The translations under genes were made by a program, and so were the position numbers. A DNA stretch of 40,033 nt, taken from positions 1-40,033 of the forward strand of contig JADGBR010000005.1 of assembly GCA_015231405.1 (NCBI GenBank). The letters are read 5' to 3'. Of the stretch, positions 1-40,033 are shown piece after piece. The number at the start of each line of letters is the position of its first letter. The first letter of the stretch is position 1. This stretch comes from Candidatus Omnitrophota bacterium (GTDB lineage Bacteria > Omnitrophota > Gorgyraeia > Tantalellales > Tantalellaceae). Under the pieces are notes generated by a model. The model made no database searches, had not been told where the DNA came from, and was given only the letters and a program-made list of their open reading frames with translations.

Positions 1-109
1 ATGTTCAAGGAAAGAAGCCGAAAACGCCATCCACACCGCCAAAGAATTCGTGAATAAGATCTCCGAGATCATCTCAGCAGAAAACCCGCAATATAAGTTC
101 AAATTCTAG
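1..109 (+). pseudogene. 3' end of a HEPN-domain toxin gene (duplicate copy)
   Basis: The first 109 bases read in frame (codons from base 2) as the last 35 residues of a HEPN protein, ending in a TAG stop at 107-109. They match the end of the complete HEPN gene at 29237-29701 almost base for base; only a few substitutions are seen (for example QYKFKF instead of QPKFKF at the C-terminus). The window edge cuts the gene, so it cannot be told whether a full MNT-HEPN pair lies to the left or only this tail remains. The shared sequence continues past the stop into the intergenic region and the GIY-YIG gene, so this is the left copy of a long direct repeat. Confidence 0.85.
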
Positions 110-315
110 CCGTTGGTCACTCGGCTACCCTCAAAAACATAGATTAAGTGAGATAAAAATTCCCCGCAATGCGCCCGCGCCCGATCTTCAGTTAATACTC
201 TCATTCGACCAAATGATCACAAATGCTATTTTTAAAGAAGCAGCCAATTTAGCGCAAGTTGGGATTAACCGGTGAATGTTAAATAAAGGCCCTTTTAGAG
301 ATAAAGAGATAAGGT

Positions 316-561
316 CTATTGGTTCTTTTGGATCAAAGTGAGTTTCTTTTCACGCGTCCACCCTTTGAGTTCATGTTCGCGCTTTAGGGCTGAGGTTTTG
401 TCGGGATGTTCTTCGGTGTGGATCATTTTGACGGGAGTGCGGCCTCTAGTGTATTTGCTGGCTTTGCCTTTGTTGTGGCGTTCCAGCCTTTCTGTAAGGT
501 TTGTTGTTACGCCTACATACAGCGTCTTATCTTTGCATTCTAGTATGTATACGTGCCACAT
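316..561 (-). CDS. Solo GIY-YIG endonuclease, copy 1
   Basis: An 81-residue protein made of only a GIY-YIG nuclease domain, of the small UvrC-like (YhbQ/COG2827) type. It has the YIL...LYVGVT core strand pair near residues 5-19, the KYTRGRTPV segment near 36-44 and the acidic residue in the ALKREHELK helix near 58-66. An open frame continues upstream to 678, but the other two copies both start at the MWH or MWY methionine and the extension runs through the hairpins, so the start at 561 is chosen. A TATACT sequence lies 8-9 bases upstream of this start in all three copies. Such proteins are thought to cut DNA, but their cellular role is unsettled. It is about 88 percent identical to the copy at 29892-30137 by eye. 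Confidence 0.85.
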   Translation of the reverse strand: MWHVYILECKDKTLYVGVTTNLTERLERHNKGKASKYTRGRTPVKMIHTEEHPDKTSALKREHELKGWTREKKLTLIQKNQ

Positions 562-601
562 GAGTCGAGTATACCTGTTTTTTAATAGGTAGTGGCCCTT
601 C

Positions 602-632
602 GGCAAAAATTTTCCCCTAAAAAATTTTTGCC
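602..632 (-). repeat. Hairpin A, copy 1a (A/T-rich stem)
   Basis: An inverted repeat with a 12-bp stem (GGCAAAAATTTT with its complement) just upstream of the GIY-YIG start. It follows the conserved word GTGGCCCTTCG. The equivalent hairpins in the other copies have different stem bases but remain paired. Confidence 0.7.
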
Positions 633-701
633 TCCCTTCGGGCTTCGCCCTCAGGACTCCGGCCTCCCCTCGACCCACTTGACAGGTCGGCCTTCGCAGG
701 A

Positions 702-747
702 CCAGAAATAAAAAACCCCAGGGGTTGTGCCCCGTTTTTATTTGTGG
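702..747 (-). repeat. Hairpin B, copy 1a (decayed)
   Basis: A damaged version of the 51-nt hairpin at 794-844. The left arm is intact, but the right arm has lost several bases of its TGGGG segment and has a base change near the end. It shows that the hairpin A plus B unit was tandemly duplicated here and one copy is decaying. Confidence 0.65.
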
Positions 748-759
748 TGGCCCTTCGTC

Positions 760-784
760 GGGAATTTTTTCCTGAAAAATTCCC
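760..784 (-). repeat. Hairpin A, copy 1b
   Basis: A stem of GGGAATTTTT with its complement around a short loop, again after the word GTGGCCCTTCGTC. It corresponds to the A hairpins at 602-632, 30178-30209 and 31563-31594, with a different stem sequence. Confidence 0.65.
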
Positions 785-793
785 TCCTCAGGA

Positions 794-844
794 CCAGAAA
801 TAAAAAACCCCAGGGGTTGTGCCCCTGGGGTTTTTTATTTCTGG
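794..844 (-). terminator. Hairpin B, copy 1b (perfect 23-bp stem)
   Basis: A perfect 23-bp inverted repeat with a 5-base loop (TTGTG). The arm begins CCAGAAATAAAAAACCCC. It has an A tract on one side and a T tract on the other, so it could terminate transcription in either direction. Equivalent 51-nt hairpins occur at 30216-30266 and 31601-31651. At the third site the outermost CCA of the stem is the CCA end of the tRNA-Lys gene, so it is likely the tRNA terminator. Confidence 0.75.
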
Positions 845-1111
845 TGAGGGGGCGGGGGGTGTAGGACCCGTATATCTCCATAATCATAGCCTATATTAAC
901 CAGGTAAAATCGGGTCAATTAACACGGCATTTAATATAAGGGCAAATCCGAGATAGATATTGTAGTCAAATTTAGCGATTCTGATATGGCTCGAACCGTG
1001 GTTTTTGTCCAATTTGTCCACTATTTTTGGGCTGATATTTACATAAGTGCTTTACTTATAAAGCGGTATGACTGTCCACCTGCGTCAAGCTGGACATTTT
1101 GCGGATATCTC

Positions 1112-1603
1112 TCAAATACTTCTCACTTGCTCTATGAAATCTCTCGCCACTTTGGGTGTAATGCTGGGATTCATTTTCGCCACTTTCTCTGCCGTCTTTA
1201 TGGCGGCCTCTACCGACAATTCACCGATTTCGCATAACTGGATCATGATCCGTAATCCCCTCAACACCTCAATACCGTTTTCCTCGCATTTCTTCTTTAA
1301 CGTCTTTTCATTTGTCGCGCATATCGCCTTTTCATCCCGAGCCACGATGAAGCACATGTTGTCCTCGCCGGAAAGACCGCCTCCGTGCATATCAGCAGCT
1401 TCATAAGTTTGAGCTAAAGTCGGCTCGATGATATTGATGCCCAATGTCTTTGCCTCCTCATCCGACAGATCCTTAACCTCTCCCCATACCGGAAGCGGAA
1501 CCCACACTTCATACAAATGCTCTGACATCAGGCTGATAATTTTTCTATTGGCCTTAGCATAATCGATGAGTATGTTCGCGTCACAGATAACGATCCGCTT
1601 CAT
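1112..1603 (-). CDS. PIN-domain ribonuclease toxin
   Basis: A 163-residue PIN-like protein. It opens with IVICDANILIDYAK (first catalytic aspartate) and has later acidic residues at GEVKDL and SGEDNMCFIV, and an ATNEK segment that fits the end of the active site. PIN proteins of this type usually cut RNA and act as toxins. The start at 1603 overlaps the stop of the upstream XRE-ImmA gene (ATGA), which shows translational coupling; an in-frame start at 1618 is possible but lies inside that gene. Pairing with an XRE/ImmA-IrrE protein is a known toxin-antitoxin-like arrangement. That the partner controls this protein is inference. Confidence 0.8.
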   Translation of the reverse strand: MKRIVICDANILIDYAKANRKIISLMSEHLYEVWVPLPVWGEVKDLSDEEAKTLGINIIEPTLAQTYEAADMHGGGLSGEDNMCFIVARDEKAICATNEKTLKKKCEENGIEVLRGLRIMIQLCEIGELSVEAAIKTAEKVAKMNPSITPKVARDFIEQVRSI

Positions 1604-2706
1604 TTCACCGCCATCCATCCGTTAACCAGGTCTCTCATGTCAACGATGCTCTTACCCAGGATCTCGGCAGCGCGTGACATTGAAACTAGTTCCTTCTCAT
1701 ATGCTTCACGAACAAGACGACTTAAACGATCCTCTATACAATCAATGGGCGCTAATGGTTCTGGCTCTTTATGCCCTTTAAACTCAAAACTCTTCCTTTC
1801 CTTATATCTATAACAAAACGTCTTATATATATCATTCGTTGCAACTCTCTCCCCTATTAATCTTTTGATTACAGTCATATAACTGACCTTAAATACCCTC
1901 TTGATATGCAATATTATATCAACGGAATCAAGGCCTTTAATTTCGCTTAATCGTTTATGAAAAGCTATTGATGGCATCAGAAAATAACTAGCAAATGCAT
2001 TTGCCTCATCTTCCTGTACTTTTATTTCTTCTTCATCATCATTAAATGAATCAGGATGCATAAGTATATGCCCAAGCTCATGTGCTACAGTGAAGATTTT
2101 TCTTTCAGTTGGAATGGATTCATGGCTATTAACAACAATAGCCGCGCCAAGTTCTTTATCATTTACTGAAAAACCAAAAAAGTTCTCTAGTCCAATATTC
2201 ATAAAATGGAGCTTTATCCCTGCGGATTCGACAAGGCCACAAATATCAGTAATTACTTCATCTCCTTTCAATCCTAAACATTTTCTTGCTTTATCCGCTG
2301 CTTTTTCTGGAGACATTGAATTTAAATCATATTTTTGATTGTCTAGACATGCTTTATTGTCTTTTCCATTAAGAAGTAATTCCTCTAAATCCCTAAAGTC
2401 TCTCATCCATAAAGCAGTTTCATTTTTAATTTCCTCGCGCTTTTGTTTGGATTTCTGGGTCTTCCATTTAAGTGCACGAAACCGAACATTACTCAGCTTA
2501 GGGACTGATCTCGCAAGATCAAACACTTTTACCCCTAAGGCGTCAGCTAACTTCTGTAGATTGCTTACACGCGGTTCGGCTATCCCCTTCTCTATGTTGT
2601 GATAAGCCATCCTGGTTATCCCAGCGGCTTCCGCCGCTTTCTCCATAGTTAATCCTCGGGCGATACGAATTCTCTTAAGATTAACGGCTATTTTGTTTTC
2701 TTTCAT
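1600..2706 (-). CDS. XRE-family regulator fused to ImmA/IrrE metallopeptidase
   Basis: A 368-residue protein. Residues 5-60 form an XRE helix-turn-helix (LKRIRIARGLTMEKAAEAAG then a recognition helix). Residues about 140-300 form an ImmA/IrrE zinc peptidase with the HELGH motif at 209-213 and a downstream EDEANAFASYFLMP helix that supplies the third zinc ligand. Such proteins bind operator DNA, and some cleave repressors or antitoxins. The gene is first in a two-gene operon with the PIN gene (ATGA overlap). A start at 2706 is supported by a G-rich sequence about six bases upstream. A palindrome at 2757-2773 overlaps the predicted -35 region, which suggests self-repression. Confidence 0.88.
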   Translation of the reverse strand: MKENKIAVNLKRIRIARGLTMEKAAEAAGITRMAYHNIEKGIAEPRVSNLQKLADALGVKVFDLARSVPKLSNVRFRALKWKTQKSKQKREEIKNETALWMRDFRDLEELLLNGKDNKACLDNQKYDLNSMSPEKAADKARKCLGLKGDEVITDICGLVESAGIKLHFMNIGLENFFGFSVNDKELGAAIVVNSHESIPTERKIFTVAHELGHILMHPDSFNDDEEEIKVQEDEANAFASYFLMPSIAFHKRLSEIKGLDSVDIILHIKRVFKVSYMTVIKRLIGERVATNDIYKTFCYRYKERKSFEFKGHKEPEPLAPIDCIEDRLSRLVREAYEKELVSMSRAAEILGKSIVDMRDLVNGWMAVK

Positions 2707-2744
2707 GTTATACCCCCAGTTTGTATAACTTTACATTTAGTTAA

Positions 2745-2773
2745 AGTATATCATATTTTGTAAAGTTTACAAA
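2745..2773 (-). promoter_or_regulatory. Promoter and operator of the XRE-ImmA/PIN operon
   Basis: On the minus strand there is a TTGTAA -35 (2767-2772), a 16-base spacer and a TATACT -10 (2745-2750). A perfect 8+1+8 palindrome, TTTGTAAA-G-TTTACAAA, covers 2757-2773 and so sits on the -35 element. A related but imperfect site (TTGTATAACTTTACA) lies nearer the gene at about 2720-2734. This is a typical layout for XRE autoregulation. Confidence 0.5.
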
Positions 2774-2844
2774 TAGAAAAATATTTCCCCTTTTGCATAT
2801 TGTACTATTTGTGACGTCTGGGCAGCTTTGACTGAGGGTATATC

Positions 2845-3393
2845 CTAATCTTTGAGAAGTGGTTCCAGAAGCTTCGCCGTCAAAACCACCGGATCGTCAT
2901 CCCACCCTTTTTCTGAATAATCTCTGACCCACTGTCTTATATCTTCGGGTTTTATCAATACCCAACCCTTTTTACAAAATAATTTTTCTATTCTTTCAGA
3001 GTCTCGCTTATATACATTACCGCAAATAAGCCCGTATCTTACCTTAACCTTACCACTGATCAAACCCTCTTCCATTAGCTTGAAAACCAATTGCTTAGAA
3101 ACACATTTCTGGAATTTGTTATTGTTGAATAACCGATATCTTTTGCTATACCTTCCTTTTCCTAAAATGGGGTCTATGGTTACACCGGGACCATATAAGA
3201 ATGATTTCACTTCAAACAGAACTAATTCATTCCGGCAAGGCTTATATGCAACAAGATCTATTTCCGGCCTGGGCATAGTTTGCGTTCCAAGCGCCTTCTT
3301 CTCTTCTTTACTGATATCGAGTTTAAGGCTACGCCGCACCCAATACCCATTGTTCTCCAAATACTTGGCTGCTATCGTTTCGAATATATCCAT
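2845..3393 (-). CDS. PD-(D/E)xK nuclease-like protein
   Basis: A 182-residue protein with the core of a restriction-endonuclease-like fold. PRPEIDLVAY (aspartate near residue 46) is followed after about 15 residues by LVLFEVKSF (E61-x-K63). The N-terminal helix FETIAAKYLENNGYWV resembles the first helix of such domains. A GTG/ATG choice exists: an ATG at 3408 overlaps the preceding stop codon, but the ATG at 3393 has an AGGAG box six bases upstream and is preferred. It follows the gene ending at 3408 directly, so the two are probably one operon. I do not recognise a named family. It may be a defence or repair nuclease. Confidence 0.7.
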   Translation of the reverse strand: MDIFETIAAKYLENNGYWVRRSLKLDISKEEKKALGTQTMPRPEIDLVAYKPCRNELVLFEVKSFLYGPGVTIDPILGKGRYSKRYRLFNNNKFQKCVSKQLVFKLMEEGLISGKVKVRYGLICGNVYKRDSERIEKLFCKKGWVLIKPEDIRQWVRDYSEKGWDDDPVVLTAKLLEPLLKD

Positions 3394-3407
3394 TTGATCT
3401 CCTACCA

Positions 3408-3851
3408 TTACAGCTGTATATTTACGATGGTGTTATTTTTCACAAAGGAACACAAGACCTCATAATCTTTGACTGATAACAAAATATCTGATCCTTCTGT
3501 CTCTCTTTTTCCAAGAATTGCATCATCTTCCGTCGGGCGGATCAACAATGTTTTCGACAAGAGCTTTCCTTCAACACCTTGTATTTTAATCCAGTCCCTG
3601 CTCAACGCATCAATTTTAAATACACCTAACGGCGTAGTCTTATCCTCTATCTTTCTTGAACTGTAACCATATCTCGAAGTTGAAACAAGAAATATCCTTT
3701 TAATTTCGTTCCCGGCGATAACATACATTTTCTGGTCAACAATGCTAACCAAAACAGCGACATGTGCTTCATTATACCCATACTTATATTCAAGCATCTT
3801 AATGGATTTCTTCCACATATCGCCCTTATCTAAACCTAAGAATCTAAACAT
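3408..3851 (-). CDS. L,D-transpeptidase (YkuD)-like protein lacking the catalytic motif
   Basis: A 147-residue protein. The middle part reads like a YkuD fold: VDQKMYVIAGNEIKRIFLVS, then TTPLGVFKI, and a C-terminal SVKDYEVLCSFVKNNTIVNI that resembles the stretch after the active site of L,D-transpeptidases. The expected histidine motif (HG) and the catalytic GCIR are not there; at the matching place the sequence is EGSDILLS. If the fold call is right, it is a catalytically dead relative. There is no signal peptide, which is also odd for a cell-wall enzyme. A good AAGGAGG box precedes the start. It overlaps the downstream nuclease-like gene by one base at the stop codon. Confidence 0.5.
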   Translation of the reverse strand: MFRFLGLDKGDMWKKSIKMLEYKYGYNEAHVAVLVSIVDQKMYVIAGNEIKRIFLVSTSRYGYSSRKIEDKTTPLGVFKIDALSRDWIKIQGVEGKLLSKTLLIRPTEDDAILGKRETEGSDILLSVKDYEVLCSFVKNNTIVNIQL

Positions 3852-3896
3852 TATCCCTCCTTGGGATTACTTATATTCGATCGTTCGGCACATATA

Positions 3897-4592
3897 CTAT
3901 CGTGATTCAAATCTTTCAAGAAGATACTTGTCTATCTCACGCGGCGAAAACAACTCACCCGTTTCCTTTTTAAGAAATTGCTGTACACAATATATTTTAA
4001 TAACAAAATGTAGGTATTCTTTTTCTACATTATTAAGTTTATCATTCGCAGTATTATTCCCACTTAAGCGATTCTTTTCGACATACTTAATCATGTCTTT
4101 ATACTCTATATCAATATTTTTTTCAAATATTCCGCTCATGCTTTTTTTAGCTCGCGAATCATATATTGGTGTAATAGGTCGGTGAAAATGGAGGTATTTT
4201 GATGCAAGTGAGACTTTATAGATGCTAGTCAACCTATAAAAAGTTGTTGTCAGAAACTTGTGAACATCCATAATTATTTTGATGTTTTCCTTAGATAGCT
4301 GTTCCGTTTTGGGCAATCTTTTTATTTCGCGATCAATCTGTGAATTTATTAGCTTTTCCGCAACGTCTTCATAAAACCTGTCTGACGACCTCTTGCTGTC
4401 ACTTTTTGGTCTCCGTTCAATCGCAGCCGCATAAGAACGTCCAATTAACCATATTTTAGCAATGACTGCTCCCTTATCAGTATGCAAGGGATGTTTCCTG
4501 CATAGTCTATATAGAACATCGTTCCCAACATCCCATATCTTTGAGTCTTTACTTGTTTGATATTTTTGAAATTCTTCTATGTCTATCTTCAT
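3897..4592 (-). CDS. Hypothetical protein, 231 residues
   Basis: I do not recognise a named family. The protein is soluble with no signal peptide. The N-terminal part contains the phrase IWDVGNDVLYRLCRKHP and IAKIWLIGRSYAAAIERR, which looks conserved, and the middle has HFHRPITPIYDSRA with several possible ligands. The ATG at 4592 is used; the open frame continues only one codon further to a TTG. It lies 45 bases upstream of the transpeptidase-like gene on the same strand. It could be part of an accessory or defence cluster, but only position suggests this. Confidence 0.6.
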   Translation of the reverse strand: MKIDIEEFQKYQTSKDSKIWDVGNDVLYRLCRKHPLHTDKGAVIAKIWLIGRSYAAAIERRPKSDSKRSSDRFYEDVAEKLINSQIDREIKRLPKTEQLSKENIKIIMDVHKFLTTTFYRLTSIYKVSLASKYLHFHRPITPIYDSRAKKSMSGIFEKNIDIEYKDMIKYVEKNRLSGNNTANDKLNNVEKEYLHFVIKIYCVQQFLKKETGELFSPREIDKYLLERFESR

Positions 4593-4822
4593 CAATAATC
4601 TCTCTTTTCATGCCAGTTACGTATTAATTCGATAAAATTTAATTTTTGCGGGATCGAATTCTGGGCATGTTTTTCCCAGGTAATATTCTTTACATCTTTT
4701 ATTAACTTCCACAATCCGATTTTACATCTAACTTAGAATAATTGCCTAATTATTTTGAACTATTATTTACGCCTTTACTTCAAGATCTTCTTCATTTCCG
4801 CCGTCATTTCTACTTGACCCTG

Positions 4823-5497
4823 TTAACCATACAACTTACTCACGCTGTCGCTTTGCCAGTATTCTTTTGTCTGGATATCCATTATTGATAATTTGCCATC
4901 CCACAAACCGCTGCCCGTATCGAGGCACCATACGTTACAGAAACGCTGCGGTATACCCTTATCCCATGTTTGGGTTGGAGTATGGCCCAAAAATATACTT
5001 TCGGCATCGAAGTATTTTTTTTGAGGATCTTTCATGTGCGTCATCCAGGCATCCTCAATAAACGTCCTGTCCCAAACTACAAAATTTTCCTCTTGGCTCG
5101 TAAGTTCCTTACTTAGGTCCAGTCCTCCGTGTACAAACAGGTAATTGCCAAGCTTGATAAGGATCTTCGCGCCGTCGAGAAGCGCTATATGGCTTTCGGG
5201 CGGTTTTTTGAATTCATAAGACGTCATCGTTTTATATCCGCCGTTATATGCCCAATCTCCGGGCGCGTGGCCTGTCCGGTACCATTCAAGCATCCACAGG
5301 TCGTGGTTCCCTATAACCATCTTGAAGTTCTTGATCTTGACGAGTTCATCGAAAACTTCCCGGGTTTCGGTTATCCTGTCGCAGATATCCCCTAGAGAAA
5401 CAAGAAGATCATTTTCATGATCGAATTTTGATCGTTCTAGGCATTGTTTCAGGCCCCTGTAATTACCATGTATGTCGCCAATAACGAATCTTCTCAT
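4823..5497 (-). CDS. Metallophosphoesterase (serine/threonine phosphatase type)
   Basis: A 224-residue calcineurin-like phosphoesterase. All dimetal motifs are visible: GDIHGNY near residues 7-13, GDICDR near 36-41, GNHD near 62-65 and a late FVHGG, with FLGHTPT later. These match bacterial diadenosine tetraphosphatase or PP1-like protein phosphatases. The substrate cannot be read from sequence. Its start overlaps the stop of the small zinc-ribbon gene, so the two are translationally coupled, and an ADP-ribosylglycohydrolase gene is just upstream. A role in reversing protein modification is possible but is inference. Confidence 0.88.
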   Translation of the reverse strand: MRRFVIGDIHGNYRGLKQCLERSKFDHENDLLVSLGDICDRITETREVFDELVKIKNFKMVIGNHDLWMLEWYRTGHAPGDWAYNGGYKTMTSYEFKKPPESHIALLDGAKILIKLGNYLFVHGGLDLSKELTSQEENFVVWDRTFIEDAWMTHMKDPQKKYFDAESIFLGHTPTQTWDKGIPQRFCNVWCLDTGSGLWDGKLSIMDIQTKEYWQSDSVSKLYG

Positions 5498-5646
5498 TTC
5501 CTGAACCTCTCAGCGCATTTCTGGCATTCGAGCTCGTCGTCGAATATCAGGCTGCAAGGATCAGACGCTCCGCAGGCGGGACCCTTCTTCATGTCAGAGC
5601 CTACAATAAACTCGCATTCCAGGAATTCGCTGAAAATGTCATCCAT
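5494..5646 (-). CDS. Small zinc-ribbon protein, copy A
   Basis: A 50-residue protein. It begins MDDIFSEFLECEF and then has the cysteine pattern PACGASDPC...LECQKC. A clear homologue lies at 17184-17342 (MADDLLNEFLEYDF, KCPHCGANVSC...VDCPKC). In this copy the first cysteine of the CPxCG knuckle is glycine, so its zinc site may be incomplete. The start follows closely on the upstream glycohydrolase gene and the stop overlaps the phosphatase start (ATGA). Function is unknown; such short proteins often bind partner proteins. Confidence 0.75.
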   Translation of the reverse strand: MDDIFSEFLECEFIVGSDMKKGPACGASDPCSLIFDDELECQKCAERFRK

Positions 5647-5663
5647 TATTATTCATCCGCAGC

Positions 5664-6449
5664 TCAATTCGCCAGTTCGATCTTATATCTCTCGTTAAAT
5701 TTGTCTATGACCAACAAGATATCATTCGGCAGTCTTTTGCGCGTCTCCGAAATTATGGAATTAGGTATCTTTTTGTAAAAGGCTTGAGCAATGCCTCCCG
5801 TTATGCAAGCTAAGGTATCGCTATCTCCACCCAACGACACGGCATTTCTGACGGCGCTTTCATAGTCACTTGATTCAAGGAACGCAATGATGGCTTCGGG
5901 AACGGTCTTTTGGCATGACTCCTCGAACTTATATGTTGGACGGATCTCTTCAAGGGTCCTATGAAGGTTATATGAGAAAGCTTGTTCAGTAAAACTTGCT
6001 ATAGCTTTCTTATCTTCGCCCTTATGCGCAAGGAATATTGCTGCAGCGGTTGCCTGGGCGCCTTTGATCCCTTCCGGGTGGTTGTGCGTTATTTCGGCTG
6101 TCTTCTTAGCTTCACTGAGCACATCCTCTACGCTCTCAAACGCGAAACCTACGGCACTCACTCTCATAGCCGAACCGTTCCCGTAGCTGTTATATGCCGG
6201 CTCCATATCCTCAGAGAAAAGCCACTCAGCGAACATGCAGCCGTATCCGGCACGCGGATATGTAAGCCCATAACCTTTTACCGCTACTGAATAATTCATT
6301 TTCTTTAAAATAGCGTCGGCAATAGCTATCGTAAGAACCGAATCGTCTGTAAAACGTGACCTATCGGTATATAGCTCAAAATCCGTCCGTTTGGTCCGGT
6401 TCCATTCATAGGCCGAGCCAATAATATCACCCGCAATCGCGCCAAGCAT
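5664..6449 (-). CDS. ADP-ribosylglycohydrolase family protein
   Basis: A 261-residue DraG/ARH-like protein. The N-terminal MLGAIAGDIIGSAYE, the metal-binding FTDDSVLTIA near residues 33-42 and the late SLGGDSDTLACITGGIAQA are the family signatures. It is expected to remove ADP-ribose from proteins or nucleic acid, with two magnesium ions bound by the TDD and DSDT groups. It is the first gene of an apparent operon with the zinc-ribbon and phosphatase genes (17-base gap, then overlap). In accessory regions such enzymes can act as antitoxins to ADP-ribosyltransferases, but no transferase is seen beside it. Confidence 0.9.
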   Translation of the reverse strand: MLGAIAGDIIGSAYEWNRTKRTDFELYTDRSRFTDDSVLTIAIADAILKKMNYSVAVKGYGLTYPRAGYGCMFAEWLFSEDMEPAYNSYGNGSAMRVSAVGFAFESVEDVLSEAKKTAEITHNHPEGIKGAQATAAAIFLAHKGEDKKAIASFTEQAFSYNLHRTLEEIRPTYKFEESCQKTVPEAIIAFLESSDYESAVRNAVSLGGDSDTLACITGGIAQAFYKKIPNSIISETRKRLPNDILLVIDKFNERYKIELAN

Positions 6450-6601
6450 ACTGCCACCCTAACCTTTGCCTAAATCCAGGGATTGTCATACTTATGCCGG
6501 GACCAAGCACTCTGTCCCCTAATCTTACTGGGTCCCCTTATTTACAGATATCTATCAGATAGCAATAAAGGCTCAAACAATACCATAAGATTTATTCACT
6601 T

Positions 6602-7276
6602 TTATTTTGGTTTGTTTTCTTTTTCAAAATTTATGGTTAGTTCAGTATCGAGCGACTCTCCGCCAATATGGGGATTACAAGAAGCCGGTATAACCACCTT
6701 ATAGGGGTAGACCTTAATATCACCATCGTAACGATCTCCCAAGCGATCTGTCCGCATAACTGTCAATAAGATTTGCCGGGCATGATGTTCATTAGAATAA
6801 ATGATCTCTCCTTGAGATACCTTAATGAACATTACATCCATAAAAAGGCCTGATCCGCCTCCATCATAACCAGTCTCAAGAACGTGCCAACCGTTGGCCA
6901 ATTTCCCTACCCACTTATACCAAAAGCCATAACGGTCCGTCAGAATTGCTTGTTCTTTCTCTGGATAGACATAACTCTCGTAACCTGCTTTCCATCCTCC
7001 ATTGACCTTCTCAATTTTACTATAATTTGAATCACCGGCATTAATGTCATTTCCGGCCACCACATCCACAGTTACAACAACTGGCGGGCGATCATCACGA
7101 TACTCTCTCGTGGAGAGTTTCATAACTAATAAAGGATCAATTGGTTTACCACGATATGTAAAGTCACTGTTGACCTCATCAAAAACAGACCTTGAGTAAG
7201 CCAACGGGGTAAATGAAACAAGGAATAAACATAACAAATAATTTACGACACCGTAATATCTTATTTTTTTATTCAT
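6602..7276 (-). CDS. Exported hypothetical protein
   Basis: A 224-residue protein with a clear Sec signal: MNKKIRYY, then a hydrophobic stretch NYLLCLFLVSFTPLAYS and a likely cleavage after AYS. The start at 7276 has a GAAGG box five bases upstream; the ATG 12 bases earlier has none. The mature part is rich in aromatic residues and glycine (GFWYKWVGKLANGWHVLETG) and I see no known catalytic motif. It probably acts in the periplasm or outside the cell. The family is not recognised. Confidence 0.65.
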   Translation of the reverse strand: MNKKIRYYGVVNYLLCLFLVSFTPLAYSRSVFDEVNSDFTYRGKPIDPLLVMKLSTREYRDDRPPVVVTVDVVAGNDINAGDSNYSKIEKVNGGWKAGYESYVYPEKEQAILTDRYGFWYKWVGKLANGWHVLETGYDGGGSGLFMDVMFIKVSQGEIIYSNEHHARQILLTVMRTDRLGDRYDGDIKVYPYKVVIPASCNPHIGGESLDTELTINFEKENKPK

Positions 7277-7341
7277 GATAGCCTTCACCGTTTAGCTAAA
7301 GTCATCAAGGTAGTAATTTTTTATATTTTTCACTTTCCTAC

Positions 7342-8052
7342 TCACGCAGTAGTTGTATTGCTATTAGCCCCTGGCTTTATCCAAAACCGCCATTCCTCTT
7401 CAGGAAGTTTGAACTCCCTGTTTTTCCAGTCCGAAAGGTTTAGATATTTTTGACCTTTGATTTCATCTTTTTCAACGCCCCATCCGTTCTGGTATATCAA
7501 CCCAAGCATAAACTGCGACCTGGGAAGACCTTCTTCGGCTGTCTCTTCAAAGAACCTGAGTATCCTCTTATCATATGCAGGACACCCTTCGATCTCATAT
7601 TCATAGATAACAACCAGCATTATCTGCGCCTGAGAATTCAAACATCCCGATTCTTCGATAAGGACGTCGATCGCTCTCTCATAACCGTACCTATCCAGAA
7701 GTGCGCAACCTACAGAATTATTCCAGTATTTTAACTCTTCATCACTTATTTCGCCATAACGCTCGCGAATATCCTCTTTCATGTCGCTTAGCATCATGGC
7801 CGCCTGATATATCAGACCCTCTTCCTCTGCTTCTATTGTCACGCTTCTCAATAACTTTGCAGCCTTACTCCTATTATTTTCTCCCCCTACTGTTAACAAT
7901 TCACTCGCTAAAGAGATCGGATCCCTACTCTGAGATCTTCCCACCTGCGAACCTGTTTCGGATATTTTGGCCTGAACAATCGGTCCATAAACACAAACCA
8001 AAGCACCTAAAATACTGAACATAACCCAGCCTTTATAAAAAACGCGGCACAT
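7342..8052 (-). CDS. Exported Sel1-like repeat protein
   Basis: A 236-residue protein. The chosen start, MCRVFYKGWVMFSILG, has AGGAG five bases upstream and gives an N-terminal signal peptide ending near IVQA; the longer open frame to 8139 puts the signal 50 residues inside. The C-terminal part has a typical Sel1 repeat near residues 180-215 (AEEGLPRSQFMLGLIYQNGWGVEKD), with weaker repeats before it. Sel1 proteins form curved alpha-helical scaffolds. It lies 65 bases upstream of the exported hypothetical on the same strand. Confidence 0.7.
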   Translation of the reverse strand: MCRVFYKGWVMFSILGALVCVYGPIVQAKISETGSQVGRSQSRDPISLASELLTVGGENNRSKAAKLLRSVTIEAEEEGLIYQAAMMLSDMKEDIRERYGEISDEELKYWNNSVGCALLDRYGYERAIDVLIEESGCLNSQAQIMLVVIYEYEIEGCPAYDKRILRFFEETAEEGLPRSQFMLGLIYQNGWGVEKDEIKGQKYLNLSDWKNREFKLPEEEWRFWIKPGANSNTTTA

Positions 8053-8305
8053 CACATCTCCTTTTTTTATCCCCATAATACAAAAACCTTCGACGGGCGC
8101 ACTTATTCCTATCGAAGGTTTTACTTTTTTACCAGCCACCGAAAAATTTTATTCAGGCTGGTCCGCCGTAGCCAGATACTATTTAATAGTTAGGCGTAGG
8201 CGGAACGTCCAGGATTTAGCCCTTCATAACTCAGGACATGACATTATTTCAGAATGAGAACTCCCCCTGGTTTTATTGTTACATAAAGAAATATATCATA
8301 TGCCG

Positions 8306-8323
8306 GCGACAACATCGTGTCGC
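8306..8323. repeat. Short hairpin repeat, copy 1
   Basis: An 18-base inverted repeat, GCGACA-ACATCG-TGTCGC. The same 18 bases occur at 10119-10136. Here it lies just after the WYL regulator gene. The pair brackets the WYL and TPR genes. Confidence 0.6.
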
Positions 8324-8356
8324 GATGTGAAAATATTTTATTGCAGGTACCGTTTT

Positions 8357-9298
8357 CTACTTTCTAAGATACGCCCGTATCCTTTCCTCTATCTTCTCTT
8401 TGATCTCTATCGGCGCTACGACTTTGACCCAGGGGATCCAGCTGAGTATGGTAGGAATGATCTCCATATCACAAGAGACAAGCGACTCGATAACGATGTC
8501 ACCGTTAGCGCGTTCCTTGACTATTCTTTGTTTGGGGAAATAATTGCGTTTCTTGAAGAATTCCGCTACTTCCTGCGACACCTCAAGCGTAACCTTCATG
8601 TTCCTATCGCCGTCGAACCACACGTTAACACTTTCGTCGAGTATACGCTTAAGGTTATCCGGTATCTTGAAGCTTTTATCCACCGGCTTAACCTCTTTCA
8701 TTTTATCAAGGCGGAACTTGCGCATTATCGTCTCGTTCCCGCATTTAGCAAGAAGGTACCAGAACCCTTCGTAGAATATTATTTTAAGCGGCTGGCATTC
8801 ATACTCTTTGACCTCGCCCTTACCTTTACCCGAGGCGTAACTTAAGCGCAAGCATGTATTCCCGCTTACGGCTTCGGTCAAAGTATCGGCAAACGGGTAC
8901 TCCGCTTTCAGTTTTATTCCGTCAAACGCTTTAAGGTAATATGGCGACCTATGGTCTCCGCCTGTGATCTTGTTCTGAAAAGACTTGAACGACTCCTCGA
9001 ACTTCGTTCCGAGCGACCTCGCTATATCGTAGAGAAATGCTATTAAAGTCGCGTCTTCCTCGGTAAGCATCATTCGACCTAGATTGAACCCCTCTACGAA
9101 CTTATAACACCCTTTACCGCAAGGCATAACGGGAAACCCGACCATATTCAGTAGCTCAATATCCCTCTGTATGCTGCGAATGGACACGTCAAACTCATTC
9201 GCCAGCTCCGCGGAGAAAACCTTCTTCCCGGTATCGAGCCTGTTGAGAACCGCCCATAGGCGAAAGATCTTTTTGTCGTAGGTTTTGGGTTTGGTCAT
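8357..9298 (-). CDS. WYL-domain transcriptional regulator
   Basis: A 313-residue regulator. Residues about 1-65 form a winged helix (FRLWAVLNRLDTGKKVFSAE, then a recognition helix SIRSIQRDIELL). Residues about 135-220 form a WYL domain with the motif as FWYLLAKC, and the C-terminal WCX region follows. WYL regulators sense nucleic-acid or nucleotide ligands and often control phage-defence genes. The ATG at 9298 is chosen because AGGAGGG lies just upstream; the open frame extends 7 residues further. It stands alone on the minus strand. Its targets are unknown, though the nearby defence genes are plausible. Confidence 0.88.
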   Translation of the reverse strand: MTKPKTYDKKIFRLWAVLNRLDTGKKVFSAELANEFDVSIRSIQRDIELLNMVGFPVMPCGKGCYKFVEGFNLGRMMLTEEDATLIAFLYDIARSLGTKFEESFKSFQNKITGGDHRSPYYLKAFDGIKLKAEYPFADTLTEAVSGNTCLRLSYASGKGKGEVKEYECQPLKIIFYEGFWYLLAKCGNETIMRKFRLDKMKEVKPVDKSFKIPDNLKRILDESVNVWFDGDRNMKVTLEVSQEVAEFFKKRNYFPKQRIVKERANGDIVIESLVSCDMEIIPTILSWIPWVKVVAPIEIKEKIEERIRAYLRK

Positions 9299-9397
9299 AG
9301 CCCTCCTGATCCAATTCAATATTATTCACTTTCCTGTATCGAGGGCCGATACGCCTGACCCTGCAACGAATATTGATCTTCCGGGACCAGTTATAGT

Positions 9398-10072
9398 TTA
9401 CACCATCACCCCGTGTTTTTCCATGAGCTCGTCCCTTATCCCCGCCAGGTTTCTTATCCGCTCTGACCTCTTTTTCACTAGTTCCCTTATATGGATAATG
9501 GGTATGATATTAGCATTACTCAATTTTATCGCGCGCGCGTAACAATTCGCAGCCTCGCCCGGCTCGTCCAAAGCCTCAAGTGCCATAGCCAGATTCTTCC
9601 ATGCTACCCAATGCTCGGGATCAATAACTATCGCACTTTTACAAAGTTCCCTGGCCTTTAGCGGCTCGGCCTTCAATAGATAGCAGAAAGCTGCTTTAGC
9701 GAGTCGCATATAGCGCACCTCATTGACCCCGGTATCGAATTCGGCGCTCGCGAGATAATGTTCAAGGGCCTCTTCATCCCGCCCAACTTCCTGGCAAGCC
9801 GACCCCATGCGGTAAAGTATATCCGGCCTTGCCTGGGACATTCTCTCATCCTTGAGCGCCTCCATGCATATTGCCAGAAAGTCGTCGACCTTGCCCCCAG
9901 CAACGCATATCACCTGCAAGTCGATAAGCGCGTTCATTTTCACGCCTACCCCCTTGAGCGCGTGATACGCCCGCTTCGCGTCCTCAAGTATCTCCTCGCT
10001 ATAGAGCAATCTTTCGTTTGAATAGCTCACAGCGACGAACCCGGCGCCACTTTTCTGATCGTCATTATCCAT
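9398..10072 (-). CDS. TPR-repeat protein
   Basis: A 224-residue tetratricopeptide protein. Repeats are visible as YRMGSACQEVGRDEEALEHY, and later AWKNLAMALEALDEPGEAAN, each with the W/L/G/Y/A/P spacing. The chosen ATG at 10072 has GGGAGG six bases upstream; the open frame reaches 10219 and would overlap the terminase end. It sits just after the terminase gene, where a portal gene would be expected in a phage, but nothing in it looks phage-structural. Confidence 0.72.
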   Translation of the reverse strand: MDNDDQKSGAGFVAVSYSNERLLYSEEILEDAKRAYHALKGVGVKMNALIDLQVICVAGGKVDDFLAICMEALKDERMSQARPDILYRMGSACQEVGRDEEALEHYLASAEFDTGVNEVRYMRLAKAAFCYLLKAEPLKARELCKSAIVIDPEHWVAWKNLAMALEALDEPGEAANCYARAIKLSNANIIPIIHIRELVKKRSERIRNLAGIRDELMEKHGVMV

Positions 10073-10118
10073 ATCGGCCTCCCTGGTTATTTGCCTTAAC
10101 CAAGTGTACATCATGACC

Positions 10119-10136
10119 GCGACAACATCGTGTCGC
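10119..10136. repeat. Short hairpin repeat, copy 2
   Basis: The same 18 bases (GCGACA-ACATCG-TGTCGC) as at 8306-8323. This copy lies between the terminase stop and the TPR gene start. Confidence 0.6.
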
Positions 10137-10181
10137 TGTGATGTTTGAAGTATCCGCATATCGCACCACCGTCTATCCAAA

Positions 10182-11759
10182 TCACAGGCTCCATATCCCT
10201 CCAAAAAACGTATTCTCATTGGCGAGCTTTACGGCTATCTGGAGGGCGTCTAAGGCGTCATCATGCCCACCCTTCGGGTAGAACCTCATTTCTTCGATGA
10301 GTGCGCGGTGCTTCCTGAGGATCTTTATCTTTCCGCTCTTGAAAAGGGGCTGTAGCGAATCGATACGCACCCGTTTGTTGGCAGTATTGACCACTTTCTC
10401 GACTGTAAAATATCTCCGCAATTCATCCGCCCGAGCCATAAGATAATCCGCCATAACTTCCTGGAATTGGTTTGACTCAAACCCGAACATAGTATATCGC
10501 CTGAATTTGGCGTACTCCAGGATGGTATCTATTGTGCTACTTGGCCTTCTTCTGGCCACATCGACATCCAGCACATAGGCCGTTCTTGTTACATCATAAA
10601 AGGCCACTGTTATGATCGCCGAGAAATCCCCGCTATCAACTTCCTTTCCCAGGCTCGGATCGCAAGCACCAAAAATTAGTATACTGCGACCTATTTTTTC
10701 GAACAGTTCCTCCTCAGTCTTAAATTCATCCTCCCAGTAGTAAGTATCGTTAAGGTTAAAGATACAATCTTTTTCGTTCACGGGTTCGTTCTGGTATTCG
10801 CTGTTAAAGCTGTACTCTCCTTCTCTTTCTTTAATGACCATAAATTCATAGTAGCTCCTTCCCTCCGGCCACAAAAGCTGCACACCGCTTAGCATATCTA
10901 TTTTGTTGTCGTTAAAGTATTTTTTCGCCGCATCTGGGCCGCTTTCGCAATTATATTCCTCCAGAATGTGATATATCTTAGACCATTGCCCCCATAGCTC
11001 GGTCCTTTCATTAAAAGCCAAGATGGCCTTATATATACGTTGTATCCACCCCGGGGTTTGCTTAGGGTCTGTGAACCTCGCGAGAAGAGAATTGTAGTGG
11101 TGTATCGTTCCTATGTAGATAATATTTGTATTTTCGCTGCCGGCTTGAAGTACTGATTTCTTGAGCCAATCTTCTAGCCTATACGCACTCTCCGGATTGC
11201 GACAGGTCTCTGTAGTTTCGATATCGTCAAGAATGATCAATGTCGGCCTTTCCGATAGGTTGCGGCGACCTCGTATCTGTTGCCCCGTACCCAGCGCGAT
11301 TATTTTTATGCCGTTTGGAGTTATTATTTCATTTTCCGACCATCTCACCCCGCTTACGCGCTTATTGACGTCACATATTTCCGGAAAGTCTTCCGCAAGC
11401 CTGGCATTCGACTCGATCTCTCGCTTAATATCCCTCAGAAAGGCCGATGCCGTGTCAGCCGTACTTGATATTATCACTATGAACTTCTCCCGCTTATGGC
11501 AAATACAGTAGATAACATACTCGAGACTCACTATGGTACTTTTGGCAAAACCGCGTGGTGCGGCTACCGCGATATGCGCACCTCGTTTCTTCGATACATC
11601 CGACAAGATATCCGAAATTTCCCTTTGAAATATACCATCTGGTTTTTTGTGGTACTCAGAAAAATAGTATTTCCGGAAGCGCTGGAAATCCATCCCTACA
11701 CCACGCCGAAGCTTCACGATGCTACGTGCTATACCCCTCATATCAATTATCTTACCCAT
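10182..11759 (-). CDS. Phage terminase large subunit
   Basis: A 525-residue terminase. The ATPase half has Walker A APRGFAKST (67-75) and Walker B LIILDDIE (173-180). The nuclease half has FGACDPSLGK (D366), FGFESNQFQE (E427) and GGHDDALDAL near 497-506. All catalytic positions appear intact, so the protein may be functional. It follows the small terminase-like gene with an 8-base overlap. No portal, protease, capsid or tail gene follows, so this is an isolated packaging module from a tailed phage or a satellite. Confidence 0.92.
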   Translation of the reverse strand: MGKIIDMRGIARSIVKLRRGVGMDFQRFRKYYFSEYHKKPDGIFQREISDILSDVSKKRGAHIAVAAPRGFAKSTIVSLEYVIYCICHKREKFIVIISSTADTASAFLRDIKREIESNARLAEDFPEICDVNKRVSGVRWSENEIITPNGIKIIALGTGQQIRGRRNLSERPTLIILDDIETTETCRNPESAYRLEDWLKKSVLQAGSENTNIIYIGTIHHYNSLLARFTDPKQTPGWIQRIYKAILAFNERTELWGQWSKIYHILEEYNCESGPDAAKKYFNDNKIDMLSGVQLLWPEGRSYYEFMVIKEREGEYSFNSEYQNEPVNEKDCIFNLNDTYYWEDEFKTEEELFEKIGRSILIFGACDPSLGKEVDSGDFSAIITVAFYDVTRTAYVLDVDVARRRPSSTIDTILEYAKFRRYTMFGFESNQFQEVMADYLMARADELRRYFTVEKVVNTANKRVRIDSLQPLFKSGKIKILRKHRALIEEMRFYPKGGHDDALDALQIAVKLANENTFFGGIWSL

Positions 11760-12408
11760 TGTTCTCTCCTTTTTGTTGTTCGTCCCGAACCGCCAAGATA
11801 TCCTTTTCTATTTCCGCCTGCGCTATGCGCAACTTTATCTGTTTGACCTCTTGCTCAAGATCGGCGGTCATACCGTCTCCTTCCGATGCTATCCTTTCGA
11901 CTTCACATAGCTGGTTTTTGAGCTCATGTATCACCTTGTCGTCACTTACATTAAGTGTATGTGTAAAATCTCCAACGATGGTCTTTGGCTTAAGTGGAAG
12001 ATATCCAAGTGTCTGCAGCTTGTCGACGACCTCCATATCGACACGATGTGCAAAATACTCCGCCTGCGCCCTTTCTGACACACTTGTATCCCTTGAGCGC
12101 GCAAGGCGCATAAGGTGATCTCTATGGATCCGCGCATACACTACAACTTCGCCCACGGTCTTTTTGGCCAAGTCTAAGCTGGGCACAAGCCCATTCCGGT
12201 CTCGTATTTCCTCGATATCCCTCCGTATAGTTTTATCGCACTTCATAAATATCTGCGCTATAGACGGTACGCTGTACCCTTCACCCAAGAACACTTCTAT
12301 GCATTGTTGCCTTAGTTCTTTATCGATAGTGCCGGGATCGATACGGCTGTCCTTTAGATCTTGTATCAGATTTAGTAAAGGTATTTCTTTCTTATCACGA
12401 CCTGCCAT
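11752..12408 (-). CDS. Terminase small subunit-like DNA-binding protein
   Basis: A 218-residue protein. The part near residues 30-60 (CIEVFLGEGYSVPSIAQIFM then CDKTIRRDIEEIR) is a helix-turn-helix of the homeodomain-like kind. The C-terminal half is a charged coiled coil (LKNQLCEVERIA to IRNAQ-type heptads) that could allow oligomerisation. Position, between a phage methyltransferase and the large terminase with overlaps on both sides, is what suggests a small terminase role; it would recognise packaging sites. Confidence 0.65.
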   Translation of the reverse strand: MAGRDKKEIPLLNLIQDLKDSRIDPGTIDKELRQQCIEVFLGEGYSVPSIAQIFMKCDKTIRRDIEEIRDRNGLVPSLDLAKKTVGEVVVYARIHRDHLMRLARSRDTSVSERAQAEYFAHRVDMEVVDKLQTLGYLPLKPKTIVGDFTHTLNVSDDKVIHELKNQLCEVERIASEGDGMTADLEQEVKQIKLRIAQAEIEKDILAVRDEQQKGENNG

Positions 12409-13675
12409 GTTCCACCCCCTCGCCGTATTTACTTAATAGTTTTGGAGATACCCTGGCCTCGCCGGCAAACGCTATATACCTTTTAATAACGGCGTCACAG
12501 TATTTGGGATCGACCTCCATTCCAAAACAGCGCCTGCCAAGACTCTCGGCCGCTATCAAGGTCGAACCTGAACCTAAAAACAGGTCCGCTACCACATCGG
12601 CCCTTTTTGAGCTGTTCTTGATAGCCCGCTGTGCCAAAGACATCGGTTTTTGTGTGGGGTGCACGTAAGTCTTATTGGGATCGCGCCTTATTTCCCAGAG
12701 GGTGCTTTCATTCGTGGGGCCATGCCATATATGCGGGCCGTTATCTTTCTTCCAGCCGTAGAGGCAAAACTCCGTCTGGTTATTGTAGTCGGCATACGAC
12801 AGCGCGAAACTCGGTTTTGCCCATGTTATTACGGTAGCCACGTAAAACCCGAGATCGGTTAGCATCCCATGCATGGGACCGAACTGCCTGTGCCCGTTCC
12901 ACACATATATAGGAGCACCTGCGGATAAATGTGGCGTGACGTTTTCAAATACGGCTTTAAGCCATTCCTCATATTTCGTCTGGTCCATGTTATCCGAACT
13001 TATCGTTTCGCCTCTCCTCGCATGTTTAGCATTCGCTTTTCCGACAGGTCGATTGCCGGTCGTATAGTTGACGTTATACGGAGGATCGGTGTTCAATAAG
13101 TGGATCTTATGACCACTTAAAAGCTTATCCAGATCCCCATTCTTCCCGGCATCACCGCAAAGTATCCGATGTTTCCCAAGTTCGATAATATCGCCCGGTT
13201 TTGTCACAGGTTTTTCAATAGCCTCCAGAGCCGCGTCAAAGTCGAAATTGTCGTCTTCCTTTATATCCTGATACGAATCCAGAAGCTCGCTTATCTCGGG
13301 CATATCAAAACCAGTTATCCCAATATCAAAATCCGGCATACTGGCTAGGCCGTCCAACAGGTTCGCTAATTTCTCCTCGTCCCAGTCGCCGCGGATCTTA
13401 TTTAGGGCAAGGTTCAATGCTTTTTCTTTCTCTATCGGGAGATCAACTACGCTTACCTCCACATCTTTATGCCCTTCCTCTTTTAGTATCTTGAGCCTCT
13501 GATGGCCGGAAACCAAAGTCCCGGTTCTTTCATTCCATACCAATGGCTCGATATATCCGAACGTTCTAATGCTTTGTTTTAGCTTTTCGTATTCCGCATC
13601 ACCCGGGAATAGATCCAGCCTCGGATTGTATGGTGCGGGGTTGATCTCTTCCAATCTAACCTTCCTGATCTCCAT
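12395..13675 (-). CDS. ParB-like domain plus DNA adenine/cytosine methyltransferase
   Basis: A 426-residue protein. Residues 1-95 form a ParB/Srx-like domain (EINPAPYNPR, VSGHQRLKILKEEG). Residues about 165-410 form an N6/N4 DNA methyltransferase with DPPYNVNY at 197-204 and FLGSGSTLIAAE near 366-377, in the order of beta-class enzymes. Such fusions are common in phages beside terminase genes and are thought to methylate phage DNA. The start has an AAGGAGGAG box. A palindrome just upstream (13688-13704) may be an operator. It overlaps the next gene by 14 bases. Confidence 0.9.
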   Translation of the reverse strand: MEIRKVRLEEINPAPYNPRLDLFPGDAEYEKLKQSIRTFGYIEPLVWNERTGTLVSGHQRLKILKEEGHKDVEVSVVDLPIEKEKALNLALNKIRGDWDEEKLANLLDGLASMPDFDIGITGFDMPEISELLDSYQDIKEDDNFDFDAALEAIEKPVTKPGDIIELGKHRILCGDAGKNGDLDKLLSGHKIHLLNTDPPYNVNYTTGNRPVGKANAKHARRGETISSDNMDQTKYEEWLKAVFENVTPHLSAGAPIYVWNGHRQFGPMHGMLTDLGFYVATVITWAKPSFALSYADYNNQTEFCLYGWKKDNGPHIWHGPTNESTLWEIRRDPNKTYVHPTQKPMSLAQRAIKNSSKRADVVADLFLGSGSTLIAAESLGRRCFGMEVDPKYCDAVIKRYIAFAGEARVSPKLLSKYGEGVEHGRS

Positions 13676-13687
13676 GACTCCTCCTTT

Positions 13688-13704
13688 TGTTCATCAGATG
13701 AACA
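13688..13704. promoter_or_regulatory. Palindromic operator candidate upstream of the methyltransferase
   Basis: A perfect 8+1+8 palindrome TGTTCATC-A-GATGAACA ends 13 bases before the start codon and abuts the ribosome-binding site. A second partial site (ATTCATCTGAAT) follows directly. It could bind a repressor, including the product of the ParB-like domain, to control the packaging genes. Confidence 0.45.
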
Positions 13705-13806
13705 TTCATCTGAATCAAATAGAAGCTTGCCCGACATTAGCAGCAAAATCACTGGACAAAAGGAAAGTATTTTTTTGCATCAATATTACCGAGAAATGTA
13801 GTGCGT

Positions 13807-14895
13807 TTACGCTAGGAGTGAAGTTGCCAGCCAGAACTCTTTATCCGATTTCAGTTTTGGCAGGTATTCCTGGGGGCTTAGATTGAGATGGGTTAGTATT
13901 TTAGTAAGAAGAACTTCGTCAAGGCACCGTTTTGTATAGATGTGTCTGATATTTTCGCCGAGATACTTTTCGATATTATTTATCGGAACTTTACGTAACA
14001 TCTTCTTCCCATAAAGACGCTTGAACGTTTTCCGTTCGGATAAAAGATCACTCCATGTAAGTTCTCCATATTTCGACTCGTCATAAAACAACAAGCCTTT
14101 GTCCTTCGGAGACATAACCCGAGCTATCCTTTTTGCTATGTTGGCCTTCTCTTTTTTGCAGCATGTTGAATGCGTCCGACCGTTTTTAAAAAAATAACAG
14201 AGTGTTTTTAATTTTTCATCAGACGATAACCTAACCTTTTCGCTGATCGCTTGGAATTTGCCGTCTTTCGAATATATGGGAAAATATCTGTTGAAATACT
14301 TTCCGCTTGAGGTGAGGTCTTCTCTGCATGATACACTTGTCTGACGATAGAGTATCGATAATCTGGCCATAATTGCAATGGTATCATTATATTTTAACTT
14401 TTGACAATGTTTGAGATTCTGAAACAATTTATAATATGCCAAATCCTTCCAGCAGTCTTTGTGCTCATATTGCGAATGCTTGAGGAATTCCTTGCATATC
14501 TGAATCCTAACCCTAATCTCTTTCGCCTTTTTCATGAGACCATTTGAGGATTTTTTTATTAAACGACATTCATAATTTTCTAACTTGTCCAGATATTGAT
14601 GCAGTTTTTCTGCAATATGCCTTCTTTCCCCTTGATGCTTGTCCAACGAAACAAATACCTTCGCTATATTCAAGGAAAGGTGTTGTTCGTTAAAACATGG
14701 ATCCTGTGGAACCGCAGCTTTTGGCAAAAGATCGCAGAGGATCTTACTTTCTCGCAGTTGTTGGATTGCCTTTCTAACCGGTTCCCGTAGTTTTTCGTCT
14801 TCGATTCGTTCTGCCGATTTAGGGCCTGGAGCAACTTTAAGTATTATCTTTTTAGATTTCTTTCCTTTTCCCATTAGCAGCTGTTTCCTTTTCAT
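13807..14895 (-). CDS. Hypothetical protein, partner of the Abi/HEPN gene
   Basis: A 362-residue basic protein of unknown family. The N-terminus is lysine-rich (KGKKSKKIILK), the middle has two cysteines in THSTCCKKEK and the C-terminal part is rich in basic and aromatic residues. I see no nuclease or ATPase motif. Its start codon lies three bases after the stop codon of the Abi-like gene, so the two are almost certainly one transcript. By position it may be the second component or antitoxin of that system; this is inference only. Confidence 0.6.
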   Translation of the reverse strand: MKRKQLLMGKGKKSKKIILKVAPGPKSAERIEDEKLREPVRKAIQQLRESKILCDLLPKAAVPQDPCFNEQHLSLNIAKVFVSLDKHQGERRHIAEKLHQYLDKLENYECRLIKKSSNGLMKKAKEIRVRIQICKEFLKHSQYEHKDCWKDLAYYKLFQNLKHCQKLKYNDTIAIMARLSILYRQTSVSCREDLTSSGKYFNRYFPIYSKDGKFQAISEKVRLSSDEKLKTLCYFFKNGRTHSTCCKKEKANIAKRIARVMSPKDKGLLFYDESKYGELTWSDLLSERKTFKRLYGKKMLRKVPINNIEKYLGENIRHIYTKRCLDEVLLTKILTHLNLSPQEYLPKLKSDKEFWLATSLLA

Positions 14896-14898
14896 TTA

Positions 14899-15705
14899 TT
14901 AAAAAGGCAATTCACCGTTCCCGCTCTCAAGAAATACTGGTTTCTTGGATTTTCCCGATTCTATCGCTTCTATAAATCTAATGGAACTAGTAACGTGCTC
15001 AAAGATCAGCAGGCTTTCGTTGTAATTCAAAAGATTATTATCATGAGCGAAACTATGATCGTTTCGCACGGTGTTAAATGCTTCCATTGTCGATATCATT
15101 GACTTCAGGATACGCGTAGACATCTCCGACTCAATGCGCCCATCACGTTTTAATACCTTCGCATACTCTCCAACAAGACTATGAAGCGGTTTCTCTTTGC
15201 TGGTAGTTATCCCATTCTTTTCGCAAAGGTTCCGGAAATATTTAACTACAAACGTATGAAGCCTATCCAACCCCGCTTCCGGCTCATTCTTCTCGATAGA
15301 TTCACGAACGGATCGCGCTAAAGCATTAAAAGACTGATCTTCATTGCCAGAGATTATGTTGCTCAAATCAGGAGCTGGCATACTCTCCTTGAGCCTCCAA
15401 ACAATCTTCAGACACTCTTCAGGAGCGGTTGATGTTGTTTTGCTCCCGGAATACTCTTTCCATTCGTCAAATATCAGCCCCAACATTTTACCGACAAGAA
15501 AATTACTTTCCTTATCCCAAAAGGCACGCATCCTATTAGCCTTTGAATCTCCGCGGTAACCATATTTCTCATCATAAATATCTATCCCAACACCATCAAA
15601 AAAGAACTCAGCAAATGTTCGGTTCGAGAAGTCCAGAACATACCCGCCTCCCATCCCGAGTGCCCGTTCCAGTTTGCGTTTCTCCATGGCAGTAAGATCT
15701 GACAC
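14899..15705 (-). CDS. Abortive-infection protein with AbiJ-N and HEPN domains
   Basis: A 268-residue protein. The N-terminal part matches the AbiJ N-terminal style: LERALGMGGGYVLDFSNRTF and RGDSKANRMRAFWDKE. The C-terminal part (about 145-255) is an Abi_C-type HEPN domain with the ribonuclease motif RNDHSFAH (R214-x6-H221). Proteins of this kind are phage-responsive RNA cutters that stop cell growth. It is followed at once by the unknown 362-residue gene and preceded by the HEPN-like gene at 15768. Confidence in the family is good; a defence role is inferred from family. Confidence 0.82.
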   Translation of the reverse strand: MSDLTAMEKRKLERALGMGGGYVLDFSNRTFAEFFFDGVGIDIYDEKYGYRGDSKANRMRAFWDKESNFLVGKMLGLIFDEWKEYSGSKTTSTAPEECLKIVWRLKESMPAPDLSNIISGNEDQSFNALARSVRESIEKNEPEAGLDRLHTFVVKYFRNLCEKNGITTSKEKPLHSLVGEYAKVLKRDGRIESEMSTRILKSMISTMEAFNTVRNDHSFAHDNNLLNYNESLLIFEHVTSSIRFIEAIESGKSKKPVFLESGNGELPF

Positions 15706-15767
15706 TGTTACCTCAGTTTAATAATTTTACGTTTTACCCCGTCGTGGGCATTAGACACATCTTGGGA

Positions 15768-16451
15768 TTAAGTATTATGTTCCTGAATGTTTTCAGGTAT
15801 AAAATTATGCCAACGAGGCCTTATACATTTATCAAAGTCATGGCCAATAGTAGATTCAGGCCAGTACCTAGACCTTAGATTTTCATAAGTTTCCGTGACT
15901 GACCACATAGGTAAAGTTGATTCTTCGCCATTTGTGACAAACTTAAATACATTAACATAATATCTAGTTTTGAACGAACATACATTATTCATAACTGATT
16001 GCTCAAGAGTACCATAATTGTCATTTTCGTAAGGATCAGTGGCTGCAAAATGAGCAGCTATTTTGTTTCGCCATAGTTTTATTTCCGGGATAACTGTTTC
16101 TACGTAATTATCGCATTGTGCCTTAATATGCTTTTTATTGTTAGAAATATCTGTCGTTGTCCATGAATTAGAAGACAAAACCTTTATTAAACCTACCAAT
16201 CTAACATAGTTGACCAATGATGTACTAAACCAGTGGAACGCACACGAAATAAGCGGATCTACACAAGGCATCATTACAAATTGCTTTACACTGGGATCTT
16301 GTGAAATATTTTCACCCTCATCAACCTTAGTCATGACGGCCAAACGAAAAAGCCCGTTTGGTAAATAATTGATCGCATGAAGATTTTTCATCGGGAGCTT
16401 CAGGAGATCAATTTTTATGTTATCTATATAATCTATAATAATTTCATTCAT
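15768..16451 (-). CDS. HEPN-like hypothetical protein
   Basis: A 227-residue protein of unrecognised family. Its most telling feature is LWRNKIAAHFAA, an R-x5-H motif (R128 to H134) in a predicted helix that resembles the RNase motif of HEPN proteins. The upstream helix ALSC-like FHWFSTSLVNYVRLVGLIKV would fit the first long helix. It starts 18 bases after the HNH gene, so it is probably co-expressed with it. Alternatively it could be a structural helical protein with a chance motif. Confidence 0.5.
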   Translation of the reverse strand: MNEIIIDYIDNIKIDLLKLPMKNLHAINYLPNGLFRLAVMTKVDEGENISQDPSVKQFVMMPCVDPLISCAFHWFSTSLVNYVRLVGLIKVLSSNSWTTTDISNNKKHIKAQCDNYVETVIPEIKLWRNKIAAHFAATDPYENDNYGTLEQSVMNNVCSFKTRYYVNVFKFVTNGEESTLPMWSVTETYENLRSRYWPESTIGHDFDKCIRPRWHNFIPENIQEHNT

Positions 16452-16469
16452 CTACCTGTCCGATTGCTG

Positions 16470-17162
16470 CTATTCGATTTTATCTTTCTTTGCAATGTTA
16501 TGCCGAGCGCACATTAGTTGTATGTTTTCAGCGACCAGGGAAGATCCGCCCTTTGAATATGGGATTATGTGGTCAAAGTGTAAATTATCCGTGCTGCCAC
16601 AGGTTACACATTTACCTTTATCTCGTTTCCACACTTCCAGCTTCACTGCTGTCGGGATTAACCTATCGTGCTCCATTTCTTTTTGCTTGATTACATTCTC
16701 TTGTGATTCGTCGCAAATTTTGAGTTTGAATTTAAACACTTTTCTTGCATTGCTATTTTCTTGCCATGAATCTATCAATTTAAAGATACCGTTATCTGCC
16801 CAAATACCGGACCTGATTTTCTCATATACCCTAACAAACTCTGGATTGTGGTTCTTATTTTTGTGTGCCAGCGCTGCCTCATAAAAAAGACCATTTTGGG
16901 TCAATCCTCCACCTGGGTTATGCATTGGTTGATCAACCTTTTTGGGATCTGGTCCACCCTTCGTATTAGGAATGTCATGTCCTTCATATATCAGAACTCT
17001 GCCATTCTCTTCGATCTTATCTGCATAAGGAGCTCCCTGCCTTACACTCATAAGAATAACGCTGAACCCGCTACGCAAACGGTAATTCATCCCACGCTGA
17101 AGATTAACCCCCGCCTCTTTACACATGTCTAAATAAGATATAATATTGCCTGATTTAATCAT
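16470..17162 (-). CDS. HNH endonuclease with N-terminal SRA-like domain
   Basis: A 230-residue protein. The C-terminal HNH domain (about 185-230) has CVTCGSTDNLHFDHIIPYSK...LMCARHN, with the four zinc cysteines or histidines and the DH catalytic pair. The N-terminal part (about 10-110) contains YRLRSGFSVILMSVRQGAPY and a GRVLIYEGHD strand, which resembles the modified-base-binding SRA/YDG fold of McrA-like enzymes. It would then be a modification-dependent restriction enzyme that cuts methylated DNA. No methyltransferase is paired with it, which fits. Confidence 0.8.
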   Translation of the reverse strand: MIKSGNIISYLDMCKEAGVNLQRGMNYRLRSGFSVILMSVRQGAPYADKIEENGRVLIYEGHDIPNTKGGPDPKKVDQPMHNPGGGLTQNGLFYEAALAHKNKNHNPEFVRVYEKIRSGIWADNGIFKLIDSWQENSNARKVFKFKLKICDESQENVIKQKEMEHDRLIPTAVKLEVWKRDKGKCVTCGSTDNLHFDHIIPYSKGGSSLVAENIQLMCARHNIAKKDKIE

Positions 17163-17183
17163 CTGTTTATTCCAATTATTCTA

Positions 17184-17342
17184 CTAGCTCTTTTTAAATT
17201 TCTTGCTACATTTTGGGCAATCGACTTCATCGTCGAGAAACAAGCTGCACGACACATTGGCCCCGCAGTGGGGACATTTGACCATGTCCGCGCCCATGGC
17301 GAAATCATACTCTAGAAATTCATTTAAAAGATCATCGGCCAT
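17184..17342 (-). CDS. Small zinc-ribbon protein, copy B
   Basis: A 52-residue protein, MADDLLNEFLEYDF followed by KCPHCGANVSC and VDCPKC. All four cysteines needed for a ribbon are present, unlike its homologue at 5494-5646. Its ATG overlaps the stop of the cupin gene (TGATG), so they are coupled; the HNH gene starts 21 bases later. A longer frame to 17390 lies inside the cupin gene and is not used. Confidence 0.75.
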   Translation of the reverse strand: MADDLLNEFLEYDFAMGADMVKCPHCGANVSCSLFLDDEVDCPKCSKKFKKS

Positions 17343-17671
17343 CAGAACATCACCGCCACCCAGACGCTCTTTTCTTTGGGAGTCGTCCAATCTACCCTGT
17401 GAGCTACGCCATCTGGAATGAATATATAATCCCCAGGGTCCATATCAATAATCCTGTCAGCGGTGCGAAATCGCAGCTTTGCCTTTCCCTTAAGAAGAAT
17501 GACCCATTCGTTCTTCTTCGACTTGAGCCATTTGCCGGCAGGCGTCGACTGACCGAGAGAGGTTATCCTTTCTATCCTTAAACCTTTCTTGCCGGCGAGC
17601 TTCTCAAACACCTCTTTCCCTTTAGTGGGAGAAAGGTTAGTGTAGATATTGTGGACCTTAATGTCATCCAT
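17342..17671 (-). CDS. Small cupin-domain protein
   Basis: A 109-residue single cupin. The first motif is seen around GKWLKSKKNEWVILLKGKAK and the second as PGDYIFIPDGVAHRVDW. The usual G-x5-HxH histidines of motif 1 are replaced (no HxH is seen), so metal binding may rest on the remaining E and H residues or be lost. Small cupins can be isomerases, dioxygenases or sensors. It overlaps the zinc-ribbon gene. A link to the downstream defence genes is positional only. Confidence 0.75.
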   Translation of the reverse strand: MDDIKVHNIYTNLSPTKGKEVFEKLAGKKGLRIERITSLGQSTPAGKWLKSKKNEWVILLKGKAKLRFRTADRIIDMDPGDYIFIPDGVAHRVDWTTPKEKSVWVAVMF

Positions 17672-17788
17672 AGATTAAAAAATGGTCGCTGTCCCTATTT
17701 ACCCAAATTTCTTGCCGACTACCGAGAAATAGTGTTTGCCCCTAATGAACCATTGACCTTATTGTACTTTAATACTGCGCCATATTTT

Positions 17789-20700
17789 TTATGGGCTCAA
17801 CAAGTCTTTGATTTCTACTGGGATAGTTTTCTGGATTTTAGAAATCTCGCTCTTGGCCAAAGTTGTTATGGCTCCATCATACTGAAAACATTTTGATAGA
17901 AGCAATATCATAAACATGCTAATTTCTTCGCGAGAGAAAGAATTTCTTTTCAAGAGCCGAGCCCCATCCACAAGATATTTTTTTATTGTTTCGTCGTATT
18001 CAGCATTTCTTCTAAACAAAAGGTTGCCCCACACTATATTGAGATTCAATCCAAAGGTTTGAATGTATTTAAGCTTATCATATGGTTCTGCGGGGGAAGA
18101 GAACGAAAGCTCCAGCTCCTTGTCATGTTCAGAAAAAGTCCGCATTATTTCTAAATGGATTTCCGCGAGTTCTCTTCTGGTGAAAACATAATCATAATAA
18201 ACAAACCCTAACGAATGTCCAACCTCGACCAATGCCGTATAATTCAGCCCCTTTTTACATTCTTGGTATGTATACTCAAGCAACCTGAACAAATCTTTAG
18301 CAGAAATTGTTTTCGCAGATAATTTTATCTTTCGGGAATAAAGTTCACTTATCCACCAACTCAAACATTCATCGGACAGTATTAGATTTTTAAATTCCCA
18401 TAATTCTGCTTCAATCGTTTCCAATATTTTAACTGCCCGCTGGCACCCACTTGTTTGCTGAGCCTTTGCCACAGTATCAAATATTTCAAAAAGAGAATAT
18501 GCTAAAAACCTTTTGCTTTTTAAAGTTTTGATAGAAGGCTCGATAATACTCTTTGATATTACTTCTGCGATCTCTACGTCCCTACTTGAGTTGAATAACA
18601 ATGGAATGAAATCTTTAATCACAAGTATTTTTATTCCCTCATACCTTTCATCATCCGGAGTTTTAAGCCGCAAAGCTGTTCTCAGATTTTTTTCCCAACG
18701 ATGATTTCCCCCCAAAAGTCCTTGGACCATCCCTAGAGTATAAAAGGCAGCCATCCCAGCATTAATATTTGGAACCGCTTCGCTCAACACTCTAGCATAT
18801 ACACCTCTTTCAAATTTGGGATAAACTATAGTTGATTCTTCCTGTAATGGCTTGTTTTCGATATCGTGTTTTAATCTAGTTAACTGGGCCATTGCTATTA
18901 CTACAGTTGGAGCAAATAAATGCTTATTACGTATGTAATATCTTCTTAAAATCCATTCAACAATTCTAACGAATTCTTTGTATTGTTTCGTCTGTACAAA
19001 TGTTAGAGCCCTCTCGCCTTCGCTTTTAGCGTAATACTCTTCATAGGCGGGACTTAACAACCTATAACACATGCTAGCTTCTTTGAAATATTCACGTGCC
19101 TCTACCGGGTCGCTTGAAAGTAATCCTAATCTAAAGTTTGCCCAGCCGTAAGAAAAATCATCCTTTTTAATAACGCCTTCAAGATTTTTCAGATACGCTT
19201 CCTTGGCTGCGGAATATCTTCTGCAATAATAAAATACATCCCCTTTCAATTGTGATATTTGATATTCTGTCGTTGTTCCCCATAAATTGTTTTTTCGTGC
19301 AAAATCTTCTGCTGCAGCTATTTTCTCACACGCTTCTTCACTATGATTTTCTAGAAGAAATTGGGTTTCTACCAATAGTTTTACAAGTTGGGGCAAAATG
19401 CCATCCGCTGGAAACAAAGAGAGCACTACATCCTGTGAGATATTCTCGAGCTTTGCTTTTACGGCAATATCTAAACCTACAGCAATAAGGTTTCTGCGCG
19501 TATTTTCATTTGCCAAATCGGAATATTGAAAAACCTTACCAATAAGATTCCTTGTAATCACTTGTAGTGGCAAGATTGGAACCACACCAGCAAACAATGA
19601 ATCAATGGGAAAAAATGATTTATTTGTTTCTTTCCCTAAGGCTTCGAAATCAATTTCATCCAAAAGTTTTATGCCCCCTAACGGATCTTTCTGAATAACG
19701 CAAATCATTTTTTGAATTTTGATAATTGCAGCTATTAGCGGCTGATGATCATTAAAGGGTCCAGAAACCTTAAGCCTGTCAAAATTCATTTTTTCAAGGA
19801 TTTTAAATGCTTTTTCATTATCTCCAATGCGCAAGTGGGACAGAGACAACGAGAGAAGCACCATATTGTACATAATGGCTATTTTTTCATTTTCTGGCAC
19901 ATTTATATATTCCAGAATAGGTAAACTATCTAGAATATTTTTAAGTTGCTTATTCGACATAGTGGATTTATTCGCAGACTGCAGAAGATTGATTGCCCAG
20001 AAAAAGGCTCTTTCAGGATTGTTTGAAAGAATAGCATAACAGATGCCTTGGCTAACTTGCAACGCATCCAGACTTTTACCTTCCGTCTTCAATAATTCAA
20101 TGCTTATCAAGTCATATATTTTAGAATACTTATCCTTGTCAAAATAAGCCCGGGTAACTTCCTTGTATACTGGCGCCATGCGATATCCTTGCTCTGCATC
20201 CCCTTCGATGACATTTCCCTCAAGTTTTTCAAGAATAATTTTAAAAGGTTTAACAATTGGCAATATTTTGTTTTGCATAATCACATTTATTACTTTTTCA
20301 TTTGCGCTATAAACCAAAGTTGACATAGAGAGCACAAAGTTCAACAAGTCCACATCATTCTCAATGATATCTTCGAAAAGAAAGTTTTTTAGTTCTCGAC
20401 CTAGATCTTCATCTGCGACTAATGGGGGTTTTATAAGATTTAAAAATAACTCTCGCTGCGTTCGACATTTTCGCGCCAATGCCAATGCAATTAACGGATG
20501 CCCCGCACACGTCATTTCAAGTTGTTTAAGATAAGATTCCTCTAAATAATAGTCTTGCCCAAGAATGTTTTGTGATAAGAATTCTTTTATTTCATTAATT
20601 TTCCAAGGAATAACGGCAACCTCATAATCGATTATGCTATGCAAATGTTTCAGTCCCTTATTCCTAACAAAAATTACTCCTACTTTAGTAAAAGGAAAGG

Positions 20701-21823
20701 ATGTTTTTATCTTGTTTAGCCATTGGAAGATTAAATTTTCCCCAGCTTCGACCAGCAACTCGCTGTTATCAACGATATACACTGTTTCCTTAAAACCATT
20801 AGTATCTTTCCGAATATTGGCATCCTCAATTCTTACAAATCCATTAACTATGTCTGTTACATTTTCGGGAGAAACATAGATTTTTAAAATACTGGCAACA
20901 AAATCAAGTGCGAAAATACGACTTTCCGCTTCCCCTTGAAATATATAACTACAGTCAAACCATTTTATGGTCATTCCATCAGAGAACCACTTGTGAGCGA
21001 TCCGAGAGATTAGGGCAGTCTTTCCGATTTTTGGTATACCCAAACAAACCTGAATCTTACCAAAAGGTTTTAGTAATGGATAATCCTCCGGGATGCTTCT
21101 GTTAACTGTTCCGGGAGATGGCAAATTCTTTCGTTCAAATCGTGAATTCAAGTCGACAGTTTTGCTAAAAGCATATTCTCTTGCCTTATCTAATTCGAGA
21201 AATTTTTCAAAAGATTCTTCCGCCAGAGAAAGTGCTTTAACAAGACCACAAGTATTTGTTTGCTGCAATTCAATGGCCAATTTATGCTTATTCAAATCTG
21301 TGAATCTATCTATAGCATTAAAAGTATGTGGGAGATGTTTTTTAAATAAAGAAATAAATTCAGGAATAATTTTGTCGCTCAATATTTGTTCTATGTCAAC
21401 CAACGCTTTCAGGTCGATATCAGCTGAGGTTTTGTTGCGAGCATATACTATTATGTCTGATTTAATATTCGGTAGATTTGTAGGGATTTCCCGATTCGAA
21501 CATAACACAATTTCTTGAAGATCTTTTAATTCTGCCAAACAGCTGTCAATATCCTCACAGGGCTTCCACTTAGAGAGATCTTTTGTTTTCTTCCAATAGT
21601 TCTCTTGTGTGCCACATTGCACAGCAATTTGTTTTCCATTAGTTAAAGTTTTGATTAGGTCAGGAGTGCCTTTACGAGTTTTCCCTTCGACCGTATGACC
21701 GAATCTCTCTAAGCCTTGGTATTTAGGATCTATTAGCGGAAGCAAATCCAGACAAAAATCCTGGAAAGCGCCTGCTTCCATTTCTTTTACCTCTTTTGAT
21801 AGTATAGATTTCAGATTTATCAT
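17789..21823 (-). CDS. STAND-type NTPase with N-terminal nuclease-like domain (Avs-like candidate)
   Basis: A 1344-residue protein. Residues about 15-130 look like a PD-(D/E)xK-type effector: EGKTRKGTPDLI with D55, then KQIAVQCGTQ in place of the classical ExK/QxK, a variant seen in large STAND proteins. Residues about 250-480 form a P-loop domain with Walker A GIPKIGKT (262-269) and a VYIVDN Walker B-like strand (about 348-353). The remaining 850 residues are alpha-helical, TPR-like repeats that would sense a ligand. This order (nuclease, STAND NTPase, sensor repeats) is that of antiviral STAND (Avs) proteins, which detect phage proteins and then degrade DNA. It is a single-gene unit with gaps on both sides. 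Exact subfamily is unknown. Confidence 0.75.
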   Translation of the reverse strand: MINLKSILSKEVKEMEAGAFQDFCLDLLPLIDPKYQGLERFGHTVEGKTRKGTPDLIKTLTNGKQIAVQCGTQENYWKKTKDLSKWKPCEDIDSCLAELKDLQEIVLCSNREIPTNLPNIKSDIIVYARNKTSADIDLKALVDIEQILSDKIIPEFISLFKKHLPHTFNAIDRFTDLNKHKLAIELQQTNTCGLVKALSLAEESFEKFLELDKAREYAFSKTVDLNSRFERKNLPSPGTVNRSIPEDYPLLKPFGKIQVCLGIPKIGKTALISRIAHKWFSDGMTIKWFDCSYIFQGEAESRIFALDFVASILKIYVSPENVTDIVNGFVRIEDANIRKDTNGFKETVYIVDNSELLVEAGENLIFQWLNKIKTSFPFTKVGVIFVRNKGLKHLHSIIDYEVAVIPWKINEIKEFLSQNILGQDYYLEESYLKQLEMTCAGHPLIALALARKCRTQRELFLNLIKPPLVADEDLGRELKNFLFEDIIENDVDLLNFVLSMSTLVYSANEKVINVIMQNKILPIVKPFKIILEKLEGNVIEGDAEQGYRMAPVYKEVTRAYFDKDKYSKIYDLISIELLKTEGKSLDALQVSQGICYAILSNNPERAFFWAINLLQSANKSTMSNKQLKNILDSLPILEYINVPENEKIAIMYNMVLLSLSLSHLRIGDNEKAFKILEKMNFDRLKVSGPFNDHQPLIAAIIKIQKMICVIQKDPLGGIKLLDEIDFEALGKETNKSFFPIDSLFAGVVPILPLQVITRNLIGKVFQYSDLANENTRRNLIAVGLDIAVKAKLENISQDVVLSLFPADGILPQLVKLLVETQFLLENHSEEACEKIAAAEDFARKNNLWGTTTEYQISQLKGDVFYYCRRYSAAKEAYLKNLEGVIKKDDFSYGWANFRLGLLSSDPVEAREYFKEASMCYRLLSPAYEEYYAKSEGERALTFVQTKQYKEFVRIVEWILRRYYIRNKHLFAPTVVIAMAQLTRLKHDIENKPLQEESTIVYPKFERGVYARVLSEAVPNINAGMAAFYTLGMVQGLLGGNHRWEKNLRTALRLKTPDDERYEGIKILVIKDFIPLLFNSSRDVEIAEVISKSIIEPSIKTLKSKRFLAYSLFEIFDTVAKAQQTSGCQRAVKILETIEAELWEFKNLILSDECLSWWISELYSRKIKLSAKTISAKDLFRLLEYTYQECKKGLNYTALVEVGHSLGFVYYDYVFTRRELAEIHLEIMRTFSEHDKELELSFSSPAEPYDKLKYIQTFGLNLNIVWGNLLFRRNAEYDETIKKYLVDGARLLKRNSFSREEISMFMILLLSKCFQYDGAITTLAKSEISKIQKTIPVEIKDLLSP

Positions 21824-22015
21824 ATATTATTACCCATTGGATCATGTTTTAAGAAAATACAGTATTTTTATCAATAAACCTGTGAATATTTCTCTGTCTC
21901 GAACAGATCTTTCAGATTATGTAATTTGGCCATTATTAAAACATTGTTCAAATTAATCTTGCTCGTTCCAGAGTCAGATATAATTTTGCCCATATTCTTA
22001 CCACATATATTTTCT

Positions 22016-23452
22016 CTATCCCATCATAACCTCTCGAAACCGATCGTTAAATAATTTATCAATTTCTTCCTCTTGCTTTTTTGCCTTATAAGATAAAATT
22101 GTAATAATGTCATCATCATCTAGCGCAACTATAAAGCCTCGATTATCCTTGGCCGTGTCTTTACATCTTTGAATAAATAACTTCTTATCCTGAAAACGCC
22201 TACATACTAAAAAACCAAATAAACCTTTATTTGGACCAAATCTACCGCTTAGCTGGTCTAATTCAGGGTTGTTTAAATCATTGGTATAATTTTTGCATTC
22301 AATCATTATAAAGTTGCATGGAATTCCATTTATAGCATATAACCTATGGAAAAATAATGCAGTATCAGCATTAGTAAAAGTAATATCAATTCGCTTTCTC
22401 CCTTCATGAATTTCTTTTTCTTTTGTTGGGTAGATTAAGTAGGGATAGAAAATAAACTCCATAATTCCGATCATCAAGTCGTGGTACTTTCCTGCCTCCG
22501 CATTGCCTGGATTGACAGCCTTGAGATTAGCTATAAGATATCGCACGAGATCTTTTAAATCCAAGTCAGTTGTTATCTCCTTATCCGAAATAACTTTTAA
22601 ACGCTTTGCCTTTGCGGCCTTGTATTTGTCTAAAATGTCGGGGTGTTTCTTTGAAAATTTATAAATATATTCTTTTGAACAGGCATATCTTTCTTTTAAG
22701 TCTTTTTTATAAACAACTTTTTTCCCTTTTTTGAGTGTATGCACCAGTGATGAGTTTGCATTGATGTGCTCCGCTTGCAAATAGTTCAATATGTATTTCC
22801 CATAATATTCTTGGTAATTACACGAAAACTCAATCCTAGCAATCGCCTTGGGCACTAAAATTATTCGTTCCCCATGATATACAGGTAACTGGAAATATTC
22901 ATCTACCCATGATTGACTCGATTGATCCCAGAAATAACCTGAAGCAACTTTAGATTTAATTACTATCCCATGCAAAATGCATTGATCTAAAGTATATTCC
23001 ATTAATTTTTTCTTAATAAGTCTAGTAGTTATGTCGCTGATTTTGTCGGGGCCAATTCCTTCTACCATAAGTTCTCAATCCGACAACTCAGTAATAAATC
23101 CTGTCTTAACAGCTGAACTTTCTTTTAATTTTTTATAAAGAAGAGCTGATTGTGTGCCACTAACGCCTTTCCCTTGTGATTTTCCGGTCGAAAACCCAAG
23201 ATGGGTCTCATTTGTCTCGTTAAGTCTTGATAACATTTTTATCGCAACCTTTTCTTCATCATTTTTTATCGCATCAATTACCAACTGAAAATATTCTACG
23301 ATAATATTATGACACTCCACTGACCATAAATCGTTCCTTTTGCTAATAGCATAGGGATCGATAAATAAAGGAATATCAGTTTTCAAGTCAATATCAACAA
23401 AATCTAATTCTGGCTGTGTTTTATTAAGTTTAAACGCTTTTGAGAATTTCAT
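22016..23452 (-). pseudogene. PD-(D/E)xK nuclease gene interrupted by an in-frame TGA
   Basis: Two open frames (23452-23075, 125 residues; 23068-22016, 350 residues) lie in the same reading frame, separated only by a TGA at 23077-23075 and two sense codons. Read through, they form one protein of about 477 residues, which agrees with how I remember the family, where ...LSD-C-EL... precedes GIGPDKISDIT. The second part has the nuclease core RKRIDITF (D228) and IMIECKNY (E257-x-K259). So a Cys codon (TGC or TGT) has probably become TGA. The ATG at 23068 could still restart translation of the nuclease half. The first half's role is unknown. Confidence 0.7.
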
Positions 23453-23685
23453 CCTCTGTCCTGTCTTGTTTTATAGGAAAGAAAGTTATATTTAAAAAGA
23501 ATTACCTGGCCTGTTTATTCTGTAGTATTATTACCAATATTTCTAAACGCTTTACCGAAACACTCACCGTTCAACACTTACCAAGGCATATAGGTCAACG
23601 GAACACTTTTTACCCGAATTTGCTTTGTAACATTTTTGTTGAAAACACTTGAATCCCGACCATACAACACATCTCGCCAGAAAAG

Positions 23686-26600
23686 TTATGATAACACCTT
23701 AATAAATTCTGCAACCACCCTGAAATCATCACCGGCAACATTATTCAGGATAATATCCTTAAACTGTTTATTGTCCGGAGACAAAATAATTTGCTTATGC
23801 CTCCAGGTACCGTCCTTAAGATTCTCCTTTTCGCTCTTGTAACGTTTGATTGTATATTTTTGGCTTGTTTCAGGATCAGCTACCAGCTGAGACTCTACAA
23901 GCACAACCAAACCATTCCTTGAGCCTCCGCGTTCAAAACGAAATAAACACCAACTCCCATCTGGAATTGTCGGTTCCATTGACTTGCCAAATACCTGTGC
24001 AATAAACATATCATCCTTAAGATAGCGCTTATCAGATATCGGCTTCCAGCCTATTGTATTTGTAGTTGGCTGCTCTCCAAAAGCGGTTGCTACCGCCTGG
24101 AGATCATAAACTGGCAGATAGCCATCTGTATATCTAGCGTCATCCAAAATATCAGTTAAAAATAAATTAAATTCCAAATCATTAGCTTTTGTATGTTCGC
24201 CATGCCCCTTTAGCAGCCCAGAAATTGTCGAGCTTAATGTTATTTTGTCAGTCGGTACGATCACATATCTCCAAGGTTTGACTATTCCATATTTTCCGAT
24301 GTTTTTTGAAACTAAATCACAATATTTATCTGCCGTCCTCTTTTTTTCTTGCACGTCGAAACTATCGATTTCTGCGCTCGGCTTAACTTCAATCATTACA
24401 ATTTCCTTTTTGAACTCAACAACAAAATCGGGTTCATATCTATGTTGGGAATTACCGGCTTCATCACGCCAATAAAGCCCCTCAAATTGATTCGGCGCGG
24501 GCCGCAACCAATCTTCAACAGCCTTATCTTTATCTAAGAGATATGCCATCCTTGCCTCATCAGATGAATCGAAACGATACATAACATGGCAGGCTTTTTT
24601 AAAACCGGTATAAACTTTATCTCTAGGAAAGCGATCAATCTGAGAGTCTAAAGTAACCGGTTTTTCACCAATAACTAGCGTTATATTATATTGTTCAAGG
24701 TAAGCTTTGGGCTCTCTGATCCCGGACTCAAGGTATCCATCTGACACAAATTCTTTGTGCTTAAGTATTTGGTCATAAATTTCTTTGCCTATCTGTCGGA
24801 AATTATTCTCAATCATCATCTTTAGTGTGTTCTCATCCGATTTTGCACGTACCCTGTAAAATTCAACCGCCTGTTTTGAAAGTTTAAGCAACAGCTCCTT
24901 CTGTTCCTCATAGTCAATAAGGGGATGGTCCATCAGGGCAGAGATAATAGTATTTGCGGGACTTTGTTTTCTTCCTTCGCCAAGGTTTGATACCCGCGTA
25001 ACTTCTGTTTCCTTGCCGCCCTTCATAGTGTCACCGAAGAGATCCACTTCTTGGCCACCCTGAAGACGCTCCTCGAGAATTGAAGTTTCTGTCGCATACC
25101 TAGTCAAAAGCTTTGTATCCAGATCAAAATCTTTTATTTCCAGTTCCCCATAATGCGGTGTAAGTATAAGCCGCGGAACAGGAATGTTCCGTTGTTCCAT
25201 TGCTTGCCCAGACACTCTCCTCACTTCTTCGAGCTCTTTTTTTGCCGGTTCGCTTAATACTCCCCAGAGAGTTCCTTCGCCCAAAGGTTCCATCTCTCTT
25301 TTTTCTCCTTCGCGATGCTTGTGGTAATCCAGAAAGCTCATTCTTGAGGCTTCCTGTTTGGCTAAAATCTCAACGTACTCATTCTTTTTAGCTTCAATTG
25401 TTTCAACTTTTACATCTTCCGGGGTATCTTCTGTGATGACTGGACTAACTGCTTTTACTGCCTGCACCTCTATCTCTTTCATGATCGCAGGGCTGTTTTT
25501 AATCTTATCTTGAATACCAGCTACAAATGCCGACGGTACTTCGACAACCTCTTTAACTAATTTTGCATCGTTAATCGCGACACTCTCAATATTAGTCGGT
25601 TGAATAAGTTTAGATTTTCTTGCGCCTTCTATCACTTTTGCATAGTTGTCATGTGCAACGATCATAACACGGTCGACATTTTTATTCCCTGTCCTCTCCC
25701 CATATGGCAACCTAAGACCACGACCGATTGTTTGCTCCGTAAGAATTTCAGAAGCCGAAGAACGTATTGGAGCAATAGTATAAATATTTGCAACGTCCCA
25801 TCCCTCTTTGAGCATATTTACATGAATAACTATCTCAACAATATTATCAGGATGCTCAAGGGATATCAGTTTTTCAATTGTCTCGTCCGCTTCATCTCCC
25901 TTTGTTTTGGTATGGACCTCTATTACCTTTCCTTTATAATTTCCTCCCCTAAAATCGTCGCTGTCGATCAGAGCGCGGAGCTGTTCAGCATGAGCAATAT
26001 TCTTGGACACGACAAGCATGACAGGTTTTATTGCGGGCTTTTTATTCTCGAAAGAATATTCCTTGAGAGCAATTTTTGCGCGCTCATGAAAATAGGCGGC
26101 AAGCTGTAGCTTTCTCGCATCAGTTTCTATGGACTCATCGTCCCACTGGCTAAAATCAACGTCGCCTTCGGTCCCTACCCACGGATCTTTAACATAACCG
26201 TCACGAATGGCGTCGCCAAGATTGTAGGTATAAAAGATGTTTTTCTTGAGAACCGGCTCCGAAGACGCTTTATTTGTTTTCGCTACAACATAGGGCGTGG
26301 CCGTAAATTCAAGGCCAAATAATGGGTTAATCCGATCCAGAGATCCCATAGCAGCATCCGCATGATAATGGTGTGATTCGTCCAGCAGAACCACCAAATC
26401 ATCCAAAGTGTTGAGATAATCGAAATAAGATTCCCCCAAGGTTTCGCTGAATTTCGTGATACCTTTTTCTTGCTCTATGTCTTTTTGAGCGAATTGCTGA
26501 ACATTAAAGATATTAATTTGCACTTGGTTGCCGAATAAATCCGCGGTAGCTTGATTTTGTGCGTAGTTGTCTTTTGTGATAATCCGCGCCGTATTTATAT

Positions 26601-27036
26601 TGATTTCCTTGATGCCCCGAAATACATATTTTGGATTGCTCGATCTACTAAAATCATCGACCAATTTCCGATAAATGGTGTTGCCAGGTGCCACGATCAT
26701 AAAATGTTGAATGCTGTACACAAGATAAAGATATGCGACGAAGGCGCCCATAAGGCGGGTCTTGCCCACGCCTGTCGCAAGAGCAAATGTATATGCCGGA
26801 AAGGTTCTCTCAAAGGCTTGGAACAACTTTAACTCTGGAACCTTCTGCACATACTGTTTCGTAACCGTCTCGACATCACCCGTATTACCGCGGTTTTCCC
26901 GCTTCCGACGACTGATTACTTGCTGTCCAGCAACCGATTCCAAATACTCAGCGAAAAGCATCAAACTCTTGGCTTGAGGGGTCCGAAGACTCATTGCGTT
27001 CGTAATATATTGCAGGGCCTGATCTTTATTCATCAT
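23686..27036 (-). CDS. res: Type III-like restriction helicase-nuclease with C-terminal S24 protease domain
   Basis: A 1116-residue protein. The helicase has Walker A ATGVGKT (87-93), DESHH (219-223) and later motif VI-type QTIGRGLRLPYG. A nuclease core, YEPDFVVEF...MIEVKPS, sits at about 867-886. The last 110 residues are an S24/LexA-like domain: FGKSMEPTIPDGS with the serine near 1019 and YTIKRYKS with the lysine near 1064, so the Ser-Lys dyad looks complete. The ATG at 27036 has a GAGG box and overlaps the mod stop by 11 bases. It is the Res subunit of a type III-like R-M system whose Mod is truncated. The S24 fusion is not part of textbook Res proteins. Confidence 0.88.
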   Translation of the reverse strand: MMNKDQALQYITNAMSLRTPQAKSLMLFAEYLESVAGQQVISRRKRENRGNTGDVETVTKQYVQKVPELKLFQAFERTFPAYTFALATGVGKTRLMGAFVAYLYLVYSIQHFMIVAPGNTIYRKLVDDFSRSSNPKYVFRGIKEININTARIITKDNYAQNQATADLFGNQVQINIFNVQQFAQKDIEQEKGITKFSETLGESYFDYLNTLDDLVVLLDESHHYHADAAMGSLDRINPLFGLEFTATPYVVAKTNKASSEPVLKKNIFYTYNLGDAIRDGYVKDPWVGTEGDVDFSQWDDESIETDARKLQLAAYFHERAKIALKEYSFENKKPAIKPVMLVVSKNIAHAEQLRALIDSDDFRGGNYKGKVIEVHTKTKGDEADETIEKLISLEHPDNIVEIVIHVNMLKEGWDVANIYTIAPIRSSASEILTEQTIGRGLRLPYGERTGNKNVDRVMIVAHDNYAKVIEGARKSKLIQPTNIESVAINDAKLVKEVVEVPSAFVAGIQDKIKNSPAIMKEIEVQAVKAVSPVITEDTPEDVKVETIEAKKNEYVEILAKQEASRMSFLDYHKHREGEKREMEPLGEGTLWGVLSEPAKKELEEVRRVSGQAMEQRNIPVPRLILTPHYGELEIKDFDLDTKLLTRYATETSILEERLQGGQEVDLFGDTMKGGKETEVTRVSNLGEGRKQSPANTIISALMDHPLIDYEEQKELLLKLSKQAVEFYRVRAKSDENTLKMMIENNFRQIGKEIYDQILKHKEFVSDGYLESGIREPKAYLEQYNITLVIGEKPVTLDSQIDRFPRDKVYTGFKKACHVMYRFDSSDEARMAYLLDKDKAVEDWLRPAPNQFEGLYWRDEAGNSQHRYEPDFVVEFKKEIVMIEVKPSAEIDSFDVQEKKRTADKYCDLVSKNIGKYGIVKPWRYVIVPTDKITLSSTISGLLKGHGEHTKANDLEFNLFLTDILDDARYTDGYLPVYDLQAVATAFGEQPTTNTIGWKPISDKRYLKDDMFIAQVFGKSMEPTIPDGSWCLFRFERGGSRNGLVVLVESQLVADPETSQKYTIKRYKSEKENLKDGTWRHKQIILSPDNKQFKDIILNNVAGDDFRVVAEFIKVLS

Positions 27037-27471
27037 CTGAGACCTCATCGTCCTCGATCTCTTCAATCGCTCGTTCCTTGATCGGCAGCAGGTACTCTTT
27101 TTTACCAAACTGGCAGGCTTTGAGAATGGATTGAGGGATCTTATTAATCGTGATACGGGCGTCAACTTTTTCGCTTCCGGGCTCGTATTTTTTCGGACAA
27201 ATCAGAAGTGTCTCGTTGCGCCCAAGGTGTCGCGCTATCTGCTGAACCATAGCCACAGATAGCATTTGCGTTGTTACATAGAGATGATCAGTGCCCTGCC
27301 CCTTGCCTTGCTTCCAATAATCCTTTGAACTTGGTGTGAAAACATAACCTGTAAGTTTACACATGGCGCGAATTAGCTTGGTATCATTAAAATATACATC
27401 GATCACAGGATTGCCAAATTCATCAATTGCAATGAAACTAGGAGCTAATTCATAAAACTTGAAGCCGCCAC
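27026..27471 (-). pseudogene. mod: C-terminal remnant of type III Mod methyltransferase
   Basis: The frame open from the IS boundary at 27471 to a TAA at 27026 encodes about 147 residues. They match the extreme C-terminus of type III Mod-like methyltransferases: GGFKFYELAPSF, FTPSSKDYWKQG, TTQMLSV, LLICPKKYEPG and ITINKIPQSILKACQFGK. The catalytic part (DPPY and the AdoMet motif) is gone, replaced by the IS3 element. A GTG at 27406 could start a short remnant, but it would be inactive. Without Mod the Res protein has no cognate methylase here, which would be unsafe for a cutting enzyme or make it silent. Confidence 0.82.
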
Positions 27472-27498
27472 TGACGGTACCCCTTTTGTTACGCCAGT

Positions 27499-28387
27499 CT
27501 ACTTTAGGGAAACAGCTCCTTCCAGTGTTTGATTCAGATGGGCTAGCCCATCTGAAAATTCGAAACTTTTAGCGAACTTTTCAGGCGGTATCCCGCCAAG
27601 CGACCTGTGCGGGCGTATCGTGTTATATTCAATACGCCACTTCTCAATTATCTCTCTAGCCTCTGCCATTGTCAAAAACCAATTCATTTCCAGGCATTCA
27701 TTTCTTAGCTTGCCATTGAAGCTTTCGATAAACGCGTTTTCTATCGGCTTGCCAGGGCGAATAAAATCTATTTTTATATCACGTCTCGTTGCCCACTCGT
27801 CCAAGGCTCTGCCGCTAAACTCCGGCCCGTTATCTACAGTTATTATCTCAGGTAAGCCTCGTGTTAACGCTATTCTATCCAAAACCCTTGTTACTCGGAC
27901 TCCGTTTATCGATGTGTCCACTTCAGTGGCCAGGCATTCCCGTGTGTACTGGTCTATTATATTTAAGACCCGCATCCTCCGGCCATTCGACAATCTGTCA
28001 GACATAAAATCCATACTCCATCTATGGTTAGGCCTATTAGCCTTGGGTAATTCCAATCTTGTCGTCGCGGCGCGTCTCTTGCGCTTGCGTATCCTTAATG
28101 ATAGCCCTTCTTCCCGGTATATTCGTTCTGTTCGCTTGTGATTTATTACTAAACCTTCGCCCCTCAATATGTCGTGAAACATCGGCGATCCATTCCGGTT
28201 AAATCGTTCCGATAATTCACGCATCCGTTTACGAACGTCTTCATCGTTCTTTGCTTTTACCTTGTACCAGAAAGTCTTTCTATTCAAAGAAACTATCCCA
28301 CACGCCCGCCGCTGACTCAGCCCAAAACTGGTTATGCTAAATATTGCCGCATTCCTTTTAGCTTTGGGCGTTAGAAGTTTTTTGAGT
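27499..28387 (-). CDS. IS3-family transposase OrfB (DDE integrase core)
   Basis: The catalytic half of the transposase. The DDE triad is visible: WSMDFMSD, ITVDNGPEF and the E in PIENAFIESFNGKLRNECL. The C-terminal RIEYNTIRPHRSLGG is typical. The frame is open upstream beyond the first ATG-like codon at 28287 and reaches the orfA overlap, reading QLKKLLTPKAKRNAAIFSI, so OrfB is probably made only as an OrfAB fusion by -1 frameshifting at 28377-28383. All key residues are intact, so the element may still move. Confidence 0.88.
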
Positions 28388-28637
28388 TGATTTCCTTTAG
28401 AACCTGCATATCTAATGCTTGATCTGCCACAAGCCTCTTGAGTCTGCGGTTCTCTTCTTCAAGCTCCTTTAGCCGCTTCGCGTCGCTGATGCTCATCCCG
28501 CCATATTTTGCCTTCCAGTTATAAAATGTATTAGAGCACATCCCGTGCTTACGACATAAATCTTCGACTTTGATCCCGGCATCTGCTTCCTGCAGTATCT
28601 TAATTATCTGCTCTTCCGTAAATCTCTTGCCATTCAT
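28371..28637 (-). CDS. IS3-family transposase OrfA
   Basis: An 88-residue helix-turn-helix protein. KRFTEEQIIKILQEADAG and VEDLCRKHGMCSNTFYNWK form the DNA-binding domain, and ELEEENRRLKRLVADQAL forms the leucine-zipper-like coiled coil. It ends in TAA at 28371-28373, just after the slippery site. It binds the element's inverted repeats and gives the N-terminus of the OrfAB fusion. Confidence 0.9.
   Translation of the reverse strand: MNGKRFTEEQIIKILQEADAGIKVEDLCRKHGMCSNTFYNWKAKYGGMSISDAKRLKELEEENRRLKRLVADQALDMQVLKEINSKNF
28377..28383 (-). promoter_or_regulatory. Programmed -1 frameshift site A_AAA_AAC
   Basis: On the minus strand the orfA codons tcA AAA AAC form the perfect heptamer A_AAA_AAC, two codons before the orfA stop. 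A slip by -1 enters the orfB frame (AAA AAA CTT CTA ACG), which is open from there on. This is the classical IS3-family fusion signal. Confidence 0.75.
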
Positions 28638-28716
28638 CTTACGCCTCCTTTTTGTTATACAATTTTAAAGCTATTTTTACCAATTGCATATGGCGTAATT
28701 TTCGGGGGTACCGTCA

Positions 28717-29247
28717 CTTTTAGCCCTATTTTTCACGAACTCCTCCACAAGGTATTATCTTAGAGAATTAGAACGCCTCCTGGGCTATTCCGCAGGTAAT
28801 ATCCGAAGAGAGTTATTAAAATTTCAGGAAGACAACCTTTTTGAAACACATAAGGTCGGAAATCTGCTTTATTACTCGCTCAATCTCAAACATCCCCTAT
28901 TTGAGGAACTTAAAAGCGTTGTCTCTAAAACTGTGGGAGTCGAAGGCCTCCTGAGAGAAGCTTTATCGCACGTTAAAAAAATTCAAATAGCTTTCATTTA
29001 CGGTTCTTTTGCCGGCGGCAAAGAGAAATCTTCAAGCGATATTGATCTTATGGTTATAGGAGACCCTGACTCTCCCGGCCTTCATAGTGAAATATCTGTT
29101 TTAGAACGCAAATTAAAACGCGAGATAAATATCAGCACTTATACGACCGAAGAATATAAGGAAAAGAAAAAAGAAAAAAGCGGTTTTATATTGGACCTTT
29201 TGAGAAATCCGAAGATAATGTTAATAGGCACAGAAAATGATCTATAA
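28717..29247 (+). pseudogene. MNT nucleotidyltransferase antitoxin, N-terminus cut by the IS
   Basis: The frame runs without stop from the IS end. Residues read LLALFFTNSSTRYYLRELER then a winged helix (GYSAGNIRRELLKFQEDNLF), and then the minimal nucleotidyltransferase FIYGSFAGGKEKSSSDIDLMVIGD with the GSx9DxD core. This is the HTH-MNT family, whose members act as antitoxins by AMPylating HEPN toxins. The first few residues and the start codon are missing; no ATG, GTG or TTG occurs before the GTG at 28933. That GTG would give a 104-residue MNT without its HTH and has no ribosome site. The stop overlaps the HEPN start by 11 bases. Confidence 0.8.
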
Positions 29248-29701
29248 AAATTCAATAGAACAACTATTAAGCGAAGATCTCATCAAAAAATGTCCGATCG
29301 ACCGTAAGGCGATCGAGAATCTTTTAAAACGCTCACATATCGACTTAAAAACTGCACAAAGAAATCTTGAACAGGACGAAGATTGCGCATACAACTACGC
29401 TTATAATGCCCTCTTGCGTTCGGGTCTCGCCCTTATGTTCAGCCAGGGATATCGGCCCGATATTAAAAATAAACATGTTACTGTAATGCGTTTTTCTGAA
29501 GCTTTGCTCGGCGAAAAGTTTAAACAGCTTATGACTGAGTATGATTTTATGCGCAAGAAAAGGCACAGGTTCATCTATGAACCGGATATCCCATGCTCAA
29601 GGAAAGAAGCCGAAAACGCCATCCACACCGCCAAAGAATTCGTGAATAAGATCTCCGAGATCATCTCAGCAGAAAACCCGCAACCTAAGTTCAAGTTTTA
29701 A
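29237..29701 (+). CDS. HEPN-domain toxin (MNT partner)
   Basis: A 154-residue alpha-helical HEPN protein. Helix 2-3 has AYNYAYNALLRSGLALMFSQGYRP and the active-site helix has DFMRKKRHRFIYEP, an R-x-x-x-H type motif with the following tyrosine that MNT enzymes modify. It overlaps the nucleotidyltransferase gene, the usual toxin-antitoxin order for this pair. If the truncated MNT is inactive, the toxin would be free, so the loss of the operon's promoter to the IS may be what keeps it silent. Its last 36 codons are repeated at 1-109. Confidence 0.85.
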   Translation: MIYKNSIEQLLSEDLIKKCPIDRKAIENLLKRSHIDLKTAQRNLEQDEDCAYNYAYNALLRSGLALMFSQGYRPDIKNKHVTVMRFSEALLGEKFKQLMTEYDFMRKKRHRFIYEPDIPCSRKEAENAIHTAKEFVNKISEIISAENPQPKFKF

Positions 29702-29891
29702 CCTATCGTATCAGCCATTTAGAGATTAAGTGAGATAAAAATTCCCCGCAATGCGCCCGATCTTCAGTTAATACTCTCTCTTGAGCCAATGATCATAAAT
29801 ACTATTTTAAAGAAATCAGGCAATTTAGAGCAGTTTTGGATTAACTAGGGATAGTTAACTAAAGGCGGTTTTTGAGATAATGAGATAAGGG

Positions 29892-30137
29892 CTAGCGGGG
29901 TTTGCCGATGAGGGCGAGTTTCTTTTCGCGGGTCCAACGTTTGAGCTCGTGTTCGCGTTTTAGTGCGGAGGTTTTGTCGGGGTGTTGTTCGCTATGGATC
30001 ATTTTGACTGGCGTACGGCCTCTTGTGTATTTGCTGGCTTTGCCTTTGTTATGGCGGGCTAGTCTTTCCGTAAGGTTTTTGGTTACGCCTACATAGAGCG
30101 TCTTGTCTTTGCATTCTAGGATGTATACGTGCCACAT
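29892..30137 (-). CDS. Solo GIY-YIG endonuclease, copy 2
   Basis: An 81-residue single-domain GIY-YIG protein starting MWHVYILECKDKTLYVGVTK. It keeps the GIY-YIG strands, the RHNKGKASKYTRG region and the glutamate of the ALKREHELKRW helix. It differs from copy 1 at about nine or ten positions and from copy 3 at a similar number, so these duplications are not recent. It lies on the minus strand downstream of the tRNA-Lys fragment and hairpins. Whether it nicks the neighbouring hairpins is unknown. Confidence 0.87.
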   Translation of the reverse strand: MWHVYILECKDKTLYVGVTKNLTERLARHNKGKASKYTRGRTPVKMIHSEQHPDKTSALKREHELKRWTREKKLALIGKPR

Positions 30138-30177
30138 GCTCTGAGTATACCATCTTTTTTATTGGTAGTGGCCCTTC

Positions 30178-30209
30178 GACAAAAATTTTCTTTCTTGAAA
30201 ATTTTTGTC
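30178..30209 (-). repeat. Hairpin A, copy 2
   Basis: A 13-bp stem, GACAAAAATTTTC with its complement, around the loop TTTCTT. It follows GTGGCCCTTCG as in the other copies. Compared with copy 3 one base pair has changed on both arms. Confidence 0.7.
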
Positions 30210-30215
30210 TCAGGA

Positions 30216-30266
30216 CCAAATATAAAAAAACCCCGGGGTTGTCCCCCAGGGTTTTTTTATATTTGG
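30216..30266 (-). terminator. Hairpin B, copy 2 (51 nt)
   Basis: A 23-bp stem with a 5-base loop (TTGTC); the left arm starts CCAAATATAAAAAAACCCC. The single mismatch becomes a G-U pair when the minus strand is transcribed, which suggests the minus-strand RNA is the form that folds. The outer CCA is the end of the tRNA-Lys fragment. Confidence 0.75.
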
Positions 30267-30289
30267 TGAGCCGCGTTGGACTCGAACCA
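30264..30289 (-). repeat. tRNA-Lys 3'-end fragment (attachment-site-like)
   Basis: Twenty-six bases identical to the CCA end, acceptor 3' strand and T arm of the intact tRNA-Lys gene (31649-31674). The rest of the tRNA is missing: the following sequence has no anticodon arm or matching 5' acceptor strand. Such a leftover is what site-specific integration into a tRNA 3' end or a tandem duplication produces. Confidence 0.8.
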
Positions 30290-30473
30290 CCTTGTGCTAC
30301 AGGATAATTACATCTCGGTTATTTATTCTGTTCCCATTACTTAACCCGTGTCTATACAAGGAGTTGCTCCACCTTTCCGCATAGTTCGAGATATGTTCTG
30401 CATCCTGAAAAGTGCTATCACTAAGGTCTCGAACTAAGAAATCCAGCCTTTTTCATTCTCCTTACTTTCGGAA

Positions 30474-30502
30474 TTGACGATTGCCTTACAATATGATATA
30501 CT
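30474..30502 (+). promoter_or_regulatory. Promoter of the AbrB/RelE-like pair
   Basis: TTGACG at 30474-30479 and TATACT at 30497-30502 with a 17-base spacer, close to sigma-70 consensus. The antitoxin ATG follows 19 bases after the -10 with a GGAGGTGAG ribosome site between. Confidence 0.7.
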
Positions 30503-30521
30503 TGTAATGGAGGTGAGTATA

Positions 30522-30776
30522 ATGACAATCACTTTAACAGCTAAAAATCAGATAACCATACCCAGTAAGATAGCAAAAACCCTCGGATTAAAAAAGGGGG
30601 CTTTGTTTACCATTGGAGTTCATAAAAATAAGATCGAGTTGGTCCCGGTGGAAATTCGAGAAAAAGTGTTCAGCCCTGAGGTCTATAGTAAATTAGAGGC
30701 TCTCGCCGCTAAAGAAAAAGGTACGGAGAAAAAAGTAACAAAATATTTTATTAATAATCTGAAATCTGGAAAATAG
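30522..30776 (+). CDS. AbrB/SpoVT-type antitoxin
   Basis: An 84-residue protein. The N-terminal 45 residues form a swapped-hairpin AbrB domain: TLTAKNQITIPSKIAKTLGL then KGALFTIG and IELVPV. The C-terminal part is a charged tail that would bind the toxin. The ATG at 30522 is chosen because GGAGGTGAG lies at the right distance; the frame is open further up through the promoter. The next gene starts 3 bases after its stop, the usual antitoxin-toxin order. Confidence 0.85.
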   Translation: MTITLTAKNQITIPSKIAKTLGLKKGALFTIGVHKNKIELVPVEIREKVFSPEVYSKLEALAAKEKGTEKKVTKYFINNLKSGK

Positions 30777-30779
30777 TCT

Positions 30780-31082
30780 ATGCCCTTATACCTTTACTAT
30801 AGACCATCTTTTAATCGTAGCGTTAAACGCCTTGGATCAAACCAGAAAGAAATTATAGGAACAATCCTTGAGGCCTTGGACACTTATTATTCCTCTAATT
30901 GCTCTTTGTCGGAAGCTTGTCGAATAGCCCCAGGGTTTTTCTATAAGCAATTACGAAAACCTTATTATGAGGCCGGAATTGAAGGGAATATGCGAGTTGT
31001 ACTCCGCAGAGAAAGCAATAATTGCATAGCGATCCTCGCTGGAAACCATGATCAAATTGAACAATTCCTGTCGCAAGCTTAA
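30780..31082 (+). CDS. RelE/ParE-like toxin
   Basis: A 100-residue protein. The order of features fits the RelE/ParE fold: YYRPSFNRSVKRLGSNQKEI helix, a middle helix, then strands KQLRKPYYEAGIEGNMRVVLRR and CIAILAGNHDQIEQFL. It lacks clear catalytic residues for mRNA cleavage, so gyrase- or ribosome-directed action cannot be separated. It is coupled to the AbrB-type antitoxin gene. The pair sits between repeat copies 2 and 3. Confidence 0.72.
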   Translation: MPLYLYYRPSFNRSVKRLGSNQKEIIGTILEALDTYYSSNCSLSEACRIAPGFFYKQLRKPYYEAGIEGNMRVVLRRESNNCIAILAGNHDQIEQFLSQA

Positions 31083-31276
31083 GTTCTTCATAACCTGCCA
31101 TTAAATGAGATAAACTAGAGAGTCCTATCCCCCTATTTTCATTTAATCCTAGTTAATGCCCTATTATCCGCCACTCATAACAAATACAATTACAAAGTAA
31201 TTCCCGAATATTGCAAAAATAAAGATTAACTGGGAAAGATTAACTAAAGGCCCTTTTAGAGATAAAGAGATAAGGG

Positions 31277-31522
31277 CTACTGACCCTTTTGGATCAGGGC
31301 GAGTTTTTTGGCGCGGGTCCAACGTTTGAGCTCGTGTTCGCGCTTGAGGGCGGAGGTTTTGTCGGGATGCTCTTCCGTATGAATCATTTTGACCGGGGTT
31401 CGGCCTCTGGTGTATTTGCTGGCTTTGCCTTTGTTATGGCGGTTGAGTCTTTCCGTAAGGTTTTTGGTTACGCCGACATACAGCGTCTTGTCGCGGCATT
31501 CTAGGATATACGTGTACCACAT
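31277..31522 (-). CDS. Solo GIY-YIG endonuclease, copy 3
   Basis: An 81-residue single-domain GIY-YIG protein starting MWYTYILECRDKTLYVGVTK. It keeps all the motifs seen in copies 1 and 2. It is the copy directly downstream of the intact tRNA-Lys gene and may be transcribed by read-through of the tRNA terminator hairpin or from the TATACT-containing region just before its start. Confidence 0.87.
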   Translation of the reverse strand: MWYTYILECRDKTLYVGVTKNLTERLNRHNKGKASKYTRGRTPVKMIHTEEHPDKTSALKREHELKRWTRAKKLALIQKGQ

Positions 31523-31562
31523 GAGTCGAGTATACCTTCTTTTTTATCGGTAGTGGCCCTTC

Positions 31563-31594
31563 GACAAAAATTTCCTTCCTTGGAAATTTTTGTC
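31563..31594 (-). repeat. Hairpin A, copy 3
   Basis: A 13-bp stem GACAAAAATTTCC with its complement around a 6-base loop. It differs from copy 2 by one T to C change matched by an A to G change on the other arm, so pairing is conserved. Confidence 0.7.
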
Positions 31595-31600
31595 TCAGGA

Positions 31601-31651
31601 CCAGTTATAAAAAAAGGCAGGGGTTGTCCCCCTGCCTTTTTTTATAACTGG
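31601..31651 (-). terminator. Hairpin B, copy 3: tRNA-Lys terminator
   Basis: A perfect 23-bp stem (left arm begins CCAGTTATAAAAAAAGGC) with a 5-base loop TTGTC. On the minus strand it directly follows tRNA-Lys; the CCA of the tRNA is the first three bases of the stem. The G/C core followed by seven T residues fits an intrinsic terminator. Confidence 0.8.
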
Positions 31652-31724
31652 TGAGCCGCGTTGGACTCGAACCAACCACCACCGCCTTAAAAGGGCGATG
31701 CTCTACCGGATGAGCTAGCGGCCC
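31649..31724 (-). tRNA. tRNA-Lys (anticodon UUU), CCA encoded
   Basis: The reverse strand folds as a complete tRNA. The acceptor stem pairs GGGCCGC with GCGGCUC, the D arm has GCTC...GAGC, the anticodon loop is CTTTTAA with anticodon TTT, and the T arm is GTTGG-TTCGAGT-CCAAC. The discriminator is A and CCA is encoded. It lies after frr on the same strand. Its 3' half is repeated at 30264-30289. Confidence 0.95.
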
Positions 31725-31738
31725 ACTTTCGTAGTTCG

Positions 31739-31786
31739 TGATTCGTGGTTAGCATCTCTTGTGCCGAACCACGAACCACGAATCAC
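31739..31786. repeat. TTCGTGGTTCGTG-type inverted repeat, copy 1
   Basis: A 13-bp stem GTGATTCGTGGTT with its complement, made of near-tandem words of the kind ATTCGTGGTTCGTG. It lies between tRNA-Lys and the frr stop. A longer relative occurs at 37932-38025. Confidence 0.7.
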
Positions 31787-31788
31787 TA

Positions 31789-32349
31789 TCAACTGGATAT
31801 CTCATCCTCCTTGGCTTTAAGAAGATCGTCTATCTCTTTTATGAACTTGTCGGTCAGCTTCTGGACCTTGTCTTTCGCCGCGAACTTATCGTCCTCGGTC
31901 ATCAGCTTGTCTTTCTCCAGGGTCTGGGCCTTGTCGTTGGCTTGGTGCCTGGTCGCCCTTATCGACACCCTCCCTTCCTCGGCCATGCGGTGCAGGCTTT
32001 TTTTCAGTTCGTCGCGGCGCTCGTGCGTAAGCTGCGGCATCGAAAGGCGTAGGTTCTTTCCGTCGTTCATCGGCAATATCCCGATGTCGGACATCTGGAT
32101 CCCTTTTTCTATTGCCTCCATGGCTCCCTTATCCCAGGGCTGGATGACTATCAGCCTCGGTTCGGGCACGGTAATATTCGCGAGCTGCTTGACCGTCATC
32201 ATCGTGCCGTAATAATCCACCTTCACGTGCTCGACCAGGCTCGCATGGGCCCGTCCCGTCCTAACGGTGGCGAAATGCTTTTTCACGGCATCCACAGCGG
32301 CGTGCATTTTTGTCTCGGAATCTTTTGAGAGCTTTTCCACTTCCGTCAT
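31789..32349 (-). CDS. frr: Ribosome recycling factor
   Basis: A 186-residue RRF, the normal length. Signatures are FATVRTGRAHASLVEHVKVDYYG near residues 24-46, the PEPRLIVIQPWD region and LRLSMPQLTHERRDEL with the following coiled coil. It splits post-termination ribosomes together with EF-G. The ATG at 32349 has AAGGAGG eight bases upstream; the ATG two codons earlier is too close to that box. It is the last gene of the rpsB-tsf-pyrH-frr operon. Confidence 0.97.
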   Translation of the reverse strand: MTEVEKLSKDSETKMHAAVDAVKKHFATVRTGRAHASLVEHVKVDYYGTMMTVKQLANITVPEPRLIVIQPWDKGAMEAIEKGIQMSDIGILPMNDGKNLRLSMPQLTHERRDELKKSLHRMAEEGRVSIRATRHQANDKAQTLEKDKLMTEDDKFAAKDKVQKLTDKFIKEIDDLLKAKEDEISS

Positions 32350-32368
32350 GACCATATCCTCCTTGTTT

Positions 32369-33115
32369 CTAGCATATGACCGTGCCGAGTTTACCGTCGG
32401 CAATGACCTTCTTGAGGTTGCCTTTTTTCTTAATACTGAAAACCACTATCGGCAGCGAGTTATCCATACAAAGGCTAACCGCCGTCATGTCCATAACCTT
32501 AAGCTTGCTTTTAAGGACCTGCATATAGGACAGCTTTTTGAACTTTTTCGCCGCGGGATCCTTCATCGGGTCGCTCGTGTAAACTCCGTCGACCTTGGTG
32601 GCCTTTAATAGCACATCTGCCCCTATCTCGACTCCCCTGAGTGCGGCGGCCGTATCGGTCGTAAAATAGGGGTTACCTGTACCGCAGACGAAAATTATTA
32701 CCCTTCCTTTTTCAAGGTGCCGTATGGCCCTGCGCCTTATGTACGGCTCGGCCAGTTCGTGCATCTCTATAGCCGTAAGTACCCTCGTATTCACGTTAAT
32801 TTTTTCGAGCGCGTCCTGGAGCGCCAGGCCGTTCAGCATCGTCGCGAGCATTCCCATATAATCCGCGGTGGCCCTGTCCATACCCCTGGTCGATTGCTCG
32901 AGCCCCCTGTAGATATTTCCCCCGCCGATGACTATGGCTACTTCGGTCTCGCCGTTATTGTGAACTTCTTTTATCTCCTCGGCTATGGTCTGGTTAATAC
33001 GGGGGTCTATCCCGTAACCAAGCTCCCCCATCATAGCCTCGCCGCTCAGCTTAAGAAGTATCCTTTTTTTCCTTTTCGTAAGGGGTGTCATCTGTTTGCC
33101 CGGATCCTGGGTCAT
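32369..33115 (-). CDS. pyrH: UMP kinase
   Basis: A 248-residue bacterial UMP kinase of the amino-acid-kinase fold. [44 protein letters not shown] and [16 protein letters not shown] are all present. It phosphorylates UMP to UDP as a hexamer. The start overlaps the tsf stop (ATGA); an internal methionine (MTPLTKRKK) might be the real start as the first eight residues are unusual. It lies between tsf and frr as in most bacteria. Confidence 0.97.
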
Positions 33116-33705
33116 TTCGACATCTCGCCCAGGGCGTACCTGGTGAACCGTCTCACAACTATGTTCTCACCGATCTTGGAAACTAATTCCGCGAGAATGT
33201 CCTTGATACGTTTATCCGGGTCTTTCACGAAAGACTGGTCGAGAAGGCACACGTCCTGGAAATATTTCTCGAGTTTGCCATCGAGGATCTTTTCCACAAC
33301 GTTCTCGGGCTTCCCGGTGATCTGGCTCCTGTAAACCTCTTTCTCTCTTTCGATGTCAGCGGCAGGAACATTCTCCCTCGAGACATATATGGGGTTAACC
33401 GCCGCTACCTGCATCGCGAGGTCCCTCGCGAACACCTTGAAATCCTCGTTCCTGGCCACGAAATCCGTTTCGCAGTTGACCTCGATAAGGACACCTATCT
33501 TACCGCCTGTATGAATATACGCCTCGACAAGACCTTCGCCCGCCGAACGGGAGGCTTTCTTCGCGGCTTTCGCCGCCCCTTTTTTTCTGAGTATATCAAC
33601 GGCCTTCTCGATATCCCACCCGGATTCCTTCAACGCTTCCCTGCATTCCACCATGCCGGCGGATGTCTTGAACCTCAGTTCCTTTACCGCTTCGATCTGG
33701 TCCAT
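33112..33705 (-). CDS. tsf: Elongation factor Ts
   Basis: A 197-residue short-type EF-Ts. The N-terminal UBA-like domain reads [22 protein letters not shown], and the core has [16 protein letters not shown], the TDFV motif that displaces magnesium from EF-Tu. It is shorter than the E. coli protein, like that of many phyla with a single dimerisation subdomain. It follows rpsB by 22 bases. Confidence 0.97.
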
Positions 33706-33727
33706 TAAATCAGCTCCTCTTTATTTA

Positions 33728-34699
33728 TCAGCTCAAGCTGATATCGCCTTCGTTATTCTTCTCTTCCTCTTCCAACTTTTTGATGTCCGTGGTCCTTTCG
33801 GCCTCGGGCTTTTCCGATTTCTTCGCTTCGGTCTTCTCTACCCTGGGCGCCCTTTCGGGTTTTTTCTCCGCGGCAGGTTTATCTTTAACTTCTTCCTTCG
33901 GCTTTACCTGGGCCGCCGCCTGGGCAGGCTTCTCTTCGGCGGCAGGCGCGGGTTTTTCCTCGCGGACGGGCTCGGGCTGTACCTTTCTAACGGGGGCTGC
34001 CGTACCGTCGAACTCACTGCGGCCTTTGACCACAGCGTCCGTAAGCGCAGCCAGAATGTACCTTATCGACCTTATGGCGTCGTCGTTGGCCGGTATCGGG
34101 AACTGGACCATGCCCGGGTCACAGTTCGTGTCAAGGACGGCAACCACTGGTATACCCATCTTTCTCGCCTCAAGAACGGCTATCTTCTCGGCGTCGGAAT
34201 CGATGACTATCATGGCATCAGGGACCTTCTTCATTTCCTTTATGCCGAAGAAGTTCTTATTCAGCTTGTCTTCTTCCCTTTCGAGCTTAACCCTTTCTTT
34301 TTTGGCAAGCTCAGTGTAAGTTTCACTCTGTTTGGTCTTTTCGATCTTTGTCAACCTGTCCACGCTCTTAAGTATGGTCTCGAAATTTGTAAGACACCCT
34401 CCCAGCCATCTTTCATCCACGTAAAACATGCCAGAACGCTGGGCCTCTTCCTTTATTATCTGCTTCGCCTGCTTTTTCGTGCCGACGAAGATGACCTTCT
34501 TTCCTTTTCTTGAAAGATCGTAAAGAAAATCGGTGGCTTTTTTCATTGCCGCTTCGGTCTTTTCGAGATCGATTATGCATATCCCGCTCTTGCGACCGAA
34601 GATATATTCTTTCATTTTAGGGTTCCACTTGCTGGCCTGATGCCCGAAATGGACCCCGTTCTCTAAAAGATCCTTGACTACTTGAGAGATGACAGGCAT
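33728..34699 (-). CDS. rpsB: Ribosomal protein S2 with long C-terminal extension
   Basis: A 323-residue S2. The first 225 residues are normal: LLENGVHFGHQASKWNPKM, GRKSGICIIDLEKT, DERWLGGCLTNFETI and PDAMIVIDSDAEKIAV. About 95 residues at the end are low-complexity and rich in Ala, Pro, Lys and Glu, likely disordered. S2 joins the 30S subunit and helps bind S1 and mRNA. The start has TAGGAGGAG upstream, and a promoter and hairpin lie in its leader. It is the first gene of the operon. Confidence 0.97.
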   Translation of the reverse strand: MPVISQVVKDLLENGVHFGHQASKWNPKMKEYIFGRKSGICIIDLEKTEAAMKKATDFLYDLSRKGKKVIFVGTKKQAKQIIKEEAQRSGMFYVDERWLGGCLTNFETILKSVDRLTKIEKTKQSETYTELAKKERVKLEREEDKLNKNFFGIKEMKKVPDAMIVIDSDAEKIAVLEARKMGIPVVAVLDTNCDPGMVQFPIPANDDAIRSIRYILAALTDAVVKGRSEFDGTAAPVRKVQPEPVREEKPAPAAEEKPAQAAAQVKPKEEVKDKPAAEKKPERAPRVEKTEAKKSEKPEAERTTDIKKLEEEEKNNEGDISLS

Positions 34700-34747
34700 T
34701 TAAAACTCCTCCTAATTTTTTATCTTAACGCAACTATTCACTTACAA

Positions 34748-34809
34748 AAATTTTTTACGAAAAAATTTCAGTAGAAGGGATATTATATGTAAAAAGCCGG
34801 GAAATTCAA
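34748..34809 (-). promoter_or_regulatory. rpsB promoter and leader hairpin
   Basis: On the minus strand TTGAAT (34804-34809) and TATAAT (34782-34787) are 16 bases apart. Downstream in the leader, AAATTTTTT and AAAAAATTT pair around a 3-base loop (34748-34768). It could slow ribosome entry or RNA polymerase, but it is A/U only and weak. The promoter also overlaps the region just after the msbA stop, so that gene and this operon are separate units. Confidence 0.55.
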
Positions 34810-34829
34810 GCTTTTTTTTGGAAAAAAAC

Positions 34830-36674
34830 CTATATAGACGCCGGGACTTCTGTACTGGCGAACTGAATATCGTAAAGCCTTTTATACAAAGGATTTCGGC
34901 GGATTAGTTCAGAGTGGGGCCCTATATCGGCTATTTGTCCTTTATCCATTACTACTATCCGGTCGGCATGAGTTATAGTGCTCAGCCGGTGCGCTATGGC
35001 TATAACTGTCCTCCCGGACATAAGATTGTTCAAAGCGTCCTGTACGAGTTTCTCGCTCTCGGAATCCAGGTGCGAAGTCGCCTCGTCAAGAATGAGGATA
35101 GGCGGATTTTTGTACACGGCCCTGGCGATCGCCAGCCTTTGTCTCTGCCCGCCGGATAACCTCACGCCTTTCTCCCCCACAACGGTATCGTAGCTGTACG
35201 GAAGATCTGTTATGAACTCATGCGCGTTTGCCGCGCAGGCGGCCTCGATCAGCCTTTCGTCATCGATATCGTCATGCCCGTAACAGAGATTGGCCCTGAC
35301 GGTATCGTTGAAAAGGAACGTTTCCTGCGTCACTAGGCCTATCTTCTCCCTGAGAGACTTGAGAGAAAGCTCTTTAATGTTTATGCCGTCTATAAGAACA
35401 GTCCCCTCGTCAGGGTCATAGAACCTGTTTATCAAGTTCACGAGAGTGGTCTTCCCTGACCCGGAAGGCCCGACCAGCGCCACCACCTCACCTTTTCTTA
35501 CCACGAGGTCTAAGCCGGAAAATATCTTGTTCTTTTCCGTATCCTTCAGATAGGAGAAATGCACATCGTTGAGCCTGATCTCATCCTTGAACGTTTCAAG
35601 CTCTTTCGGCTCCGATATCTCCTTGACCGAAACGGGAGCGTTCAAAATGGCGTATATCCTTTCCGTCGCCGCCAGCGCCTGCTGGTTAACGCCGTAAACG
35701 CCCGTAAGCCGCTTCACCGGCTTCATCATCGAAAAAATAGCGGCTAAAAAAGCCGAAAAAGCACCGGCAGAGAGCTTCCCCGTAACTATGCTTCCGCCGG
35801 CGACCCAGAGGATCACGGCCACGCATACCACGCCCGTCGCTTCGGTGAGCGGACTCACCAGCTTCATCCTGCTCACCGCCTGCATGGTCAGCTTATAGTA
35901 CTTTTGGTTCAATGAGGCGAATTTTTTCTTCTCATAGTTCTGCATGTTGAAAGATTTGACAAGCTTTATCCCGCTTATCGTCTCTATGAGCATGTTCGTT
36001 ATATCGGCTATCTTCTCCTGCGAGCGGTGGCTGATGTCTCTAAGCCTTTTTCCTATTTTCCTTACGGGAAAAAGTATGAGAGGAAATATGACCGACCCTA
36101 TGACTATTATGCTCCACGGGATGCCGAAATATAACTTAACGCCTATCAAGGCAACGAAATAGACCAGAAGCTCTATTGGCTGGTAAAAAGTATCCGCGAC
36201 CCCCGTCCCTATCGCGTCGCGTACGACGGCGGAGTCATAGGTGATCCTCGACATCAATATCCCTGTGGGGTTGGTATTGTAAAAGTCAAGGGATTGCGCG
36301 AGAAGTTTGGAGTATATCCTGTTCTTTATGTCCCTTACGACCTTTTCGCTGACGTTGGTCATCAAATAGCTCTGAAAAAAAACGAATACCCCTTTCAGGA
36401 GGAACACAACGACCACGGCCAGTGTCAGGACATGCAGGAGCTCCAGCCTGTCCATCGAATTAACTCTCCCGACCAGGTCCCTGAGTACATCGGGAGCGGT
36501 AACGTTGTCAGGGATCACCACTTTTTTGCCGGAAATGATTATATCGACAAGCGGTATTATCAGTCCTACGGGAGACGCCCCGAATAAGGACGAGCATAAC
36601 ATGCAAAATAGCGCCAAGAGGAATAACCCCGCATGAGGCTTAATAAAAGCTAGAAAATTGAGATAGTCCTTCAT
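34830..36674 (-). CDS. msbA: MsbA-type lipid A / multidrug ABC exporter
   Basis: A 614-residue half-transporter: an N-terminal six-helix membrane domain (about 1-330) and a C-terminal ATPase. The ATPase has Walker A GPSGSGKTT, the Q-loop in GLVTQETFLFN, signature LSGGQRQR, Walker B ILILDEATSHLDSE and the H-loop IAHRLSTI. In this location, near lpxB, the likely cargo is lipid A-core flipped across the inner membrane. Exact substrate cannot be told from sequence. No ribosome site is strong; the start is followed by the first membrane helix. Confidence 0.9.
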   Translation of the reverse strand: MKDYLNFLAFIKPHAGLFLLALFCMLCSSLFGASPVGLIIPLVDIIISGKKVVIPDNVTAPDVLRDLVGRVNSMDRLELLHVLTLAVVVVFLLKGVFVFFQSYLMTNVSEKVVRDIKNRIYSKLLAQSLDFYNTNPTGILMSRITYDSAVVRDAIGTGVADTFYQPIELLVYFVALIGVKLYFGIPWSIIVIGSVIFPLILFPVRKIGKRLRDISHRSQEKIADITNMLIETISGIKLVKSFNMQNYEKKKFASLNQKYYKLTMQAVSRMKLVSPLTEATGVVCVAVILWVAGGSIVTGKLSAGAFSAFLAAIFSMMKPVKRLTGVYGVNQQALAATERIYAILNAPVSVKEISEPKELETFKDEIRLNDVHFSYLKDTEKNKIFSGLDLVVRKGEVVALVGPSGSGKTTLVNLINRFYDPDEGTVLIDGINIKELSLKSLREKIGLVTQETFLFNDTVRANLCYGHDDIDDERLIEAACAANAHEFITDLPYSYDTVVGEKGVRLSGGQRQRLAIARAVYKNPPILILDEATSHLDSESEKLVQDALNNLMSGRTVIAIAHRLSTITHADRIVVMDKGQIADIGPHSELIRRNPLYKRLYDIQFASTEVPASI

Positions 36675-36790
36675 AATTATTTTACGTCAGGGGTGATTGT
36701 AACACATACGTCCCGGGATGTCGAGCCAAGAACTCGTGCACATAGTGTACCCCAACATACCATTGATGATATCTTTGCGCCAACGGTCTG

Positions 36791-36945
36791 GGCGTGAAAG
36801 AGCCGGGGTTTTTCTTACGGCACGTTGACTGTCCCAACAACCGGAGTAGCCTTGTGCGTGGACCTTGCGAATATAGCAATGCAGACCACATCCTGAACTA
36901 GAAGTTCGCAAGGTGCCGGTAGAAGGTTCCCATCTCATTCACGCC
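36791..36945. ncRNA. Candidate structured RNA between msbA and the oxidoreductase gene
   Basis: A 155-nt interval folds back on itself. GGCGTGAA (36791-36798) pairs with TTCACGCC (36938-36945), followed inward by GAG/CTC after a symmetrical mismatch, GGG (36805-36807) with CCC (36929-36931), TTC-TA with TAGAA, and CGGCAC (36818-36823) with GTGCCG (36913-36918). Inside, CTTGCGAA (36864-36871) pairs with TTCGCAAG (36905-36912), and GTTG/CAAC makes a small hairpin. The strand is not decided. Rod-like shape and size recall 6S RNA, but I cannot match its sequence. The rest of the 332-base gap (36675-37006) holds only the promoter below. Confidence 0.45.
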
Positions 36946-36968
36946 ATAGCCGACGCCGTACACCCTGA

Positions 36969-36998
36969 TTGACTAACCCGCTCGCATGATGATATAAT
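36969..36998 (+). promoter_or_regulatory. Promoter of the oxidoreductase gene
   Basis: TTGACT (36969-36974) and TATAAT (36993-36998) with an 18-base spacer. The ATG at 37007 is only 8 bases after the -10, so transcription would start at or near the first codon and the mRNA would be leaderless. No Shine-Dalgarno sequence is seen. Confidence 0.65.
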
Positions 36999-37006
36999 CA
37001 CGGGAT

Positions 37007-37939
37007 ATGGGAAAATTAAGGGTCGGAGTAGTAGGCGCAGGGCATCTCGGCGCTTTTCACGCGAAAATGTATTCTTCTCTCGAAAAATCGAGCGGGATGG
37101 TCTTTGCCGGAGTTTGTGACAAGAAAAAAACGAGGGCCAGAGATATTGCCAATAAATACACCACCCGTTTTTTTCACGATTACAGGAAAATGGTCGGCGA
37201 GGTCGATGCGGTGAGCATAGTCGTCCCGACGAGCCTCCATTACCAGGTGGCGAAATTCTTCCTCGAGTCGGGCGTGCACGTACTCATTGAAAAGCCCATC
37301 ACCAAAACCCTCGAAGAGGCGGACGAACTTATTGAGATAGCCAGAAAAAGGGATCTCGTAATACAGGTCGGACATATCGAAAGGTTCAATTCGGCCGTCC
37401 TGGCCATAGAGCCGTATCTCGACAAGCCGAAATTCGTCGAGTGCCAGCGGCTGGGGTCGATAAAAAAGAAAGGCCGGATCAAGGACGTCGGGGTCGTCCT
37501 GGACCTCATGATTCACGATATAGACATTATCCTCAGCCTTATACAGTCCAAAGTGAAGTACATTGAGGCTTTCGGGCAAAGTACCGTTTCTGACCACGAG
37601 GACGTGGCTAACGTCAGGCTGACCTTCCAGAATAACGCCATAGCGGATATCACCGCGAGCCGCGTCACGAAAGAGGAAGTGCGTAAGCTCCGCATATTCC
37701 AGGAACATTCGTATATCCTCCTGGACTACATGCACCACGACGCGGTGCTCTACAAAACGACGGCGTTCGGGCTGGAAAAGATCAAGATACGCATACGCCG
37801 CAGGGACGCCCTCAAAGTGGAGCTCAAGTCTTTCATAAACTGCGTGAAGAACGGCAAAAAACCCATAGTTTCGGGCGTAGAAGGGCGCCAGGCGCTCAAG
37901 GTGGCGCTAGATATACTCGCAAGGATACACGGATCGTGA
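37007..37939 (+). CDS. Gfo/Idh/MocA-family oxidoreductase
   Basis: A 310-residue NAD(P)-dependent dehydrogenase. The N-terminal Rossmann motif is GVVGAGHLGAFHAK, and the family EKP motif is seen in HVLIEKPITKT; the catalytic region HDIDIILSL contains the expected histidine and aspartates. Family members oxidise sugars, and neighbours of lpxB often act on UDP-sugars for lipid A (the GnnA type). The position next to lpxB makes that plausible but does not prove it. The start at 37007 is nearly at the transcription start. Confidence 0.88.
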   Translation: MGKLRVGVVGAGHLGAFHAKMYSSLEKSSGMVFAGVCDKKKTRARDIANKYTTRFFHDYRKMVGEVDAVSIVVPTSLHYQVAKFFLESGVHVLIEKPITKTLEEADELIEIARKRDLVIQVGHIERFNSAVLAIEPYLDKPKFVECQRLGSIKKKGRIKDVGVVLDLMIHDIDIILSLIQSKVKYIEAFGQSTVSDHEDVANVRLTFQNNAIADITASRVTKEEVRKLRIFQEHSYILLDYMHHDAVLYKTTAFGLEKIKIRIRRRDALKVELKSFINCVKNGKKPIVSGVEGRQALKVALDILARIHGS

Positions 37940-38025
37940 TTCGTGGTTCGTGGATCGTGGTTCGTTGACGAGACATGAACACCTTAGGCTACGAACCCCG
38001 AATCACGAACCACGAACCACGATCG
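37932..38025. repeat. TTCGTGGTTCGTG-type inverted repeat, copy 2
   Basis: Tandem variants of ATTCGTGGTTCGTG on the left (37932-37965) are mirrored by their complements on the right (37991-38025), with a 25-base spacer. It fills the gap between the oxidoreductase and lpxB genes and would form a long hairpin. The same words occur at 31739-31786. Confidence 0.7.
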
Positions 38026-38026
38026 T

Positions 38027-39181
38027 ATGCCAATGAAGCACTCTAAAAACATCTTCATCATCGCCGGCGAGCCTTCGGGGGATGTCCGGGGGGCCGAGCT
38101 TCTCGCTCAGCTCAAGCGTCTCCTTCCCGGATACAAGTTCTGGGGCATCGGCGGGGACAATATGCAGAGGGAAGGCTGCGAGCTCATCGAACATATCGGG
38201 AATTTTTCCGTTATCGGGGTATCGGAAGCCCTGAAAGGCCTGAAAAAGATATTCGCCCAGCTCGAGATGTGCAGATCTCTCGCCGCCGAAAGAGAGCCAT
38301 CGGCTTCTATCCTCATCGACTATCCCGGGTTCAACCTCAAGCTCGCTAAATTATTCCGCGGTATGAATATCCCCGTGGTCTATTACATCATCCCGCAGGT
38401 CTGGGCGTGGGGAGAATGGCGCGTTAAGGACCTCGCGAGATACGCAGATAGACTTCTTGTTCTTTTCAAGTTCGAAAAAAATTTCCTCGCCGCGCGAGGC
38501 GTTGATTCCGCATTCGTCGGCCATCCCCTCGTAGAAAGCGTAAGCTCTTTTTCACAATTTCCCGCCTCCAAAAAAAAAGGGCTTGCAGTAGCTCTCCTTC
38601 CCGGATCGCGTAAAAGCGAGGTTACGAAACTATTGCCGATCCTCCTCGCCTCTTCGCGGATAATAAGCGAAAGGACGGGAAAAGATGTTTCTTTCATCCT
38701 CGCGGAGAATTCCAACGTCGACGCGAAGATCTATGACGGCATACTCTGGGGTTTCCCCGGAATGAATATTACACGCGTGAAAGACGACACTCTTAAAGCC
38801 CTGTCATTAGCCGATTACGCGGTCGTAGCCTCCGGAACGGCCACCCTCGAGACCGCCCTCATGCTTAAACCCTTTGTGATAGTCTACAAGTCGTCGCTCC
38901 TGACGGCCGTCATGGCGCGGCTTGTCCTCAGGTTCAATTACATCGGCCTCGCGAACGTGGTCGCTGGAAGGAAGATAATACCGGAGTACCTCGAATACCT
39001 GGCCCATCCGAAACTCATCGCCGGCGGGATACTCCGCCTCATGACGGACGACACGGCGAGGCTCAAAATGATAGAAGAGCTTAAAGGCCTTAAAGAAACG
39101 CTCGGCCCGCCGGGGGCGGCGGAAAGGGCGGCGAGGGAGGTTATGTCGGTTATCCTTGGCAACGTAGAACGTAAGACCTAA
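38027..39181 (+). CDS. lpxB: Lipid-A-disaccharide synthase
   Basis: A 384-residue LpxB. Signatures: IIAGEPSGDVRGAELLAQLK at the N-terminus, GIGGDNMQREG, IDYPGFNLKLAK, YYIIPQVWAWG, FVGHPLVE, LLPGSRKSEV and ASGTATLETAL. It joins UDP-diacylglucosamine and lipid X to form the lipid A disaccharide at the inner membrane. Its presence shows that the organism makes lipid A. It lies after the oxidoreductase gene with a repeat between. Confidence 0.96.
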   Translation: MPMKHSKNIFIIAGEPSGDVRGAELLAQLKRLLPGYKFWGIGGDNMQREGCELIEHIGNFSVIGVSEALKGLKKIFAQLEMCRSLAAEREPSASILIDYPGFNLKLAKLFRGMNIPVVYYIIPQVWAWGEWRVKDLARYADRLLVLFKFEKNFLAARGVDSAFVGHPLVESVSSFSQFPASKKKGLAVALLPGSRKSEVTKLLPILLASSRIISERTGKDVSFILAENSNVDAKIYDGILWGFPGMNITRVKDDTLKALSLADYAVVASGTATLETALMLKPFVIVYKSSLLTAVMARLVLRFNYIGLANVVAGRKIIPEYLEYLAHPKLIAGGILRLMTDDTARLKMIEELKGLKETLGPPGAAERAAREVMSVILGNVERKT

Positions 39182-39249
39182 GACGTCCTACGTTAATTCT
39201 TGCTTTTTCCTGGCACTCAGCCGTTTTCTCGTGTATCTTTACTATTATC

Positions 39250-39531
39250 ATGAAAGCCTTCATTGCCGGTCTTCTTATCGGGATCTTATTGGCCGCTGTC
39301 CTAGCCTTCTATTTAATTAAGTCGAGGGACATTCCGCTGGCTCTAGGCGAGCTACTCGACCAGGACGCGATACTCCTCGACAACGGGAAGGTACGCACGG
39401 GATTCGTGATCCTCGAGAACGACACGGACCTCGTATTACAGAACGGAGCGAACCACTATTCTTACCCGAAGAACAGGATAAAAACGGTGCGCAAAGATAT
39501 CCTCTCGGTCTATTTAAGGGGTGAAAAATGA
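39250..39531 (+). CDS. Small membrane-anchored hypothetical protein
   Basis: A 93-residue protein with one N-terminal membrane helix (FIAGLLIGILLAAVLAFYLI) and a short soluble domain in which DNGKVRTGFVILENDTDLVLQNG resembles a small beta-sheet (SH3- or Sm-like). The family is not recognised. Its stop overlaps the PilZ gene start (ATGA), so they are coupled. Confidence 0.7.
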   Translation: MKAFIAGLLIGILLAAVLAFYLIKSRDIPLALGELLDQDAILLDNGKVRTGFVILENDTDLVLQNGANHYSYPKNRIKTVRKDILSVYLRGEK

Positions 39532-40033
39532 TATCGTCCGATACCTCTGATAAGGCCCTTGTCAGGCTTTTCCTTAGAGTCCCTGTGAACATCCCGGCAA
39601 ATGTCCTCGCCCCGGGGAAAGGACCTTCTATAGCGCCCGTAACGCTCGTCGACCTCTCCACGACCGGCGCCGCTTTCGTTACCGATGTTTCTCCCCAGAT
39701 GTTCCCGGATTTTTTCGACCTGTCGTTCAGCCTTGGTCCCAAAAAAGCTCCCATCTTTATCAGCGCGGCAAAACGCGCCGTTACCACGCTCGGAGAGAAA
39801 CACCGGATAGGCTCAGTCTTCAATACGAACGATAAAAAGCTGATAGACTCCATACACCGTTTCATATCGAAAATGATAGAGACCGGTCCCGCCGTGATAG
39901 CCCTGGACCTGGCTTCGGGACTCTTATTCGCTTTCTCCGCGCTATCCCTCGCCGTATCGGCCATGCTCGCTTATTACGCCGGAACTTCTTTCGGGGATGG
40001 CTCCGGCATATCACTCTCGAACGTGCCGGAGAT
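39528..40033 (+). CDS. PilZ-domain protein with membrane segment (3' end outside window)
   Basis: A frame open to the window end, 168 residues seen. The N-terminal 110 residues are PilZ-like: LRVPVNIPANV, then TLVDLSTTGAAFVTD (the D/NxSxxG motif) and a late HRIGSVFNT strand. PilZ domains bind cyclic di-GMP. The start of the RxxxR arginine motif is not clear (RLFLRVP), so binding is uncertain. A hydrophobic segment, SGLLFAFSALSLAVSAMLAY, follows. It is coupled to the small membrane protein gene upstream. Confidence 0.72.
   Translation, partial: MISSDTSDKALVRLFLRVPVNIPANVLAPGKGPSIAPVTLVDLSTTGAAFVTDVSPQMFPDFFDLSFSLGPKKAPIFISAAKRAVTTLGEKHRIGSVFNTNDKKLIDSIHRFISKMIETGPAVIALDLASGLLFAFSALSLAVSAMLAYYAGTSFGDGSGISLSNVPE

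Follow-up and report, generated by a model that had tools for sequence, protein, structure and literature searches.

An S24/LexA-type peptidase module on a type III-like restriction enzyme of Omnitrophota and on unrelated defence enzymes

Results and Discussion

A res gene with a C-terminal S24 module

The window analysed here is a stretch of 40,033 nucleotides from the genome of a Candidatus Omnitrophota bacterium. On its minus strand it contains a res gene, preceded by the remainder of a mod gene and an insertion element. The features are the following:

23686..27036 (-): res gene, type III restriction helicase-nuclease with a C-terminal S24 module, 1116 aa (Pfam, PADLOC, motifs)
26290..26829 (-): ResIII helicase core with TGVGKT (26758-26775), DESHH (26368-26382) and TATPY (26290-26304) (Pfam)
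25711..26019 (-): Helicase_C lobe, below the Pfam cut-off, with the motif QTIGRGLR (25711-25734)
24319..24489 (-): PD-(D/E)xK nuclease domain, PDFVVEF...EVK, TnsA-like N profile (Pfam and motif)
23689..24210 (-): S24/LexA-type add-on module including the linker (AlphaFold, Foldseek, junction in the relative L258)
24085..24090 (-): predicted scissile bond Ala983-Thr984, between LQAVA and TAF, placed by homology (aligned with C-G of UmuD and A-G of LexA; a shift of +/-1 residue is possible)
23980..23982 (-): catalytic Ser1019 (FGKSMEP), from alignment and motif
23845..23847 (-): catalytic Lys1064 (TIKRY), from alignment and motif
27026..27471 (-): 3' remnant of a mod gene for a type III DNA methyltransferase, residues ~418-571 of 572
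27472..28716 (-): IS3-family element with 12-bp inverted ends, which truncates mod

The res frame (27036..23686) begins with ATG, overlapping the stop codon of the upstream mod remnant, and is uninterrupted along its length. Three Pfam families match the protein above their curated cut-offs, namely ResIII (E 5e-19), a TnsA-like PD-(D/E)xK nuclease (E 2.7e-6) and, C-terminal of the nuclease, Peptidase_S24 (E 6.6e-7). According to PADLOC, the helicase-nuclease part is a type III restriction enzyme (REase_III). The S24 module corresponds to the C-terminal 174 residues. An earlier note, made from the sequence alone, had proposed such a type III-like helicase and PD-(D/E)xK core, followed by an S24/LexA-type domain with a Ser-Lys dyad. 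The core is confirmed by Pfam, PADLOC and motifs and the terminal domain by the concordant results of Pfam, AlphaFold and Foldseek; FGKSMEPTIPDGS and TIKRYKS, the two stretches named for the dyad, are both found in the translation. The observation is larger than that of the earlier note: added here are a scissile-site motif, a truncated Mod and the recurrence of the module on many further restriction enzymes.

The first ~417 residues of Mod were sought elsewhere in the genome of the window and are absent. Their loss could reflect a real deletion, or an assembly join or error at the IS3 element. An adjacent intact Mod, as in a functional type III system, is not present in the window and is present in L258. 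Because Mod is cut by IS3 and the rest of it is nowhere else in the genome, this copy of Res may be inactive; its peptidase residues, as judged from the translation, are intact.

Several other genes in the vicinity resemble defence or mobile functions. A nucleotidyltransferase-HEPN (MNT-HEPN) pair (28933-29701) adjoins IS3, and on the other side of res there is a PDC-M36A-like gene according to PADLOC (22016-23452), broken by a single in-frame TGA (23075-23077). The 1344-aa protein encoded at 17789-21823 has no significant match in Pfam, PADLOC or PHROG; by eye, its N-terminus is PD-(D/E)xK-like and is followed by the P-loop GIPKIGKTALI, so that it is possibly a nuclease-STAND defence protein. 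Further on, an SRA-like domain (below cut-off) is fused to an HNH nuclease in a type IV restriction-like gene (16470-17162), and at 10182-13675 a terminase large subunit gene adjoins a ParB_N-DNA methylase fusion, a prophage remnant beside defence genes.

Predicted fold and peptidase signature

The AlphaFold model of the module, computed from an input alignment of 65 sequences, has a mean pLDDT of 87 and a pTM of 0.82. A search of the PDB with Foldseek returned LexA as the top match (E 3e-6), followed by lambda CI and UmuD. Thus the structure prediction of the C-terminus, which the earlier note had proposed as a check, gave an S24 fold. A PHROG repressor profile matches the module with an E-value of 3e-11, and a sequence profile picks up LexA and UmuD as well, albeit weakly; the identity to LexA is ~20%. 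Pfam, PHROG, the pTM, the LexA fold match and the invariant dyad described below together rule out a chance similarity, and by sequence and predicted fold the domain is a genuine LexA-type S24 peptidase. The winged-helix DNA-binding domain of LexA is not found at the N-terminus of the protein, where Pfam recognises Res.

To describe the active site, residues were counted in 127 aligned full-length modules. The Ser, the Lys and the Met following the Ser are invariant (127/127), which answers the question of dyad conservation raised earlier. At the position aligned with the Cys-Gly bond of UmuD and the Ala-Gly bond of LexA, P1 is Ala or Cys in all 127, and P1' is Gly in 61, Thr in 50 and Ser in 16; P3 is Ala in 115. 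The distance from P1' to the Ser is mostly 34-35 residues, and the same spacing, counted from published residue numbers, is 34 in LexA and 35 in UmuD. The module of the window has Thr at P1', an A-T variant shared with 49 other modules, while LexA and UmuD have Gly. In the omega loop, Pro is present in 122, Asn in 119 and Phe or Tyr in 124 of the 127 modules, and the Pro and the aromatic residue of this loop separate LexA endopeptidases from signal peptidases (PMC12984324). The Ser-Lys spacing of the modules is 45 residues as compared to 37 in LexA, and the loop before the Lys is longer.

In LexA-family enzymes a large P2' residue has been reported, which is a structural marker and no strict requirement. 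Here most modules have A, S, G or K at P2', and a large residue, Phe, follows at P3', both positions depending on the bond assumed to be cut; thus the scissile bond may be one residue off. Cleavage between Phe and Gly (AFG) was considered and rejected, since the F-G pair varies between modules (AFR, SFK and AFS occur), while A-x-A/C followed by G, T or S is conserved. In the AlphaFold model the predicted scissile site is at the end of a helix and not visibly inside the active site.

The module as an add-on

The Res protein of L258, whose locus has an intact Mod, is 81% identical to that of the window over 941 residues and ends where the module begins. Its stop at the junction identifies the S24 module as an add-on. 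HsdR proteins provide a similar picture: in 285 Omnitrophota genomes there are 26 strong matches to HindI-type HsdR, 11 of them with the module, and the full-length frames that include it are 1196-1241 aa long, those lacking it mostly 1032-1098 aa (some others end at contig ends). Among the apparent stand-alone S24 genes that were checked, one was frameshifted from HsdR (L139), the copy on a Halomonas plasmid, the single record in a plasmid search with the module itself, was frameshifted from an SLFN helicase (L074), and the others were at contig ends.

Partners and distribution

The fusion to Res is one of many. For 135 distinct modules, with partners assigned by Pfam scans of cluster representatives only, the partner is HsdR in 53 cases, an SLFN-g3 helicase in 23, a type III-like Res in 20, a DEAD-MZB helicase in 10, a type ISP enzyme in 9, an Eco57I-type enzyme in 2 and a PLD-helicase in 2; HsdS, AlwI, DUF3037 and an unknown protein occur once each, 11 modules are cut or frameshifted, and one is a true LexA caught by the profile. 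The search for the same fusion in other Res proteins, as had been suggested, was therefore positive, and almost all partners are restriction or defence enzymes. In the type I locus L071 the module is on HsdS, while the HsdR of that locus is without it. The fusion to DUF3037 (L250, 2998-3813) has the sole recognisable partner that is not obviously a defence enzyme.

The module was found in 40 of the 285 sampled Omnitrophota genomes, in 13 of 246 genomes of a phylum labelled Planctomycetota and in 15 of 199 of one labelled Thermoanaerobaculia; among the best 80 of 499 relatives, it is also on contigs labelled Elusimicrobia, Nitrospirae, Spirochaetales, Syntrophaceae and others. Most of the module sequences come from metagenome bins. 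A phage origin of the fusion was considered as well and is not favoured, because a search of phage genomes gave no match and a search of viral contigs only three.

Exchange, position and selection

If module and enzyme had been inherited together, their relationships should agree. This is contradicted by the tree of 119 modules, which requires 36 or more changes of the partner label, although the labels are clustered and many inner branches are weak; the starred branches alone force six changes for HsdR and five for Res. The modules closest to that of the window (73-74% identical) are on two unrelated HsdR families, while the Res of L073, ~74% identical to the window Res over the shared part, has a module with only 32% identity. 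Modules of Res and HsdR can be 82% identical, and those of an HsdR and a type ISP enzyme (L121 and L122) 90%. From these sequence comparisons we conclude that the module is passed from one partner to another whether or not these are related. In the window's genome, an SLFN-helicase-S24 gene (L065, 7036-9999) directly precedes one half of another S24 module, which is without the Ser, is 67% identical to the module of the window and is perhaps a scar of module exchange.

The dN/dS values between close modules, including those on different partners, range from 0.01 to 0.29 and are mostly near 0.1 (the lowest value has a saturated dS), which in terms of sequence evolution indicates purifying selection.

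The position of the module is mostly C-terminal. However, five HsdR proteins of the L151 type have it inserted within their N-terminal nuclease domain, and in the HsdR of L215 it is located between nuclease and motor, as it is in L212 as far as the contig shows. If the hinge of such an internal module were cut, the remainder of the protein would lose the nuclease or the first helix of it.

Host RecA and SOS genes

RecA is present in nearly all sampled hosts, namely in 37 of 39 carrier genomes of Omnitrophota and in the window's own genome. The latter also encodes UmuDC, whose site is a standard Ala-Gly; LexA was not recognised there. RecA is the common trigger of LexA-type peptidases, and it is plausible that the module answers to DNA damage via RecA. 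An HsdR-S24 protein was also found in a bin labelled Aenigmatarchaeota without a RecA match (L145), a case of contamination or of RecA independence.

A candidate built-in restriction alleviation

Our best reading, to which we give an even chance of being correct, is that the enzyme cuts itself on stimulation by RecA and restriction is thereby switched off, which would amount to a built-in form of restriction alleviation. Damage of the chromosome by the enzyme or by anything else would lead to RecA filaments on ssDNA; in response, the module would use Ser1019 and Lys1064 to cut its own hinge (Ala983-Thr984 in the window Res) and thereby sever the restriction subunit. Restriction would then be off during chromosome repair, while unmodified sites are present, similarly to a circuit breaker tripped by the damage that the enzyme can cause. 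Self-cleavage is proposed because no other activity accounts at once for a dyad and a site that never vary and for a position that does. The suggestion of the earlier note that the enzyme may be switched by autoproteolysis is well supported by the fold, the dyad, the conserved scissile site, the Pro/Asn/aromatic motif, purifying selection and the RecA of the hosts; a response to phage signals, also suggested there, found no support. The note gave no direction for the switch, and the insertions between nuclease and motor speak for inactivation.

A cleaved LexA fragment ends in VAA, and the small residues at the new C-terminus (-AVA, -AAA, -AAC) resemble this. By analogy with LexA, they may mark the enzyme body for degradation of the ClpXP type. 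This step is speculative, since the protease itself requires small residues before the cut, which therefore do not count as independent evidence for a degron.

It is a classical observation that type I restriction is suppressed when DNA has been damaged (PMC3874165). In E. coli, HsdR of EcoKI is digested by ClpXP, and the degron is unknown (PMC4231737). Since this alleviation proceeds without SOS induction (PMC11109961), a link to RecA is no rule for alleviation.

Other uses of the module have to be weighed against this reading. In LexA, UmuD and phage repressors, cleavage releases or activates downstream functions, and the module is also carried by SLFN-g3 helicases, which are no classical restriction subunits. 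Accordingly, the module could restrain the nuclease until damage or infection induces self-cleavage and frees an active or relaxed enzyme for abortive defence. We regard such an activation as unlikely: the Res and HsdR relatives without a module are intact enzymes, so that no module is needed for restraint, and a cut would split the protein wherever the module lies between nuclease and motor or within the nuclease domain. For the same two reasons, inactivation is favoured as the outcome. It is also doubtful that cleavage is triggered by something other than RecA, for example by a phage factor, failed complex assembly, pH or a partner protein. This idea could account for the 14 of 39 carrier genomes without a strong separate LexA/UmuD match, for the archaeal bin lacking RecA and for the longer loop before the Lys, but RecA is encoded by 37 of the 39 Omnitrophota carriers and, to our knowledge, all well-studied members of the LexA branch with an A/C-G site use it.

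LexA and CI dimerise through their S24 domains, and a module that is mostly C-terminal could dimerise or dock there, the active-site residues being kept for structural reasons only. We consider this non-proteolytic role rather improbable, since the dyad, the small P1 and P3 residues and the Gly, Thr or Ser at P1' are retained throughout 127 diverse modules, and since the module occupies three or more kinds of position (at the C-terminus, between two domains or within one), more in keeping with a cleavable linker than with an interface. Moreover, relatives that are no peptidases can lose the dyad, as in 186 CI with Arg at the position of the Lys (PMC12984324), while the modules described here keep it. 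Finally, the truncation of mod by IS3, which probably left the Res of the window without a partner, might suggest a one-off, functionless fusion in a decaying locus. An accident of this kind is very improbable, because the fusion recurs hundreds of times over several phyla under purifying selection.

Coming back to RecA-stimulated inactivation, it is tempting to speculate on a more general role, although we would put its chances somewhat below even: a horizontally exchanged circuit breaker, tripped by RecA and located at the end or between nuclease and motor, on type I, II, III, ISP and helicase-type defence enzymes. The enzyme would destroy itself when the host genome is damaged, and this would be a second, enzyme-encoded route of alleviation. 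How cells keep restriction enzymes off their own DNA when it is damaged or newly replicated has long been asked, and a self-cleaving module would be a direct and testable answer in the carrier lineages. It would also physically link the SOS machinery to anti-phage defence and offer a ready-made, damage-controlled switch for nucleases. At the level of sequence, a swappable module on many unrelated restriction enzymes suggests an emergency cut-out protecting the cell's own DNA. In the literature on fusions, restriction alleviation and LexA degradation (subscription papers and preprints were outside the scope), we found no description of S24/LexA fusions to restriction enzymes.

Comparison with known systems

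With type III Res proteins (PADLOC REase_III, and relatives among plasmid DEAD/DEAH helicases with 33-36% identity), the window Res has in common the helicase, the PD-(D/E)xK nuclease and the location directly after mod; the relative L258, in contrast, has no module. The SLFN-g3 (DUF2075) helicase-S24 proteins, also encoded in the window's genome, carry the same module on another enzyme class in which, unlike in the window Res, no restriction nuclease is recognised. With LexA, UmuD and phage CI (family S24) the modules share the fold, the Ser-Lys dyad, the A/C-G-like site ~35 residues before the Ser and the omega motif Pro-x-Asn-x-x-Phe/Tyr. They differ in the frequent Thr or Ser at P1', in the Ser-Lys spacing of 45 and in what they are attached to, which is a restriction enzyme here and a DNA-binding domain or short arm in the known proteins. 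As for the ClpXP-dependent alleviation of EcoKI, no S24 module is known from its HsdR and the process acts on translocating complexes without need for SOS, but the proposed outcome is alike, namely destruction of the restriction subunit when the host chromosome is at risk.
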